In this document: positions 1 through 64,000 of the stretch, piece by piece
Numbering within the stretch: position 1 is the stretch's first letter
Layout: each line of letters begins with the position of its first letter
DNA from: Phenylobacterium sp.
GTDB lineage: Bacteria > Pseudomonadota > Alphaproteobacteria > Caulobacterales > Caulobacteraceae
Length of the DNA stretch: 64,000 bases
Direction of reading: 5' to 3'
Assembly: GCF_004299445.1 (NCBI RefSeq)
Contig: NZ_SCTC01000069.1
Span: 62,001 to 126,000, forward strand
Translations under genes and position numbers: made by a program
Notes under the pieces: model-generated
What the model saw: the letters and a program-made list of their open reading frames with translations, nothing else
Told to the model about the DNA's origin: nothing
Database searches by the model: none

Positions 1-1082
1 AAGATGCGTTGCGCGCCGTGGCTGGTCAGGTCGACCAGACGCTCCAGAGACAGACGCCCCTCGGCCACGTGGGTCAACATCAGCGGCAGCAGCGTCTGCA
101 CGCCCGGCATGCCCGACGGCGAGGCGGGGTAGGGGCGGGCCTTCTCCTCGCGGGTGTGCGGGGCGTGGTCCGAGCCCAGCACGTCGGCGACACCGTTGGC
201 CACGCCGGCCCAGATGCCCATCCGGTGATAGTGATCGCGGATCGGCGGGTTCATCTGGGCGAAGCCCTTCAGCCGCTCGTACGCCTCGGGCCCTTCGAGT
301 GTGAGGTGCTGGGGCGTCACTTCCACAGAGGCGACGTCCTTGTGGGCGGCCAGGTACTCGATCTCTTCCTTGGTGGTCACGTGCAGGACGTGGATGCGCT
401 TGCCCAGCTTCTGGGCCAGGCCGACCAGGCGGTGGGTGGACTGCAGCGCCGACTGGGCGTCGCGCACCTCGGGGTGGCTGGTCCAGTCACCGGTGCGGGC
501 CAGCGGGCGGCGCTCGGCCAGGCGGTACTCGTCCTCGGAGTGGAAGGCGGCGCGGCGGTTGATGTGGCGCAGCACCTGCTCCACGCCCTCGTCGTCTTCG
601 ATAAGCAGGGCGCCGGTGGAGGCGCCCATGAACACCTTGACCCCGCAGCAACCGGGCAGCCGCTCCAGTTCGCCCAGGTAGGCGGCGTTCGCATGCGTGC
701 CGCCGACATAGAAGGCATGGTCGCAGTGCATGCGGTGCTTCGCGCGCCTCAGCTTGTCGGCCAGGCTGTCGGGGTCGGTGGTGGTGGGTTCGGTGTTCGG
801 CATCTCGAACACGGCCACCACGCCGCCCAGGACGGCGCATTGCGAGCCGGTCTCCAGGTCTTCCTTCCACTCCAGCCCCGGTTCGCGGAAGTGGACCTGC
901 GTGTCGATGACGCCCGGCATAACCGTCAGGCCGGTGGCGTCGAACACCTCGCCGGCGCTGGCCTGGCCCAGGTCACCGATGGCGGCGAACTTGCCATCCT
1001 TGATCCCGACGTCCGCCATACCGCGGCCCGCATGGTTCACCACCTCGCCCCCGCGGACGATCAGGTCGTAGGTCTCAGGCAT
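1..1082 (-). CDS. Dihydroorotase-like amidohydrolase (3' end outside window)
   Basis: The translation starts MPETYDLIVRGGEVVN and reads as a class I dihydroorotase/cyclic amidohydrolase of about 440 residues, of which about 360 are visible. Landmarks are VMPGVID, HFREPG, the KVFMG segment that would hold the carbamylated lysine, HVLHVTT and GSDHAPH. The metal motif usually written HxHxR reads Q-V-H-F-R here, so the first zinc-ligand histidine is glutamine. A dihydroorotase would close the pyrimidine ring from carbamoyl aspartate in the cytosol. I recall this Q variant from a dihydroorotase-annotated alphaproteobacterial subfamily, so a related cyclic amidase is possible. The ATG overlaps the stop of the upstream glycosyltransferase gene by 8 nt, implying translational coupling. 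The left window edge truncates the C-terminus. Confidence 0.85.
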   Translation of the reverse strand, partial: MPETYDLIVRGGEVVNHAGRGMADVGIKDGKFAAIGDLGQASAGEVFDATGLTVMPGVIDTQVHFREPGLEWKEDLETGSQCAVLGGVVAVFEMPNTEPTTTDPDSLADKLRRAKHRMHCDHAFYVGGTHANAAYLGELERLPGCCGVKVFMGASTGALLIEDDEGVEQVLRHINRRAAFHSEDEYRLAERRPLARTGDWTSHPEVRDAQSALQSTHRLVGLAQKLGKRIHVLHVTTKEEIEYLAAHKDVASVEVTPQHLTLEGPEAYERLKGFAQMNPPIRDHYHRMGIWAGVANGVADVLGSDHAPHTREEKARPYPASPSGMPGVQTLLPLMLTHVAEGRLSLERLVDLTSHGAQRI

Positions 1083-2046
1083 TCCCGCTTTCCGTGGCTT
1101 TGAGGAGGTCGCTGGCGGCGGTGACGACGGTTTTCACCGGCAGGTCCATCATGTGGCAAAGCGCCTGGCCAAAGCCAGGGTCAACCGCGCGAATCTGTTC
1201 GAATGAGCGGGGCCCACGAACGATCCGCGTGTGCTCGCCCCAGGGTGCGTAGAGACGTTCGTCCGATGGGCCGAACAGGCCGATGGTGGGCGTGCCCGCG
1301 GCGGCCGACAGGTGCATCGCCCCCGAGTCGTTGCCGATGAAGAGTCGGGCCCGCTTCAGGCAGGCATAGGCGGTCAGCACATCGACCTTGCCCGCGAGGT
1401 TGATGAACCGGCGGCCGGCGGAATCCTTGAGCGAACGGCCCAGCGCGTCGTCGCCCGGCCCACCCAGCACCATCAGACGTCCGCCAGCCAGCGGGCCGTA
1501 TCCGTGCAGCAGGTTCATGGCCACCTGGCTGAAGCGCTCCACCGGCCAGGTCTTGCCGATCCAGTTGGCGGCCGGCGCCATGGCCAGGATCGGCCCTTCG
1601 CCCTTGGTCAGTTCGTCGGCATAGGTCTCGAGGTCGGGGTTCGTGAAGATGTGCGGCGGCGCGGGGTCGTCCTCGATGCGTAGGGTGCGGGCCGCCTCCA
1701 GAACCTTGTGCGTGGGTTCGGTGCTCTTCCGGTGGATGGCGCGGCGCCTGGTGGTGAGGAACCGTGAGATGCCCGAACCGCGCAGGTCGACGACCAATCC
1801 CCACTTCGTCGTGCGCACCTGGCGCCACAGCTCAAACCAGTGGCTGCCGCTCTTGGACTTTTCGAAGGCGATGACCCGGTCCAGGCCCGGCACGTGGGCG
1901 AACAGCGGGGCGGCGTCGGGGCCGGCCACGATGGTGAAACGGGCGTCGGGGATCTCGTCGATCAGTCGCTTGATCAGACCGGAGGACAGCACCGCGTCGC
2001 CGATCCGGGTGGCCGTGATGAACAGAATGGGGAAGCCGCGGGACAT
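1075..2046 (-). CDS. Glycosyltransferase family 9 (heptosyltransferase-like)
   Basis: This 323-residue protein has the GT-B architecture of ADP-heptose:LPS heptosyltransferases. The N-terminal segment reads FITATRIGDAVLSSGL and the C-terminal donor-binding segment reads FIGNDSGAMHLSAAAGTP followed by GLFGPS. Family 9 enzymes transfer heptose or related sugars to lipopolysaccharide core on the cytoplasmic face of the inner membrane. The exact acceptor cannot be read from sequence. The ATG at 2046 is 62 bp from the divergent ygfZ start, so the two genes share a short promoter region. Its stop overlaps the start of the dihydroorotase-like gene, so the pair is probably one transcript. Confidence 0.9.
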   Translation of the reverse strand: MSRGFPILFITATRIGDAVLSSGLIKRLIDEIPDARFTIVAGPDAAPLFAHVPGLDRVIAFEKSKSGSHWFELWRQVRTTKWGLVVDLRGSGISRFLTTRRRAIHRKSTEPTHKVLEAARTLRIEDDPAPPHIFTNPDLETYADELTKGEGPILAMAPAANWIGKTWPVERFSQVAMNLLHGYGPLAGGRLMVLGGPGDDALGRSLKDSAGRRFINLAGKVDVLTAYACLKRARLFIGNDSGAMHLSAAAGTPTIGLFGPSDERLYAPWGEHTRIVRGPRSFEQIRAVDPGFGQALCHMMDLPVKTVVTAASDLLKATESGNA

Positions 2047-2108
2047 TTGGCGCTCTCTATAGCGTCCTATGGCTGGCGCTACATGGTCCGCGGCCCCAGA
2101 TTGTCGGG

Positions 2109-2954
2109 ATGTCGCCGACTGTCACCTTCGCGCACTTGCAGAGCCGCTCGCTGATCGCCGTGGGTGGGCCGGACTGGCGCAGCTTCCTGCAGGGCCTGAT
2201 CACCCAGGACGTTGAGACGCCCGCGCCGGGCGTGGCGCGGTTCGGCGCCCTCCTGACCCCGCAGGGCCGGCTGCTCTACGACCTGTTCGTGGTGGAGCGT
2301 GAGGAGGGCGCCTGGCTGGACGTGGAAGCCGAGCACCGCGATGCGCTGATGCAGCGGCTGATGATCTACCGTCTGCGGGCGAAGGTAGAGATCGCGGCCG
2401 ACGACACGAGAGTGAGCGTCCTGTTCGCGGGGGACGGCGCGCCGGCGCAGCCCGACGGTCCGGGCTGGGCGCGCGACGGGCGATTGGCCGAGCTCGGCTG
2501 GCGCGGCTACGGCGTGGACATGCCGGCCGGTACCGTTGCGGCGAGCGAGGCCGAACGCGAGGCGCAGAAGCTGCAGCTGGGCGTTCCCGGCCCGAAGGAC
2601 TGGGGCGTCGACAAGACCTATCCGATCGAAGCCAATTTCGACCTCCTGAACGGGATCGACTTCCACAAGGGCTGCTTCGTCGGACAGGAGACGACGTCGC
2701 GGATGAAGCGTCGCGGCGTCATCAAGAACCGCATGCTGCCGATTGCGTATGAGGGCCCAGCGCCGGTGTTCGGGACCGAGGTGCTGGTCGGCGACCTGCG
2801 CGCCGGCGAGATGCTGTCGGGGGTTGCCGGCCGCGGCATCGCCCTGGTGCGGCTGGACCGGGCGCTGGGCGCGGCGCTCACCGTCGAGGGGCGGCCCGCC
2901 CGCGTCGAGGTCCCGGCGTGGATGTCAGCGGCTGTCGGCGAAGAAGCCGCTTAG
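2109..2954 (+). CDS. ygfZ: YgfZ/GcvT-family folate-binding Fe-S assembly protein
   Basis: The protein has 281 residues. The diagnostic motif KGCFVGQE lies near residue 196, and upstream the protein has GcvT-like folate-domain features (FLQGLITQDV, GRLLYDLFV). YgfZ proteins use tetrahydrofolate in assembly or repair of certain Fe-S enzymes in the cytosol, and the motif cysteine is functionally important in the E. coli protein. The 3' end overlaps the convergent hydrolase gene by 30 bp. It is a paralogue of the gcvT gene further along this window but lacks glycine-cleavage context. Confidence 0.92.
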   Translation: MSPTVTFAHLQSRSLIAVGGPDWRSFLQGLITQDVETPAPGVARFGALLTPQGRLLYDLFVVEREEGAWLDVEAEHRDALMQRLMIYRLRAKVEIAADDTRVSVLFAGDGAPAQPDGPGWARDGRLAELGWRGYGVDMPAGTVAASEAEREAQKLQLGVPGPKDWGVDKTYPIEANFDLLNGIDFHKGCFVGQETTSRMKRRGVIKNRMLPIAYEGPAPVFGTEVLVGDLRAGEMLSGVAGRGIALVRLDRALGAALTVEGRPARVEVPAWMSAAVGEEAA

Positions 2955-3818
2955 CAGCGACAGCGTCTCCTCCGGCTTCTCCTCGGGTATGAAGTGGCCG
3001 CAGTCGATGGCCTGGCCCTGCACGTCGTCGGCCCACTCACGCCAGATCGCGAGCGTATCGTACCAGGCGACCAGCGCCGCCTTGGCGCCCCAGAGCACCT
3101 GGACCGGGCAGGCGATCTTCTTGCCCGCCTTCTTGTCGGCCTCGTCGAGCGCCCGGTCGTAGCCGGCGCCCGCGCGATAGTCCTCGCACATGCCGTGGAT
3201 CACCGAGGGGCTGCGGGCGGCGGCGAGATAGTCGGCGTAGGCCTCGGGGTCGAAGCCGGATATGGCGCCGCCGAACTGGGCGCGGAACAGGGCGTACTCG
3301 GGATCGGCGCCGATCAGGGTCTCCGGCATCGGGTGCGGCTGGGCCAGGAACGACCAGTGCCAGTAGGCCAGGGCGAAGCGCCGATCCGCGCGCGCCCAGA
3401 CCTCGCCGGTCGGGATGATGTCGAGGATGGAAACTTTGGCGACGGCGGCCGGATGGTCCAGCGCCAGGCGGTAGGCGACGCGCCCGCCGCGGTCATGGCC
3501 CGCGACCGCGAAGCGGTCGAAGCCCAAATGCACCATCAGGTTCACCGCATCCCGGGCCATGGCGCGCTTGGACGAGGTCTCGTTGTCGTGGGACGACCGC
3601 GGCTTGGTTGAACCGCCATAGCCGCGCAGGTCGGGGCAGACGACGGTGAATCTGTCGGCGAGGCCCTGCGCCACCTTGGCCCACATCATGTGGGTCTCGG
3701 GGTAGCCGTGCAGCAGCAGGAGCGGCGGGCCTGAGCCGCCGTGGCGGACCCGCAGGCTCACCTCGCCCGCGGGATCCGGAACCGCAATCTGCGACAACTC
3801 GAAGCCTTCGAACGCCAT
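2925..3818 (-). CDS. Alpha/beta hydrolase, haloacetate dehalogenase-like
   Basis: This 297-residue alpha/beta hydrolase has an oxyanion-hole HGYPE motif, a nucleophile elbow GHDRGGR with Asp109 in place of serine, and GHFIPEE near the C-terminus carrying the catalytic histidine. The D-R-G-G-R spacing (Asp109, Arg110, Arg113) and the HWSFLAQP cap segment match fluoroacetate dehalogenases, whose two arginines bind the substrate carboxylate. The predicted reaction is hydrolytic dehalogenation of 2-haloacids, but epoxide hydrolases share the Asp nucleophile. It is convergent with ygfZ and divergent from tag, with 50 bp between the hydrolase and tag start codons. Confidence 0.85.
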   Translation of the reverse strand: MAFEGFELSQIAVPDPAGEVSLRVRHGGSGPPLLLLHGYPETHMMWAKVAQGLADRFTVVCPDLRGYGGSTKPRSSHDNETSSKRAMARDAVNLMVHLGFDRFAVAGHDRGGRVAYRLALDHPAAVAKVSILDIIPTGEVWARADRRFALAYWHWSFLAQPHPMPETLIGADPEYALFRAQFGGAISGFDPEAYADYLAAARSPSVIHGMCEDYRAGAGYDRALDEADKKAGKKIACPVQVLWGAKAALVAWYDTLAIWREWADDVQGQAIDCGHFIPEEKPEETLSLLSGFFADSR

Positions 3819-3868
3819 CGAAGCACAACCCCTTGTTTCCTCTGGCCGGGTCGGTTGAGAATCCGCCG

Positions 3869-4465
3869 ATGAGCGAGACCCCGTCCCTGACTCGTTGCGA
3901 ATGGCCCGGCATGGCGGGCAATCCGATGTACGAGGCGTATCACGACACCGAGTGGGGCGTGCCCGAGTATGACTCGCGCGCGCTGTGGGAAAAGCTGGTG
4001 CTGGACGGGTTTCAGGCCGGGCTGGCGTGGATCACGATCCTCAGGAAGCGCGATGCCTTCCGCGCCGCGTTCGACAATTTCGATCCCGAGAAAGTGGCGC
4101 GCTATGGCGAGGGCGACCGGGCGCGACTGATGGCCGACGCGGGCATTGTCCGTTCGAACGCCAAGATCGACGCGGCCATTGAGAGCGCGAAAATCTACCT
4201 GCAGATGAAGGCGCGCGGCGAGGACTTCTCGGAGTTCTGCTGGGGCTTCGTGGGCGGCGAGCCCGTGCAGAACGGCTGGACGTCCAAGTCCCAGGTTCCG
4301 GCCCAGACCGACCTCGCCGTCGAGGTCTCCAAGGCGCTGAAGGCCAAGGGCTTCAAGTTCGTGGGCCCGGTGATCGTCTACGCCTGGATGCAGGCCACAG
4401 GCCTGGTCAACGACCACCTGACCTGCTGCGAGCGGCACGACGCGGTGAAGAGGCTGGCGCGATGA
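3869..4465 (+). CDS. tag: DNA-3-methyladenine glycosylase I
   Basis: The 198-residue protein reads MSETPSLTRCEWPGM from an internal ATG at 3869. It carries the family hallmarks YHDTEWG, WITILRKRDAFR and the C-terminal zinc-binding HLTCCERH. Tag excises 3-methyladenine from alkylated DNA as the first step of base excision repair. An upstream in-frame ATG at 3833 would add 12 residues that overlap the divergent promoter, so the later start is preferred. The stop overlaps a small lipoprotein ORF by 4 nt (ATGA), followed at once by rnhB, suggesting a tag-lipoprotein-rnhB transcript. Confidence 0.95.
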   Translation: MSETPSLTRCEWPGMAGNPMYEAYHDTEWGVPEYDSRALWEKLVLDGFQAGLAWITILRKRDAFRAAFDNFDPEKVARYGEGDRARLMADAGIVRSNAKIDAAIESAKIYLQMKARGEDFSEFCWGFVGGEPVQNGWTSKSQVPAQTDLAVEVSKALKAKGFKFVGPVIVYAWMQATGLVNDHLTCCERHDAVKRLAR

Positions 4466-4578
4466 GGGTCGCGGTGCTGATCGCGCTCGCCCTGGCCCTG
4501 GCCGGCTGCGAGCACCTGTACGGCGGCATGGACGCCGGCCGCTTCGCGCCGCTGGGCGCCCCCACAGCGAGCCGCTGA
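4462..4578 (+). CDS. Small lipoprotein, 38 residues
   Basis: A short ORF begins with the ATG of the ATGA overlapping the tag stop codon and ends 3 nt before rnhB. Its translation begins MRVAVLIALALALAGC, a classic lipoprotein signal peptide with lipobox LAGC, then a 23-residue tail (EHLYGGMDAGRF and so on). The predicted mature product is a diacylated or triacylated envelope peptide of about 23 residues. Tight packing between two genes and a perfect lipobox argue that it is real, although it is short enough to be missed by automatic annotation. Its function is unknown. Confidence 0.7.
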   Translation: MRVAVLIALALALAGCEHLYGGMDAGRFAPLGAPTASR

Positions 4579-4581
4579 CCG

Positions 4582-5241
4582 ATGGCGCGCGGACCCACCC
4601 TATCCCTGGAACGCGCCTTCATCGGCGGGCCCGTCTGCGGCGTCGACGAGGCGGGGCGGGGCCCGTGGGCCGGGCCCGTGAGCGCGGGGGCGGTGATCCT
4701 GCACGAGAACCCACGGAAGACTCCGAAGGGCCTGGACGACTCCAAGAAGCTGACCGCGAAGGCGCGCGAGGAGCTGGAGCTCGAGATCAAGGACCGCGCC
4801 GTGGCCTGGGGCGTGGGCTTCGCCACCGTGGAGGAAATCCACGAGCTCAACATCCTGCACGCGACGGGGCTGGCCATGTGCCGGGCGATCGAGGCGCTGT
4901 CGGTCCAGCCGGCGTTCGCCCTGGTGGACGGCAACTACCCCTTCAAGCTGCCGTGCGAGGTGAAGACGGTGGTGGGCGGCGACGGCAAGTCGAAGTCGAT
5001 CGCCGCGGCCTCGATCCTGGCCAAGGTGGCCCGCGACCGCCTGATGGTGGAGATGGACGAGCGCTATCCCGGCTACGGCTTCGCCCGTCACAAGGGCTAC
5101 AACGCCCCCAGCCACCTCGAAGCCCTGGTCGCCATGGGCCCCTGCGAGATCCACCGCCGCGCCTGGCGGCCGGTGAAGCTGGTGCTGGCGGGGCTCGACC
5201 CGCGGCGGGTCGAGCCCGAGCAGGGCGAACTGGCGCTCTGA
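4582..5241 (+). CDS. rnhB: Ribonuclease HII
   Basis: This 219-residue protein contains the RNase HII signature [12 protein letters not shown] (catalytic Asp-Glu near residues 22-23), DDSKKL, VDGN and [10 protein letters not shown]. It cleaves the RNA strand of RNA-DNA hybrids and single ribonucleotides embedded in DNA. It begins 3 nt after the small lipoprotein. Near the DUF2332 and ccrM genes it fits the Caulobacter arrangement, where rnhB and ccrM are neighbours. With rnhA near 47.2 kb, the window encodes both RNase H types. Confidence 0.96.
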
Positions 5242-5295
5242 TTGACCGACTGAATCAAGATTGACCCTGGCGAGCGTCCGCCGCGGCATGGGCGG

Positions 5296-6353
5296 ATGAA
5301 CGCTGATCACGATCTGGTCCATGCGCTGCGCCTACAGGCCGAGGTCTGCCGCGAATTTGGCTCGCCCTTCAACGGCGCGATGCTGGCGCATATGGCTGAC
5401 GACCTCGAGGCGGGCGGACCCGTGGCCGAGCTGCTGGCGCCCTGGCGGGGAGCCTCTCGCCAGAAGATACTCCACGACGCGGCGCCCATCCGTCTGGTGA
5501 ACGCCTTCACCTATCTGGCCATGGGCGACGAGACTCCCGAACTCTCGCGGGCCTACCCGCGCGACGGCGCGCCCTGCGATGCGGCGACCGCGTGGCGCCT
5601 GGCGCGCGCGCTGGTTTCCGAGCATCGCGCCGCCCTGACGGCTTTCATGACGCACGAGCCGCAGACGAACGAGGTGCGACGCTCGGGCGTGCTGCTCGGC
5701 GGCTTCCTGACGGTGGCGCAGGCGACGGGCCTGCCGTTGCGCACCTTCGAGATCGGGGCGAGCGCAGGGCTGAACGTGCTTTGGGATCGATTCCGCTACC
5801 GGCTGGGCGAAGCCTCCTGGGGCGATCCCGCCGCCGCCGTGGTCATCCCGGTCGATTGGAGCGGACCTTTGCCGCCCCTGGACGTCCAGCCCCGGGTGAT
5901 CGCACGCGCGGCCTGCGACCGCCGGCCGACGGACCTGGCCGACCTCGCCAGCGCCGTCGCCTGCTGGCCTGCGTTTGGCCCGACCAGTTCGACAGACTGG
6001 CCCGTAGCCGCGCGGCGATCGATCTTGCGCTGGCCGAAGGCGTTGTGGTCGAGGCGGCGGACGCCATGGATTGGGTGCGGACGCGCGTGCGTCTCCAGGA
6101 CGGCGCGGCGACGGTGCTCTATCACTCGATCTTCTGGCAGTACCCGCCCCAACCGACGCGTGATGGACTGGAGCTGGCCATCGCGGAACTCGCGGCCCAG
6201 GCGACCGTCCGCTCGCCCTTCGCCTGGCTGCGCATGGAGCCGCCGGCCGACAACCTTGCGATGGTCCGCCTGGATCTGACCATCTGGCCTGGCGGTGAAA
6301 GTCGGCGGCTGGCCGAGGTCCACCCGCATGGCGCCTGGGTTCGCTGGTTCTGA
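5296..6353 (+). pseudogene. DUF2332 family protein, split by a frameshift
   Basis: Two adjoining reading frames together make one protein of about 350 residues. The first runs from ATG 5296 through EIGASAGLNVLWDRF, and the second enters near 5945-5960 with LLACVWPDQFDRLARS and continues to the TGA at 6351-6353. VWPDQ plus the GASAGLN segment are typical of DUF2332 proteins, whose function is unknown. The second frame lies one position off, so a single-base change would restore the gene. This could be a genuine mutation or a sequencing error. The gene sits between rnhB and ccrM. Confidence 0.75.
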
Positions 6354-6374
6354 CACGGGAGGCCGATCGAGGCC

Positions 6375-6433
6375 TTAAGACCTCATTCACCATGGCCGGT
6401 AACGGCCCCTTCACCATGTTGGGCCCAGGATTC
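6375..6433 (+). promoter_or_regulatory. ccrM upstream region: CtrA-like site plus GANTC site
   Basis: At 6375-6389 the sequence reads TTAA, seven bases, then TTCA. This matches the CtrA recognition pattern TTAA-N7-TTAA at seven of eight positions. At 6429-6433 lies GATTC, a GANTC target of CcrM itself, 34 nt before the ccrM start codon. In Caulobacter crescentus, ccrM is known to be activated by CtrA late in the cell cycle and its leader carries GANTC sites. The similarity here is inferred from sequence only. Confidence 0.55.
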
Positions 6434-6461
6434 TAAGGTGTTTTGTGGATTTCAGGGGTAA

Positions 6462-7547
<1,086 letters not shown>

Positions 7548-7662
7548 GGCCGCGCCCGTTCTCCACGCCCCGTCCGATTGGGGCTCGACGGCATACCGTG
7601 TCTTCGGCCACCTTGAGCGTCAAACAAGCGTTCGGGGGTGATGGCATGAACAGGCGGCGGCG

Positions 7663-8817
7663 ATGAATCCGCGCGTGTTCGTGCTGACCATGTGCACGTT
7701 CGCCTTCGGCTCTGCGGCGTTCATTTTCGCCGGAATGCTGGAGCCGATGGCCGCCGACCTCGGCGTATCGACGGCCGTCGCCGGACAGCTGCAGACCGCC
7801 TACGTCCTGACCTCGGCGGTGCTTGGGCCGGTGGTGGCCTGGCTGATGGGGCGGATGGATCGCCGGATCGTAGTGATCCTGGGGCTCGTGATCGGCCTGG
7901 TGCTGCACCTCGCGTGCGCGATCGCCCCCAACTTCGAGACCCTGCTGGTCGTGCGCGCCCTGGCCGGCGTGGCGGGCGCGATGTCGGGTCCGGCGGCCAG
8001 TGTGGCGGCGGCCTCGCTGGTGCCGCCCGAGCGGCGCGGCTCGGCGCTGGCCCTGGTGTCGGGCGGCATGACGCTGGCCTTCGTGGTCGGGATTCCGATC
8101 GGCAGCGTGGCGGGCGCGATGTTCGGGTGGCGGGCCACGTTCGTGGTGGCGGCCATCCTGGCGGCGGTGGCGCTGACGGCGGTGGCCCTGTTCCTGCCCA
8201 GCGTGCCGGCGCCGCCCAAGCGCGAGGGCGGCAAACTGGAGCTGTCGGGCATCTGGCCACTGTACCTGACCAGCTTCCTGACCTTCGCCGCCAACATGAC
8301 CCTCAACCTCTACATCGCCCCCATCGTGCGGGTGGGCACGGGGATCACCGGCGCGGGCGTCGCGGTGTTCCAGTCGATGATCGGGTTCGGCGCGGCCCTG
8401 GGGCTTTGGCTGGGCGGTCGCGCCGCCGACCGGGGGGCCGGCAAGGCCTGGGTGCTGCAGTGCATCGCCCTGCAGGCGGTGGCCATGACGCTGCATCTGT
8501 CGGCGACGCACCACATCCTGCCCCAGGGCCTGGCGGTGGACGGGCTGGTGCTGGCGGCGGTGTTCCTGGCGGCCACAGCGCTGTTCTCGATCTCACCGGT
8601 GACCCAGTCACGGCTGATCCAGATGACCGGCGGCGCGCCGGTGGCGCTGGCGCTGAACGGCTCGGTGTTCGCCATGGGCCAGGCGCTGGGCTCGACCATG
8701 GGCGGCGCGGCGCTGGCGGCGTTCGGCGTGCCCGCGATCCCGGCGACCGCGCTCGCGGCCTCGCTGGTCGCGCTCGTGACGCTCAGCTTCGCCTTCCCGC
8801 GCACGAAGACGGCCTAG
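7663..8817 (+). CDS. MFS transporter, DHA1-like
   Basis: The 384-residue hydrophobic protein has about twelve predicted membrane segments. It shows the MFS loop 2-3 signature GRMDRR after the second helix and a helix-5 segment resembling motif C (GIPIGSVAGAMFGWRATF). It resembles arabinose-efflux/drug-efflux DHA1 permeases of the inner membrane, with unknown substrate. The ATG at 7663 follows a GGGGGTGATGG stretch. The gene converges with mutY and the stops are separated by about 6 bp. No regulator is adjacent. Confidence 0.85.
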   Translation: MNPRVFVLTMCTFAFGSAAFIFAGMLEPMAADLGVSTAVAGQLQTAYVLTSAVLGPVVAWLMGRMDRRIVVILGLVIGLVLHLACAIAPNFETLLVVRALAGVAGAMSGPAASVAAASLVPPERRGSALALVSGGMTLAFVVGIPIGSVAGAMFGWRATFVVAAILAAVALTAVALFLPSVPAPPKREGGKLELSGIWPLYLTSFLTFAANMTLNLYIAPIVRVGTGITGAGVAVFQSMIGFGAALGLWLGGRAADRGAGKAWVLQCIALQAVAMTLHLSATHHILPQGLAVDGLVLAAVFLAATALFSISPVTQSRLIQMTGGAPVALALNGSVFAMGQALGSTMGGAALAAFGVPAIPATALAASLVALVTLSFAFPRTKTA

Positions 8818-8823
8818 CCACCG

Positions 8824-9870
8824 CTAGATCAGGTTCGTCAGTCCCGCGCGCGCCGCCTTCAGGAACACGCTGGGCAGGGCGTCGAGGTCGCGCCTTGCAC
8901 TCCAGAGCACACCGTCAGCGTCGCCCTCGGCCCGAAGCAGGCGCAGCGTCAGGGTGAAGTGCGTGAAGCCGTGCTCCACCTCGCCGACGCCCTTCCAGTC
9001 GGCCTGCGTCGGGGCGTGCCGCATCGCCTCGTCATCGGCCCATCGCGCGGCGCGCCAGTCCGTGGTGGGCAGGGCCAACATACCACCGAGCAGGCCCTTG
9101 GGCGGACGGCGAACAACGGCGACCTGATCGCCGCGGGTCAGCACAAAGGCCACGCCGTGGCGATGCGGGCGAACTGCCTTGGGGGTCTTGCGCGGGTAGG
9201 CCTCGGGCGCACCGGTCGCGAGGCCCGCGCAGTGCGTCGAGATGGGGCAACGGTCGCACAGCGGCGACTTGGGCCGGCAAACCGTCGCGCCCAGGTCCAT
9301 CAGGGCCTGCGCCCAGTCGCCGGGGCGGTGGTCGCGAACCAGGCTCGCCGCCAGCCGCTTCAGCTCGGGCTTGGCGTCGGGCAGCGGGACCTCCACCGCG
9401 AACAGCCGCGACATCACCCGCTCGACATTGCCGTCGACGACGTTGGTAGTCCGGTCGAAGGCGATCGCGCCAACGGCCGCCGCCGTATAGGGCCCCAGCC
9501 CGGGCAGGGCGCGCAGGCCCTCTTCCGTGTCCGGGAAGACGCCCCCGTGGCGGCCCGCCACCGCCCGGGCGCAGGCCAGCAGGTTGCGGGCGCGGGCGTA
9601 GTAGCCGAGGCCCGCCCAGGCGGCCATCACGTCGCTGTCGGGCGCCGCGGCGAGGTCCGAGACCGTGGGCCAGAGGGACAGGAACTTCAGGAAGTAGGGC
9701 GCGGCATGCGGCACGGTCGTCTGCTGCAGCATCACTTCGGACAGCCAGACCCGATAGGGATCGGCGCGGACACCCACGGCATGATCCGAAGGTCCCACGC
9801 GCCAGGGCAGGTCGCGGGCGTTGGCGTCATACCAGGCGAGGAGCTGGGCGCGGAGATCGTCAGGGGCCAC
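8824..9870 (-). CDS. mutY: A/G-specific adenine glycosylase
   Basis: The 348-residue MutY begins with GTG at 9870. It shows the MLQQT motif with catalytic Glu45, the helix-hairpin-helix LPGLGPYTAAA, catalytic Asp146 in VVDGN, and the 4Fe-4S ligands Cys198, Cys205, Cys208 and Cys214 (C-X6-C-X2-C-X5-C). A C-terminal NUDIX-like domain (about 230-345) recognises 8-oxoguanine. It removes adenine mispaired with 8-oxoG. A short insertion (GPSDHAVGVRA) sits between PWR and PY near residue 30, where many homologues are shorter. Confidence 0.95.
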   Translation of the reverse strand: MAPDDLRAQLLAWYDANARDLPWRVGPSDHAVGVRADPYRVWLSEVMLQQTTVPHAAPYFLKFLSLWPTVSDLAAAPDSDVMAAWAGLGYYARARNLLACARAVAGRHGGVFPDTEEGLRALPGLGPYTAAAVGAIAFDRTTNVVDGNVERVMSRLFAVEVPLPDAKPELKRLAASLVRDHRPGDWAQALMDLGATVCRPKSPLCDRCPISTHCAGLATGAPEAYPRKTPKAVRPHRHGVAFVLTRGDQVAVVRRPPKGLLGGMLALPTTDWRAARWADDEAMRHAPTQADWKGVGEVEHGFTHFTLTLRLLRAEGDADGVLWSARRDLDALPSVFLKAARAGLTNLI

Positions 9871-9964
9871 GATGCCGGGGTAGCATCGCAGCGGCGCCGC
9901 GCGAAGCCTTGCCCGACGTCATGGCTAAGGCGCAGCTTGTGGGCCCAGACCATGGGGAGGGGCC

Positions 9965-11095
9965 ATGACGATCGCTATTCCCGGAATCACGGCCGAAGAG
10001 ATCGAGCGCGCCGCCCGGCCCGCGGCCCAGGCCTGGACCCTGCCGCCCGCAGCCTACCTGCGCGACGACGTCTACGCCCTGGAGGTGGACCGGATCTTCC
10101 GGCGAAGCTGGCTGCCGGTGGCCCGCGTCGACCAGGTCCCTGGGCCCGGCGACTACCTGGCCGCCGATCTGTCCGGGCAACCGGTTGTCGTCGTGCGGGG
10201 CCTGGACGGCGCGATCCGCGTGATGTCGAACGTCTGCCTGCACAGGGCTGCACCGATCGTCGAAGGCCACGGGCGGAGCAAGCTGTTCACCTGCCCCTAC
10301 CATTCGTGGGCCTACGACACGGAGGGCCGCCTCGTCGCCGCGCCGCTGATGGAGGGGGCCGAGGACTTCCGCCCAGCCGACTGCCGCCTGCCGCAGGCGC
10401 GGACCGAGATCTGGGAAGGCTTCATCATGGCGACCCTGGACCCCGACGCGGCTCCGTTCACGCCTCAGGTGGAGAGCCTGTCGCGCTATTTCGCGAACTA
10501 CCGGCTGGCCGAGATGGTGGTCGCCCGCACCCTCACCTACGAGAGCGACTGGAACTGGAAGGTCCTCGTCGAGAACTTCATGGAGGCCTACCACCACATC
10601 GGGGTCCATCCGCAGACTTTCGAGCCGGTCTTCCACGCGCGAGACTCCAAGGTCGTCGATGGGGACGGGCCGTGGTCGATCCTGCACATGCCGGCCGCCG
10701 ATCCGGACGCGCCGCACCCGGGCCTTGTTCCGGGCCTGGAGCCCTGGCAGGCCGGCGCCCTGTTCGCGGCGGCGATCTTCCCGCACTTCCTGATCGCGCC
10801 GCACGCAAATGGCATGGCCTGGTACCAGATCCTGCCGCGCGGCGCGGCGCGGATGACGCTGAACATCCACGTCTGCGTACCGGGCGAGGCGCGCGACCTG
10901 AAGGACTTTGACGCCATCGTCGACGCCTCGGTCGCGTTCACCGACCAGGTCCACCGCGAGGACATCGCCGCCAACGACTTGGTGTGGCGCGGGCTGAATG
11001 CGCCGATGACGCGCCAGGGCCGCCTGTCGCCCCTCGAACGAGCTGTCTGGAAGCTGAATCGCTGGTGGCTCCAAAGGCTGGGCGCGCTAGGCTAG
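9965..11095 (+). CDS. Rieske-type aromatic ring-hydroxylating oxygenase alpha subunit
   Basis: The 376-residue protein has an N-terminal Rieske domain with CLHRAAP and CPYHSWAY (C-X-H ... C-X2-H) for the 2Fe-2S cluster. The catalytic domain has the mononuclear-iron helix ENFMEAYHHIGVHP. Such oxygenases hydroxylate or demethylate aromatic and other substrates using electrons from a reductase. No reductase, ferredoxin or beta subunit gene is adjacent, so a partner must be encoded elsewhere. It lies between divergent mutY and dciA, within an otherwise housekeeping cluster. The substrate is unknown. Confidence 0.88.
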   Translation: MTIAIPGITAEEIERAARPAAQAWTLPPAAYLRDDVYALEVDRIFRRSWLPVARVDQVPGPGDYLAADLSGQPVVVVRGLDGAIRVMSNVCLHRAAPIVEGHGRSKLFTCPYHSWAYDTEGRLVAAPLMEGAEDFRPADCRLPQARTEIWEGFIMATLDPDAAPFTPQVESLSRYFANYRLAEMVVARTLTYESDWNWKVLVENFMEAYHHIGVHPQTFEPVFHARDSKVVDGDGPWSILHMPAADPDAPHPGLVPGLEPWQAGALFAAAIFPHFLIAPHANGMAWYQILPRGAARMTLNIHVCVPGEARDLKDFDAIVDASVAFTDQVHREDIAANDLVWRGLNAPMTRQGRLSPLERAVWKLNRWWLQRLGALG

Positions 11096-11099
11096 CAGC

Positions 11100-11648
11100 G
11101 TGTCCCGCCGTCGACCCCTGCCGACCCTCGAAGAAGCCCGCCTGATCCTCGCGACCAAGCGGACCCGGCCGCAGCATCGCCCGCCGCCGCCGGCCGGCCG
11201 CGGGCTGGGCCGCTTCGTGAAAGAGCTGGACGCGAAGTACGGCCAGGGCTCGGGCGCGCTGACCGCCCGCTGGCGCGAAGTGGTGGGCGAGGAGATCGCG
11301 CGCCGGACCGAGCCGGTGAAGCTAGTGCGGGGCCGCAACGGGGCGCCCTCGTCGCTGGAGATCCGGGTGGCGGGTCCGGCCGCGGCGATCATCCAGCACA
11401 AGGCCCATGAGATCCTGGCGCGGGTGAATCTGTTCCTGGGCGCCGAAGCGGTTCAGAAGCTGCGGATCGTGCAGGGGCCGCTGCAGCGGGTCGAGCCGCC
11501 GGCCCCGACGCGCCGCCGGTCCACGCCGCTGGACGCGGCCCTGGAGGCGCAGCTCAAGGACGGTCTCGCCGAAGCCCCCGACGGCAAGCTCAAAGACGCC
11601 CTGCTGGCGCTCGGTCGCGGCGTTCTGAAACGCCACGGCCAAGGTTGA
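11100..11648 (+). CDS. dciA: DUF721 protein, DciA-type helicase loader
   Basis: The 182-residue protein starts with GTG 5 nt after the Rieske stop. Its central segment (GRFVKELDAKYGQGSGALTARWREVVG, then IRVAGPAAAIIQHKAHEILARVN) is the DUF721 domain. DciA proteins of this family load or operate the replicative helicase DnaB in bacteria lacking DnaC-type loaders, including Caulobacter. The N-terminus is basic and proline-rich and the C-terminal tail helical and low in complexity. The position next to dsb and smc genes fits Caulobacterales synteny. Confidence 0.82.
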   Translation: MSRRRPLPTLEEARLILATKRTRPQHRPPPPAGRGLGRFVKELDAKYGQGSGALTARWREVVGEEIARRTEPVKLVRGRNGAPSSLEIRVAGPAAAIIQHKAHEILARVNLFLGAEAVQKLRIVQGPLQRVEPPAPTRRRSTPLDAALEAQLKDGLAEAPDGKLKDALLALGRGVLKRHGQG

Positions 11649-11764
11649 CACACAACCGCCGCGGTCGCATCGGCATGTGCCCGCCGCCTCTCTCGGAGAG
11701 GGAGTCTCGCAGGGCGCGGGAATCGCGCTTTAATCCTTTGTTCAGAACCTCCGGAAGGTCTTCG

Positions 11765-12391
11765 ATGTCGAACTTCAGCCGTCGCCTCCTGATGGTCGCC
11801 GCCGTTGCCGGCGCGGCCCTGACGCTGGCCAGCTGCAACCAGGGCGGCGGCGCCGGCGGCGCCTCGCCCGACGCCATGACCATGGGCAGGGCCGATGCGC
11901 CCGTGCACATGGAGGAGTACGCCTCCACCACCTGCAGCCATTGCGGCCGCTTCGCCGTCGATGTCTTCCCGGCGTTCAAGGCCAAGTACATCGACACCGG
12001 TAAGGTGAAGTACACCTTCCACGAGTTCCTCACTCCGCCCGAGGCGATCGCCGCCGCCGGCTTCCTGACCGCCCGCTGCGCCGGCAAGGACAAGTACTTC
12101 AGCGTCATCGACGCCCTCTTCCACAGCCAGGAAGAGATGTTCCGCACGGGCGATGCGCGCGGCACGCTGCTGAAGGTGGCGCAGTCTGCTGGCATGACCG
12201 AGGCCCAGTTCAACGCCTGCGTCTCCGACGAGAAGGCCGCCACCGCCCTGAACGCCCGCGTCGAGAAGGCGATCAAGTCGGCCAACATCAGTTCCACCCC
12301 CACCTTCATCTTCAATGGCAAGAAGGTGAAAGAGGGCGAGATGACCATGGAAGAGCTCGACGCCGCCGTGGCCGCTGCGTCCAAGAAATGA
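11765..12391 (+). CDS. DsbA-like thiol oxidoreductase, predicted lipoprotein
   Basis: The 208-residue protein starts MSNFSRRLLMVAAVAGAALT and has a lipobox LASC, so the mature protein would be lipid-anchored after Cys24. A glycine-rich linker leads into a thioredoxin fold of the DsbA/DSBA-oxidoreductase family, with active site CSHC and cis-Pro segment STPTF. It would oxidise or isomerise disulfides in the periplasm. Its stop overlaps the start of a second, similar protein by 4 nt (ATGA). The two share the segment VFPAFKAKYIDTG, pointing to tandem duplication. A GAGTC (GANTC) site lies at 11702-11706 in the leader. Confidence 0.85.
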   Translation: MSNFSRRLLMVAAVAGAALTLASCNQGGGAGGASPDAMTMGRADAPVHMEEYASTTCSHCGRFAVDVFPAFKAKYIDTGKVKYTFHEFLTPPEAIAAAGFLTARCAGKDKYFSVIDALFHSQEEMFRTGDARGTLLKVAQSAGMTEAQFNACVSDEKAATALNARVEKAIKSANISSTPTFIFNGKKVKEGEMTMEELDAAVAAASKK

Positions 12392-13035
12392 CCCGGTTGA
12401 CCCGACGCGACGCGATCGCAGGCGCCGCCGCCGGCGCAGCGCTCGTCGTCGCGCCTGCGGCGGGGGCGGCCATCAAGGCCGCGCCCGGCGACATGAACCT
12501 GGGCAAGCCCACCGCGCCGGTGCACGTGGTCGAGTACCTCTCGCTCACCTGCCCGCACTGCGCGCACTTCCATGAAGAGGTCTTCCCGGCGTTCAAGGCC
12601 AAGTACATCGACACAGGCCAGGTCTACTTCACGATCCGCGAACTGCTGACGGCCCCGGCCAACGTGGCGGCCGCCGGTTTCCTGATGGCGCGCTGCAATG
12701 GCGGGACGCGCTACTTCCAGGTGGTCGACCAGGTGTTCAAGAGCCAGTCGCGCTGGAAGCCGGGTGCGCCGATCAAGCCGATCTTCCTTGAGATCGCCAA
12801 GGCCAACGGGATCACCGAGCCTCAGTTCGAAGCCTGCCTGGTGGACGAGAAGGGCTCGGCCGCGCTGCAGGCCCGGCTCGAGTACGCCACTCAGACTGAC
12901 AAGGTCACGGGCACGCCCGCGTTCTTTATCAACGGGGCGCCGATGTCCAACCAGGAAGTGCCGACTCTGGCCGACCTGGACGCAGCGATTGGCAAGGCGC
13001 TGAAGGCTGCGAACAAGACCGGCGGGAGGCGCTAG
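12388..13035 (+). CDS. DsbA-like thiol oxidoreductase, Tat-type signal
   Basis: The 215-residue protein has the leader MTRLTRRDAIAGAAAGA, containing an RR pair before a hydrophobic stretch. That suggests Tat or Sec export without a lipobox. The thioredoxin-fold active site is CPHC, with the cis-proline in TGTPAFFING. It is a tandem paralogue of the preceding lipoprotein gene and is translationally coupled to it by ATGA. The two probably act as soluble and membrane-anchored versions of a periplasmic thiol oxidase. It ends 6 nt before the smc start. Confidence 0.85.
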   Translation: MTRLTRRDAIAGAAAGAALVVAPAAGAAIKAAPGDMNLGKPTAPVHVVEYLSLTCPHCAHFHEEVFPAFKAKYIDTGQVYFTIRELLTAPANVAAAGFLMARCNGGTRYFQVVDQVFKSQSRWKPGAPIKPIFLEIAKANGITEPQFEACLVDEKGSAALQARLEYATQTDKVTGTPAFFINGAPMSNQEVPTLADLDAAIGKALKAANKTGGRR

Positions 13036-13041
13036 CCGGCC

Positions 13042-16000
13042 GTGCACTTCCAGCGCCTCAGGCTCGCGGGCTTCAAGTCCTTCGTCGATCCGACCGAGTT
13101 CCGGATCGAACCTGGACTCACGGGCATCGTCGGGCCGAACGGCTGCGGGAAGTCGAACCTGCTGGAGGCGCTCCGCTGGGTGATGGGCGCCAATTCCGCC
13201 AAGGCGATGCGCGCCGGCGGCATGGACGACGTGATCTTCGCCGGCTCGGGGAATCGGCCGGGCCGCAACCACGCCGAGGTCTCGCTCACCATAGACAACG
13301 CCGACCACCGCGCGCCGGCGGCCTTCAACGATCACCCGGTGATCGAGGTTGTGCGGCGCATCGATCGCGGGGCGGGCTCGACGTACAAGATCAACGGCCG
13401 CGAGGTCCGCGCCCGCGACGTGCAGCTGCTGTTCGCCGACGCGTCGACCGGGTCGAACTCTCCGGCGCTGGTCCGCCAGGGGCAGATCTCCGAGCTCATC
13501 GCGGCCAAGCCTCAGAACCGCCGGCTGATCCTGGAAGAGGCGGCGGGCGTTTCGGGCCTGCATTCGCGCCGGCATGAGGCCGAGCTGCGGCTGCGCGCCG
13601 CCGAGACCAACCTCACGCGCCTGGACGATGTGGCCCAGGAGCTGGAGACCAACCTTGGCCGGCTGAAGCGCGAGGCGCGGCAGGCCGAGCGATACAAGAA
13701 GCTGTCGGCCGAGATCCGGGCGCTGCAGGGCGCGGTGCTGGTGGCCAAATGGAACGAGGCGAGGGCCGCCGCGGAGAACCTGCGCGTGGAGGCCAACGCG
13801 GCGATCCGGGCGGTCGAGGAGACGGCGCGCGCCGCCGCTGCGGCCACCACGCGCGCCGCCGAAGCCGAGGCGGCGCTGAAGCCCCTGCGCGAAGCCGAGA
13901 CGGTGGCGGCCGCCATCCTGCACAAGCTGGCCATCGACAAGGACCGGCTCGACCGCGAGGAAGAGGCCCACGCCGCCGAACTCGCCCGCCTGACCGGCGA
14001 CGTCGAACGGATCGACGCCGACCGGGCCCGCGAGGCCCATATCACCGAGGACGCCGAGGTCGCGCTGAAACGCCTGGCCGACGACCTGGAGGCGCTGCAG
14101 GGTCAGATCGCCGCCGCGCCTGAACGGGGACCGGAACTTGAAGCCGCAGCTCGCGCCGCCGAGGCCGCCCGCGCTGCAGCCGACGCCGAGGTGGAGCGTC
14201 TGGCCGGCGAGCTGGCGGCGCAGGAAGCCCAGCGCCGCGCCGCGCAGGCCCGGGTCGAGGAGGCTCAGACCCGTGTGGCTCGCACGCGGCGCGCCCTGGA
14301 TCAGGCGAAACATGAGCGCGCGGCTCTTGGTCCGGCGCTGAACCCGCAGGCGCAGGCCGCAAAGACCGCTCTGGACGAAGCCGAGGCCGCGCTCGCCGCC
14401 GCCCGCGCCGCGCTTGACGCCGCCGAGGACGAGCGTGCGAAGGCGACCGAGGCCGAGGTCGCCGCGCGCGAGATCGCCCGCAAACAGGAAGAACAATTGG
14501 GTCGCCTGACAGCCGAGGCCCGCGCCCTGGCGGGGCTGGTGGCCCAGGCCAAGCGGGGCGGCTTCGCGCCGGCGCTGGATTCGGTCGCGCCCGACCGGGG
14601 CTACGAGGCGGCCCTGGCCGCCGCGTTTGGCGACGATCTGGATGCTTCGCTCGACCCTGCAGCGCCCGCCCACTGGGGTGGTCGCGAGGCGCCCGCGCCC
14701 AGGTGGCCCGAGGGCGTGACCCCGCTGGGGCCCCTGGTGAAGGTTCCGGGCCCCCTGGCTGCTCGTCTGTCCTATGTGGGGCTGGTGGACCGCGCCGACG
14801 GCGACCGTCTGCAAGAGCAGCTGACCCCTGGGGCTCGCCTGGTCTCCAAGCAAGGCGACCTTTGGCGCTGGGACGGCTTCACCGCGCGCGCCGAAGCGCC
14901 GAAGCCGGCCGCGATCCGTCTGGAACAGAAGACACGCCTCGCGGAAGTCGAAGCCGAGATCGAGGGGCTGGAACCCAAGGCGAAGGCCGCCCGCGAGGTC
15001 GCCACCGCCGCGATGGCCCGCGTCCGCGCCGCGGACGAGACCCTGCGCGCCGCGCGCCGCGAGCCGCCCGCTCTCGAGCAGCGCGCGGCCCAGGCCCGCG
15101 CCGCGCTGGAGCGGTTCGACCGCGAGGCCGCTCTGAAAGAGGCGCGTGCGGCTTCGCTGGACGACCTCATCGGCCGCTTCGAGGCCGAGCTCGCAGAGCA
15201 CGAAGGCCAGCTGGCCGTTGTGATGGCGGAGGCTGGCGGCGAGACCCAGGGCAGCGACCTGACCGAGCGCCTCTCTGCAGCGCGCGCCGCGGCGGGGCCC
15301 GCCCGTGAGGCCGCCGCGCAGGCGCGATCGGCCTACGAAATGGAGATCCGTGAGCGCGACGGTCGCGCCCGCCGTCTCGAGACCCTGACCCGCGAACACG
15401 AGGACTGGACCCGTCGCGCCGGCGCCGCGCTGAAGCGTGTTGGCCAGCTGGACGACGCCCGCGCCAAGGCTCATGCCGCGCTGGCTGCGGCCCAGGATGC
15501 GCCGTCCACCCTTGAGACCCGCAAGATTGCGCTGCTCGACGAACTCGCCGCCGCCGAGGCGCGTCGCACCAGGACATCGGACGCCCTGGCCGCCGCCGAG
15601 CGGGAGCGCGCCGACGCCGACCGTGGTCTGCGCGCCACCGAGGCCGCGGCCTCCGAAGCCCGCGAGCTGCGGGCCAGCTTCGCGGCCCATTCCGAGGCCG
15701 CCGCCCAGCGACTCCAGGAGGTCTCTGCCAATATCCGAGAGGCCGCCCGGGTCGAGCCCGAAACATTGGCGAAGCAGCTTGCCGACGAGGCCGTGGCGAT
15801 CCCTGCGGACGCCGACGGGATGGAGGCCCACCTCTTCAACCTCGAACGCCAGCGCGAGGGAATCGGTCCGGTGAACCTGCGGGCCGAGGAAGAGGCCGGC
15901 GAGCTGGCCGGGCGTCTCGAGACCATGAACGTCGAGCGCACTGACCTGTCCGGCGCCATCGCGCGCCTGCGTCAGGGGATCGACGAACTGAACCACGAGG

Positions 16001-16485
16001 GCCGCGAGCGGCTGACGGCGGCCTTCGGCGTCATCAACGAGCACTTCAAGACGCTGTTCGAGACCTTGTTCCAGGGCGGTCAGGCCGAACTGCGGCTCGT
16101 CGAGTCGGACGATCCTCTTGAAGCCGGCCTCGAAATCTATGCCTGCCCGCCGGGCAAGCGCATGGCCACCATGAGCCTGATGAGCGGCGGCGAGCAGGCG
16201 CTGACCGCCTCGGCGCTGATCTTCGCCGTGTTCCTGGCTCAGCCGGCGCCCATCTGCGTACTGGACGAGGTTGACGCCCCTCTCGACGACGCCAACGTCG
16301 ACCGCTTCTGCAACATGGTCGACGAGATGTGCCGCCGCACCGAGACGCGCTTCATCGTCATCACCCACAACCCGGTGACCATGGCGCGGACCGATCGGCT
16401 GTTCGGCGTGACCATGGCCGAGCGCGGCGTCTCGCAACTGGTCTCGGTTGACCTTAGGCAAGCCGAGGCGATGGCGGCCCAGTAG
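13042..16485 (+). CDS. smc: Chromosome segregation ATPase SMC
   Basis: The 1147-residue SMC starts with GTG at 13042. Walker [10 protein letters not shown] lies at residues 31-39, the signature SGGEQ near 1047, and Walker [14 protein letters not shown] near 1072. Long alanine-, glutamate- and arginine-rich coiled coils (about 170-500 and 650-970) flank a hinge around 510-640. With ScpA and ScpB it forms the condensin that organises and aligns chromosome arms. Its length matches the family. The extreme GC bias of the coiled coils creates a very long antisense open frame that is not a gene. Confidence 0.97.
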
Positions 16486-16565
16486 CCGCGGAAGGCTCTG
16501 GACGCACCGTCGCGCCTCTCAAAATCATTCGAAATTTCAAAAGGTTATGAGGGTTGCAACGAGCC

Positions 16566-16592
16566 TTGACGCACTGCACACGGCTCTATAGG
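16566..16592 (+). promoter_or_regulatory. Possible promoter of the Fo operon
   Basis: In the 169-bp gap between smc and atpI, TTGACG (16566-16571) is followed after 15 bp by TATAGG (16587-16592). This resembles -35 and -10 hexamers with a slightly short spacer, 63 bp before the atpI start. The stretch just upstream (16518-16560) is unusually AT-rich for this region, as expected of an UP-element-like promoter area. Confidence 0.4.
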
Positions 16593-16654
16593 TTCCGCGC
16601 GACCTGAAGCCCCCGCCGTGGCGGCGACGTGGCGGTCGTAAGGCCTTCCCACGA

Positions 16655-16999
16655 ATGCGCCGGAAGAACGAGCCGACCGCCGAGGCCAAAAGCCTCGACC
16701 AACGGCTCGCTGCGGCAGAGGCGGCGCAGGCCCGACATCAGAGCGGCGACGCTCACCGGGCCATGGCGCAGGGTTACCGCTTCCTCGGGGAAGTGGTGGG
16801 TGGGGTTTTCATGGGAGCGGCCCTGGGCTGGCTCGCGGATCGCTTCATCACCCCGGAGCCGCTGGGTCTGGTTATCGGACTGCTGGCGGGCTCGGGACTT
16901 TCCATCTTCGTCGCGGTGCGAACCGCGGCGCGGACGACAAATTCAGCGGCGGAGAAGGCGGGGCCCAAGCCCGGCGTTCCGGCCGACGACGAGGACTAG
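16655..16999 (+). CDS. atpI: AtpI family F-type ATP synthase assembly protein
   Basis: The 114-residue protein has a polar N-terminus and two membrane helices (FLGEVVGGVFMGAALGWLAD and PLGLVIGLLAGSGLSIFVAV), then a charged tail. This is the AtpI/Fe-Mg transporter-like pattern. AtpI proteins assist assembly of the c-ring in the membrane. It is the first gene of the Fo operon, ending 9 nt before atpB. The assignment rests mainly on topology and position. Confidence 0.85.
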   Translation: MRRKNEPTAEAKSLDQRLAAAEAAQARHQSGDAHRAMAQGYRFLGEVVGGVFMGAALGWLADRFITPEPLGLVIGLLAGSGLSIFVAVRTAARTTNSAAEKAGPKPGVPADDED

Positions 17000-17008
17000 A
17001 GGACGTAC

Positions 17009-17836
17009 ATGGCGGACGCGCCGAAGATCGATCCGATGCACCAGTTCCTGATCCAGAAGATCTGGGACGGTCCGGTCTTCCAGATCGGTGGACTGACGTT
17101 CGACATGTCGATCACCAATTCGGTGGTGGCCATGTTCGTGGGCGCCGCGGCCATGGTTCTGTTCTTCGCGCTGAGCGCCAAGGGCCAGGTGGTTCCGAAC
17201 CGCGCCCAGGCCGCCGCCGAAGGCCTCTATAACATCGTCGACCGCGTACTGGTGACGCCGATCATCGGCCACCATGGCCGCCCCTACATCCCGTATCTCT
17301 TCACGCTGTTCTGCACGATCTTCGTGCTCAACCTGATGGGCGTCGTGCTCTCGGTGGGCAGCCTCGCCGGCCAGACCTGGACCTTCACGGTCACCTCGCA
17401 GCTGGCGATCACCGCGACGCTCGCGGTCCTCACGTTCGGCAGCGTCGTGCTGCTGGGCTTCATCAAGCACGGCCCCAAGTTCCTGACGCTGTTCTGGGTG
17501 CCCGGCATGGGCGTCGCGGGCGGCGCCGCGATGGTCGTGATCGAGCTGATCTCCTACATGGTGCGCCCCGTCACCCTGGCCATGCGTCTGTTCGGCAACA
17601 TGCTGGGCGGCCACGTGGTACTGAGCCTGTTCGGCTCGTTCGTCGTGGCGCTGGGCCTGACGGCTATGTCGGGCGGCCTCTCCACGCTGCTCTTCATTCC
17701 GAGCGCGCTCTCCTTCGCGATGATCGTGGGCCTGACCGGCCTCGAGCTGATTGTTGCGCTGCTGCAGGCTTTCGTCTTCACGGCGCTGGCCACCGTCTAC
17801 CTCAACGAGGTCGTGAACTTCGGTCACGGCCACTAA
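17009..17836 (+). CDS. atpB: F-type ATP synthase subunit a
   Basis: The 275-residue polytopic protein carries the key subunit-a segment LAMRLFGNMLGGH, whose arginine faces the c-ring and is required for proton translocation. The last helix holds the ELIVALLQAFVFTALATVYL motif. It forms the proton half-channels of Fo in the inner membrane. It is the second gene of atpI-atpB-atpE-atpF'-atpF. Alphaproteobacteria characteristically separate this operon from the F1 genes, which are absent from the window. Confidence 0.96.
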   Translation: MADAPKIDPMHQFLIQKIWDGPVFQIGGLTFDMSITNSVVAMFVGAAAMVLFFALSAKGQVVPNRAQAAAEGLYNIVDRVLVTPIIGHHGRPYIPYLFTLFCTIFVLNLMGVVLSVGSLAGQTWTFTVTSQLAITATLAVLTFGSVVLLGFIKHGPKFLTLFWVPGMGVAGGAAMVVIELISYMVRPVTLAMRLFGNMLGGHVVLSLFGSFVVALGLTAMSGGLSTLLFIPSALSFAMIVGLTGLELIVALLQAFVFTALATVYLNEVVNFGHGH

Positions 17837-17870
17837 CCCAACCCAACTATCCCTCAAGAGGACTACTGAT

Positions 17871-18095
17871 ATGGAAGCTGAAGCCGCGAAGCTGATCGGC
17901 GCTGGCCTTGCCACCTCGGGCATGATCGGGGCCGGTGTCGGCCTGGGCAGCCTGTTCGGCAACTACCTGCAGGCCGCGATCCGCAACCCGTCGGCCGCCG
18001 CCTCGCAGCAGACGATGCTGTTCCTGGGCATGGCGCTGACCGAAACGATGGGCCTGTTCAGCTTCGTCGTCTCGCTGATCATCCTGTTCGGCTAA
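17871..18095 (+). CDS. atpE: F-type ATP synthase subunit c
   Basis: The 74-residue hairpin protein has glycine-rich helix 1 (GAGVGLGSLFG), a polar loop RNPSAA and helix 2 containing ALTETMGLF. The glutamate there, near residue 58, is the proton-carrying carboxylate. Length and motifs are standard for alphaproteobacterial subunit c. A GAGGAC ribosome-binding site precedes the ATG. Confidence 0.96.
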   Translation: MEAEAAKLIGAGLATSGMIGAGVGLGSLFGNYLQAAIRNPSAAASQQTMLFLGMALTETMGLFSFVVSLIILFG

Positions 18096-18122
18096 ATCGA
18101 CTAGAGGACGCAGGCGCGCCCC

Positions 18123-18725
18123 ATGGCGATGCAGACTGAAGACCACGCGGCGCCTGCGGACCACGCAGCGCCCGCCGCGCCGGGCCACGAGGCCGGAGCC
18201 GCCGGCGCCCATGAGGGCACGGCGGCAGCGGGCGAGCATGCCGAAGGCGGGCTTCCGCAGTTCGACTTCGCCCAGTGGCCCGGCCAGATCCTCTGGTTCC
18301 TGATCATCTTCTTCGGGCTGATGCTCTTCGTCCGTTTCTTTGCGGCTCCGAAGGTCGGCGGCACGATCGAGGCGCGTGAAGGCAAGATCGCGGGCGACAT
18401 CGCCGAGGCTCGCCGGCTGAAGGACGAGGCCGACGCGCAAGCGCAGGCCGCGGCCGCCGAGGCCGCTCAGGCGCGCGCGGCGGCCCAGAAGGTCGGCGCC
18501 GAAGCCCGGGCCAAGGCCCAGGCCGAACTCGCCGCCCGCTTGGCTGAGGAAGAGGCCAAGCTCGCCGCTACTGGCGCCGAAGCCGAAGCCCGCATCGCCA
18601 AAGCGCGTGAGGCGGCCATGACCAACGTCTCCGGGATCGCCTCCGACACCGCCAAGGCGATCGTCGAGAAGCTGACCGGCAAGGCCGCGACCGCCGCCGA
18701 GCTTTCGGCCGCGGCGAAGGGATAA
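18123..18725 (+). CDS. atpF2: F-type ATP synthase subunit b' (first b-type subunit)
   Basis: The 200-residue protein has an unusually long His/Ala/Pro-rich N-terminal extension of about 45 residues before a single membrane helix (ILWFLIIFFGLMLFVRFF). A long alanine/glutamate-rich coiled coil follows. Paired with the next gene it forms the b/b' heterodimeric peripheral stalk typical of alphaproteobacteria and photosynthetic organelles. The stop is 3 nt before atpF. Confidence 0.92.
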   Translation: MAMQTEDHAAPADHAAPAAPGHEAGAAGAHEGTAAAGEHAEGGLPQFDFAQWPGQILWFLIIFFGLMLFVRFFAAPKVGGTIEAREGKIAGDIAEARRLKDEADAQAQAAAAEAAQARAAAQKVGAEARAKAQAELAARLAEEEAKLAATGAEAEARIAKAREAAMTNVSGIASDTAKAIVEKLTGKAATAAELSAAAKG

Positions 18726-18728
18726 AGA

Positions 18729-19220
18729 ATGGCGCTTCTCCTCGACTCCCACTTCTGGGTGGCGATCGCGTTCCTGGTGTTCTTGGGCGTGCTCGTCTTC
18801 GCCGGCGTCCACAAGCTGGTCTGGAAGGCGCTCGGCGACGCCGGCGCCAAGGTCCAGGCCCAGCTCGACGAGGCCGACGCCCTGCGCAACGAGGCCCAGG
18901 CCCTGCTCGCGCAGGTGAAGGCCCAGAAGGAAGCCTCCGACAAGCTGGCGGCCGAGATTCTCGCCAACGCCAAGGAAGAGGCCCAGCGCCTCCAGGCCGA
19001 CGCGCAGGTCAAGCTCGCCGAACAGCTCCAGCGCCGCGCTCAGATGGCTGAGCGCAAGATCGCCCAGGCCGAGGCGCAAGCCGAAGCTGAGGTGCGCGCC
19101 GCGGCGGCTGACCTGGCCGCGACGATGGCCGAGCAAGTGTTGATTGGGCGCCTCGCCGCGACCAAGACCGATCCGCTGATCGACAAGGCGATCGGCCAGC
19201 TGGCGGGCAAGCTCCAGTAG
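18729..19220 (+). CDS. atpF: F-type ATP synthase subunit b
   Basis: The 163-residue protein has a short N-terminus, one membrane helix (FWVAIAFLVFLGVLVFAGV) and a coiled-coil stalk rich in Ala, Glu, Gln and Lys. It pairs with the upstream b' subunit to link Fo to F1. It is the last gene of the operon. A strong hairpin begins 57 nt after its stop. Confidence 0.93.
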   Translation: MALLLDSHFWVAIAFLVFLGVLVFAGVHKLVWKALGDAGAKVQAQLDEADALRNEAQALLAQVKAQKEASDKLAAEILANAKEEAQRLQADAQVKLAEQLQRRAQMAERKIAQAEAQAEAEVRAAAADLAATMAEQVLIGRLAATKTDPLIDKAIGQLAGKLQ

Positions 19221-19276
19221 CTTAGAGATCGGGTCGTCGCGTACTCCTGCACCCGGAGATGGCGACCCAAAGGTCG

Positions 19277-19307
19277 GACGCGCGGCGTTGGGGAACGTCC
19301 GCGCGTC
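19277..19307 (+). terminator. Hairpin downstream of the Fo operon
   Basis: Arms GACGCGCGG (19277-19285) and CCGCGCGTC (19299-19307) pair perfectly. Inside them CGTT and AACG add pairs around a GGGG loop, with one bulged T. No U-tract follows, which is common in high-GC genomes. The remaining gap to 19553 shows no convincing gene. Confidence 0.6.
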
Positions 19308-19553
19308 AGTGACCTGTCCACGGACCCCACAACCGCCTGATCAGCCGCGGCGCTCGACCTGGGGAAGATGCGCCACTCCGGACTGTTCCCGGCCGTTGTG
19401 GGGTTCGTGGACGCTTCCCCGGCCCACAGCACGAGGCACCGTTGCGCCGCGGCCTTGGCAGGCATCGTCCTGGCATGGATGCGCCGCGCGCAGGGCGCCG
19501 CGTCGCGAGATCCAGACGAAGCCCGCGAGCCTGAGCAGCGTTGTGAGCTGGCG

Positions 19554-19949
19554 CTACCGCTTCCGGAACGAGCGGCGGACGTTCTTCACGAACCGAATGC
19601 GGCGCGGCAGCAGGATCCGTTCCACGCGCAGGGTCTGGTGGTAGAAAATCGGCATGAACTCGGGGTCGCGGCGCAGCAGGCGCCGGATCGGCGACAGCAT
19701 CCGGGGATGCGCCCGATGCAGCTTCACGAACTGGCGGCGCGCCTTGAACGAGTTGCGCAGGACGATCATCAGGCCGACCACGATCACGGGGATTCCACCG
19801 GGACCCGGCAGGGGCGCGATCAGGACACCGGCAGCGATGATGGCGAAGCCAAGCAGCACCATGCCCGTCCGCTTGATGCGGATGGCAACTTCGCGCGCGA
19901 AGTCGTCCGTGGCGCGGTAGACGCGCAAAGAGGGCATGGCGAAAGACAC
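19554..19949 (-). CDS. PGPGW-like small membrane protein
   Basis: The 131-residue basic protein has GTG at 19949 behind an AGGA motif (an ATG at 19937 is the alternative). It has a hydrophobic hairpin, TGMVLLGFAIIAAGVLIAPLPGPGG followed by IPVIVVGLMIVLRNSF, then an Arg-rich C-terminal half. The PLPGPGG turn between two helices resembles the 'transmembrane PGPGW' family, whose function is unknown. It converges with the Fo operon. Confidence 0.65.
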   Translation of the reverse strand: MSFAMPSLRVYRATDDFAREVAIRIKRTGMVLLGFAIIAAGVLIAPLPGPGGIPVIVVGLMIVLRNSFKARRQFVKLHRAHPRMLSPIRRLLRRDPEFMPIFYHQTLRVERILLPRRIRFVKNVRRSFRKR

Positions 19950-20190
19950 TTGGATAGTCCTGGGGGGCGTGCGGCAGAGCGGGGAGGTCCCGCCGTCACA
20001 AGCCCCATATGCGTACGTAGCCGGGAATCGTAAAGACGCCGTGCCGTTAAATTTTGCTCACGCGCTGGTATTCGCCTGCTGATGGCAAAGGCGCCACACC
20101 TGCGCGGCCCGTGCGCCACGCCATCGTCACACGGCCGTCGTCAAAGCACCGTGCTATTGAAGCTTGGCCTTATGCGGCGGCGGCGGCTTC

Positions 20191-21750
20191 CTATTGATTC
20201 GCCGGGAATTCGGGGCGCCACGTCAGCTTCGGCTTCCGCGCCGCCAGAGTCTCGTCCAGCCGGCGCAGCGGGGCCAGATGCGGGGCGTTCTTGAAGCGCT
20301 CCACGTCGCCGAGCTTGGCCGTTGCGGCCAAAGACCGCAGGGCATGGCAGAAGCGGTCCAACTCGCGCTTGGACTCGGTCTCCGTCGGCTCGATCAACAT
20401 CGCCCCATGAACAACCAGCGGGAAGTACATGGTCATCGGGTGGAAGCCCTCGTCGATCATGGCCTTCGCGAAGTCCAGGGTGGTGACGCCCGTGCCGTCC
20501 AGCCAGCTGTCGTCGAACAGGGCTTCGTGCATGCACGGGCCGTCGGGGAACGCCGGGGTCATGACGTCGGAAAGGCTGGCCTTGATGTAGTTGGCGTTCA
20601 GGACGGCGTCCTCGGCCACCTGGCGCAGGCCGTCGGCGCCGTGGCTGCGCATGTAGGCGTAGGCGCGGACGAACATGCCCATCTGGCCGTGGAAGGCGCT
20701 CATGCGGCCGAAGGCGCTGGCGGCCTCGTCCACGGCCTCCTCGACCAGGTGCAGGCCATCGGGCCCGGAGACCACCCAGGGGGCCGGCGCGAAGGCCGCC
20801 AGGGCCTGGGACAGCACCACCGGGCCCGCACCCGGCCCGCCGCCGCCGTGGGGCGTGGAGAAGGTCTTGTGCAGGTTGATGTGCATGGCGTCGACGCCGA
20901 GGTCGCCGGGCCGCACGCGGCCGACGATGGCGTTGAAGTTGGCTCCGTCGCAGTAAAAATAGGCTCCGGCGGCGTGGGTCAGGCGGCTGATGTCGAGGAT
21001 GTCCCGCTCGAACAGGCCGCAGGTGTTGGGGTTCGTGACCATGATCGCGGCGACGTGGTCGCCGAGCTTGGCCTCGAGGTCGGCGAGGTCGACGCGGCCG
21101 TCGGGGGTCTGGGCGATTTCTGTTACGTTATAACCTACGAAGGCGGCGGTGGCGGGGTTGGTGCCGTGGGCCGAGGTGGGGACCAGGACCGTGCGGCGGT
21201 GGCCCTGGCCGGCGGCCTCGTGGGCGGCCTTGATGCAGAGCAGGCCGCAGAGCTCGCCGTGGGCGCCGGCCTTGGGCGACAGCGCGACGGCGGGCATGCC
21301 GGTCAGCGTCTTCAGCCAGTGCGACAGGCGGTCCATCAGTTCCAGCGCGCCCTGCGTCGCGCCGACGGGCGCCAGCGGGTGCAGGTCCGCGAAGCCGGCC
21401 ATGCGGGCGGCTTTCTCGTTGAGGCGCGGGTTGTGCTTCATCGTGCATGAGCCCAGCGGATAGAGCGCCAGGTCGATGGCGTGGTTCTTCTGGGAGAGGC
21501 GCACGTAGTGGCGCATCGTCTCGGGCTCGGAGAGGCCGGGGAGCTCGAGGCCCGCGCGGGTCAGGCCGGCCAGGTCCGAGGCGTCGGCCTCAGGCTCGGG
21601 CAGGTCGACGCCGGTCTTCGTCCAGCCGTCGAGTTCGAAGATCAGCGGCTCGTCCTGGAGCAGGCCACGGCCGCCGGTCAGCGACTGGAAGCCGGCGGTC
21701 TCGGTCGAACCTTCGGGGCGGGTGGGGCGGCCAACGTTCTGCATGGTCAT
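20191..21750 (-). CDS. gcvPB: Glycine dehydrogenase (decarboxylating) subunit 2
   Basis: The 519-residue PLP enzyme has the cofactor-lysine segment NLHKTFSTPHGGGGPG, SPKAGAHGE and PTSAHGTNPA. It is the beta half of the split P protein and, with GcvPA, decarboxylates glycine and passes aminomethyl to lipoyl-GcvH. It lies last in gcvT-gcvH-gcvPA-gcvPB, two nt after gcvPA. The split P protein is common in alphaproteobacteria and Gram-positives. Control is expected from the glycine riboswitch upstream of gcvT. Confidence 0.97.
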   Translation of the reverse strand: MTMQNVGRPTRPEGSTETAGFQSLTGGRGLLQDEPLIFELDGWTKTGVDLPEPEADASDLAGLTRAGLELPGLSEPETMRHYVRLSQKNHAIDLALYPLGSCTMKHNPRLNEKAARMAGFADLHPLAPVGATQGALELMDRLSHWLKTLTGMPAVALSPKAGAHGELCGLLCIKAAHEAAGQGHRRTVLVPTSAHGTNPATAAFVGYNVTEIAQTPDGRVDLADLEAKLGDHVAAIMVTNPNTCGLFERDILDISRLTHAAGAYFYCDGANFNAIVGRVRPGDLGVDAMHINLHKTFSTPHGGGGPGAGPVVLSQALAAFAPAPWVVSGPDGLHLVEEAVDEAASAFGRMSAFHGQMGMFVRAYAYMRSHGADGLRQVAEDAVLNANYIKASLSDVMTPAFPDGPCMHEALFDDSWLDGTGVTTLDFAKAMIDEGFHPMTMYFPLVVHGAMLIEPTETESKRELDRFCHALRSLAATAKLGDVERFKNAPHLAPLRRLDETLAARKPKLTWRPEFPANQ

Positions 21751-21752
21751 GA

Positions 21753-23087
21753 TCAGGCGGCCTTCAGCGCGGCCGCGAGCGCGGCGATGTCTTCGGAGGT
21801 GGTGGTTTCGGTCGCGGCCAGCAGCAGGACGTCGTCCAGCCCGGCGTGCGGATCGAGGCGCGAGTAGGGGACCCCGGCGACGATGCCCTGGCCCAGCAGG
21901 TCGTCGACCAGCCTAGCGGCCGAGCCCTTCACCCGCACGGCGATCTCGTTGAAGAACCGGGGCGTCAGCACCTCGATCCCCGCGCCCTCGACGGCGGCCT
22001 TCAGCTCCCGCGCCTTGGCGTGGTTGATCCGCGCCAGCTGCTGCAGCCCCACGCCGCCCATCAGCGTCATGTGGATGGTGAAGGCCAGCGCGCAGAGGCC
22101 CGAGTTGGTGCAGATGTTGGACGTCGCCTTCTCGCGGCGGATGTGCTGCTCGCGGGTCGACAGCGTCAGCACGTAGCCGCGGCGGCCGTCGGCGTCGACG
22201 GTCTCGCCGCAGAGGCGGCCCGGCATCTGGCGGACCAGCTTTTCCTTGCACGCGAAGAGGCCGACGTAGGGGCCGCCGTAGTTCAGGGCGTTGCCGATCG
22301 ACTGGCCCTCGGCCACGGCGATGTCGGCGCCCATCTCGCCCGGCGAGCGCAGCAGGCCGAACGACACGGCCTCGGTGGTGACCACGATCAGCAGGGCGCC
22401 CTTGGCGTGGGCCGCCTCGGCGATCTTCGAGACGTCGGTGACGACGCCGAAGATGTTGGGGGTCTGGACGACGACGCAGGCGGTCTGGTCGTCGATGGCG
22501 TCGATGACGGCGGCCTCGGCGTCGATGGCGGCCGGCAGGCGCACGATCTCCATGCCCTCGGCGTGGGCGATGGTCTGGGTGGTGGCGGCGTAGTGCGGGT
22601 GCAGGCCGCCCGACAGCACCGCCTTGCCGCGGCGGTTGACGCGCTTGGCCATCAGCACGGCTTCCGAACAGGCGGTCGAGCCGTCGTACATCGAGGCGTT
22701 GGCCACATCCATGCCGGTGAGCGCGGCCACCTGGGTCTGGAACTCGAACAGCACCTGCAGCGTGCCCTGGGCGATCTCGGGCTGGTAGGGCGTGTAGCTG
22801 GTGAGGAACTCCGACCGCTGGATGATGTGGTCGACGGTCGCCGGCACGTGGTGCTTGTAGGCGCCCGCCCCGCAGAAGAACGGCCCGGCGCCGGCCGGCC
22901 GGTTCATCGCCGCCAGCGCCGCCAGCTCGCGCTCCACCTCCAGCTCGCCCGCATGCGGCTGCAGGTCGACCGGGCCCGCCAGCCGCGCGGCCTGGGGCAC
23001 ATCGACGAACAGGCCGTCGATGTCGGGCGCGCCGATGACGGCCAGCATCTCGGCGCGATCGGATGGGGTGAGGGGCAGGTATCTCAT
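21753..23087 (-). CDS. gcvPA: Glycine dehydrogenase (decarboxylating) subunit 1
   Basis: The 444-residue alpha half of the split P protein starts [15 protein letters not shown]. It contains [27 protein letters not shown] and [10 protein letters not shown], all typical of GcvPA. It has the PLP type I fold but lacks the cofactor lysine, which is in GcvPB. ATG at 23087 is preceded by a 156-bp gap from gcvH that contains a large palindromic element (23132-23221). Confidence 0.97.
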
Positions 23088-23131
23088 GAGCTCAATCCGC
23101 TAGGTCCTGCGCGCCGCAGGCGCTGTATTGA

Positions 23132-23221
23132 TTGACCACGAACCACACGAACGAGCTGTGCGGGCGGCAAGGCTGAGCCTGGCTGGAACGTGTTCGTGTG
23201 GTTCGTGTGGTTCGTGGTCAA
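23132..23221. repeat. Palindromic element, copy 1 (between gcvH and gcvPA)
   Basis: A 21-nt arm (23132-23152, beginning TTGACCACGAACC) is perfectly complementary to 23201-23221. The right arm is preceded by one extra tandem GTTCGTGTG. The element is bordered by a GCGCGCCGCAGGCGCT sequence (about 23110) that also borders the copy upstream of gcvH. Transcribed, it would fold into a very stable hairpin within the gcv mRNA. Confidence 0.9.
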
Positions 23222-23243
23222 ATTTGATTGCGCTGCGCGCCGC

Positions 23244-23609
23244 TTACTGGGTGGCCAGGAAGGCGTCGTAGGCGGCGCGGTCCATGAGGGCTTCGTATTC
23301 GGACGGGTCCGAGAGCTTCACCTTGGCGAACCAGCCGCCGTTTTCCGGCGAGGCGTTGACGGTCTCGGGGGCCGAGCCCAGCTCGCCATTGGCCTCGATG
23401 ACTTCGCCCGAGATCGGGGCGTAGACGTCGGAGGCGGCCTTGACGCTCTCGACCACGGCGAAGGCGTCGCCGGCCTTCACGGTCTTGCCCACCTCGGGCG
23501 TCTCGACGAACACCACGTCGCCCAGCTGCTCGGCGGCGTGGGCGGTGATGCCAACGGTGGCCACGTCGCCCTGCAGGACGACCCACTCGTGATCTTTCGT
23601 GAAGCGCAT
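23244..23609 (-). CDS. gcvH: Glycine cleavage system H protein
   Basis: The 121-residue lipoyl carrier starts [10 protein letters not shown]. The lipoylation site is ESVKAASD with Lys57. It shuttles the aminomethyl group from GcvP to GcvT and dihydrolipoyl to L protein. ATG at 23609 follows a GAGGGAG ribosome-binding site. An upstream in-frame extension runs into the flanking palindrome and gives the non-native reading MSTNHTNH, so it was rejected. Palindromic elements lie on both sides of this gene. Confidence 0.96.
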
Positions 23610-23658
23610 TTGGGTAACTCCCTCAGAGACGGTGCGCGCCGCAGGCGCTGTTTTGATG

Positions 23659-23745
23659 GTCCACGAACCACACGAACGGGCCCTGCCTGCCGCAAGGCTT
23701 CGACCCCTGAACCGAGAGTTCGTGTGGTTCGTGTGGTTCGTGGAC
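23659..23745. repeat. Palindromic element, copy 2 (between gcvT and gcvH)
   Basis: A 19-nt arm (23659-23677, GTCCACGAACCACACGAAC) pairs perfectly with 23727-23745, and an additional GTTCGTGTG unit sits inside the right arm. The outer borders (GCGCGCCGCAGGCGCTG on the left; GGCGCTGACGCGCC on the right) match those of copy 1 and of the element at 60548-60623. The spacer sequences differ. Confidence 0.9.
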
Positions 23746-23784
23746 AAAATTGATCGGCGCTGACGCGCCAGGAGTGCTCATCGC

Positions 23785-24921
23785 CTAGACCTTGCGCACG
23801 TAGCGGTGGGGGACGAAGGGGCTGGCGACGACTTCGGCGGACTGGGGTTTGCCGCGGACGATGACTTTCAGCTTGGTGCCGACCGCCTTGAAGGCCGGGG
23901 GCACGAAGGCGAGCGCGATGCCGGCCTTGAGGCAGGGGGAGTGGCCGCCCGAGGTGACCACGCCGACCACGTTTCCGGCCTCGTCGGCGACTTCGGCGCC
24001 CTCGCGGGCCGGGGCGCCTTCCAGCACGCGCAGGCAGACCTTGGCGCGGGTGGTCCCCTCGGCCAGTTCCTTGACGATGCGCGCCGCGCCCGGGAAGTCG
24101 CGCTGTTCGCGGCGGTTCTTGTTGATGGCGAAGGTGAGCCCTGCCTCGACCGGGCTGACGGTCTCGTCCAGGTCGTGGCCGTAGAGCGGCAGGCCCGCCT
24201 CCAGGCGCAGGCTGTCGCGGGCGCCCAGGCCGATCGGCTTCACGCGCTCATCGCTGAGCAGCAGGTTCCAGACGCGGACCGCCTCGGACGCCGGGACCGA
24301 GATCTCGTAGCCGTCCTCGCCGGTATAGCCCGAGCGCGAGATGATGAGGTCGGTCCCGAAGCCTGGCATGGCGCGGATGTCCATGAACACCATGTCGGCG
24401 GTCGCGGGCACATGGGCCTGGACGACGGCGGCCGCCTCGGGGCCCTGGATCGCCATCAGGGCGCGGTCTTCCAGGCGCTCGATCTCGACCTGGCCGGCCA
24501 GCTCGTCGTCGATGACCTTGAAGTCGTTGTCCTTGCAGGCGCCGTTGACGACGACGAACAGGCCGTCGGTGACGGCGCCGTCGGGGCCGGTCGGGCGGCC
24601 GGCCATCAGGTCGTCGATGATGCCGCCCTTCTTGTTCAGGAGGACGGAATACTTCTGCTTGCCGGGCTTCAGGCCGATGTAGTCGCCGGGGACCACCTCC
24701 TCGAAGGCCGACAGCGGCGAGACGCCCTTCAGGCGCGCCTGGCCCATGTGGCTGACGTCGAACAGGCCGGCGTGCTCGCGCGTCCACAGATGCTCGGCCA
24801 TCACGCCCATCGGGTACTGGACGGGCATGGTGTAGCCGGCGAACGGCACCATGCGGGCGCCCAGCGCGATGTGCGCGTCGGTGAGGGGCGTGGTCTTCAG
24901 GGCGGTATCGGAAGTGGACAA
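23785..24921 (-). CDS. gcvT: Aminomethyltransferase (glycine cleavage T protein)
   Basis: The 378-residue T protein contains FAGYTMPVQYP, LFDVSHMGQ and SRSGYTGEDGYE, standard GcvT landmarks. It transfers the one-carbon unit from aminomethyl-lipoyl-GcvH to tetrahydrofolate, releasing ammonia. The full-length N-terminus requires a TTG start codon at 24921, behind a CCGAGG motif, and no ATG upstream fits. It is the first gene of the gcv operon, 59 nt downstream of the second aptamer of a tandem glycine riboswitch. A weak TTG start may suit riboswitch-controlled translation. Confidence 0.95.
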   Translation of the reverse strand: MSTSDTALKTTPLTDAHIALGARMVPFAGYTMPVQYPMGVMAEHLWTREHAGLFDVSHMGQARLKGVSPLSAFEEVVPGDYIGLKPGKQKYSVLLNKKGGIIDDLMAGRPTGPDGAVTDGLFVVVNGACKDNDFKVIDDELAGQVEIERLEDRALMAIQGPEAAAVVQAHVPATADMVFMDIRAMPGFGTDLIISRSGYTGEDGYEISVPASEAVRVWNLLLSDERVKPIGLGARDSLRLEAGLPLYGHDLDETVSPVEAGLTFAINKNRREQRDFPGAARIVKELAEGTTRAKVCLRVLEGAPAREGAEVADEAGNVVGVVTSGGHSPCLKAGIALAFVPPAFKAVGTKLKVIVRGKPQSAEVVASPFVPHRYVRKV

Positions 24922-24980
24922 GCGGGCGACCTCGGCTGACGATCCGGCGAGCGGCAGGACGGATGTCCTGACGTCGCGCG

Positions 24981-25199
24981 CCCCCGCTGTCCTTTGGGCC
25001 TGAGAGATTTCGGACGCGCCGTTGGTTGGCGGCGTCCCCTGCTCCTTCGGCGCCCCGCTAGGCCGTGCGGCGTCGCGAGAACTTTCCAGCGTTCATCAGC
25101 CCGTCGCGGTCCTTTTGCCTGAGCGTTTCCGGGGCGGTTGCGCCTTCGGCTCCCTGCGAAGTTCCGTCAGGAACGAAGCAGGGTCTCTCCCGCGAGAGT
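24981..25199 (-). promoter_or_regulatory. Tandem glycine riboswitch
   Basis: Read on the minus strand, the first aptamer (about 25199-25100) contains GGGAGAGACC, GCCGAAGGCGCAACC and GCTCAGGCAAAAGGACCG. The second aptamer (about 25087-24981) contains GCTGGAAAG, CGCCGAAGGAGCAG and TCTCAGGCCCAAAGGACAG. These are the two conserved glycine-aptamer cores in tandem. The RNA lies directly upstream of gcvT, where glycine binding normally turns on the cleavage operon. The 59-nt stretch to gcvT would contain the expression platform; GGACATCCGTCC (24955-24966) is an obvious hairpin there. Confidence 0.95.
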
Positions 25200-25302
25200 T
25201 GGGGGGGTTGTGCGGGAGGGGGGGTGGGGAGTCAACGGGGGAGGTGGAGGGTGGGGACTGAGCGAGTTCGAAACATGGCGCTGTTCCCGTCCTCTTGCTG
25301 GG

Positions 25303-25797
25303 TCAACGCCTAGCCTGCGCCGTCGCCTCATCGCTGCTCTGTTGAATCGTCGGACCTCGCGCAGCGAAGCCCTTGGTGACTGTAGAAGTGCCTATCCAGA
25401 AGAAGGCCACACTGCCTATGAGGCAGAAAGCGGCGGCGAGAGCTTCGACCCGGCCTTTCCGGGAAGGTGGCTCTCCGCGTTCGGCGCTCGCTAGGCCATA
25501 GGTCCCCGAAGTATTGAATCCGAACCAGAGAGCTATCGATGCCAGGATGGCGCAGAGTAGGCCAATGCAATAAAATCTGAGGCCAGATATAAGAAGAGGC
25601 AGCGAGAGGGATACTAGGCTCCCCTCCTTCAACGCTCCAACAAGAGTCAGTAGGGCCACAACGGCTCCCCCGTTAATGAGAACGAGAGATTTCAGCGCAT
25701 CGAGCGCATGGCCTTGCGCGAACAAGTGCTTCTGATGCGCGAGCGCGCGCGCTTGTTCTATCCCTTCGCTTGTTCGCGTTTTGTCTTCACTGGACAT
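25303..25797 (-). CDS. Small membrane protein of unknown function
   Basis: The 164-residue protein (ATG 25797, after an AAAGAGGA ribosome-binding site) has a polar helical N-terminus of about 35 residues. Three predicted membrane segments follow: SLVLINGGAVVALLTLVGAL, FYCIGLLCAILASIALWFGF and a third around AAFCLIGSVAFFWIGTS. I do not recognise a named family. Similar small membrane proteins occur in accessory regions. It is separated from the two-gene unit upstream by 188 nt that include a hairpin. It lies in the AT-rich island ahead of the gcv riboswitch. A membrane effector role is speculation. Confidence 0.7.
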   Translation of the reverse strand: MSSEDKTRTSEGIEQARALAHQKHLFAQGHALDALKSLVLINGGAVVALLTLVGALKEGSLVSLSLPLLISGLRFYCIGLLCAILASIALWFGFNTSGTYGLASAERGEPPSRKGRVEALAAAFCLIGSVAFFWIGTSTVTKGFAARGPTIQQSSDEATAQARR

Positions 25798-25945
25798 TGA
25801 CGGTCCTCTTTGAGCACGCAGGGCAAGGTTGTTGGGCACGATACACAACGTGCATTCTGTCTGCAGCGCGGTGGAAGCGGCCTTCCGCGAGCGGGTATTC
25901 CTCGCGATCTGTGCGCGAAGATTCAGGGGTACTAGGGCTCCTACA

Positions 25946-25966
25946 CCCCGCGCCGTCGGCGCGGGG
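25946..25966 (-). terminator. Hairpin after the AT-rich two-gene unit
   Basis: CCCCGCGCC (25946-25954) and GGCGCGGGG (25958-25966) form a perfect 9-bp stem with a 3-nt loop, 20 nt beyond the stop codon at 25986. It lies before the next minus-strand gene, so it probably ends transcription of the SLOG-like/winged-helix pair. Confidence 0.6.
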
Positions 25967-25985
25967 CGCACCCTGGGCGGCAAGG

Positions 25986-27158
25986 CTATTGGTCTTTGGA
26001 GTCGCTATGCAAATCCGCAAGCTTTTCAAGGTCCGAGAGCGCCGCAAGCATTTCGGTCCGCGTGGCCACGGACAGCGGCCGGTCTGCCAAACGATCCTTC
26101 AGCCGCTTTAGCTCCCCGATAACATCGTGCTCCACGGTGGCAGAGTCGTCAGAAAGCAAACTGCGCATGGCGTAGCGTGATCGGCTTATCGCAAGCTCGT
26201 CATCTATCCCCGCCGCCGATGTAGCTTTGCGGTCCACGATTAGCGCGATCGCGTTTGCGATATCCGCTACGCGAAGCGAACGGCTGATATCAGGCCACAG
26301 AGTCAATATCTTGCGGAACAGTCCGAAGAGCGTAGCCGACCCGGGGATAACCGTATTTACTACACCTTCGACTAGCCGTTCGGCCGCCCCAGCGCTAGAT
26401 TTGACGCAAACCTCCAGGAGATGGTCACGACTTACCGTCGTCGTGTAATTCAAGACGCGTAAAGCGCTCAGATGGAGCTCGACGCTAGCTGACGCGTGGA
26501 CAGCTTCCTCCCTCGCACATGAAGCAACTAAAAGAGCGTCGCTACGATCCCAGAGTTCAGCGGCGCTACGCCACAACGTGAAGTCTGCACTGAACTCGCT
26601 GCGGCGCGCTCCGGCGTGCACCACTAAGGTATTCAAATCGCTATCTGACAGCTTTGTATTTTTGAGAAGCAGGCGGGCCTTTGAGTCCGGATGTATCGCA
26701 CTGGACCAGACGAGCATCACTCGATCTTGTTCCGACATATGCGGAACGCGATCCAGATAGGTCCTTACATTCTTGAAAGATGCGGTTGTCCATCGAGCGT
26801 AAATGGGTTCTAAACTATGACAGAATTGCATAAGTTCATTTACATGCTCGAATTCTTTATTCGAAGCGATTTGGCCAAGTACCGTTGGGCCTACTACTTT
26901 GTCTGCCCCAAATTCACAGATTAACAACTCGCCCAGCGCGGTAAGTCCGAAATTCCCTGCGTGATCGACAAATATGAGGTTCGACTGAAATAGAGATCTA
27001 ACCGCTTTCTTAACGCTAAATCGCTCCGCCTTAGTGGTCTCGATCAACTTTGATTCTGAAACGACGTCATCCAAATATATGTGATGCATTATTTCGAATG
27101 AAAGCGGATCTCCGGCAAGTTTCATTCTGTATCGATTGAGCGCGCCAACCGTATCCAT
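25986..27158 (-). CDS. Unrecognised protein with winged-helix-like N-terminus
   Basis: The 390-residue protein starts at ATG 27158 (a GTG at 27161 is the alternative) and overlaps the upstream stop (TGATG). Residues about 35-90 (SESKLIETTKAERFSVKKAVRSL ... LIFVDHAGNFGLTALGELL) look like a winged helix-turn-helix with a beta wing. The rest is mostly helical, with an amphipathic or hydrophobic patch near VNTVIPGSATLFGLF, and a coiled C-terminus. No named domain was recognised. Base composition is markedly lower in GC than neighbours: 22 of 60 bases at 26821-26880 are G or C. Coupling to the SLOG-like gene suggests a joint function. Confidence 0.6.
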   Translation of the reverse strand: MDTVGALNRYRMKLAGDPLSFEIMHHIYLDDVVSESKLIETTKAERFSVKKAVRSLFQSNLIFVDHAGNFGLTALGELLICEFGADKVVGPTVLGQIASNKEFEHVNELMQFCHSLEPIYARWTTASFKNVRTYLDRVPHMSEQDRVMLVWSSAIHPDSKARLLLKNTKLSDSDLNTLVVHAGARRSEFSADFTLWRSAAELWDRSDALLVASCAREEAVHASASVELHLSALRVLNYTTTVSRDHLLEVCVKSSAGAAERLVEGVVNTVIPGSATLFGLFRKILTLWPDISRSLRVADIANAIALIVDRKATSAAGIDDELAISRSRYAMRSLLSDDSATVEHDVIGELKRLKDRLADRPLSVATRTEMLAALSDLEKLADLHSDSKDQ

Positions 27159-27691
27159 CACCTTCTCCCGGATACATAGAGAAGTTCTTGCAATCTCGCG
27201 ACTTGATCGAGCGCATAATCAATAATGCAGTTCGGAAGATCGGATCTGTTATAAGTCTGTATCTTGCAAGATGCATTAGTTTGCGCGGCAACTAGAGATT
27301 GGGTAGAGTATCCGTCATCGAAGGCGTCGTCTACAAACCCAATCAACTTATGGGATATTCCTGGAATTCTCGCGAAATCATGAATTTCGGCGATAGCTCC
27401 GTAAGAACCTGGAATTGAGAATATCACATCGAAGGCCTCAGCTTGTGCAATCTGCTGCGCGAACAAGCTCCGATCCGAAGTGGCATCGTAAAGGTCCTCG
27501 CTAAACTCCGCATAGTGGCCGCGACCGCGCAACGCATCCCGCAACCCGAGCCTTGTTTGCGCAATTGGGTCTGTACCGCTTGGATTTGGTCCCCAGACCA
27601 GTGCCGCGATAGGTACCTCACTAATTCGTGCGAGCGCGTCTAAACGCTGCTTCTCTATCTGGGCTCGAAAGCTTGCGAGATCGATCGGCAT
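27158..27691 (-). CDS. SLOG/LOG-like nucleotide-binding protein
   Basis: The 177-residue Rossmann-like protein begins MPIDLASFRAQIEKQR. A first strand and loop (AALVWGPNPSG) is followed by GHYAEFSED and then FDVIFSIPGSYGAIAEIHDF. The P94-G-S-Y-G-A-I-A-E102 string resembles the PGGxGTxxE motif of LOG/YgdD-type phosphoribohydrolases and the glutamate region of nucleoside deoxyribosyltransferases. That suggests binding or hydrolysis of a nucleotide or NAD-like ligand. G-to-S and T-to-A changes mean activity is uncertain. It is first in a two-gene AT-rich unit. SLOG proteins are known sensors or effectors in bacterial conflict systems. Confidence 0.55.
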   Translation of the reverse strand: MPIDLASFRAQIEKQRLDALARISEVPIAALVWGPNPSGTDPIAQTRLGLRDALRGRGHYAEFSEDLYDATSDRSLFAQQIAQAEAFDVIFSIPGSYGAIAEIHDFARIPGISHKLIGFVDDAFDDGYSTQSLVAAQTNASCKIQTYNRSDLPNCIIDYALDQVARLQELLYVSGRR

Positions 27692-27739
27692 CAGCGGGCT
27701 GCGGTGCAGGCGCAGGCGCTGCCGTCTTGAGTGCGGCAC

Positions 27740-28003
27740 ATGAAGCTAAATGTCACGGAGCCCCCGGAAAGCGGCATGGTAGAAGGCTAGATTTGCCTCT
27801 TGAGCGCGTAGCTGGCAAGGCCGCAACCTCAGAACGACGCTATGAGGAAGACGGTGACAGGAGCACCCATCCCCGATCCCAGCGGCCTCTTCGAGCCTTA
27901 AGTCCATCGCGGCCAGTTTGCCTTGGGGCTGAGCCGTCTCAAGGACGGCCCGCAGGGCCGCCGCGGGGCGGGCGCGCGGCGCGCGCTCCTTGACACGGCT
28001 CAG
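27740..28003. other. Intergenic region with nested repeats
   Basis: No convincing gene is seen here. The interval carries GGTGACAGGAGCACC at about 27853, which recurs near 29140 upstream of the host-attachment-like gene. It also carries the left arm of a long inverted repeat. A segment at 27896-27935 (CCTTAAGTCCAT ... CCTTGGGGCTGAG) is an imperfect reverse complement of 28001-28035. Confidence 0.6.
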
Positions 28004-28011
28004 CCCCAAGG
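27921..28011. repeat. Long inverted repeat
   Basis: A 25-nt arm (27921-27945, beginning CCTTGGGGCTGAGCCGT) pairs with 27987-28011 with a single C-C mismatch around a very GC-rich 41-nt loop. The right arm runs into the 63-nt direct repeat starting at 28004, so the elements are nested. Confidence 0.85.
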
Positions 28012-28066
28012 CTCGCATTCGACCATGGATTTAAGGGCGGGTGGCATCCCTGGGGGATGCCGGCGC
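28004..28066. repeat. 63-nt direct repeat, copy 1
   Basis: The stretch begins CCCCAAGGCTCGCATTCGAC and ends GATGCCGGCGC. It matches 28641-28703 at 62 of 63 positions; A at 28045 is G in the other copy. It lies just upstream of the gene at 28080-28640. Confidence 0.9.
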
Positions 28067-28079
28067 CTGTGGGGTCGGA

Positions 28080-28640
28080 ATGCATCGGCGGTTCATCGGC
28101 AGGGGGCTCATTTCGGCCATCGCGGTGGCCGCCTCGGCTTGTTCGGTCGAGCAGCCGGCCAGCAGCCAACAGATTGCGGCGATCGAGGTCTCGCTTCGCA
28201 CACCGGCCGATCGCGCCGACCTCCTCGCCATGCTGCATCGTCACGCGCGGGCGGGCGGTCTCCACGTGGATGACGTGAGCGAGCGGTGGCGCAGGTTAGA
28301 CACCAGCGACCACCCTCCGGCGGCGAGGGATGTGCTCACGAAGACCATCTATGTCGGCCTCTGGCGCGGCGTCGAAGACGACGACATGGAAGTGATGGTG
28401 GATGACGGCGGCCATCAGGGCCGACCCTGGCTGACGTTCCGGAGAGGCAAGCATCCTGAACTCGCGTCCAGAGTCCGGGTGGGCCTCCTGGCCGACATCA
28501 AACGTCGATGGCCGGATGCGCGGGATGTGCCGGTCATGCCGAACGGGGCCTTGCCCCTGGCAAACGACCTCGTCTGGACGGGCGGGGGCTACGCTGTGAA
28601 GGCTGAGCGCGTCGCGGGCTACGCGCGACGCGGGGACTGA
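28080..28640 (+). CDS. Predicted secreted/lipoprotein of unknown function
   Basis: The 186-residue protein begins MHRRFIGRGLISAIAVAASAC, a signal peptide ending in a plausible lipobox (ASAC), followed by a Gln/Ser-rich linker. The mature part has alternating charged helices and ends with GYAVKAERVAGYARR. No family was recognised. The gene is exactly bracketed by a 63-nt direct repeat: copy 1 ends 13 nt before the ATG and copy 2 starts directly after the TGA. A longer upstream reading from 28041 would lie inside the repeat and is not preferred. Confidence 0.6.
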   Translation: MHRRFIGRGLISAIAVAASACSVEQPASSQQIAAIEVSLRTPADRADLLAMLHRHARAGGLHVDDVSERWRRLDTSDHPPAARDVLTKTIYVGLWRGVEDDDMEVMVDDGGHQGRPWLTFRRGKHPELASRVRVGLLADIKRRWPDARDVPVMPNGALPLANDLVWTGGGYAVKAERVAGYARRGD

Positions 28641-28703
28641 CCCCAAGGCTCGCATTCGACCATGGATTTAAGGGCGGGTGGCGTCCCTGGGGGATGCCGG
28701 CGC
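28641..28703. repeat. 63-nt direct repeat, copy 2
   Basis: The second copy begins at the base after the TGA of the 28080 gene and matches 28004-28066 except for one base. The conserved ATGGATTTAAGGGCGGGTGG core is unusual in this GC-rich sequence. Nothing else resembling a transposase or recombinase gene is near. Confidence 0.9.
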
Positions 28704-28765
28704 GTGGCGCCTGATGGGTGGCGGGCGGGCTCCGTCGCCGAAGCGCTGGTGGAGGGTAGGGCGTC

Positions 28766-29095
28766 GTGGAACTTCGGACAGACAGCGGCCAGCTGAAGGC
28801 GGGCGGGGCGTTCAAGCTGATCGCCACGGGCTACCTCCTGGGCGCTGGGGTGATCTTCATTCCAGCGTTTGTTGTCATGGGCCTTGTCGCCACGTTGGCC
28901 GGCGCGCCGATCGTCGTGAACGGCCAGGTTGTGGAGGGCGGCTTCGCCACGGTCGCCGGCCTGGCGCCGCTCTTTCTGCTGCCGGTCATCCTGGCGGGGC
29001 AGGCCATGGTCCTCAGCGGCATCATCGTGCTGGGCCTGTGGCTCTATACGCGCTGGCGGCCCATTCGAGTCACGGCGGGTGACGCGTCCGCGTAG
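28766..29095 (+). CDS. Small two-helix membrane protein
   Basis: The 109-residue protein has GTG at 28766. Two hydrophobic segments (FKLIATGYLLGAGVIFIPAFVVMGLVATLAG and ATVAGLAPLFLLPVILAGQAMVLSGIIVLGLWLY) are separated by PIVVNGQVVEGG. The family is unknown. It follows the repeat-flanked lipoprotein gene in the same direction, but 125 nt of repeat DNA separates them. Confidence 0.6.
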   Translation: MELRTDSGQLKAGGAFKLIATGYLLGAGVIFIPAFVVMGLVATLAGAPIVVNGQVVEGGFATVAGLAPLFLLPVILAGQAMVLSGIIVLGLWLYTRWRPIRVTAGDASA

Positions 29096-29179
29096 GGACG
29101 AAGGGGGCGGCCGCCCGCCGTGGATGAGGCCAGAGATAGGGTGACAGGAGCACCATTCCCCCGCCAGCGCCGACCGGTC

Positions 29180-29584
29180 TCAGATCCCCTTCAGGGCCCG
29201 CAGCACCGCCTGGTCGCCACGTCCGGCGAGGTCGAGCGGCAGCTCGCCGATCAGCGCCGAGCTCAGCGCCTTGTTATAGTGGAGCCGCATCTCGCCCAAC
29301 GTCCGCGGGGCGGCGATCACCACCAGCCGCGCGATCCGGCCCCCCAGCACCTCATGATTGAGCCAGCCGGTCACGGCGGCGGCGTGGGCGTCCTCGTCCA
29401 GCAGGTGGCCCGTCGGATTGCCCGAACTGGTGTAGTGCCGCGCGCCGGCGGACTTGTCGTCCTCGCGCAGGTGGGGCGTCGGCAGCGCCGCCAGCGCGGG
29501 CTCGGTCCCGCTACCCTGGTTGCGGTAGAGCTCGAACTTCGCGCCATCGACCACCGCGATGACGTCACCATGCGACAGGATCAT
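29180..29584 (-). CDS. Host attachment protein family (baeRF-like)
   Basis: The 134-residue protein begins MILSHGDVIAVVDGAKFELYRNQG and contains RLVVIAAPRTLGEMRLHYNK. This matches the small 'protein required for attachment to host cells' family, a bacterial relative of the eRF1-like fold. The biochemical role is not established. The ATG at 29584 faces the divergent membrane protein across a 319-bp region holding two FixK/FNR-like boxes. One box sits 70 bp upstream of this start, suggesting low-oxygen control. Confidence 0.8.
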   Translation of the reverse strand: MILSHGDVIAVVDGAKFELYRNQGSGTEPALAALPTPHLREDDKSAGARHYTSSGNPTGHLLDEDAHAAAVTGWLNHEVLGGRIARLVVIAAPRTLGEMRLHYNKALSSALIGELPLDLAGRGDQAVLRALKGI

Positions 29585-29653
29585 TCCCACTCCTTGCGCG
29601 CCACCTCGCGGCGCGTCTCCGGAGGGTTGTGGCGCAAGGACGCGCCGGGCGGC

Positions 29654-29667
29654 TTGATCTGGCTCAA
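29654..29667. promoter_or_regulatory. FixK/FNR-type box (TTGATCTGGCTCAA)
   Basis: The sequence matches the FixK/FNR core TTGA-N6-TCAA exactly, and the extended TTGAT-N4-ATCAA consensus at nine of ten positions. It lies 70 bp upstream of the host-attachment-like gene start on the minus strand, a typical distance for activation. Confidence 0.65.
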
Positions 29668-29782
29668 GGGGTCGGCTCACCCAAGCCGCGACTGAAGGAG
29701 GCGCGGGCGCACGATACCTATCTCCTGGGTTCGTAGCGCACCGGCCGCTCCCCCACCGGAGGTGAGGCGCGGCGGATGTGGA

Positions 29783-29796
29783 TTGATCCGGGTCAA
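29783..29796. promoter_or_regulatory. FixK/FNR-type box (TTGATCCGGGTCAA)
   Basis: A second perfect TTGA-N6-TCAA lies 115 bp from the first. It is 60-107 bp upstream of the plus-strand membrane-protein gene, depending on which start is used. Two boxes in one divergent intergenic region suggest one for each gene. Confidence 0.65.
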
Positions 29797-29903
29797 GGCC
29801 GGCGCGGCGAGCCTGTCGGACGCTCGCGTCTCGAACCCTGGACGCGAGCACGCCGCTGACCCCCACATCTCGCACCATCGCACGGATCGTTGGGCCGTCG
29901 GCG

Positions 29904-30221
29904 GTGGTGCTGGCGGCGACGGAGGCGTTCAACATGCCGATCTTCGCCGCGCAGACGGCGCCCGTGGTCTATCTGAACGGGACGCTGCTGTTCGTGGCGG
30001 GCGTGGCCATCGTGCAGGCGCACAACCGGTGGCGCTGGGGCTGGCCGTTGCTGGTGACGCTGAGCGGGTGGGGGATCCTGGCGGTGGGGCTGGTGCGGAT
30101 GATCGCGCCTAGCGCGCCGCAGGCGAGCGCGGGGCCGGTCACGGACGTGGTGTTTGTCGCGCTGGTGGCGCTGGGGGTGGGGCTTTCGGTGCTGGGGTAT
30201 CGGCGGGGCGGGGGCGCGTGA
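29904..30221 (+). CDS. Small membrane protein, possibly hypoxia-regulated
   Basis: At least 105 residues with three hydrophobic segments (APVVYLNGTLLFVAGVAIV, WGWPLLVTLSGWGILAVGLV, VVFVALVALGVGLSVLGY). GTG at 29904 is the first conventional start. The in-frame reading upstream to 29856 (TPTSRTIARIVGPSAVVLAATEAFN) looks like coding sequence of the same protein, so translation may begin further upstream at a rare CTG, or an ATG has been lost. A FixK/FNR-like box lies upstream. Function unknown. Confidence 0.55.
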   Translation: MVLAATEAFNMPIFAAQTAPVVYLNGTLLFVAGVAIVQAHNRWRWGWPLLVTLSGWGILAVGLVRMIAPSAPQASAGPVTDVVFVALVALGVGLSVLGYRRGGGA

Positions 30222-30257
30222 GGGGGCTCGTCCTGCCGGCGCGGCGCTCCGGGCGTG

Positions 30258-30313
30258 ACTTCCCCACCCTGGCGGCTCACGCCGCCTGTCCCTCCCCACA
30301 AGGGGGAGGGAAG
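30258..30313. repeat. Dispersed palindrome family B, copy 1
   Basis: The element reads ACTTCCCCACCCT, then a short GC hairpin (GGCGGCTCACGCCGCC), then GTCCCTCCCC and GGGGGAGGGAA. The same architecture recurs at 31689-31743 with a different inner hairpin. It lies 37 nt after the membrane-protein stop, so it could act as a terminator. Confidence 0.75.
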
Positions 30314-30364
30314 GGGGTGCAACCTCTGCCGTCGGGTGGCGTTTTGCGGCTGGAGGCTCGACAC

Positions 30365-30478
30365 ATGACCGCAATCACGAACGTCGCCCGGGCCGCGCGG
30401 CTCCTGTCGCTGGTGCTCTTCGACATCGTGCGGCCGAGCCGGCCGGAGTATCGGCTGCCGGCGCGTTGGTTGGGGTGA
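30365..30478 (+). CDS. Possible 37-residue peptide
   Basis: An ATG 8 nt after a good GGAGG ribosome-binding site opens a short ORF MTAITNVARAARLLSLVLFD and so on, amphipathic and basic, ending ARWLG. It lies between two repeat families. It may be a genuine small protein or chance; codon usage is compatible with coding but the length is too short to judge. Confidence 0.3.
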   Translation: MTAITNVARAARLLSLVLFDIVRPSRPEYRLPARWLG

Positions 30479-30490
30479 AGGGCTTGCCTC

Positions 30491-30688
30491 ACCTCCCCCG
30501 CGAAGCGGCGGGAGGGGGACCGGCCGCCGAGCCCGGCCTTGGGCCGGGCGTAGAGCGGTTGGTGGAGGGGGCGGGCTTCAGGCTCTGCGGGATGATCTAG
30601 CTGATTTTGGCGCTGTGGGTGGGGCTCGCCCCCTCCACCACCCGCTCTTCGGCGGGTGGTCCCCCTCCCGCCGCCTTGCGGGGGAGGT
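30491..30688. repeat. Dispersed palindrome family A, copy 1
   Basis: Arm 30491-30521 (ACCTCCCCCGCGAAGCGGCG and on) is complementary, with few mismatches, to 30658-30688. Between them inner arms containing GGTGGAGGGGGCG and CGCCCCCTCCACC face each other. The rest of the 620-bp gap before the terminase-like gene holds this element, family B copy 1 and the small ORF, and nothing else recognised. Confidence 0.85.
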
Positions 30689-30841
30689 AAGACGCGTCAC
30701 CGTTGTGTTCGTCTTTCGTTCTTGCATTTTGCGCGCGAATTCGGTAGGGTTCTGTCAGGGTTGATCCGTGCGCCAGGGGTTTCTGGCCCGCGCGGGGTCC
30801 GCCTTTTCCCCTCCCCACTCCTGACATTGCGAGAGAGACCG

Positions 30842-31645
30842 ATGGCTGATGATGGCATCGAGGGCGGCGTCGCGCGTGGGCGGCGGCGGTCGCGGACGCC
30901 TGTGCGGTATTCGAAGGCGCTGGAGGCGCGGCTGCTGGCGCGGCTGGCCGCGGGCGAGCTGTTGTACCGGATCGCGCAGGAGGCCGACATGCCGACGCCC
31001 GAGGCGGTGGCGAAGTGGGCGAGGGCGCGGCCGGGGTTCCGCGAGGCGCTGCTGAAGGCGCGGCGGGACGGGGGGCGGCCGGCGGGGACGAAGGGCCAGC
31101 CGTGCGGGCTGTGCGAGCCCGTGGCGGACGAGATCTTCGAGCGGCTGTGCGAGGGCGAGAGCCTGACGTCGATCGGGCGCGACCCGACGATGCCCAGCCT
31201 GTCGACCATCTTCCGGTGGCGGCGGGACTTCCCCGACTTCGACGCCGAGATGCGGGTGGGGATGCGGATCCGGGCCGAGGTGCTGGCCGACGGCGGCGAT
31301 GACCTGGCGGCGGAGGCGACGCCGGAGACGGCGTTCCTGACCCAGGTGCGGCTGACCCACCTGCGCTGGCGGGTGGGGACGCTGGCGCCGTGGGAGTACC
31401 GCACGCGGCTGGTGGAGCCGCCGGCGGCGGCGCAGGGCAAGCCGGCCAAGCGGCTGCTGCTGCGGAAGTTCGAGGTGGAGGTGGATCCGGCGACGGGCCG
31501 GAAGGTGGTGGTGGCCTATTGCCCGAACCCCGACACGGGCGAGGTGGAGCGCGAGGACACGCCGGGCTGGCGCCAGGCGCCGAACAGCGCGGCGCTGCCC
31601 GGGGGGCGGCCGGGGTGGGACGAGTGGCCGGGGTCGGGGCGCTGA
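30842..31645 (+). CDS. Terminase small subunit-like DNA-binding protein (orphan)
   Basis: The 267-residue protein has two helix-turn-helix-like repeats. The first is at about 25-75 (LARLAAGELLYRIAQEADMPTPEAVAKW). The second is at about 95-150 (IFERLCEGESLTSIGRDPTMPSLSTIFRW). A helical segment with LTHLRWRVGTLAPWEYRTRL follows. This matches the Sf6-like small terminase family, which recognises phage DNA for packaging. No large terminase, portal or other phage gene is nearby, so it is an orphan, perhaps a domesticated DNA-binding protein. The C-terminus (about 190-267) is proline- and glycine-rich. Repeats flank it on both sides. Confidence 0.75.
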   Translation: MADDGIEGGVARGRRRSRTPVRYSKALEARLLARLAAGELLYRIAQEADMPTPEAVAKWARARPGFREALLKARRDGGRPAGTKGQPCGLCEPVADEIFERLCEGESLTSIGRDPTMPSLSTIFRWRRDFPDFDAEMRVGMRIRAEVLADGGDDLAAEATPETAFLTQVRLTHLRWRVGTLAPWEYRTRLVEPPAAAQGKPAKRLLLRKFEVEVDPATGRKVVVAYCPNPDTGEVEREDTPGWRQAPNSAALPGGRPGWDEWPGSGR

Positions 31646-31688
31646 GGGGGCTTAGGGGCTCGTTCTGTGGGCGCTGGGCCTGGTCGTG

Positions 31689-31743
31689 ACTTCCCCACCC
31701 TGACCGCTGCGCGGTCTGTCCCTCCCCATAAAGGGGAGGGAAA
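31689..31743. repeat. Dispersed palindrome family B, copy 2
   Basis: It has the same outer sequence as 30258-30313 (ACTTCCCCACCCT ... GTCCCTCCCC ... GGGGAGGGAA), but the inner hairpin reads GACCGCTGCGCGGTC. It occupies the short gap between the convergent terminase-like and SPOR genes, which is consistent with a bidirectional terminator. Confidence 0.75.
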
Positions 31744-31746
31744 GGC

Positions 31747-32835
31747 TCAGTCTGCGTTGTCGTCGGCGGGGCGGGCGAAGCAGGACTGGCCGGCGCGGGT
31801 GAGGGCGGCGCAGGCGCGGGCGGCCTCGCCGGCGGTCTGGAAGCCGCCGAGGAGGGCGATGTAGACGGGCTGGTCGCCGACCTGGGTGGTCTGGGTGACG
31901 GCGGTGAGGCGGCGGCCGGCGGGCTCCAGCGCCTTGCGGGCGGCCTTGAGCGCGCGCTGGGCGCCGTCTTCCGAGGGGCCCTGGGCCAGCTGGACGACGA
32001 AGCCTGACGGGGCGGCGGCGAGGGGCGGCGCGGGCGGCTCGGCCCCCGGTTGCCACGGGAAGCAGTCCTGGCCGGCCTTGCGCAGGGTGTTGCAGGCGCT
32101 CTGGGCGGCGGCGAGGTCGGGGAAGCCGGCGAGGCGCGTCGTGTAGCGCGGGCCGGCGGGCATGGCGGTGATTTCGGTGGTGTCGGCCAGGTCCCGGGCC
32201 AGGGGACCCAGGGTCTTGCGCGCGGCCCTGAGCGCCCGCAGCGCGCCCTCCTGCGACGAGCCGCGGGCCAGCTGGAGGGCATAGCCCTTGGCGGCCGGCG
32301 GGGCGGCCGGCGGAGGCGCCTGTGGCGGGGGCGCGGCGGCCAGGGCGACGGGGGGCGGCGTGCGCGGCTGGCGCAGGGCCCAGACGAAGGCGGGATCGCA
32401 GGCGGCGGCCAGCAGGCGGGCGGCGGGCTGGTCGGCGGCGGGCGTGGTCCAGTCGGCGGCGGCCGGCTCGGACCGGGGCGAGCCCTTGCGGTTGCCGCGC
32501 GGGTAGGTGGCGGCGCGGATCTGGCGCAGGCGGCCGGCGGCGCAGTCGAACAGGATGTGGGCGTCCCACGACTGGAAGCCGCGGCTCGCGCCCCAGTCGG
32601 CGGCCAGCGGCTCGGCGCGGACCAGGGCGATCACCTCGCCGGCGGGGGTGCGGGCGCCCAGGGGCTCGAGGCTGTAGACGTGCTCGGGGCCGGGGATGAC
32701 CACCTGGGCGGCGGGGATGTCGGTGTTGGCGGCGAGCCAGGCGGGGAGGTCGGCGGGCGCGGTGGCCAGGGCGGGGGTGGCGGCCAGGGCGAACGCGAGG
32801 GCCACGGCTCCGGTGCGGGGGGCTGGCTTGACCAT
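31747..32835 (-). CDS. Secreted protein with two SPOR domains
   Basis: The 362-residue protein has a signal peptide (MVKPAPRTGAVALAFALAATPALA). A surface-adhesion-like beta domain (about 25-150) includes SWDAHILFDCAAGRLR, and a Pro/Ala linker follows. Two SPOR domains come next (about 185-258 and 272-352), each with a YALQLARG or FVVQLAQG strand, a YTTRLAGF or YIALLGGF strand and CFPW or CFAR ends. SPOR domains bind denuded glycan strands at division sites. Pairs of cysteines in each domain may form disulfides. It converges with the terminase-like gene. Confidence 0.8.
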   Translation of the reverse strand: MVKPAPRTGAVALAFALAATPALATAPADLPAWLAANTDIPAAQVVIPGPEHVYSLEPLGARTPAGEVIALVRAEPLAADWGASRGFQSWDAHILFDCAAGRLRQIRAATYPRGNRKGSPRSEPAAADWTTPAADQPAARLLAAACDPAFVWALRQPRTPPPVALAAAPPPQAPPPAAPPAAKGYALQLARGSSQEGALRALRAARKTLGPLARDLADTTEITAMPAGPRYTTRLAGFPDLAAAQSACNTLRKAGQDCFPWQPGAEPPAPPLAAAPSGFVVQLAQGPSEDGAQRALKAARKALEPAGRRLTAVTQTTQVGDQPVYIALLGGFQTAGEAARACAALTRAGQSCFARPADDNAD

Positions 32836-32944
32836 GGCGCCAGGGTAGCGGCGTCGTGCTTAATCCGGCCCTAACCCTGGCGCGCGACGGCCCAGCTTTC
32901 GCCGCACGGCTCGCCGATCACGGGGCGGCCAGGGGAGATATGCC

Positions 32945-33892
32945 ATGCGGAACTTGTGGGGGATCGTCGCGGCGGCGGCGCTCGTGTGGGCGGCGGGCCC
33001 GGCCAGCGCGCAGCGGCTGGAGGACCCGGAAGCCAACATCGTGGCCGAGCTGGTGGTGCAGGCCAGGGAGCCGGGGCCGGCCTGGTGGAAGGTCTCGGAC
33101 GAGGACTCCACGGTCTACATCCTGGGCGTGGGCGAGGACCGGTTGCCGCCGGGCGTGACCTGGGACCGGCGGTTCGTGGACCGGCGGCTGAAGGGCGCCA
33201 ACAGCCTGATCCTGGGCACGCGGGTGGGCCTGCGCGGCGGGTTCGGGGACATCCCGGCGCTGCTGCGGCTGCGCAAGCAGATGCGCTCGAAGACGCCGCT
33301 GGAAGCGAGCCTGCCCGAGCCGCTGCGGGCGCGGTTCGTGGCCCAGCGCACGCGGATCGGCCAGCCGGCCAGCAAGTACGCCAACTGGAAGCCGTTCCTG
33401 GCCGGGCTGCAGCTGCTGGGCGACGCGCAGGAGGGCCAGAAGGGCGCGACGGTCGTGGACACGGTGATCAAGACCGCCAAGCGCGAGAAGGCCAAGGTGG
33501 TGCAGCCGGCCAGCTACAAGGCGGTGCCGGTGCTGCAGCAGGCGATGGCGACGCTGACGCCGCAGGTGCACGAGCAGTGCCTGGACCTGGCGCTGCGCGA
33601 CGCCGAGGCGCCGGCAAGCCGGTCGCGGGCGGCGGCTCAGGCCTGGGCGCGGGGCGACGTGGCCGTCGCGCTGACCGAGCCGCGCAGCTTCGAGAAGTGC
33701 CTGCTGCTGCTGGGCGGCGGCGCCGACCTGTGGCGCCGCGTGGTGAAGGACAATGCGACCGCCATCGCGACGGCGCTGCAGAAGCCCGGCCACTCCGTGG
33801 CCATCGTCAGCCTGCGCCCGCTGCTGGCCGAGGGCGGAGTGATCCAGCAGCTGGAGGCGCGAGGGCTCGAGGTCGAGGGCGGCGGCCGGTGA
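32945..33892 (+). CDS. TraB/GumN family protein
   Basis: The 315-residue protein has a signal peptide (MRNLWGIVAAAALVWAAGPASA) and the family pattern WWKVSDEDSTVYILGVGEDRLPPG near the N-terminus. Conserved later segments include AWARGDVAVAL and a late GHSVAIVSLRPLLAEGGV. TraB/GumN proteins have an erythromycin-esterase/Tiki-like fold and are often predicted metalloproteases. Function here is unknown. It is divergent from the SPOR gene, with 109 bp between starts. Confidence 0.8.
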   Translation: MRNLWGIVAAAALVWAAGPASAQRLEDPEANIVAELVVQAREPGPAWWKVSDEDSTVYILGVGEDRLPPGVTWDRRFVDRRLKGANSLILGTRVGLRGGFGDIPALLRLRKQMRSKTPLEASLPEPLRARFVAQRTRIGQPASKYANWKPFLAGLQLLGDAQEGQKGATVVDTVIKTAKREKAKVVQPASYKAVPVLQQAMATLTPQVHEQCLDLALRDAEAPASRSRAAAQAWARGDVAVALTEPRSFEKCLLLLGGGADLWRRVVKDNATAIATALQKPGHSVAIVSLRPLLAEGGVIQQLEARGLEVEGGGR

Positions 33893-33913
33893 GCGCCGAC
33901 GACCGCCGCGGCG

Positions 33914-34360
33914 CTAGATCAGCATGGCGTCCGGGGAGGACTCGGGCGGCGACCCGGGCGGTGGCCCGGTCTCGAGCGGCGCGCGGAAGCGTCCGCGCAG
34001 CAGGCGCGTGATGCGTCGGGAGAGCTGCTGCTCAGTGTAGGGCTTGGTGAGATAGTCCCAGGCGCCCAGGACGACGGCGCGGCGCACGTCGCGCTCTGCG
34101 TGGCGGGCGGAGAGCACCAGGATCGGAATGCCGGCGACCGCGGGTATCCCCTGGATCTGCTTCAGCACCTCGAAGCCGTCCATCCCCGGGAGACTGAGGT
34201 CGAGGACGAGGGCGTGGATCAGGAAGTTGGAGAGGCGGACGATGGCTTCGGGCCCATCGCGGGCGGTGATCACGCCGTGGCCGGCGGCCTTCAGCTGATC
34301 GGCGACCAGCTCGCGCATGCTGGGGTCGTCCTCGACGATGAGGATGGTCTTGCCGGACAT
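33914..34360 (-). CDS. Single-domain response regulator
   Basis: The 148-residue protein has one receiver domain: acidic pair D11-D12, phospho-acceptor Asp54 in LVLDLSLPG, Ser84 in LVLSAR, and Lys106 in YLTKPY. A proline-rich tail of about 25 residues without a DNA-binding domain follows. It would relay phosphoryl groups or bind partner proteins. No histidine kinase gene is nearby. It converges with the TraB/GumN gene, 22 bp apart. Confidence 0.92.
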   Translation of the reverse strand: MSGKTILIVEDDPSMRELVADQLKAAGHGVITARDGPEAIVRLSNFLIHALVLDLSLPGMDGFEVLKQIQGIPAVAGIPILVLSARHAERDVRRAVVLGAWDYLTKPYTEQQLSRRITRLLRGRFRAPLETGPPPGSPPESSPDAMLI

Positions 34361-34443
34361 GCCCCTGCAGATCGCTGATTCGCGGGCGATGGTCGCGGCG
34401 GCGCCTACCTGATTTGAGCGCCCCGCCGGCGGGCGCCCCCGAC

Positions 34444-34983
34444 CTAGCGACCCACCAGGGCGACCGCCCGCCTGGCGGCGGCGTCGTAGTAGAACAGCGC
34501 CTGCTCGGCGAACTGCTTGTCCTCGCCGGCCTTCGTGACCCGCAGGTAGGTGGCGTAGTGGCCGTAGGCGTTGCGGCAGTGGCTGTCGCGGTCGTTGATC
34601 GCGGGGCTGTAGCGGAAGGTCGTGTAGTTCTCGAGCGTGTAGCCGGCGCAGGCGGCCTTTGGGGTGAGCCAGTCGAGGCGGCCGTGCTCGCGCATCAGCC
34701 GCTCGGCGACGTTCTTGTCGGGGTCTGTCGAGACGGGGGCGGGCGCGTCGAGCTTGCCGTAGACGCCGTCGCGGACCTGTTTCTCCAGGTCGTCGGCCGA
34801 CTTCACCATGCTGGCGTAGGCGTCGGGCGGGAGGCTGGACTTCAGCTTCTCGGCGTTGGCGCGCATCGCGCGGGCCGAATCCAGCATCTGCTGGGCGGCG
34901 CTCTGCGCCAGCGCGGCGGTGGGGGCAGCGGCAAGGGCGGCGATGGTCAAAGCGAGAATGGGGGCGAGGTGCAGGGCGCGCAT
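34444..34983 (-). CDS. Exported protein of unknown function
   Basis: The 179-residue protein has a clear signal peptide ([27 protein letters not shown]), followed by an amphipathic helical region with a coiled-coil feel. A conserved-looking segment [22 protein letters not shown] and a C-terminal [16 protein letters not shown] follow. Two cysteines (CAGY, HCRN) could form a disulfide. No family was recognised. It is divergent from the Gfo/Idh oxidoreductase. Confidence 0.65.
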
Positions 34984-35114
34984 CGTGGGGTCGGCTCCGG
35001 GCAGGGGTCGTGAACCGACATGTACGGCGGATGCGGGGATTCGGACGAGGGCGGTTGCGCCTGTCGCGCGCCGGGGGCCAGATGCCGGGCAAGAAGACGA
35101 CCCGGGAGGCACGG

Positions 35115-36527
35115 ATGGGCGGGTTCACACGGCGCGGGATGATCGCGGCGGGCGGTGCGGCGCTGGCGGCGGGGCCCGCCATTCCGGGCGTAGCCTGGGC
35201 GCAGAAGCGGAAGCTGTCGGCCAACGACCGCGTGAACATCGCGGTGATCGGCGCGGGCGGACAGGGCGCGTCCAACATGGCGCAGCTCACGGGCGAGAAC
35301 ATCGTGGCGGCCTGTGACGTCGACTTCGACCGGGTGAACCGGCAGATGCTGGACAAGCATTTCCGGCCCAACCCCTTGAGGGTTCCGCTGCAGGCCGCCT
35401 ACGACAAGGCGACCCGGTATTCCGACTACCGCCGGATGTTCGACGCCCAGAAGGACATCGACGCGGTGGTGATCGCCACGCCCGACCACCACCACGCGGT
35501 GGCGGCGCGGATGGCGATGGAGCGCGGCCTGCACGTCTATGTGCAGAAGCCCCTGACCTACACGGTCGAGGAGGGGCGCAAGCTGCTCGCCCTGGCCAAG
35601 GCGAACCCGGGGCTGGTCACCCAGATGGGAAACCAGGGGCACTCGGGCGACGACGGCCGGCGCGTGGTGGAGCTGATCCGCGGCGGGGTGATCGGCAAGG
35701 TCTCGGAGGTCCACGTCTGGACCAACCGGCCGGTGTGGCCGCAGGGCGTGCCGCGGCCGGCGGCCGTGTCGACGCCGGACGGGATGGATTGGGGCAGCTG
35801 GCTGGGGCCGGCCAATGTGGACTGGGGCTATCACCCGGACTACGCCCACTTCAACTGGCGCGGCTGGATCCCGTTCGGCTGCGGGGCGCTGGGCGACATG
35901 GGCGCGCACCTGATCGACTTCCCGTTCTGGGCGCTGGAGCCGGGCCTGCCGACGCGGGTGGAGACGCGCAATTCCAAGTGGGCGGGCAACGCCAGCCTGT
36001 GGGACGTGAAGCGGCCGGCCGAACTCACCAGCTTCCCGCTGGCCTGCATCACCCACTACGAGTTCGGCAAGGCGAAAGGCGGCCCGCTCCGGATGACCTG
36101 GTACGACGGCGGCCTGTTGCCCCCGACCCCGAAGGGCTTCCCCGCCAACGTGCCGATCAGCGGCGACGGCGGCGTGCTGTTCATCGGGACCAAGGGCATG
36201 CTGCTGCACGAGACCTACGGCGAGAAGCCGGTGCTGATCGGCGAGGGCCTGGAGGAGAGGGCCAGGAAGATCGGCCAGTCGCTGCCGCGCATCAAAGGCG
36301 GCCTGCGCGGCCACGAGCAGAACTGGGTGCGCGCGATTCGCGGCGAGGAGGCCATCTCGTGCCCCTTCGACTACGCCGTGCCGCTGAACGAGACGATGAT
36401 CCTGGGCATCGTGGCCCTGAAGGCCGGCACGCCCATCGAATACGACGGCGCGACGGGGCGGGTGACCAACAACGCGGACGCCAACCAGTACCTGGGGCGG
36501 ACGTATCGGAAGGGGTGGGAGCTGTAA
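35115..36527 (+). CDS. Gfo/Idh/MocA oxidoreductase with Tat signal
   Basis: The 470-residue protein starts [20 protein letters not shown], a Tat-type signal with an RR pair. The Rossmann nucleotide site is [11 protein letters not shown]. The family EKP motif reads QKPLTY. It also has [18 protein letters not shown] and a C-terminal domain typical of large Gfo/Idh proteins acting on sugars or glycans. NAD(P)-dependent oxidation of a cyclic polyol or sugar, or a glycan-cleaving variant, is the likely role. A Tat signal means export of the folded cofactor-loaded protein to the periplasm. Confidence 0.85.
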
Positions 36528-36585
36528 GGGGAGGGCTCGCCCGGCAGGAGAGATGGTGACCGCGTTCGACCCTTAGCGGACCCTC

Positions 36586-36789
36586 ACCTCCCCCGCGAAG
36601 CGGCGGGAGGGGGACCGGTCGCCGAGCGCAGCGTAGAGCGATTGGTGGAGGGGGCGGGCCTCAGGCTCAGCGGAACGATTGGCTGTGTTCGGCTCAGCGG
36701 GTGTGGCCCGCCCCCTCCACCACGCGCTCTACGGCCGGCTGCGCCGACCTCGGCCCGTGGTCCCCCTCCCGCCGCTTCGCGGGGGAGGT
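36586..36789. repeat. Dispersed palindrome family A, copy 2
   Basis: Arm 36586-36616 (ACCTCCCCCGCGAAGCGGCG and on) is a perfect 31-nt reverse complement of 36759-36789. Inner arms again contain GGTGGAGGGGGCGGG and CCCGCCCCCTCCACC. It lies in the 513-bp gap between the convergent Gfo/Idh and EAL genes. The rest of that gap holds a truncated GCGCCCGGGATGACGGA repeat near 37010, which recurs at 38227, and no gene. Confidence 0.9.
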
Positions 36790-37040
36790 GAGGGCCGCCA
36801 ACCACCCCTAGCTGACGTTCGCCCGGTCCGCTTGTGGCGCCCGCCGCTGGAGTTTGCGGCGGCAAGGCAGTGGCGCGCCAGGACGTAGACCGCGATGTCT
36901 CCAACCTTGGCGCCAGGCCAGGCCAGAGCAGCGCTCGCGTCACAGATCGTTGCGCAGCTTGGCGATCGTGGCGGCCCGGGTCCCGGGTCTCCGCACTCTT
37001 ACGAGCGCTGCGCCCGGGATGACGGAGGGAGCCGTGAGGG

Positions 37041-37820
37041 TCAGGCCTCGCGGGCCAGGGCCGCGACCGGGATGTCAACGACAGGCAGGCGTTCGAACTC
37101 AGGCCTGGCAAACAGGTAGCCCTGGATGTAGCGCACGCCGAGGGCGCGCAGAGCTTCCAGTTCGCCTTCGGTCTCGATCCCTTCGGCGATCACTGTGACG
37201 CCCAGCGCGGCGCACATCTTGACCACGGCGTCGATAATGATCTGGCGCGGCAGACTGCGGTCCAGGTTCCGCACGAGTTCCATGTCCAGCTTGATGATGT
37301 CGGGCTGAAACTGCGCCAACAGACCGAGCCCGGCGTGGCCAGCTCCGAAATCGTCCAGCGCGGTGCCGAACCCCATTCGCCGATAGCTGTCGACGATCTT
37401 CGCGACATGAGCCGGATTGGCCATTTCCTCGTTCTCGGTGAATTCGAAGATCAGCCGATCCGTCGGGAAGTCGATCGCCGCCGCGGTCTTCAGGGTCAGC
37501 TGGATACAGGCCCTCGGTTCATAGACCGCGTTGGGCAGGAAGTTGATCGACAGCTTCGCCGGGGTCTGCAGCAGACCCGCGGCGGCGGCGGTCCGGATGG
37601 CTTTGACCCGGCATTGCTGATCGAACGCATACCGGTTGGCCGATGTCACCTGCCCGAGCACGCTGGCGGCCGACTGGCCCTGGGGTCCGCGCACCAGCGC
37701 TTCATAGGCGAAGGGCTGCGACGTGGTGAGGTCCATGATCGGCTGGAACGCCATCGAGAACGTGAAGTCCAGGTCTCTGCCGTCCCGACACCCTTCGCAG
37801 GCAGAACGAGCGTCGGTCAT
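37041..37820 (-). CDS. EAL-domain c-di-GMP phosphodiesterase
   Basis: The 259-residue protein is essentially a stand-alone EAL domain. It has YEALVRG (the EAL), INFLPN, FTENE, LDDFGAG, KLDMELV, IAEGIETEGE and QGYLFARP, so the metal-binding and catalytic residues are all present and activity is expected. It would hydrolyse c-di-GMP to pGpG. The short N-terminus has CEGCRDGRDLDF, a C-X2-C pair resembling those of BLUF-EAL relatives, but no sensor domain is present. It may be regulated by partner proteins. Confidence 0.92.
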   Translation of the reverse strand: MTDARSACEGCRDGRDLDFTFSMAFQPIMDLTTSQPFAYEALVRGPQGQSAASVLGQVTSANRYAFDQQCRVKAIRTAAAAGLLQTPAKLSINFLPNAVYEPRACIQLTLKTAAAIDFPTDRLIFEFTENEEMANPAHVAKIVDSYRRMGFGTALDDFGAGHAGLGLLAQFQPDIIKLDMELVRNLDRSLPRQIIIDAVVKMCAALGVTVIAEGIETEGELEALRALGVRYIQGYLFARPEFERLPVVDIPVAALAREA

Positions 37821-38072
37821 CTTAAGCCTCGAGGTTCAACTGGTGGTCCGCGACGTTAGTCTGCAGCCATGAAAGACCCATTAGCGATGCTGCTGAGCGG
37901 CCCCGGCTTGGCCGCGGGGCCCTGCGACACTGGCGCGCGGGGGGCGCTGTGTTTGAAGTGAGGGGCGCGTACCTATCCCCCTTGCATAGCGCCTGAACCG
38001 CTTCCGCTGCGCGGCTGAGGCATAGGTATCATGGGCCCTTTTCTACCGTCGCCGATCACCTGGGGATGCCTG

Positions 38073-38240
38073 ATGGCCAAGATGCGATCAAAGTCAGACC
38101 TCCCGACCAAGCTCTGCGTCGTCTGCGGTCGGCCGTTCACCTGGCGCAAGAAATGGGCGCGGGACTGGGTGAACGTGAAGTACTGTTCGGATCGCTGTCG
38201 CACCGTCGGGGCGCCGCCTCCAACGCCGCGCCCGGGATGA
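38073..38240 (+). CDS. DUF2256 zinc-ribbon-like protein
   Basis: The 55-residue protein starts [15 protein letters not shown]. It has the DUF2256 pattern [14 protein letters not shown], then VKYCSDRCR. The four cysteines likely bind zinc. Function is unknown; in other genomes the family is often found beside photolyase-type genes, which are absent here. The start at 38073 gives the usual length; an earlier in-frame ATG exists at 38031. Confidence 0.85.
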
Positions 38241-38304
38241 CGGAGAAGGTGAAGTTCTGCAGGGCGTGGCAAGATGGACGCTTGCTGGCGCGCGCGGGGG
38301 GGCC

Positions 38305-39057
38305 GTGACGGACGAGACCAGACGAGACTCCCTGATCACGGCGGCCGCGATCGGACTGATCGCCTACGTCCTCGCCGACGTGGCGCATCACCTGTTTGGG
38401 CACGCGGCGGCCTGCCTGGCGCTGGGCGGCCAGCTTCAGTCGGTCACCTCGATCCATGTCGCCTGTTCGGTCACCGGGGCGCCGGTCGATCTGGCGGGCC
38501 CTGCGGCGAACCTGGCTATCGGCGTGGGCGCTTGGCTTTGGGCCATCCCGACGCGCCGCCCGCGCCTGAGGCTGTTCCTACTGCTTTGCGCGGCCTTCAA
38601 TCTCCTGTGGCTCGAGGGCCAACTGGTCTTCAGCGCGGCCGCGCGCCAGGACGATTGGGACCAGTTGATCCTGGCGCTGACGCCGCGGGAGACATGGCGC
38701 TGGGTGCTCATCGCCATCGGCGCCGCGGCCTATGTTGGGACGGTTCACGCGCTGGCGATGTCGCTGCGCGGCTTCGCGGCGCCAGACCCGGCCCGCTTGA
38801 AGCGCCTGATGCTCGTGGCCTACGCGGCGGGCGGCGTCGCGGCGCTGGCCACGGGTCTTCGCGATCCCGGCGGCCTGCAAGCCGTCCTTCGTCAGGCAGG
38901 CCCGCAAGCCTTGCTCCTGCCTCTGGGCCTCCTGTTCATACGGTCTCGGGCGACGGGGCCGGCGGCGGACGCCATTCGCTTCAGCGCGGGATGGCTGTCA
39001 GCCGCCGTTCTGATCGTGGTGGCCTCGGTGGTCTGGCTGGGTCCGGGCCTGAGCTGA
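38305..39057 (+). CDS. Polytopic membrane protein, M50-like with altered HExxGH-type motif
   Basis: The 250-residue protein starts with GTG 38305 (ATG 38266 is an in-frame alternative). About six membrane segments are present. The segment ADVAHHLFGHAAACLALGG followed by GPAANLAIGVGAWL resembles M50-like membrane peptidase families in which a histidine is followed by a glutamate and then G-H. Here the position after the first His is His rather than Glu, so protease activity is doubtful. No neighbours suggest a role. Confidence 0.6.
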   Translation: MTDETRRDSLITAAAIGLIAYVLADVAHHLFGHAAACLALGGQLQSVTSIHVACSVTGAPVDLAGPAANLAIGVGAWLWAIPTRRPRLRLFLLLCAAFNLLWLEGQLVFSAAARQDDWDQLILALTPRETWRWVLIAIGAAAYVGTVHALAMSLRGFAAPDPARLKRLMLVAYAAGGVAALATGLRDPGGLQAVLRQAGPQALLLPLGLLFIRSRATGPAADAIRFSAGWLSAAVLIVVASVVWLGPGLS

Positions 39058-39172
39058 GATCATCGGATCCCGAGGCCCCTTCACGGCTCGCAATCGGGCC
39101 ATCGCAGATGTTCTGACCCTCCCCGCGCACCCCGGACTCCACGGCCCGGCGCAAACCGGCTAGGCAGGGGTC

Positions 39173-40153
39173 ATGCTTCGCGTGTTCCTGTTCTCCGTCC
39201 TGGCCGCCGTGGTGGTGGTGATTGTGGCCTATGGCACGGTGGCGGTGGCCGCCGAGGTCATCAGCCGGACGTACAAGCCGCGGGGCGAGTTCGTGGACAT
39301 CGGCGGGCGGAAGCTGCGGCTGGTCTGCGAGGGGCCCGAGGCGGCCCAGTCGGAAGGGGGGCGGCCGGTGATCTGGCTGGAGTCGGGAGCGTTCAGCGGG
39401 GCGGCGGACTTTGCCGCGATCCAGCAGAAGCTGACGGCCAAGGGGCATCGCAGCTGCGCCTATGACCGGGCGGGCATGGGCTATTCCGACAAGGGGCCGA
39501 AACCGCGGGACGGCGATGCGATCGTGGGCGACCTGAAGGCGCTGATGGCGGCGTCGGGCGAGCCCGGGCCCTATGTGCTGGTGGGCCACTCGATGGCGGG
39601 GCTCTACCTGCGCCAGTTCGCGGCCCAGAACCCGGACCAGGTGGTGGGGCTGGTGCTGCTGGACGCGGTGACGCCCGAGATGATCCAGCAGCGGCAGGCC
39701 GGCCAGTTCGCCAAGCGCATGCGCGACATCTCGCATCTGGGCGCGATCGCCGGGACCATCGGCCTGACCAAGCCCTTCTACTGGTGGGGCGACCGCATTG
39801 GTCTGCCGCCGCAGGGCAAGGCCGAGAAGCGGCGGGGCGTGATCTCGGGCCGCCAGAGCCGGGCGGCCTATGTGGAGGTGCAGTCGTGGAGTGCTGCGGC
39901 CCAGCAGGCCGCGGCGGCCGGGCCGCTGAAGCCCGAGTGGCCGGTGGCGGTGATCACCGCGGGGCCAGACCGGCCCAGCCCGTGGACCGTGGTGCGGCAG
40001 GCGCCGGCGAAGGGCTCTCGGTACGGGATGATCGAGGCCATCCCGGGCGCCGACCACCGCACCATGCTGGGCCTGAAGTACGGCGATCGGGCGGTGGCGG
40101 GCGTGGAGCACGTGCTGTCGTCGGCGGCGAAGGCTGTTCCCCCTACACTTTGA
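39173..40153 (+). CDS. Alpha/beta hydrolase, membrane-anchored
   Basis: The 326-residue protein has an N-terminal hydrophobic segment (FLFSVLAAVVVVIVAYGTV), probably a signal anchor. The alpha/beta-hydrolase core follows: nucleophile elbow GHSMAG (Ser about 140), CAYDRAGMGYSD upstream and the C-terminal GADHRTML providing the histidine. The substrate is unknown. It is followed by a 34-nt inverted repeat that probably terminates transcription. Confidence 0.82.
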   Translation: MLRVFLFSVLAAVVVVIVAYGTVAVAAEVISRTYKPRGEFVDIGGRKLRLVCEGPEAAQSEGGRPVIWLESGAFSGAADFAAIQQKLTAKGHRSCAYDRAGMGYSDKGPKPRDGDAIVGDLKALMAASGEPGPYVLVGHSMAGLYLRQFAAQNPDQVVGLVLLDAVTPEMIQQRQAGQFAKRMRDISHLGAIAGTIGLTKPFYWWGDRIGLPPQGKAEKRRGVISGRQSRAAYVEVQSWSAAAQQAAAAGPLKPEWPVAVITAGPDRPSPWTVVRQAPAKGSRYGMIEAIPGADHRTMLGLKYGDRAVAGVEHVLSSAAKAVPPTL

Positions 40154-40283
40154 ACGTCATGGCCGGCCTTGTGCCGGCCACCCAGAAGCACCGCCGGTCT
40201 GAAGGTTCGCAGCGGCGCTGCCGGGGGCAGCCTTGAGGCGTCTGCGTATCTGGGTGGCCGGGACAAGCCCGGCCATGACGTTC
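40152..40283. repeat. Inverted repeat with 34-nt arms
   Basis: Arm 40152-40185 (GAACGTCATGGCCGGCCTTG and on) pairs with 40250-40283 at 32 of 34 positions. The GTCATGGCCGG...CCGGCCA sequence is a dispersed alphaproteobacterial intergenic palindrome type. It lies between the convergent hydrolase and TauE genes. Confidence 0.85.
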
Positions 40284-40307
40284 AGGTGGAGGTGATGGAA
40301 GGAGGGT

Positions 40308-41075
40308 TCAGGCCTTGGACCAGGCTTCCCAGATGAGCTGGCCGCCGACCAGGATCATCAGCACGTAGATCAGGGTGTAGAAGCGGCCGGGATCGATCCG
40401 GCGCACCAGCCAGACGCCGGCGAAGGTCGAGGCGATGGCCACCGGCAGGAGGGCGGCGGCGGTCGTCAGGTTCTGCGCCGTGAACTGGCCCAGCGCCCAG
40501 TAGGCCGGGACCTTGATCCAGTTGATCGTCGCGAAATAGATCGCCGTGGTGCCGACCAGGCTGGCGGGCGGCAGGGACTTGGGCAGCACCCACATCTGGA
40601 ACGGGGGCTGGCCCGCGTGGGCGATCTGGCTGGTGAAGCCCGAGGCGGCGCCGAGGCCGAAGCCCAGCGCCGTGTCGGCGGCGGGCGGCAGGTTGCGCGG
40701 AGTCGGCGTCGCGGACGCCCGTGAGAGCCAGAGCCGGTAGGCCGCGAACAGGATCGAGATCGCGCCCAGCACCGCGAGGATCGTCACCGACGACACCTGG
40801 GCGGCCAGCAGGTAGCCGGCGAGGATGCCCAGCGCCGCGCCCGGCAGCATGACCAGGAGCGTGCGGCGGTCCCACGTCTTGCGGAACGCCCAGACGCCGA
40901 CGACGTCCTGCACGATCAGGATCGGCAGCAGGATGGCGGCGGCCTGCACCGGCGAGATCGCGAGCGCCAGCAGCGGCATCGCCACGGCGCCGACGCCGGA
41001 AAACCCGCCCTTCGCCAGGCCCATCAGGACCACGGCGGGGACCGCGAGCGCGTAGAAGACCGGGTCGAGGATCAT
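40308..41075 (-). CDS. TauE/SafE family sulfite exporter-like permease
   Basis: The 255-residue protein has about eight hydrophobic segments and the family start FYALAVPAVVLMGLAKGGFSGVGA, repeated in the second half as GLGAASGFTSQIAHAGQPP. TauE/SafE proteins export sulfite, sulfoacetate or other anions. Specificity cannot be predicted. The start at 41075 follows the nitroreductase gene stop by 23 nt on the same strand, so co-transcription is possible. Confidence 0.85.
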   Translation of the reverse strand: MILDPVFYALAVPAVVLMGLAKGGFSGVGAVAMPLLALAISPVQAAAILLPILIVQDVVGVWAFRKTWDRRTLLVMLPGAALGILAGYLLAAQVSSVTILAVLGAISILFAAYRLWLSRASATPTPRNLPPAADTALGFGLGAASGFTSQIAHAGQPPFQMWVLPKSLPPASLVGTTAIYFATINWIKVPAYWALGQFTAQNLTTAAALLPVAIASTFAGVWLVRRIDPGRFYTLIYVLMILVGGQLIWEAWSKA

Positions 41076-41098
41076 GGCGAGGGCGACGGCGGGGCGCC

Positions 41099-41779
41099 CT
41101 AGTCGTCGAAGCCCACGAAGACGGTGGCTTCCTGGACCGACTTGCGTTCGGAGACCACGGCGTTGGCCGGGAAGGTCTCGTCGGGCCAGCCCAGCGCGAT
41201 GCTCTTCATGATCACCTGGTCGTCGGCGACGCCGGCGTGCTCGCGCACCACGGGCGACTGCATGATGCCCTGGCTGTTGATCACCGCGCCCAGGCCGCGC
41301 GACCAGGCGGCGTTGACCAGGGCGGTGGCCACGGCGCCGCAGTCGAAGGGCGCGTCGTCCATGCCCTCGAGCTCCTTGTCGAAGGTGACAATGATGCAGA
41401 CCGGGGCGTCGAACTGGCGGAAGCCGCGCAGCACCCAGTCCTGGCGCGCGTCCTTGTCGTCGCGGGCGATGCCCATGGCGCCGAACAGTTGCTTGGCGAC
41501 GCCGATCTGGCGTTCGCGGTGCTTGCCCTCGAAGCCCTTCGTGCCGATGCGGAACTCGCGCGACTGGGGCACGCCGGCGAGGTTGCGCTCGGTGTTGCCG
41601 GCGCGGATGCGGTCCAGCGGTTCGCCGGTGATGACGTAGAAGTTCCAGGGCTGGACGTTCATCGAAGACGGCGCGCGCATGGCGAGGCCGATGATCTCTT
41701 CGATCAGTTCGCGGGGCACGGGATCGGGCTTGTAGCCGCGGATGCTGCGCCGGCCGCGGATGACGTCGTCGAATTCCAT
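41099..41779 (-). CDS. Nitroreductase family FMN oxidoreductase
   Basis: The 226-residue protein starts MEFDDVIRGRRSIRGYKPDPV, the typical N-terminal RRS/R-Y segment for FMN phosphate binding. NVQPWNFYVI and ALGWPDETFP are also typical. It would reduce nitro-aromatics, quinones or flavins with NAD(P)H. The start is placed at ATG 41779. Upstream lies an argS gene on the same strand with about 78 nt between. Confidence 0.88.
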   Translation of the reverse strand: MEFDDVIRGRRSIRGYKPDPVPRELIEEIIGLAMRAPSSMNVQPWNFYVITGEPLDRIRAGNTERNLAGVPQSREFRIGTKGFEGKHRERQIGVAKQLFGAMGIARDDKDARQDWVLRGFRQFDAPVCIIVTFDKELEGMDDAPFDCGAVATALVNAAWSRGLGAVINSQGIMQSPVVREHAGVADDQVIMKSIALGWPDETFPANAVVSERKSVQEATVFVGFDD

Positions 41780-41857
41780 GGATCCCCCGGTGGTGTTCTT
41801 GCTGTGTCGCACGCGCTCTAGCCGCATTGCCGGGCGCGGTCGACCGTGCCGCAGCGT

Positions 41858-43687
41858 CTACATCCGCTCGGGCGTCTCGATCCCCAGGAGGTCCAGGGCA
41901 AGTTCCAGCTGGCGCAGGGTGGCGGTGGCCAGGGTCAGGCGGCTGGCGCGCGTCGCGGGTTCCGACTGCATGATCGGGCAGGCGGCGTAGAACTTCGAGA
42001 AGGCCTGGCTCAGGCGATAGGCGTGCTCGGCCAGGGTGTTGGGGGCCTTCTTGTCGTAGGCCTCGCCGAGCGCCGTCTCGAAGGCGTCGAGCGTCAGGAC
42101 CAGGTCGCGCTCGGCGGGCTCGGAGACGGTGACCGGACCGGCCGTGTGGCCTTCGTCGGCGGCGCGGCGCAGCAGGCTTTTCACCCGGACGGCCTGGTAG
42201 AGCAGGTAGGGGCCGGTCTTGCCCTCGAAGCTGGAGAAGCGGTCGAGGTCGAAGACGTAGTCGGTGCCGCGGAAGTTCTGCAGGTCGGCGAACTTGAGCG
42301 CGGCGACGGCGACCTTGCCGGCGATGGCCTCGAACTCGTCGGCCGAGAGGCTCTCGCCCAGGCCCGCCTCGTGCAGGCGCTCGCGCGCCTTGGCGCGGGT
42401 CATCTCGATCAGGTCCTTCAGCTTCAGGACGCCGCCTTCGCGGGTCTTGAAGGGCGTGCGGTCGGGCCCGTTCATGGTGCCGAAGCCCACGTGCTCGAGC
42501 TGGCCCTGCTGGGCGTAGCCGGCCAGGTAGGCGGCGCGGAACACAGTCTCGAAGTGGTCGGCCTGGCGGCGGTCGACGCAGTAGATCACGTAGTGCGGAT
42601 CGAACTCACGCTTCCGGTCCAGGATCGTGGCGAGGTCGGTGGTGCCGTACATCGCCGAGCCTTCGGACGAGACGACCAGCAGCGGATCGGGGCTGGGCAC
42701 GACGACGACGCTGCCGTCGGGCAGCTTCTTCTTCTTGGTTTCGCCCGGGCCGGCCACGCGGACGATCTGGGCGCCCTGGTCCAGCTCGAGCAGGCCCTTG
42801 GCGCGGAGCTCCTCGACCATCGGGGCGACGAGATCCTCGACGTCGCTCTCGCCCTTCCACCAGTCGAAGTCGACGCCCAGGGCGTGGAAGTCGCGTTCCA
42901 GCGCCTCGCGGGTCACATCGCGGAAGCGTTCCCAGAGGGCATAGTAGCCGGCCTTCTTCGACTGCAGCTCGGCGGTGAGGCGGCGCGCGCGGTTGCGGAA
43001 ATCGACGTCGGTCTTCGCGCGGGCGGCGGCGGCCGGGTAGAGGTCGCCCAGGTCGTCCAGGCCCAAGGTCGCCAGCACGGCCAGCCGCTCGCGGTCGGCC
43101 TCGGTGACCTGGCCCTTGGCGTTCAGGTCTTCGACGAGGGCGGCGATGTCGGGGTGGGAATCGCTGACCGCGGCGATCAGGAGGCCCATCTGGAAGCCCC
43201 AGTCGCCGAAGTGGGCGTCGCCGATCACCGTATCGCCGCGGAAGCGGTAGAGGCGCTTCAGGCTCTCGCCGATGATCGAGGCGCGCAGGTGCCCGACGTG
43301 CATCTCCTTGGCCACGTTGGGGCCGCCGTAGTCGACGATCACGCGGCGCGGGTCGGCCACCGTCTCGGCGCCGGCGCGCGGATCGGCGGCGATGGCATTG
43401 GCGCGGGCGGAGAGGGCGGCGTCGGCCACCTTCAGGTTCAGAAAGCCGGGGCCGGCGATCTCGACCGACGACAGGCGCGCATCGCCCTTCAGCCGCTCGG
43501 CGACGGCGGTGGCGATCTCGCGCGGGTTCTTGCCCAGGCGCTTGGCCGCGGCCAGGGCGCCGTTCGACTGGAAGTCGGCCAGGTCGGGCCGGTCGGAGGC
43601 CGTCACGCGGGCCAGTTCGGCGGGCACGCCTTCGGCGGCGAAGGCGGCTTCCACCGCCTCGCCAAGCACCGTCTTGAGATCACTCAT
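41858..43687 (-). CDS. argS: Arginyl-tRNA synthetase
   Basis: The 609-residue class I synthetase has the HIGH-like HVGH in [17 protein letters not shown] near residue 120, preceded by the ArgRS-specific N-terminal domain. The KMSK region is replaced by [13 protein letters not shown], as in many ArgRSs. The C-terminal anticodon-binding DALR helix bundle is present. It charges tRNA-Arg. Its ATG overlaps the stop of the preceding exported-protein gene (ATGA), so the two are coupled. Confidence 0.97.
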
Positions 43688-44367
43688 GGGTTGGTCGTGG
43701 CGCCTGCCTGGCCGACGTTGAGGCGGAAGCGCTTACCTTCGCGGTTGAAGGCGGCCATCTGCGGCGTCACGTCGAAGCCGACCAGGACCTCGAAGTTCGA
43801 GCCCGAGGTGGTGATCGAGGCGCGCGGGATGGTGATCGAGCCGATGTTCTCGGTGGCGTAGACGCGGTCGACGCCCTCGGGGAAGGTGACCGGGATCTCG
43901 AACCATTCCTTGGCCAGCACCGTGCGGTTCCGGTCGGTGACGGCCACCCAGTATTTGAAGGTCTTCTGGCGGCCGGTCGACTGCGGGCCCTTGCCCAGCT
44001 CGAACAGGATTTCCATCGTCACGTCGATGGGCTGGGCGTCCTTGTACGAGCAGCCGGCCGAGATGCCCTGGATCTCGCCCGACCAGGCGACGTTGGCCGA
44101 GGCCTCGCGGCCTTCCTTGAACTCGACATAGCGGGCCGCGTCGTAGAGCGACTTCACGAACGGGCAGGGGCCGGCGTTGCGCAGGGCCGGCAGCGGCGCC
44201 TGGACGTCGCCCCACTCTTCCTTCTGCCGGCGCTTCTTGGCGGCCTCTTCCTGCTGCTTGCGCTGCTCGGCCTCGGGGTCGCGACGACCGCTCTGGGCGT
44301 AGCTGGCCGAAGGGACGGCGGTGAGGGCCGCCATCACGGCGGCGGCGAGGAGCATCTGGCGGCGCAT
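43684..44367 (-). CDS. Exported protein of unknown function, coupled to argS
   Basis: The 227-residue protein has a signal peptide ([24 protein letters not shown]), then a Glu/Lys/Gln-rich charged helix, and a domain with [18 protein letters not shown] and [16 protein letters not shown]. Two cysteines are likely disulfide bonded. The family is unknown to me. The stop overlaps the argS start by 4 nt. The start at 44367 is preferred over an upstream in-frame ATG that would remove the signal peptide. Confidence 0.7.
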
Positions 44368-44510
44368 GGAAGGCGTCCAATAGGTAGGGCCGCGCAGGGG
44401 GCGCGGTGTCACCGGTTCAGTACAGCGGGATGATTGCGGCGGCAACGCGACGGTTGGTGGCGGGGCGGTAGGGGTAGCGGTGATCGCCCCTCCGCACTAG
44501 GTTCCGCGCC

Positions 44511-45452
44511 ATGTCGAGCCGTCCGCCTCTCACCGTCCTGCTGGCCAGCCCGCGCGGCTTTTGCGCGGGGGTGGACCGGGCGATCCAGATCGTGGAGCGG
44601 GCGATCGTGAAGTACGGGGCGCCGGTCTATGTGCGCCACGAGATCGTGCACAACCGCCACGTGGTCGACCGGCTGAAGGCGCTGGGCGCGGTGTTCGTCG
44701 AGGAACTGGACGAGTGCCCGACGGACCGGCCCGTGGTGTTCTCGGCGCACGGGGTGCCCAAGGCGGTGCCGGCCGAGGCGAAGGCGCGGCAGATGCTGTA
44801 CCTGGACGCCACCTGCCCGCTGGTCTCGAAGGTGCACGTGGAGGCGCAACGCCACTTCGACGCCGGACGCGAGATCGTGCTCATCGGCCACGGCGGCCAT
44901 CCCGAGGTGGTGGGCACCATGGGCCAGCTACCGGACGGGGCTGTGCGACTGATCGAGACGGTGGACGACGTGGCCACGTTCGAGCCGAAGGATTCCGCCA
45001 ACGTGGCGTTCGTGACCCAGACCACGCTGTCGGTGGACGACACGGCCGAGATCGTGGCGGCGCTGCATGCCCGGTTCCCGGGGATCGCCGCGCCGCACAA
45101 GGAAGACATCTGCTACGCCACCACCAACCGCCAGGAGGCGGTGAAGACGGTGGCCGAGCGGGCCGAGGTGTTGCTGGTGATCGGCAGCGCCAACTCGTCG
45201 AACTCGGTGCGGCTGGCCGAGGTGGGCCGCCGCGCGGGCGCGCGGAGCTATCTGATCGAGGACGCCAGCGTGCTGGAGCTGCGCTGGCTGGACGGCGTGA
45301 CGACCGTGGGCGTCACGGCCGGGGCCTCGGCGCCCGAGGTGCTGGTGCAGGGCGTGATCGACAAGATCGCCAGGGCCTTCGAGGTGACGGTCGAGGACGT
45401 GGACACGGCCCGCGAGACGGTGACGTTCAAGCTGCCGCGGGCGGTGGCTTAG
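44511..45452 (+). CDS. ispH: 4-hydroxy-3-methylbut-2-enyl diphosphate reductase
   Basis: The 313-residue IspH has the 4Fe-4S ligands Cys18 (GFCAGV), Cys102 (DATCPLV) and Cys201 ([11 protein letters not shown]), plus HEIVHN. It reduces HMBPP to IPP and DMAPP, the last step of the MEP isoprenoid pathway. In many alphaproteobacteria it is followed by thrB and rnhA. Here a toxin-antitoxin pair on the opposite strand separates it from thrB. Confidence 0.97.
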
Positions 45453-45455
45453 GGG

Positions 45456-45857
45456 CTATCGGAGCTGTGGTGGCCGCAGCGTTCTTGTCTCCAGCCAAGC
45501 TGACAGATCGTCGATGCTGACCTCGCCTTTTGCGACGCCCAGGATGATGGCCGTGGCGTCGTCTGGCGTTGCGGTCAAGACGATACCGTTGTCCGCCAGG
45601 AACTGACCGAGAGCGATAAACGCCATGCGCTTGTTGCCATCCAAAAATGGATGATTGGAGGCGATGCCTACGGCGTATGTCGCTGCCAGTTCCAGGACGC
45701 TGGATACCTGCTCATAGAGGTAGCGATTGGTCGGTCGGGCGAGGGCAGACTCAAGCAGCCCTTCGTCACGAAGGCCCGCAGCGCCTCCGGACGCGGCCAC
45801 AACGTCTTCGTAGAGCGCGAGCATCAGCGCTTTATCCAACCAGACCGGCGCGGGCAT
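45456..45857 (-). CDS. doc: Death-on-curing (Doc) type II toxin
   Basis: The 133-residue Fic-fold protein carries the Doc motif HPFLDGNKRMAF. Doc toxins phosphorylate EF-Tu and stop translation. ATG at 45857 lies 5 nt after the antitoxin gene stop, the normal antitoxin-first order. The 3' end is only 3 nt from the convergent ispH stop. The module sits on the minus strand between ispH and thrB. Confidence 0.9.
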   Translation of the reverse strand: MPAPVWLDKALMLALYEDVVAASGGAAGLRDEGLLESALARPTNRYLYEQVSSVLELAATYAVGIASNHPFLDGNKRMAFIALGQFLADNGIVLTATPDDATAIILGVAKGEVSIDDLSAWLETRTLRPPQLR

Positions 45858-45862
45858 GGATC

Positions 45863-46090
45863 CTACTTCGCGAGATCCTGGAAGGTCTTGTCGTAGCGGT
45901 CGAGGAACGCGCGACCGCGCGCGCGACGAGCCTCGAAGGACATGTCGAGTTGGCCAATCGTCAACTGACCGTCGCCGCTTACCTCGAAGCCAACTTGTTT
46001 CCCGGCGGTCGCACCGAGCAACTCCTGAGCCTCGGGACTCAAGAGGATGGCGAGGCCCTTCTCAGTTTCCTCGATCTTCAGGACGATCAT
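45863..46090 (-). CDS. AbrB/MazE-like antitoxin of the Doc pair
   Basis: The 75-residue protein starts MIVLKIEETEKGLAILLSPE, a compact AbrB/MazE-type swapped-hairpin sequence. A C-terminal toxin-binding tail (LDMSFEARRARGRAFLDRYD) ends in QDLAK. It would neutralise the Doc toxin and repress the operon. It lies immediately upstream of the toxin gene. Confidence 0.8.
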   Translation of the reverse strand: MIVLKIEETEKGLAILLSPEAQELLGATAGKQVGFEVSGDGQLTIGQLDMSFEARRARGRAFLDRYDKTFQDLAK

Positions 46091-46270
46091 CTTCGGCCTC
46101 CGCTCGCGAAAGCTAGCACGACCTCGAGTCGGTCCCTAGGGGGAGCGAGCATCTGCTCGCCGGGCGCCAGACGGCTCTCGTCGTCTCAGCCGAGGAACAC
46201 GCGGCCACAAACCCGCCGCGGCAGCGCCCGCGGGGTTGACCGGGTGGGCGACGTGCAGCACTCCCCGGCC

Positions 46271-47242
46271 ATGGCGGTCTACACCGACATCACCGACGAC
46301 GAGCTCGCGGCCCTGCTGGCCGATTTCGAGCTGGGCGAGGCGTTGTCGTTCAAGGGGATCGCCGAGGGCGTCTCGAACTCCAACTTCCTGCTGGAGACCG
46401 AGGGCGGGCGGTTCATCCTGACGGTGTACGAGGCGCGGACGAACCCCGACGACCTGCCGTTCTTCCTCGAACTGATGCGGTGGCTGGCCCGGCACGGCTA
46501 TCCGTCGGCCGAGCCGATGGCCGACCGGGAGGGGCGGCTGATCAAGCATGTGCGCGGCAAGCCCTGCGCGATCACCGGGTTCCTGAACGGGCTGTCGGTG
46601 CGCCGCCCGACGGCGGCCCACTGCCGCGAGGCGGGCGGGGGGCTGGCGGCGCTGCACCTCGCCGGCCACGGCTTCCCGATGACCCGGGAGAACGACCTGG
46701 GCCAGGCGGCCTGGGCGGGAATGTTCCAAGGCCTCGAGGGCGCGGCCGATGGGCTGAAGCCGGGCCTGGCCAAGACCATCGCCGACGATCTGGCGCTGTT
46801 GGCCAGCCGCTGGCCCAAGGGTCTGCCGACCGGGGTCTGCCACGCGGACTTCTTCCCCGACAACGTGTTCTTCACCGGCGGTGAGTTCTCGGGCGCGATC
46901 GACTTCTATTTCGCCTGCACCGAGGCCTTCGCCTACGACGTGGCGGTGGCGCTGAACGCCTGGTGCTTCGAGGCCGACGGCAGCTTCAACATCACTTCGG
47001 CGCGGCAGCTGGTGGCGGGGTATGAGGCGGTGCGGCCGTTGTCGGACGCCGAGCGCTCGGCGCTGCCGATCCTGGCGCACGGGGCGGCGATGCGGTTCTT
47101 CCTGTCGCGCCTGCAGGACTGGGGCTCCACGCCGGCGGGCGCCCTGGTGAAGCCCAAGGATCCGCTGGAGTACGAGCGCAAGCTGGCGGTTCACCGCAGC
47201 TCGCCCGACCTGGTGCTGTTCGGGACGCCCGCCTCGAGATGA
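46271..47242 (+). CDS. thrB: Homoserine kinase (type II)
   Basis: The 323-residue protein has the aminoglycoside-phosphotransferase fold of type II ThrB. The N-terminus contains [16 protein letters not shown], the catalytic loop [12 protein letters not shown] and the metal-binding AIDFYFA. It phosphorylates homoserine on the way to threonine. Its stop overlaps the rnhA start (ATGA), a conserved alphaproteobacterial pairing. The start at 46271 is chosen because homologues begin MAVYTD. Confidence 0.95.
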
Positions 47243-47691
47243 CCCCGGGCGTGACGATCTACACGGACGGCGCGTGCTCGGGGAATCCCGGGCCCGGCGG
47301 CTGGGGCGCGATCCTGATGCACGGGACGACCGAGAAGGAGCTCTCGGGCGGCGAGCTTCAGACCACCAACAATCGCATGGAGCTGATGGCCGCCATCCAG
47401 GCGCTGGAAGCGCTGAAGAAGCCTTGCCAGGTGGAGCTGCACACCGACAGCCAGTACGTCCAGAAGGGCATCCATGAGTGGATCCACTCGTGGAAGCGGC
47501 GGGGCTGGAAGACCGCTGACGGCAAGCCCGTGAAGAACGATGATTTATGGCGGCGCCTTGACGAAGCCCGGGCGCGTCACGACGTGACGTGGCGGTGGGT
47601 GAAGGGCCACGCGGGCCACGAGCTGAACGAGCGGGCGGATGCGCTGGCGCGGAAAGGCTTGCGGGAGACCGTCGAGGCTGCGTCGAATTGA
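47239..47691 (+). CDS. rnhA: Ribonuclease HI
   Basis: The 150-residue protein has catalytic Asp10, Glu48, Asp70 and Asp134, coinciding with the E. coli numbering, and [14 protein letters not shown] and [14 protein letters not shown] motifs. It degrades RNA in RNA-DNA hybrids. It overlaps thrB by 4 nt. Its TGA at 47689-47691 abuts a long palindrome that is the likely operator of the next gene. Confidence 0.97.
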
Positions 47692-47724
47692 TCATTCAAC
47701 TTTGAACGTTCAAGGTTGAATGAT
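47691..47724. promoter_or_regulatory. 34-bp palindromic operator upstream of MarR gene
   Basis: The 34-bp sequence (17-nt half ATCATTCAACTTTGAAC) is a near-perfect inverted repeat centred between 47707 and 47708, with one mismatched pair. It lies 37 bp upstream of the MarR-family start and overlaps the last base of the rnhA stop codon. Its AT content stands out. A MarR dimer binding its own promoter is the simplest reading. Confidence 0.8.
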
Positions 47725-47760
47725 TACGCTTCTCCTGCCTGAGTTGGAGGAGCTGGGCCC

Positions 47761-48207
47761 ATGGCCGTCGTCATCGAGGAACATCCCGAAGTTCAGGTCT
47801 TCGACGAGATCAGCCTGATCGAGCACGGCGTGCGCATGGCGATCTCGCGGGCGCTGCCGGTGGGCCTGAGCTATCCCCAGTACGAGGTGCTGAACCTGAT
47901 CGCGCGCCGCGGCGACGATCTGACGCCGGCGGCGATCTCGGAGGCGCTACGCATGACGCCGGGGGCGATCACCAATACCCTGCAGCGGCTGGAGGCCACG
48001 CAGCTGGTCTCGGTCGAGCCCTGCATGGCCGACCGGCGCAAGAAGCGCGTGCGGATGACCGACAAGGGCCGTGAGGCCTACAACCGCTCCATGGCCGCCA
48101 TCCGGCCCAAGGTGGAGAAGCTGCGCGAGGGCTTCACCCAGAAGGAGTTCCGCGAGGCCCTGCCGTTCCTGCGGGCGCTTCGGGTCTGGATGAGCGACCT
48201 GCACTGA
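47761..48207 (+). CDS. MarR-family transcriptional regulator
   Basis: The 148-residue protein has the winged helix-turn-helix: LTPAAISEALRMTPGAITNTLQRLEATQLVSVEP (about 60-95), then the DRRKKRVRMTDKG wing. It probably autoregulates through the palindrome at 47691-47724. Its effector ligand is unknown and no target operon is attached, since the downstream segment holds only a damaged outer-membrane fragment. Confidence 0.92.
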   Translation: MAVVIEEHPEVQVFDEISLIEHGVRMAISRALPVGLSYPQYEVLNLIARRGDDLTPAAISEALRMTPGAITNTLQRLEATQLVSVEPCMADRRKKRVRMTDKGREAYNRSMAAIRPKVEKLREGFTQKEFREALPFLRALRVWMSDLH

Positions 48208-48225
48208 TCGCCGAGCGCGCGGGGG

Positions 48226-48360
48226 TCAGAAGGCGCGCGTCAGGTTCACGCCGAACTGGCGATCGTCGTCGGCGTAACCGGCGCCGGTGGCCGTGTGGCG
48301 GCGTCGAAGGCCGCGTCCACCGACCAGCCCTTGCTGCGCCCCCAGGGGCAGAGACCTGAG
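48226..48360 (-). pseudogene. C-terminal remnant of an outer-membrane beta-barrel protein
   Basis: On the minus strand the reading RRHTATGAGYADDDRQFGVNL ends TRAF and stop, with the alternating pattern and terminal Phe of a beta-barrel outer-membrane protein. Just upstream, a different frame reads WSVDAAFD, which would continue into it after a one-base shift. The rest of the gene is missing. It appears to be a decayed fragment beside the MarR gene. Confidence 0.4.
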
Positions 48361-48400
48361 CGGATCGGCCGGACGCGGACGCCCGGCCGACCGCAGCAGG

Positions 48401-48844
48401 TCAGTTCACGATCTTGAGGTTCTGCAGGAGGCGGCTGCTGATCAGCGTGGCGTACTCGCTCCGCTTGGCGCCGGCGGCCGCCGCCTTCTCCAGCGAGCCG
48501 TAGACGGCGATCGCCGTCTGATCCGCGCGCTCGAACGAGCGATCGTACGAGGCGAGGTCCTTGAAGGTGATGATCAGGTAGAGGTTGGGCTCACCCGGAC
48601 GACGCGTGATCGGCTGGGACACCCCGTATCCGAGGATGCCGCCCACCTTCTTGCCGATCTCGAACGAGGCGCGCTGGTTGGTGGCGTAGTCCTGCATGAA
48701 AGTGTTGAACTTGCCGGGCGCGATTTGGAACTCCTGCACCAGGGTCACGGACTCCTTGTCGTAATTGCGGGGTGCGGGTTGGGCCATGGCGGACGCGGCC
48801 GTGAGCAGCATCGCGCCGAGCGCGATCACGAAGGATTTCATCAT
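48401..48844 (-). CDS. Exported protein of unknown function
   Basis: The 147-residue protein has a signal peptide (MMKSFVIALGAMLLTAASAMAQ) and a domain with VTLVQEFQIAPGKFNTFMQDY, then LYLIITFKDLASYDR. It resembles ferredoxin-like dimeric alpha-beta barrel proteins loosely. Two Met starts (48844 and 48841) are possible. The function is not recognised. Confidence 0.65.
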   Translation of the reverse strand: MMKSFVIALGAMLLTAASAMAQPAPRNYDKESVTLVQEFQIAPGKFNTFMQDYATNQRASFEIGKKVGGILGYGVSQPITRRPGEPNLYLIITFKDLASYDRSFERADQTAIAVYGSLEKAAAAGAKRSEYATLISSRLLQNLKIVN

Positions 48845-48997
48845 GTCTGAGGTCCCCGGAGCGCGGCGGCTCGGGTGAGCGCCCGCCTCCGCTCACACAA
48901 CGCCGATACTTGCGGCCGGAGCGCCATGGACCTGCGATTGAGCGCGGCCCAACCTGCAGCCGCGCTCAGGCCCGGCCGGCGGCTTGCGGCGCGAGGC

Positions 48998-49387
48998 CTA
49001 TTCGGCCAGCGGAGCGTAGCCGATGTAGCCGCGCTCGACCATGCGGCGCAGGCCGTCGTAGGCGGTGGCCAACTCGTCGTAGGTGGTTCGCAGGTGGGTG
49101 AGGCCGGCCACCTGTTCGCGGGTGGGCGCCGCCCCGGACTCGCTGATGGCCAGGGCCGCCACGACCCATCGCGTGCGGGCCAGCGCCGCGGCGGTCGCGA
49201 GCTTCTGCACCCGGTCGCCCTCGATGGCGCCCACCGCGCCCGACAGCAGCTTCTTGTTGGCGGCGTAGGCGGCGTAGTCGATCTGTTCCAGGTGGCCCCG
49301 CAAGGCGCGTTGCGCCTTGGGATCGACGTCGTCGTCAGGCTCGAAGTGGTCGCTGGAGGCGCGGCGCGTTCCGATCAGCTTGCCCAT
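48998..49387 (-). CDS. Hypothetical helical protein
   Basis: The 129-residue protein starts MGKLIGTRRASSDHFEPDDD after an AGAGGA ribosome-binding site. It is alanine-rich and helical, and ends GYIGYAPLAE. No signal peptide, membrane segment or named domain was recognised. It is separated by about 90 nt from the GST gene upstream on the same strand. Confidence 0.6.
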   Translation of the reverse strand: MGKLIGTRRASSDHFEPDDDVDPKAQRALRGHLEQIDYAAYAANKKLLSGAVGAIEGDRVQKLATAAALARTRWVVAALAISESGAAPTREQVAGLTHLRTTYDELATAYDGLRRMVERGYIGYAPLAE

Positions 49388-49478
49388 GGGAAGTCCTCTG
49401 CGGGCGAGCAGCTTCGGGTAAAACACCTAACATTCCATTCCGATCGAGCCCGAGAACGGCGATGGCGGCCGTGGGGAT

Positions 49479-50579
49479 TCAGTGGAAGGCGCTGCGACGG
49501 CCCGTGGACTCCGGCGAGAGTTCGGGAAGGGATTCCGCCTCGCCGGGCGCGAGCTGGAGATGATCCCAGCAGCCGTGGCGCCGCAGCAAGGGTTCCAGGT
49601 CGGCCGCCCCCTCCGCGAGGGCGCGGGCGAGCGCCACCTTCAGCCAGCCCAGGCAGAGCTCTCGGTAACTGTTGGCGCGGGCTATCAGCGGCAGGCCGCG
49701 AAGCGTGATCTCGACCGTCGGACGATCGGCCCGCACGGCCGCGGCATTGGCGGTCATGTACGGCAGGAAGACCTGCCCGATCAGGGCGAGGAGGTTCTCG
49801 ACCCCCGGTCCCAGGGCCTGGGAGGGCTCTCTCCAGGCTCCCTCGATCCCGGAGGCGTCGTACATGTCCTGCACCCACTGGAAGGTGCGGATGGCGTCGC
49901 GGCGCATGATTGCGGAGGCGGTGGGGTCGATGGCGAGCTGCGAGAGCTGGCCGAAGAGTCCGATGTCGCCGATGGACGGGCGTCCGCCGAACAGGAAGCG
50001 ACTGACGCCCAGCTGGGCCTCGATGGCAGCCAGCACCTCGGGATAGGTCGAGCGCAAGAGGGGCCGGTTGACCTCGCGCTCGCCCATGCGGGACAGGACC
50101 CCCGTCTGGCGTTCCCGAAAGCGCGCGACGATCGCGTCGAACTCAGGTCCGGGCATGGCGCCCAGCCAGCCCGCCATCTGACGACGGGCGCAGAAGGCCT
50201 GGTCCGCCTCGGCGTCCCACCGGTAGTCGAACAGCGGCAGGACGAGCCATTCGTCAGCGAAGTCCTCGATCAACAAGGCGAGGAAGCGGTCGCTGGGATT
50301 GTCGGGCAGCAGGCTGCGCACGCCGGGGTGGCGCTGTTCCAGCGCCAGGATCATGGGCGTGGAGTCGCACCAGTAGCGGCCGTCCGGCAACTGCATGACC
50401 GGGATCATGCCCTTGTCGGCGGCCTTCAGTTCGCCGCCGTCGCCGAGGTAGCCCTGCGGGACGATCCAGTTGTGCGGGATGCGCCGGTAGCGGAGCGCGG
50501 CGCGCAGCTTCAGCGAATAGGGCGAGCCGGGTCCGCCCAGGATGCGGTACCGACCTTCGCCGCCGGCCACGTCATTCAT
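49479..50579 (-). CDS. Glutathione S-transferase-like protein, long form
   Basis: The 366-residue protein begins with a thioredoxin-like N-terminal domain containing PYSLKLRAALRYRRI, then GMIPVMQLPDGRYWCDSTPMI, the GST glutathione-binding pattern. A helical C-terminal domain of over 200 residues follows, longer than typical GSTs, with FLFGGRPSIGDIGLFGQL. Such long forms occur in alphaproteobacteria. Substrate unknown. Confidence 0.8.
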   Translation of the reverse strand: MNDVAGGEGRYRILGGPGSPYSLKLRAALRYRRIPHNWIVPQGYLGDGGELKAADKGMIPVMQLPDGRYWCDSTPMILALEQRHPGVRSLLPDNPSDRFLALLIEDFADEWLVLPLFDYRWDAEADQAFCARRQMAGWLGAMPGPEFDAIVARFRERQTGVLSRMGEREVNRPLLRSTYPEVLAAIEAQLGVSRFLFGGRPSIGDIGLFGQLSQLAIDPTASAIMRRDAIRTFQWVQDMYDASGIEGAWREPSQALGPGVENLLALIGQVFLPYMTANAAAVRADRPTVEITLRGLPLIARANSYRELCLGWLKVALARALAEGAADLEPLLRRHGCWDHLQLAPGEAESLPELSPESTGRRSAFH

Positions 50580-50662
50580 TTCCAGATCCTCTCCTCAGCG
50601 CAGTCCGGCGCCGTCGGTGGGGCGCGTCTTCCGTCTGGCGCGGGCCCGGTCGCCTGAAGGCC

Positions 50663-51124
50663 CTAGAGGCCCTTTGCCTTCGCCAGATTGGGCTTTGGTA
50701 TCGCGTGTTCGAAGGCCCCGCCCATCTTGGCCTTCTCGGACGCCGTGTCGGCCCAGGCGCTGACGAAGGCGGTCGGCGTCGGGGCCGTGGGATCCCCGAC
50801 GGCGAGCGTCCAGGCGCGACCGTCGAGCGCCTTGGTCAGCGCCGCGCGCAGGTCCAGGTCGTCGGTCGGCGGGTCGGCCGGGGGCTTCAGCAAGGCGTGC
50901 AGGACCAGGGCGTCGGGGCGGGCCGCGACGACCGCGAGCGGCGCGCCCGCCGGCACATCCTTCAACGCGGAAAGGAACCCGGCCAGCGCCATGCGGGCGC
51001 GCGTCGTGCGGCGGTCGCCGCCGGCGCGGCCGACCGGCTCGGCGTCGGCCCGCACGAACGCCCAGCCGCCGTTGCGGTGGACGGCGTCGTGGCTGGCGGC
51101 GATCCAGATGCGGGTGGCGGCCAC
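50663..51124 (-). CDS. RNase HI-fold protein with lost catalytic acids
   Basis: The 153-residue protein (GTG start, directly following the M20 peptidase start-side boundary at 51125) shares the RNase HI scaffold: TRIWIAASHDAV, NGGWAFV, TTRARMALAGFLSALKD and a late SAWADTASEKAK. Aligning by eye, catalytic Asp10 is Ala, Glu48 is Ala and Asp70 is Ala. Only the last Asp (near 126) remains. Hydrolytic activity is therefore unlikely. It could be a nucleic-acid-binding relative or a decoy. Its ancestry from rnhA is inferred. Confidence 0.55.
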   Translation of the reverse strand: MAATRIWIAASHDAVHRNGGWAFVRADAEPVGRAGGDRRTTRARMALAGFLSALKDVPAGAPLAVVAARPDALVLHALLKPPADPPTDDLDLRAALTKALDGRAWTLAVGDPTAPTPTAFVSAWADTASEKAKMGGAFEHAIPKPNLAKAKGL

Positions 51125-52546
51125 CTAGTCCTTCTGCTCGGCGTAGATCTTGACCAGGCGGTAGCTGAACTCGCGGGCCTCCATCAGCGACGAGACGCCG
51201 ATGCGCTCGTTCAGGCCGTGCAGGCGGCCCAGGTCAGGGTCGTAGAAGAGGCCCGAGACGCCGTAGGTGGGGATGCCCACCGCGATCAGCGCCGGGGCGT
51301 CGGTGCCGCCGGCCTGCAGCACCGGCACGACCGGCACGCCGGGCCACATCGCCTGCGACACCTTCTCGATCGGGCCCACCACCGCGGGCGTCAGCGGCGG
51401 CGCGGCCTTGGGATCGACGCGGTCGATGGCCACGTTCGAGCCCACGGTGACCTTCGCGTCGCCGACGACCTTGGCCAGGGTGTCGCGCACCTGGGCCGGG
51501 GTCTCTCCCGGGAAGATCCGACAGTTGACGGTGACCGTCGCGCGCTGGGGCAGGGCGTTCTGGGCGTGGCCGCCCTGGATCATGGTCGGGATGCAGGTGG
51601 TGCCGAGGATGGCGTTGTTATTGGCGTCGCGGCTGAGGACGGCGCGGGCCGCCTTGTCGTTCGGGTTGGCCACGATGGCGGTCATGGCCGCGCCCTGCTC
51701 GCCGCCCACGATCGGCGCCATGCGGGTGAAGAAGGCCCGGGTGGTGTCGTTCATCTGCACCGGGAACTCGTAGGCCTGGACGCGGCCGATGGCCTTGGCG
51801 AGCTCATAGATCGCGTTGTCCGGCACGGGACGCGAGGAGTGGCCGCCGGGGTTGGTGGCTTCGATCTTGAAGCTGAACGAGCTCTTCTCGCCGGCCTGGA
51901 TGGTGTGGGCGATGCGGTTGCCCTTGTCGTCGAGATTGCCGCCCGCGCCCTCGTTCAGGGCGAACGCGGCGTCGATCAGATCGCGCTTGTTCTGGGCCAG
52001 CCAGCGGGCGCCGTTGACGTGGCCGCCGCCTTCCTCGCCGCAGGTGAGCGCCACCTTGACTGTGCGGCGCGGCGTGTAGCCCTCGCGCTTGAAGCGGATG
52101 ATCAGGTCGGTCCAGATCGAGGCCTGGGCTTTGTCGTCACTGGCGCCGCGGGCGTAGAAGTAGCCGTTCTCCTCGACCAGCTTGAAGGGGTCGCGCTCCC
52201 AGTCCTCGCGCTTGGCCTCGACCACGTCGATGTGGGCCAGCAGCAGGATGGCCTTGGCCTTGGGGTCCTTGCCGGGCAGCACGGCCACCAGGCCGCCGTC
52301 CTTCGGCCGGCCATCGGGGGCGAAGACGGTGAGCTGGCTGTCGGCGAAGCCCGCGGCCTTCAGCCGGTCGGCCATGCGCTGGGCCGCCAGGGTGCAGTCG
52401 CCCGCCGAGAAGGTGGTGTTGGTCTCGACCAGCTCCTTGTAGAGCGCCCGGAACTGGGCCTCGCCGGTGTCCTTGGGCGCTTTCTGGGCCAGCACGGGCG
52501 TGGCCACGAGCGACAGCGCCGTCAGCGCCGATACAAACCTGAACAT
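51125..52546 (-). CDS. M20 family metallopeptidase, exported
   Basis: The 473-residue protein has a signal peptide (MFRFVSALTALSLVATPVLAQ). The zinc-site motifs are LLLAHIDVVEA, the bridging Asp in YARGASDDKA, CGEEGGG for the general base and metal ligand, and a late HGLNERI. The dimerisation domain (about 230-350) contains GGHSSRPVPDNAIY. It likely hydrolyses dipeptides or N-acyl amino acids in the periplasm. It is transcribed toward the RNase H-like gene. Confidence 0.92.
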   Translation of the reverse strand: MFRFVSALTALSLVATPVLAQKAPKDTGEAQFRALYKELVETNTTFSAGDCTLAAQRMADRLKAAGFADSQLTVFAPDGRPKDGGLVAVLPGKDPKAKAILLLAHIDVVEAKREDWERDPFKLVEENGYFYARGASDDKAQASIWTDLIIRFKREGYTPRRTVKVALTCGEEGGGHVNGARWLAQNKRDLIDAAFALNEGAGGNLDDKGNRIAHTIQAGEKSSFSFKIEATNPGGHSSRPVPDNAIYELAKAIGRVQAYEFPVQMNDTTRAFFTRMAPIVGGEQGAAMTAIVANPNDKAARAVLSRDANNNAILGTTCIPTMIQGGHAQNALPQRATVTVNCRIFPGETPAQVRDTLAKVVGDAKVTVGSNVAIDRVDPKAAPPLTPAVVGPIEKVSQAMWPGVPVVPVLQAGGTDAPALIAVGIPTYGVSGLFYDPDLGRLHGLNERIGVSSLMEAREFSYRLVKIYAEQKD

Positions 52547-52629
52547 CGATAACCTCCCCCGACGAAGGCGCGGACTATTCCACCGCCCCGCGCCGTCGGG
52601 CAAGGCATGGCGTCGTGTGCGGCGGCAAC

Positions 52630-52751
52630 GCCCCCTCCACCACTTCGTGGTCCCCCTCCCCCGCAAGCGGGGGAGGAACTGAGGGCGATCGATCCGCTCT
52701 GGTTCCTCCCCCATTCATGGGGGAGGGGGACCGCGAAGCGGTGGAGGGGGC
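52630..52751. repeat. Dispersed palindrome family A, copy 3
   Basis: The arm 52630-52676 (GCCCCCTCCACCACTTCGTG and on) is a largely complementary mirror of 52705-52751. The inner hairpins differ (CCCCCGCAAGCGGGGG versus CCCCCATTCATGGGGG). It lies in the gap between the serine hydrolase and M20 genes. Confidence 0.85.
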
Positions 52752-52759
52752 CCTTAGGC

Positions 52760-53914
52760 TCAGCTCGCCGCGGCGGCCGCGAAGACCTCCTGGCTGAGGC
52801 GGCCGCTCATGCCTTCGGTGGAGGTGTTGGTCATCAGCACGACGCTCTTCCTGCCAGCGGGATCGACAAACCAGCTGTGGCCGTAAACGCCGCCCCACAT
52901 CCAGGCCCCGGCCGGGAGCGGCGAGCCCGAGGCGGCCGGGTCCAGCATCACCGCGCCGCCGAAGCCGAAGCCCCAGCCGGGGCCGCTGGTGACGATGGCG
53001 TGGCTGCCGGTCTGATTGGTCATCATCGCGCTGGCGGTCTCGGGCCCGACCACGCCGCCGCCGCCAGTGCGGATGGCTTCCAGGAAGGTGAGGAAGTCGG
53101 GCGCCGAGCAGACCATCCCCGCCCCGCCGGACGGGAACGATCCCGGGGTGAAGATGCGGTCCGGGGCGAACTTGATGCCCGAGAGCTCGGCGAACGGGAC
53201 GGTGTGGGTCGCGCCCATCGGCTGGGGCGGCGGGCCGTCGGCATAGGGGCAGGCCAGCCGCGCCTTGTCAGAGACGGAGAAGCCGGTGTCGGCCATGCCC
53301 AGCTTGTCGGTGACGCGCTCGCGGACCACCTCGGGCAGCGACTTGCCCGTGGCCGCCTCGACGGCGGCGCCCAGGACATCCATGCCCACCGAGTAGAGCC
53401 ACGCCACGCCGGGCGGAAAGAACAGGCCGGCTTCGGTGATGCGCTTCAGCTCCTCCGGGAAGCCCAGACCGGGCTGGTCCATGCCGTCGGACACGCCCAG
53501 CTGCAGGTAAGGGCCGTCGACCGGCTGCATGAAGCCGTAGGACAGGCCGGCGGTGTGGGTCATCAGGTGGCGCAGCGTGATGGTCAGGGGCTCGCCCTGC
53601 CAGCGGGGCTGGAACTCGGGCAGGTAGCGGATGACGGGATCGTCCAGGCCCACGACGCCGGCCTCGACCAGCGCCAGCACGGCGGCGGTGACCATCGGCT
53701 TGGTCAGCGACGAGGCGCGGAAGATCGCGTCCCGCGTCATGGGCCGGCCGGTCTCCAGATCGGCGTGGCCGGCGGCGCGGGCGTAGGCCAGCGCGCCGTC
53801 CTTGGCCACCAGCAGCACCGCGCCCGCCACGCGACCCTCGCTGAGGGCGGAGTCGACGATGGGATTCAGCGCGGCGGCGAGCGCAGTGTCGGGACGTTCC
53901 TTGATCTCGGCCAT
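52760..53914 (-). CDS. Beta-lactamase-fold serine hydrolase
   Basis: The 384-residue protein has the serine hydrolase SxxK motif SLTK near residue 70, the YSV motif (WLYSVGMD), and a C-terminal HSWF in place of the classic KTG-type box. It resembles class C beta-lactamase-related esterases (EstB/DD-peptidase-like). No signal peptide is evident, which argues against periplasmic beta-lactamase activity. It would act as an intracellular esterase or amidase. Confidence 0.85.
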   Translation of the reverse strand: MAEIKERPDTALAAALNPIVDSALSEGRVAGAVLLVAKDGALAYARAAGHADLETGRPMTRDAIFRASSLTKPMVTAAVLALVEAGVVGLDDPVIRYLPEFQPRWQGEPLTITLRHLMTHTAGLSYGFMQPVDGPYLQLGVSDGMDQPGLGFPEELKRITEAGLFFPPGVAWLYSVGMDVLGAAVEAATGKSLPEVVRERVTDKLGMADTGFSVSDKARLACPYADGPPPQPMGATHTVPFAELSGIKFAPDRIFTPGSFPSGGAGMVCSAPDFLTFLEAIRTGGGGVVGPETASAMMTNQTGSHAIVTSGPGWGFGFGGAVMLDPAASGSPLPAGAWMWGGVYGHSWFVDPAGRKSVVLMTNTSTEGMSGRLSQEVFAAAAAS

Positions 53915-54021
53915 GACGATGATCCCCCTTTGGTGTTTTCGTTGGGTGCAGAGCTAGCCCTGCGACGCGGCGTCATTCAAACCGATCCTGCGCTCAGGTG
54001 TTAGAGGCCGGGAGGCATTCG

Positions 54022-54468
54022 ATGACCGATCTGCTGCATGTGGTGTGTCCGCACTGCGACGCCAGGAACCGCCTGCCGGCCGCACGGCTGCGGGAAGCGC
54101 CGAAGTGCGGCCGCTGCCAGAAGGCGCTGTTCACCGGCGCGCCGCTGGCGCTGGACCAGGCGCGGTTCGACAAGCATCTGGCGGGCGGCGACCTGCCGCT
54201 GATCGTGGACTTCTGGGCCGAATGGTGCGGCCCGTGCCGGGCGATGGCCCCCATCTTCGCCCGTGCGGCGGCCGAGCTGGAGCCGCGCGCGCGGTTCATC
54301 AAGGTGGACGTCGATGCGAACCCGGCGCTGCAACAACGCTACCGCATCCAGGGCATCCCCGCGCTGATGTGCTTCGTCGGCGGCAAGGCGGCCGCGCAGC
54401 AGGCGGGCCTGAGCGACCCCGGCGTGTTCCGCCAGTGGGTGGACCGGTTCGCGCCTGCGACCACCTAG
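54022..54468 (+). CDS. trxC: Thioredoxin 2 (TrxC-type)
   Basis: The 148-residue protein has an N-terminal zinc ribbon (Cys9, Cys12, Cys29, Cys32) and a thioredoxin domain with active site WCGPC (Cys69, Cys72) plus cis-Pro in QGIPALMCF. TrxC reduces disulfides under oxidative stress. An upstream GTG at 53998 is rejected in favour of the ATG at 54022. Confidence 0.94.
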   Translation: MTDLLHVVCPHCDARNRLPAARLREAPKCGRCQKALFTGAPLALDQARFDKHLAGGDLPLIVDFWAEWCGPCRAMAPIFARAAAELEPRARFIKVDVDANPALQQRYRIQGIPALMCFVGGKAAAQQAGLSDPGVFRQWVDRFAPATT

Positions 54469-54533
54469 GCGTTGCCCTCCCTAGGGTAGCCGCCGGATAA
54501 TGACGGGGCGGAAACCTGGGTGGGAGTGCGGGC

Positions 54534-55601
54534 GTGCGGGACGGAATCGAGCAGGGAACCTGGGAAAGCCACAGGCCGAAGCTGACCTACCCCTTCGATC
54601 ATGCGCCTAAGGCGGGCGAGGCCGTCGACATCGCGCCCGGTGTGAAGTGGCTGCGGATGCCGCTGGGCGGGGCGCTGCAATGGATCAACGTCTGGGCGAT
54701 CGAAGACGGCGACGGCTATGCGATCGTCGATACCGGCATCGGCGGCATGGAGACGCGCAACGCCTGGCGCGCGGCGCTGAAAGGGCCCCTGGGCGGCAAG
54801 CGGGTGACCCGGGTGTTCGTCACCCATATGCACCCCGACCACATCGGCATGTCGGGCTATCTCACTCGCAAGTTCGACGCGCGCCTGTGGATCACCCGCC
54901 TGGAGTACATCACCTGCCGCTCGCTGGCGGCCGACACGGGGCGCGAGGCTCCGCAGGACGCCATCGCCTTCTTCCGCGGCGCGGGCTGGGACGAGGAGGC
55001 GCTGGAGAACTACCGCGCCAAGTTCGGCGGCTTTGGCCGGGGGCTCTATGCGCTGCCCGACAGCTTCCATCGGCTGAACGACGGCGACGAGGTGCAGATC
55101 GGCGCGCACAGCTGGCGGGTGGTCGTGGGCTCGGGGCACAGCCCGGAGCACGCCTGCCTCTACTGCCCCGACCTGAAGCTGCTGATCTCGGGCGACCAGG
55201 TGCTGCCGAAGATCTCGTCGAACGTGTCCGTGTTCCCCACCGAGCCCGACGGCGACCCGCTGACCGACTGGCTGACCTCGCTGAAGCGGATCAAGACCCA
55301 GGTGCCCGACGACGTGCTGGTGCTGCCGGCGCACAATGACCCGTTCCACGGCCTGCACGCGCGGCTGGACCACCTGGTGAACGGCCACGAGCGGGGGCTG
55401 GAGCGGCTGCACAAGCTGCTAGCCGAGCCGAAGCGGGTGGTGGACGTGTTCGGCGTGCTGTTCCGGCGCAAGATCGACGAGTACCTGCTGGGCCTGGCGA
55501 CGGGCGAAAGCCTGGCGCATCTCAACTGCCTGATCGCCCGCGGCCAGGCGGTGCGCGAGCGCGACCCGAACGGCGTCGACTGGTACCGCGCGGCGGCGTG
55601 A
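54534..55601 (+). CDS. Metallo-beta-lactamase fold hydrolase
   Basis: The 355-residue protein has a GTG start and the zinc-binding motif HMHPDH (His98, His100, Asp102, His103), then VVGSGHSPEHACL and LISGDQVL. It belongs to the large-type MBL family often annotated as Zn-dependent hydrolases/glyoxalase II-like. The C-terminal domain (about 260-355) is helical. It lies upstream of an enoyl-CoA hydratase and an SDR gene, suggesting a joint acyl-chain or xenobiotic pathway. Confidence 0.88.
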   Translation: MRDGIEQGTWESHRPKLTYPFDHAPKAGEAVDIAPGVKWLRMPLGGALQWINVWAIEDGDGYAIVDTGIGGMETRNAWRAALKGPLGGKRVTRVFVTHMHPDHIGMSGYLTRKFDARLWITRLEYITCRSLAADTGREAPQDAIAFFRGAGWDEEALENYRAKFGGFGRGLYALPDSFHRLNDGDEVQIGAHSWRVVVGSGHSPEHACLYCPDLKLLISGDQVLPKISSNVSVFPTEPDGDPLTDWLTSLKRIKTQVPDDVLVLPAHNDPFHGLHARLDHLVNGHERGLERLHKLLAEPKRVVDVFGVLFRRKIDEYLLGLATGESLAHLNCLIARGQAVRERDPNGVDWYRAAA

Positions 55602-55731
55602 GGTTTCCGGGTTCGCAAAGTGGACGGTGTCGGGGGGCGGAATTGGTTCTGCCTCTTGCGCCCACAGGCCAGTAGCTTACGTCGTATCTCCAACGCTTGT
55701 TTGAAAGGCTCGAGGGAGGGCCGGCGATTCC

Positions 55732-56508
55732 ATGACCGAACATGTGCTGATCGAGACGGCGAACGGCGTGCTGACGCTGACGCTGAATCGGCCCGAGAAG
55801 AAGAACGCCCTGACCCCCGAGATGTACGAGGCGCTGGGCGACGCGATCGACAACGCCGCGGACGATCCGAACGTGCGCTGCATCCTGATCCAGGCGAATG
55901 GCGACATGTTCACGTCGGGCAACGACCTGGCCACGTTCGCGGCGGTGAACGCAGGCGACAACTCGCGCAACGAGCGGCGCGGGGCCAGCGCCCTGATCCA
56001 GGCGTTGGGCCGGGCGAAGACGCCGGTGGTGGCGGCCGTGAACGGCCGCGCGGTGGGCGTGGGCACGACGATGCTGATGCATTGCGACCTGGTGTTCCTG
56101 GCCGAGGACGCGTTGCTGACCACCCCGTTCGTGAACCTGGCGCTGGTGCCCGAAGCCGCGTCGTCGATCACCCTGCCGGCTCGGATCGGGCATGCGCGGG
56201 CGTTCTCGATGTTCGTGCTGGGCGAGGCGGTCGATGCGAAGAAGGCCGAGGCCTGGGGCATCGCCAACGCTGTCGTGCCCCTGTCGGAGCTGCGGGCGAC
56301 GGCGCGGAAGGCGGCCGAGGCCGTGGCGTCCAAGCCGCCGTCGGCCGTGGCGATCACCAAGGCGCTGATGCGCGAGCCCGAACGCTATCTGGCGCGCATG
56401 CAGGAAGAAGGCGTTCACTTCAGCGCCCAGTTGAAGACGGCCGAGGCGGCCGAAGCGTTTGCGGCCTTCCGCGAAAAGCGGGCGCCCGACTTTTCGAAGG
56501 TGAGCTGA
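55732..56508 (+). CDS. Enoyl-CoA hydratase/isomerase family protein
   Basis: The 258-residue crotonase-fold protein has NRPEKKNALTPEMYEAL, the oxyanion-hole segments DMFTSGNDL and NGRAVGVGTT, and a late LVPEAASS. The glutamate there is compatible with hydratase or isomerase activity. It acts on acyl-CoA thioesters in the cytosol. The stop is one base from the next start, so it is coupled to the SDR gene. Confidence 0.92.
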   Translation: MTEHVLIETANGVLTLTLNRPEKKNALTPEMYEALGDAIDNAADDPNVRCILIQANGDMFTSGNDLATFAAVNAGDNSRNERRGASALIQALGRAKTPVVAAVNGRAVGVGTTMLMHCDLVFLAEDALLTTPFVNLALVPEAASSITLPARIGHARAFSMFVLGEAVDAKKAEAWGIANAVVPLSELRATARKAAEAVASKPPSAVAITKALMREPERYLARMQEEGVHFSAQLKTAEAAEAFAAFREKRAPDFSKVS

Positions 56509-56509
56509 G

Positions 56510-57475
56510 ATGACCGACCGCATCACGTCGCCGTTCGGCATGCGCTCGACCGCGAAGGAGGTGGCCGCGGGCCATGACCTGACCGGCGTCAACGCCATCG
56601 TCACGGGCGCCGCCTCGGGCATCGGGGTGGAGACGGCCCGGGCGCTGGCCGAGGCCGGGGCCGACGTGCTGCTGGCCGTGCGCAACACCGACGCCGGGCA
56701 GGTGGTGGCCGACGACATCAATCGGGCGGGCAAGGGCGTCGCCACCGTCGGCAAGCTGGACCTGTCGGACCTGGCCTCGGTCGGATCGTTCGCGACGTCG
56801 TGGGGCGACCGGCCGCTCAACATCCTGATCAACAACGCCGGCGTCATGGCCTGCCCGCTGGGCTACACGGCGCAGGATCTGGAGACCCAGATCGGCACCA
56901 ACCACTTCGGCCACTTCCTGCTCGGCGCGCTGCTGGCGCGGGCGCTGATGAACGGGGCCGACGAGGGCCGGGCGAGCCGGCTGGTCTCGTTGTCGTCGAT
57001 CGGCCACCGCCGCGGCGGGGTGGTCTTCGAGGACATCCACTATCGCAACCGGCCCTACGACAAGTGGGAGTCCTACGGCCAGTCGAAGACCGCCAACGCC
57101 CTGTTCGCCGTGGGCTTCCACGCGCGGTTCGCCGACCTGGGGGTGACGGCCAACGCGGTCATGCCGGGCGGCATCCGCACGCCGCTGCAGCGCCACCTGA
57201 CCGACGAGGAGATGCGCGCCTTCGGCTGGATCGACGAGCAGGGCCGCGTGAACGACCGCTTCAAGACCCCCGAACAGGGCGCCGCGACCAGCGTCTGGGC
57301 CGCGCTGGCCCCCGAGCTGGAGGGCGTGGGCGGCCTGTACCTCGAGAACTGCAACCAGGCCCTGCCCTGGAGCGAGGCCAATCCGTTCGAAGGCGTCCTG
57401 CCGCACGCGCTGGACCCCGAGGCGGCCGAGCGGCTTTGGACTGTGTCGGAGGAGACGACGGGCGCGCGGCTGTAG
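56510..57475 (+). CDS. Short-chain dehydrogenase/reductase (WW-domain oxidoreductase-like)
   Basis: The 321-residue protein has TGAASGIG, NNAGVM, the catalytic Ser region SLSSIGH and YGQSK (Tyr-X3-Lys), so the catalytic tetrad looks intact. Its length, over 300 residues, and the context of N-terminal helices resemble retinol-dehydrogenase/WWOX-like SDRs rather than 250-residue classical ones. NAD(P)-dependent oxidation of an alcohol is expected. It follows the enoyl-CoA hydratase by 1 nt. Confidence 0.9.
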   Translation: MTDRITSPFGMRSTAKEVAAGHDLTGVNAIVTGAASGIGVETARALAEAGADVLLAVRNTDAGQVVADDINRAGKGVATVGKLDLSDLASVGSFATSWGDRPLNILINNAGVMACPLGYTAQDLETQIGTNHFGHFLLGALLARALMNGADEGRASRLVSLSSIGHRRGGVVFEDIHYRNRPYDKWESYGQSKTANALFAVGFHARFADLGVTANAVMPGGIRTPLQRHLTDEEMRAFGWIDEQGRVNDRFKTPEQGAATSVWAALAPELEGVGGLYLENCNQALPWSEANPFEGVLPHALDPEAAERLWTVSEETTGARL

Positions 57476-57507
57476 CGGTTGCGGCGGCAAGCGCCTAGAA
57501 CTGTGAC

Positions 57508-58005
57508 ATGAGCGTGAACCTGGAAAAGCGGGTGAAGGTGCGGGTGGCGACGCCGGCGGACATTCCGCTGATCGTGTCGTTCGTTCGCGAGCTGGCCGAG
57601 TACGAGCGGCTGCTGCACGAGGTCGAGATGACCGAGGCGGACGCGCGCCGTGATCTCTTCGGAGAGAACCCGCGCTGCTTCTGCGACATCGCCGAACATG
57701 GGGGCAAACCCGTCGGCTTTGCGCTCTGGTTCTACAGCTACTCCACCTTCCGCGGGCGAGCCGGAATCTACCTGGAGGACCTGTTCGTGCGCGAGGAGGC
57801 CCGTGGGCTCGGGGCCGGAAAGGCGCTGTTGCAGCGGTTGGCCGAGCGCTGCGTCGACGCCGACCTGGGACGGCTGGAGTGGGCGGTGCTCAATTGGAAC
57901 ACCCCCTCGATCGAGTTCTACGACAGCCTGGGCGCCACACGGAAAGACGACTGGACGGTCCGGCGGCTGGACGGCGAGGCGCTGCGGCGTCTCGCGGGCG
58001 CTTGA
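57508..58005 (+). CDS. GNAT family N-acetyltransferase
   Basis: The 165-residue protein starts MSVNLEKRVKVRVATPAD. It has the acetyl-CoA pyrophosphate-binding segment VREEARGLGAGKALLQRL and a late VLNWNTPSIEFYDSLGA, typical of diamine/polyamine-like GNATs. Its stop overlaps a second GNAT start by 4 nt (TTGA). Substrates are unknown. Confidence 0.92.
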   Translation: MSVNLEKRVKVRVATPADIPLIVSFVRELAEYERLLHEVEMTEADARRDLFGENPRCFCDIAEHGGKPVGFALWFYSYSTFRGRAGIYLEDLFVREEARGLGAGKALLQRLAERCVDADLGRLEWAVLNWNTPSIEFYDSLGATRKDDWTVRRLDGEALRRLAGA

Positions 58006-58616
58006 GCGCCCCGCCGAAGACCGTCATCCACGCCTCGCCCGAGGCGGCCGAAGCCCTGCGCGAGAGGGTTCGCACCGTCGATGTCGCGACCCTGGGCCCG
58101 CATCGCGAGCGGGCCGAGATGAAGCATGTGCCGGGGCTGGTGAAGCTGCTGTCCGACCCGCGGGTGGCCGGGCCCATCTACGACCTTCCGCGGCCGATCA
58201 CCGAGGACAGCGTCACCCGTTGGGTGGCCGAGAGCCAGGCCCAGGCGCTGGTCGGCGAGGCGCTGCTGATCGTCTCGCTGGACGAGGCGGGTGAGGTCGC
58301 CGGCTACTCCCGCATCACGGTGTGGCCCGAGCACTTGTCGGCAGAGCTTGCCGGGGCGGTTCGTGCCGACCTGCAGAACAGCGGGCGCGGCGGGGCGGGC
58401 ATGGCGCACACTTTCGGCTGGATCTTCGAGACTCTGGGCGTCGAGCTGATGTGCCTGACCGCGGCGCTGGACAACGTCCGCGTCCAGAAGGGCATCGACG
58501 CGGCGGGCTTCGTCCGCATGGGCGAGCGCGACGCCGTCCGCGCCGACGGGACCATCCGCAAATCGGTCTATTGGGAGATGACGCGGAGCCAGTGGCGCCA
58601 GAGGCATCGGCTTTGA
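58002..58616 (+). CDS. GNAT-like acetyltransferase
   Basis: The 204-residue protein reads from a TTG start overlapping the previous stop. It contains SRITVWPEHLSAEL, GAGMAHTFGWIFETLGV and DNVRVQKGIDAAGFVRMGERD, a GNAT-like pattern of the kind found in RimJ/RimL-type relatives. A second, later initiation is possible since TTG is weak. It is adjacent to another GNAT in a tight pair. Confidence 0.75.
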   Translation: MSAPPKTVIHASPEAAEALRERVRTVDVATLGPHRERAEMKHVPGLVKLLSDPRVAGPIYDLPRPITEDSVTRWVAESQAQALVGEALLIVSLDEAGEVAGYSRITVWPEHLSAELAGAVRADLQNSGRGGAGMAHTFGWIFETLGVELMCLTAALDNVRVQKGIDAAGFVRMGERDAVRADGTIRKSVYWEMTRSQWRQRHRL

Positions 58617-58650
58617 CCCCGGCGTCGCGCGCGGAGCGGTCGGGGCGTCC

Positions 58651-59057
58651 CTAGACGCTGATGTCGATGACCATGGGCTTTGGTGGGCGGCCCTCGGCCT
58701 GCGCCGCCTTGGCCTCGCCGCTCAGCGCCTCCTGCATCACTTCCTGCACGCGCCTGGCGATCTCCTGCTCCAGCGAGGTGCGCTGATCGTCGCTCAGGGC
58801 GTCGACGCCGGCGGCGTCCAGGCCGCGCTCGGCCATGATCTGCTCGCGGATCTTCTCCTTGAGCTTCTCGAACCTGGTCTCCTGGGCCCACTGGTAGAGC
58901 CCCTTCTCCCGGACCTGGTCGAGGACCTGCTGCTGCTTGAGCTTGGACGCTCGGCGCGGTCCCTGGCCGCCTCGGCGGGGTCGCGCGGCTTGCCGATCGC
59001 CGTGACGTCGCCCATGGGCAGGGTCGGGGTGGGGGTTCCAACGGCGCCGATGGTCAT
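58651..59057 (-). pseudogene. Conserved helical protein, frameshifted
   Basis: Two minus-strand frames form one protein. The N-terminus reads MTIGAVGTPTPTLPMGDVTA from 59057. After a shift near 58945-58951 the sequence continues KLKQQQVLDQVREKGLYQWA, FEKLKEKIREQIM and ends PPKPMVIDISV at 58651. One missing base restores a continuous 136-residue or so frame with an amphipathic coiled helix. Either a real lesion or a sequencing error explains it. Confidence 0.6.
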
Positions 59058-59153
59058 CGGGAGGCTCCGGGCTGGTGCTTGCGTCAGATATAGTTAAGCA
59101 AAAACTGGACCACTCTCCGCCGCGGGGGCGGAACCGGATACGGTGCGGAGATC

Positions 59154-59786
59154 ATGCGCTACGACCTAGCCATCTTCGACTTCGACGGCACGCTGGCCGA
59201 CAGCTCGCGCTGGTTCGTCGCCGCCTTTAACGCGCTGGCCCCGCGACACGGCCTGCGGACGCTGGACGCGGCCGAGCTGGAGGATCTGCGTGGTCGGGGC
59301 AATCGCGAGGTCATGCGCCGTCTGGGCGTCTCGCCCTGGAAGCTGCCGGTGATCGCCAGGAGTCTCCGGTCTCGAATGGCGCAGGAGGCGTCGCAGATCG
59401 ACCTCTTCGCCGGCATTGAGCCGGTCCTTCAGACCCTGCGCCAGGCGGACATCGCCTGCGCTGTCGTCAGCTCGAACTCGGAAGCCAATGTCCGGGCCAT
59501 CCTGGGCCCCCAGGCGGCCGCTGCGATGGCGCACTTCGAATGCGGGGCCAGCGTATTCGGCAAGCCGCGGCTGTTCCGTCGGGTGATGAAGCGCGCCGGC
59601 GTTCCCCCCGAGCGCACGATCTGCATCGGGGACGAGCAACGCGACGTGGAGGCGGCCCGGGCCGTCGGCGCGGCGTCGGGCGCGGTGATGTGGGGCTACG
59701 CCAGCCCGGACCTGCTGGCCCGTTCGGGCGCGACGCTGCTGTTCGAGCGGCCGGCGGACATCGCGGCGCGCCTCGCGCCGGGTTAG
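59154..59786 (+). CDS. HAD-like hydrolase
   Basis: The 210-residue protein starts MRYDLAIFDFDGTLADSS. It has catalytic Asp9 and Asp11, motif II Ser within VVSSNSE, a lysine in FGKPRLF and the acidic pair region GDEQRDVEAARAVG. It resembles phosphoglycolate phosphatase-like HADs. Substrate unknown. Its stop overlaps the J-domain gene stop by 4 bp in convergent orientation. Confidence 0.92.
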   Translation: MRYDLAIFDFDGTLADSSRWFVAAFNALAPRHGLRTLDAAELEDLRGRGNREVMRRLGVSPWKLPVIARSLRSRMAQEASQIDLFAGIEPVLQTLRQADIACAVVSSNSEANVRAILGPQAAAAMAHFECGASVFGKPRLFRRVMKRAGVPPERTICIGDEQRDVEAARAVGAASGAVMWGYASPDLLARSGATLLFERPADIAARLAPG

Positions 59787-60475
59787 GCCGCCCAGGCGGC
59801 GGCGAAGCGGCGCAGCAGGGCGAGCGCGGCGCTGTCAGCCATGCCCTGCGTGGCGGTGAGGCGCACAAAGAGGTGGCCGGCGGAGCGGCGGCCACGAGCC
59901 GGCAGGCCCTGGTCTTCCACGCGCACCAGACCGCGCTCGGCCGCCTTCCTGTCGATCCAGACGCTGCGGCGGCCGATGGGTGTCTCGAGGCTGATGCGGC
60001 CGCCCTTCTTCAGCACGGCCGGCGAGACCTTGACGGTCATCCAGAGGTCGTCGCCGCGCACGATCACGCCGTCCTGCGCGCGAATGTAGATGCAGAGCTC
60101 GCTGCCGCCGGCCCGGACCTTGTCGCCCGAGCGTAGGCCCGGCGGCAGAGTGATCCGGATCATCTTGCCGTCGGGCATCCGGTGGTCGACCTCGCCGCCC
60201 TCCAGCGCCAGCAGCGGCGAGATTTCGAGGTCGGGGTCGGGCGTCGGGCGAGGCCGCGCGGGCGCGGCGGTGAAGCGATCGTCCAGCGGGTCCTGCAGGC
60301 GATGGAAGGCGTCGACCACCTGGCGGAAGGCGCCCTCGTCGCCGCCGGCGTCCGGATGGGCGCGCTTGGCGGCCTCACGAAACGCCTGGCGGACCTCCGC
60401 GGGGGTGGCGGCGGAGGTCACGCCCAGCACCTCGCGGGCGTACTTCAGGCTCATTTCGGCGTTGGCCGGAGTCAT
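59783..60475 (-). CDS. J-domain protein with DnaJ C-terminal-like domain
   Basis: The 230-residue protein has an N-terminal J domain (YAREVLGVTSAATPAEVRQAF, HPD at residues 40-42). The beta-sheet substrate-binding domain resembles that of DnaJ/CbpA, with MIRITLPPGLRSGDKVR and LWMTVKVSP. There is no zinc-finger domain, so it is a type II-like co-chaperone that would stimulate DnaK. An alternative ATG at 60454 would remove seven residues. Confidence 0.88.
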   Translation of the reverse strand: MTPANAEMSLKYAREVLGVTSAATPAEVRQAFREAAKRAHPDAGGDEGAFRQVVDAFHRLQDPLDDRFTAAPARPRPTPDPDLEISPLLALEGGEVDHRMPDGKMIRITLPPGLRSGDKVRAGGSELCIYIRAQDGVIVRGDDLWMTVKVSPAVLKKGGRISLETPIGRRSVWIDRKAAERGLVRVEDQGLPARGRRSAGHLFVRLTATQGMADSAALALLRRFAAAWAA

Positions 60476-60547
60476 GAGCCGGAACGTTATGGTGAACGCC
60501 GTCAACGCTCCGTTAAGGCGGCGAGGCGCGCCGCAGGCCGAGACATG

Positions 60548-60623
60548 AACCGCAGAGCGCGCCGAGATTCGCAGAGCGTCCGCGCCGCTGGAATCTCCCC
60601 GCCTCTCCGCGATCTCTGCGGTT
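60548..60623. repeat. Palindromic element sharing borders with the gcvH elements
   Basis: Arms AACCGCAGAG (60548-60557) and CTCTGCGGTT (60614-60623) pair perfectly. CGCAGAG and CTCTCCGCG occur again inside. The left border GCGCGCCGCAGGC and the right border GCGCTGACGCGCC recur at the elements near 23132 and 23659, but the interior here is different. Confidence 0.75.
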
Positions 60624-60662
60624 TTCAAAGCGGGCGCTGACGCGCCCCCGTCCGCGGGCTAT

Positions 60663-61352
60663 ATGCCGAGCGTGACCGACCAGACCCCCATCCCCCCGTC
60701 GCCCAGCGAGGACGATTACGTCCGCCAGGTGGTGTCCGCCGAGCCGCCGCCGCTGCTCAGCGAAGCCGATCCGATCGCGCTGTTCCAGGAATGGTTCGCC
60801 GAGGCCGTGGCGAAGGAGCCCAACGACGCCAACGCCATGGCGCTGTCGACCGTCGACGCCGACGGGATGCCGGACGTGCGCATGGTGCTGCTGAAGGCGG
60901 CCGACGCGGACGGCTTCGTGTTCTACACGAACCTGGAAAGCGCCAAGGGCTGCGAGCTGGCCGCCAACCCGAGGGCGGCGCTGCTGTTCCACTGGAAGTC
61001 GCTGCGCCGGCAGGTGCGGGTGCGCGGCGTCGTGACCCGGACAACCGACGAGGAAGCCGACGCCTATTTCGCCACCCGCGCGCGCCCCGCGCAGATCGGG
61101 GCCTGGGCCAGCGCCCAGTCGCGGACGCTGCCCGACCGGCTGGCGCTCGAGAAGAAGATCGCCGAGGTGGGCCTGCGCTTCGGCCTGGGCAAGGTGACGC
61201 GGCCGCCGCACTGGTCGGGCTTCCGGGTCGTGCCGCAGTCGATCGAATTCTGGCGCGACCGGCCGTTCCGACTGCACGAACGCCTGCTGTTCGAAGCGGC
61301 CCAGGATGGGCGCGGGGGCGCGGGCTGGACCACGCGCAGGCTGTTTCCTTGA
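60663..61352 (+). CDS. pdxH: Pyridoxamine 5'-phosphate oxidase
   Basis: The 229-residue protein has the FMN-binding [20 protein letters not shown], the [10 protein letters not shown] segment, RRQVRVRG and a late [13 protein letters not shown] plus WTTRRLFP. It oxidises pyridoxamine or pyridoxine phosphate to PLP, the cofactor also needed by GcvP here. The stop overlaps the next gene start by 4 nt (TTGA). Confidence 0.95.
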
Positions 61353-62848
61353 GTTGGAGCGCGCCCGCCGGTCTGGAGGCCGAGCTGATCGCGTGGTTCG
61401 CCGGCCGTTCGGAACGGACAATCGACACCGCCTGCGCGCACGTCTTCCTGGGGCCCGAGGCCGCTTGGAAGATCAAGCGCCACGCCGACCTGGGCTATGC
61501 CGACTTCTCGACCGTCGAGCGCCGAAAGTGGGCGCTGGATCGTGAGCTGGAGTTCAACAGGGCGGCGGCGCCCGACATCTATCGCGCCGTGCGCGCGGTG
61601 ACGCGCGAGGCGGACGGCAGCCTGGCGATCGACGGCGCCGGTCCACCCGTCGAGCACGTGCTGGAGATGCGCCGCTTCGACGAGACCCAGGTGCTGTCCG
61701 CCCGGCCCGAAGCGGTCGATGGCGACGTGGCCGAGCAGCTGGGGCGCACGATCGCGGGGTTCCATGCCGCCGCGCCGCTGCGGCCTGCGGGCGGGCTCAC
61801 GGCGCTGGCGTTCACGGTGGGCTCGAACGCGCAGTTGCTGCGCGAGACCTGCGAGGGCCTGGACCCGGAGCGCGTCGAGGTGATGATCGCCCTGACCGAG
61901 ACCGAGCTGGAGCGGCAGTCGCCGCTCCTGGCGCACCGGGCGGCGAGCGGCTTTTCGCGCCGATGCCACGGGGACCTGCACCTGGGCAATATCCTGATGG
62001 AGGGCGGTCGCCCCATCCTCTTCGACTGCATCGAGTTCAACGACATCCTGTCGGACCTGGACGTGCAGTACGACCTGGCGTTCCTGCTGATGGACCTGGA
62101 CTTCCGCGGCCGGCGCGACGCGGCCGTGCGGGCGCTGTCGGGCTACATGGACGAGGCTGCGCGCCGCTTCCCGGCCGAGATCTGGCATGGCCTGGCTTCG
62201 ATGCCGCTCATGCTGTCGGTGCGGGCCGCTGTGCGCGCCCACGTGTCGGCCCACTCGGGCGATCCGGCGACCGCGCGGGCCTATGTCGAGGCGGCGATCA
62301 CCCACCTGTCGCCGCCGCCGCCCGTTCTGGCGGCCGTGGGCGGGCTGTCGGGCTCGGGCAAGTCCAGGTTCTCGCGCGTCATCGCGCCGGCGCTGGGCGC
62401 ATCGCCGGGCGCCGTGATCCTGCGGACGGACGAGGTGCGCAAGCGGCTGCTGGCGGTGGCGCCGACCGAGCGCCTGCCGCCCGAGGGCTATGCGCCGGAG
62501 GTCCATGCGCGGACCTACGACGCCCTGTTCGACAATGCCCGGACGATGCTGCAGGCGGGCCGCGCGGTGGTTCTGGACGCCACCTTCATCGACCCGGCGC
62601 TGCGGGCGCGCGCCGAGGCGCTGGCGGCGGAGTGCGCGGTCCCATTCCACGCCGCGTGGCTGGATGCGCCGCTGGAGGTGCTCGAAGCCCGGGTCGCCGG
62701 CCGTCAGGGCGACGCGTCGGATGCGACGGTGGCCGTGCTGCACGAACAGGCTGCGCGCATGAAGACCCAGACGCTCACCTGGCCGATGGTCAGCACCGAG
62801 GCGCCCAAGGAAGCGGCGGCCCGCGCGTGGCTGGCGGGGCTAAGTTGA
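61349..62848 (+). CDS. Aminoglycoside phosphotransferase-AAA kinase fusion
   Basis: The 499-residue protein starts with TTG overlapping the pdxH stop. The N-terminal half (about 1-320) is a kinase fold with [10 protein letters not shown] and [10 protein letters not shown], the APH-type catalytic and metal motifs. The C-terminal half (about 325-499) is a P-loop kinase with GLSGSGKS, and VVLDATFI like AAA_33/zeta-type kinases. Such two-domain fusions are known but the substrates are not. It lies directly after pdxH and may be in the same transcript. Confidence 0.82.
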
Positions 62849-62927
62849 GGCTTTCGTTGCGGAACCGCCATCCGCTGGCTAAGCGTGCGCGGTAAGTAAC
62901 AAGCGATAAGACGGGAGCGGATACGCC

Positions 62928-64000
<1,073 letters not shown>

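Follow-up and report, generated by a model that had tools for sequence, protein, structure and literature searches.

The minus strand of the window, by which the whole 64-kb stretch of DNA analysed is meant, carries a small A+T-rich island of three genes, A, B and C. The first of these encodes a diverged single-domain relative of the NDT-like effector of type II-A retrons (Ec86/Eco1), an assignment that is well supported. Genes A and B overlap, and the reading preferred here, with a probability of about 0.55, is that they form an abortive-infection-like module of toxin and regulator, which would work independently of a reverse transcriptase (RT). The observed basis of this reading comprises the family of A, its catalytic glutamate, the overlap of the two genes, their foreign composition, the variable locus in which they lie and the fact that no RT was found. 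The features of the region are these:

Gene A, 27158-27691, minus strand: 177-aa single-domain NDT-like enzyme, related to the effector of type II-A retrons but diverged from it.
Gene B, 25986-27158 (27161 if the GTG start is used), minus strand: 390 aa (391 with GTG), the proposed regulator or neutraliser of A.
Gene C, 25303-25797, minus strand: membrane protein of 164 aa; three to four segments are hydrophobic.
Overlap TGATG between the stop codon of A and the start codon of B, 27156-27160, minus strand: preceded by GGGAGAAGG; presumed site of translational coupling.
G+C-rich hairpin between B and C, with no T run, 25943-25969, minus strand: no more stable than composition predicts.
Imperfect inverted repeat, 27896-28036, no strand assigned: by its distribution a dispersed repeat of the genus, which flanks the island on the upstream side of A.
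Glycine riboswitch of the gcv operon, 25097-25202, minus strand: homology with relatives stops at 25235-25256.

The island is real. The preliminary description had contrasted its base composition with that of both sides, and both counts are reproduced exactly: 22 of 60 bases are G or C at 26821-26880, compared with 43 of 60 at 24661-24720. The island is also the G+C minimum of the window. The lowest values for 2.4-kb segments of the 64 kb fall on it (0.539 at 25501), whereas none of the 1128 segments off the island falls below 0.656, their mean being 0.701. The GC3 of A, B and C is 0.49, 0.56 and 0.59, respectively, against 0.95 for gcvT, and all three reading frames are open. By composition A and B look foreign, and horizontal acquisition of the pair as a two-gene module belongs to the best explanation as a whole, being somewhat favoured on the same footing.

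The family of A was identified in several ways. Pfam gives no match. The NCBIfam model NF038232 (retron St85 effector) matches A with an E-value of 3.4e-4 and 20.4 bits, far under its cut-off of 100; the PADLOC model NDT_II-A matches at 0.004, and a sequence search of the PDB finds the Ec86 effector at 0.16. These three matches are to one and the same family. Comparison sets were assembled from retron effectors (taken from genomes and plasmid records), LOG proteins and canonical NDTs. The retron profile was built from the NDT domain of seven retron effectors, the LOG profile from 19 of 20 fetched loci (L051 was left out), and the canonical NDT profile from the seven loci above the cut-off among 13 fetched for PF05014. 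In hhalign, A scores 43.3 against the retron NDT profile (probability 90.5), and the best of 100 shuffles of A reaches 19.5. Left-out members score from 53.6 upward against the profile of their own family, and no LOG or canonical NDT member exceeds 25.1 against the retron profile. In hmmsearch with an HMM of 17 other NDT effectors, A has an E-value of 1.8e-6; the lowest value among 2000 shuffles is 0.42, and the best-placed LOG row has 7.3. Two shuffle-controlled methods and three matches to one family thus give good support to the homology of A with retron NDT effectors, as judged from sequence.

The preliminary description had placed A among SLOG/LOG-like proteins because of the string PGSYGAIAE. 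The string is present, and its P-G-S-Y-G..x-E pattern does resemble PGGxGTxxE, but it is not borne out as a LOG motif: the score of A against the LOG profile, 20.6, lies within the range of its shuffles (best of 100, 22.9), while the retron NDT score is far outside its own. The N-terminal half of A is also devoid of the GGG..GLMG stretch of the LOG rows compared, and Pfam does not match A to LOG/Lysine_decarbox (PF03641). NDT-like enzymes are, we take it, part of the DrHyd superfamily. What survives of the earlier reading is a Rossmann-like nucleotide-processing domain of the same broad clade; the family is the retron NDT-like one, and within the TIR-DrHyd-SLOG clade A falls with the NDT-like (DrHyd) enzymes and not with LOG/SLOG. 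That clade takes in both SLOG and the DrHyd superfamily, and its members in immune systems are NADases or makers of ADP-ribose signals (PMC9503650). A nucleotide-signalling protein of LOG/SLOG type, which shares that broad clade, is disfavoured and extremely improbable.

An ordinary nucleoside deoxyribosyltransferase or nucleotide hydrolase of nucleotide salvage would have an NDT-type fold, and glycosidic-bond chemistry is common to such enzymes. Against the canonical NDT (PF05014) profile, however, A scores 9.8, inside the shuffle range (best of 100, 24.4), and Pfam reports no PF05014 match in A. A search with the sequence of A alone finds nothing in plasmids, phages, viral contigs or any of 99 of 99 other relatives, and the locus is variable and foreign-looking. 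A salvage role is thus very unlikely. The own genome has no match to PF05014 and none to NF038232 at an E-value of 0.001. Five weak matches of A in the phylum (17.7-21.4 bits) were rejected, having zero score against the family HMM, as was the sole genome-contig locus (L009), which falls on a permease-like gene, presumably that of a transporter. A profile of A together with the seven retron effectors has matches in seven of 398 phylum genomes, the own genome included.

The residues of A that are conserved point in the same direction. Glu102 aligns with Glu106 of the Ec86/Eco1 effector, and the title of PDB entry 8qbl, 'inactive effector (E106A, 2 segments)', names that very residue; the catalytic glutamate, as predicted from the alignment, is conserved in A. 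G34, G98, E102 and F106 do not vary in any of three alignments and form a core that A shares with the retron II-A effector (NF038232, NDT_II-A), the glutamate having the same place in both. In the retron motif ESxGSxxELG, A retains three residues (the S of ES, the G of GS and, further on, the second E) and lacks the first E, the S of GS and the LG. Of the residues that do not vary among the seven retron effectors, several are thus missing from A, whose activity may accordingly be altered or absent. Unlike the retron II-A effector, A is a single 177-aa domain without a C-terminal winged helix, and its score is far under the family cut-off. Its most likely activity, by analogy, would be cleavage of an N-glycosidic bond, perhaps in NAD+.

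A structure predicted from the single sequence was too poor for use (pLDDT 36.8). The model of A made with 11 relatives in the alignment has a pLDDT of 78.7 and a pTM of 0.73. In it, five strands alternate with helices, which suggests a five-stranded Rossmannoid core, although the retron relatives contributed to the model. The predicted five-stranded alpha/beta core is shared with the TIR-DrHyd-SLOG clade, and A would also share its glutamate-based N-glycosidic chemistry. In the structural comparison, the best three Foldseek matches in the PDB (7xjg, 8qbl and 8qbk) are all of the Ec86/Eco1 effector, with E-values of 5.7e-6 to 1.6e-4 and a modest TM to the query of 0.57-0.59. GPCR/G-protein complexes come after them, at 5.3e-4 and above. 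Because retron relatives were included in the alignment behind the model, these matches do not count as evidence separate from the sequence similarity.

The junction of the two genes reads GGGAGAAGGTGATGG, where the TGA of A overlaps the ATG of B, and GGGAGAAGG is a Shine-Dalgarno-like stretch ahead of this ATG. Of the earlier claim that TGATG couples the genes, the overlap stands and is joined by the Shine-Dalgarno-like stretch; translational coupling itself is presumed from them. A stop-free run of 391 codons occurs in none of 1000 shuffles of the A+B DNA, and a run of at least 177 codons in 28 of 1000, so that the reality of A rests on its homology and not on its length. The hairpin that had been taken to end the pair does exist at 25943-25969, but its folding is within the range of shuffled sequence (z -1.27; 23 of 200 shuffles are as good), and no minus-strand terminator is called within 25200-28100.

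Gene C is separated from B by a gap of 188 bases. It encodes a small membrane protein, as described before, with three or four hydrophobic segments in 164 aa (19-aa means of 2.32, 2.15, 2.07 and 1.59). The three genes lie on the same strand and all have a low GC3, and no gene other than C accompanies A and B on the A+T-rich stretch, so that A, B and C might be thought to make up one membrane-linked system. Such a system is most improbable: C stands behind the gap with a Shine-Dalgarno-like site of its own (AGAGGA), and it has no relative in 118-119 other genomes or in plasmids, so no association is visible.

The partner protein, B, is a 390-aa orphan in which no domain is recognised above cut-off. 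For residues 1-100 Pfam ranks two matches best, Phage_rep_O (E 0.05) and, next to it, HVO_A0261_N (E 0.057); neither reaches the cut-off, and we take both to be winged-helix families. A winged helix at residues 31-83 is possible but weakly supported; the winged-helix-like N-terminus proposed earlier thus has sub-threshold backing from Pfam and no match to the retron winged helices compared. Residues 197-306 match Pfam PH_34, a PH-like domain, with an E-value of 0.006-0.01; this match is below cut-off and was given no weight. Among 384 other genomes of the class and 100 other genomes of the genus B has weak matches only, and it has none in plasmids, phages or viral contigs, the scan of viral contigs being one that detects close relatives only. 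The match in G260 falls on a gene that appears to us to be Coq7-like. Two of the seven loci with weak matches in the genus were inspected: the frame at the match in L092, presumably acyl-CoA-synthetase-like, was rejected, and L094 has several long frames and no clear reading. B as a degenerate RT finds no support (hhalign probability 0.33-0.38% against the single RT of the split retron locus L091), and neither does a retron winged-helix protein in comparisons with the C-terminal parts of the seven retron effectors and with the separate protein of L091. The sets searched gave no second A+B pair. The recurrence of the pair or trio, for which the preliminary description proposed a survey, is not seen there, B having weak matches only and C none.

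The surroundings of A differ from those of its family. At all 26 of 26 other family loci examined (23 distinct proteins) there is an RT gene or motif. A YADD/YSDD-type motif is present in 25 of them, and in the remaining one (L025) the contig ends inside an RT-like frame. In nine of the 25 (L026, L062-L065 and L088-L091) the RT is a neighbouring frame or an annotated gene; for the other 16 (L061 and L066-L080) the evidence is the RT motif only, on the strand of the effector and inside the 4-6 kb fetched. The count leaves out L027 (G629), an 84-aa fragment matching the NDT HMM, and the plasmid matches H4, which is a second record of H5, and H8. All 26 loci were found with retron-based queries, which favours RT linkage. 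The window, on the other hand, has no YADD/YSDD-type RT motif in its 64 kb, and a search with RVT_1 of the own genome, which has 95 contigs and a completeness of 100, gives no match, while the same model matches three of 14 control genomes. Between 24000 and 30000 the glycine riboswitch is the only Rfam match at E-values up to 1 in a search for an msr-msd ncRNA. One strong structure lies near the island, and it is the dispersed repeat at 27896-28036.

Two of the family loci are of particular relevance. The first, in a genome of the same genus (G056; L090:5451-7299), is a complete type II-A pair of a 304-aa NDT effector and an RT; retrons, therefore, do reach this genus. In the second (G770; L091:4924-7240) a separate short NDT gene of 199 aa overlaps by 4 bases a 103-aa winged-helix-like gene, which is followed by a 407-aa RT. 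The 103-aa protein matches the N-terminus of the PADLOC model RT_II-A. A LuxR/GerE-type HTH is matched by the C-terminus of the 407-aa RT (E 4.1e-5, narrowly past the cut-off), and a large gene ahead of the locus is, by our reading, restriction/methyltransferase-like. L091 appears from its sequence to be a precedent for a split NDT/winged-helix architecture: A is likewise the upstream gene of an overlapping pair, and B occupies the place of the small winged-helix-like gene. In L091, however, the next gene encodes 103 aa and an RT follows, whereas B is 390 aa long and no RT comes after it. In the tree A groups with the NDT of L091 (82/77), with a long-branch warning.

The chief rival of the preferred reading is a decayed retron, in which A would be a leftover type II-A effector, RT and msr-msd would have been lost, and B would be an unrelated neighbour. 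The RT at every other family locus examined, the complete pair in the same genus and the end branch of A, the longest of the tree at 4.36, all speak for decay. Decay does not sit well with two genes that are both open and overlapping, with a Shine-Dalgarno-like stretch placed for B, nor with the retention of the catalytic glutamate by A; B, moreover, is unlike the one RT compared, and the window lacks the RT motif. We regard decay as rather unlikely and as less probable than the RT-independent module of A and B.

The locus is a variable one. The DNA upstream of gcvT was compared with the window in 12 relatives that have gcvT; among these stretches, the contigs of L129, L134 and L135 end 0.9-1.5 kb from the start of the stretch, and that of L137 after 4.1 kb. 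The riboswitch beside the island is, as described earlier, the glycine riboswitch of gcv. Homology with the window reaches 25235-25256 in 12 of 12 relatives and then ends, which marks the left border of the variable locus. In two relatives (G002, L130; G032, L131) homology resumes after 223 and 229 bases, respectively, with the gene at about 32970 of the window; the distance from the same riboswitch-side border to this gene is 7.7 kb in the window and about 0.2 kb in G002 and G032. In G012 (L132) the spacing is 4.2 kb, and within it lie a dispersed-repeat copy and a gene related to the one at 30656-31645. No part of 25257-27914 is matched in the stretches upstream of gcvT of any of the 12 relatives. 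The island is thus cargo of the variable locus. The variable locus spans 25240-32970 of the window, with the gcv riboswitch on one side and the gene at 32945 on the other. Near gcvT, DNA of the gene at 30656-31645 is present again in L132, L136 and L139.

A dispersed imperfect inverted repeat of about 140 bp is found at 27896-28036 and at 28641-28706. In the own genome the copy at 27896-28036 is matched 14 times, at 11 places that include its own. Of 59 other genomes, 12 have matches, and each of these 12 is one of the 35 that belong to the same genus. On the minus strand and with its flanks it folds much better than shuffles (z -3.8). As a candidate for a retron ncRNA it is ruled out by its distribution as a dispersed repeat.

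Retron effectors are familiar as the weapon in a device whose sensor is RT-msDNA, and the Eco1 effector is said, in the title of one reference, to hydrolyse NAD+. In PMC12887533 the Eco1 effector is described as NDT-like and filament-forming and as acting against phage. By analogy, we infer for A and B the toxicity of A, its substrate, its inhibition by B and the trigger. A would represent the lineage of the retron II-A effector, having parted from both the retron and the fused winged helix. It would cleave the N-glycosidic bond in NAD+ or a nucleotide and be toxic once active. B, made in coupled translation with A, would take the place of the RT-msDNA-winged helix part and keep A inactive, and it may regulate the operon through its N-terminus. 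Sensing of infection by B, or loss of B, would release A and bring about an abortive-infection or toxin-antitoxin-like response. The conflict module suggested in the preliminary description is plausible, since the nearest relatives of A are retron effectors. The lack of a second A+B pair in the sets searched counts against a pair that is kept together; a single example cannot establish a system.

The enzyme itself is of a known kind. An NDT effector with a protein partner and without an RT is an arrangement that was not found described in the literature searched, in which few subscription papers were covered. It is a tentative proposal, held with less confidence than the module itself, that A and B make up a retron-free immune module in which an entirely new, protein-only sensor or inhibitor, B, replaces RT-msDNA, the effector being older than the retron or having escaped from it. 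If this is true, an NDT effector with a protein-only partner would mean that sensor and effector are exchangeable, and it would bear on how msDNA came to guard toxins. A and B would then offer a small two-gene system for asking whether NDT-type effectors are NAD+ glycohydrolases in themselves.
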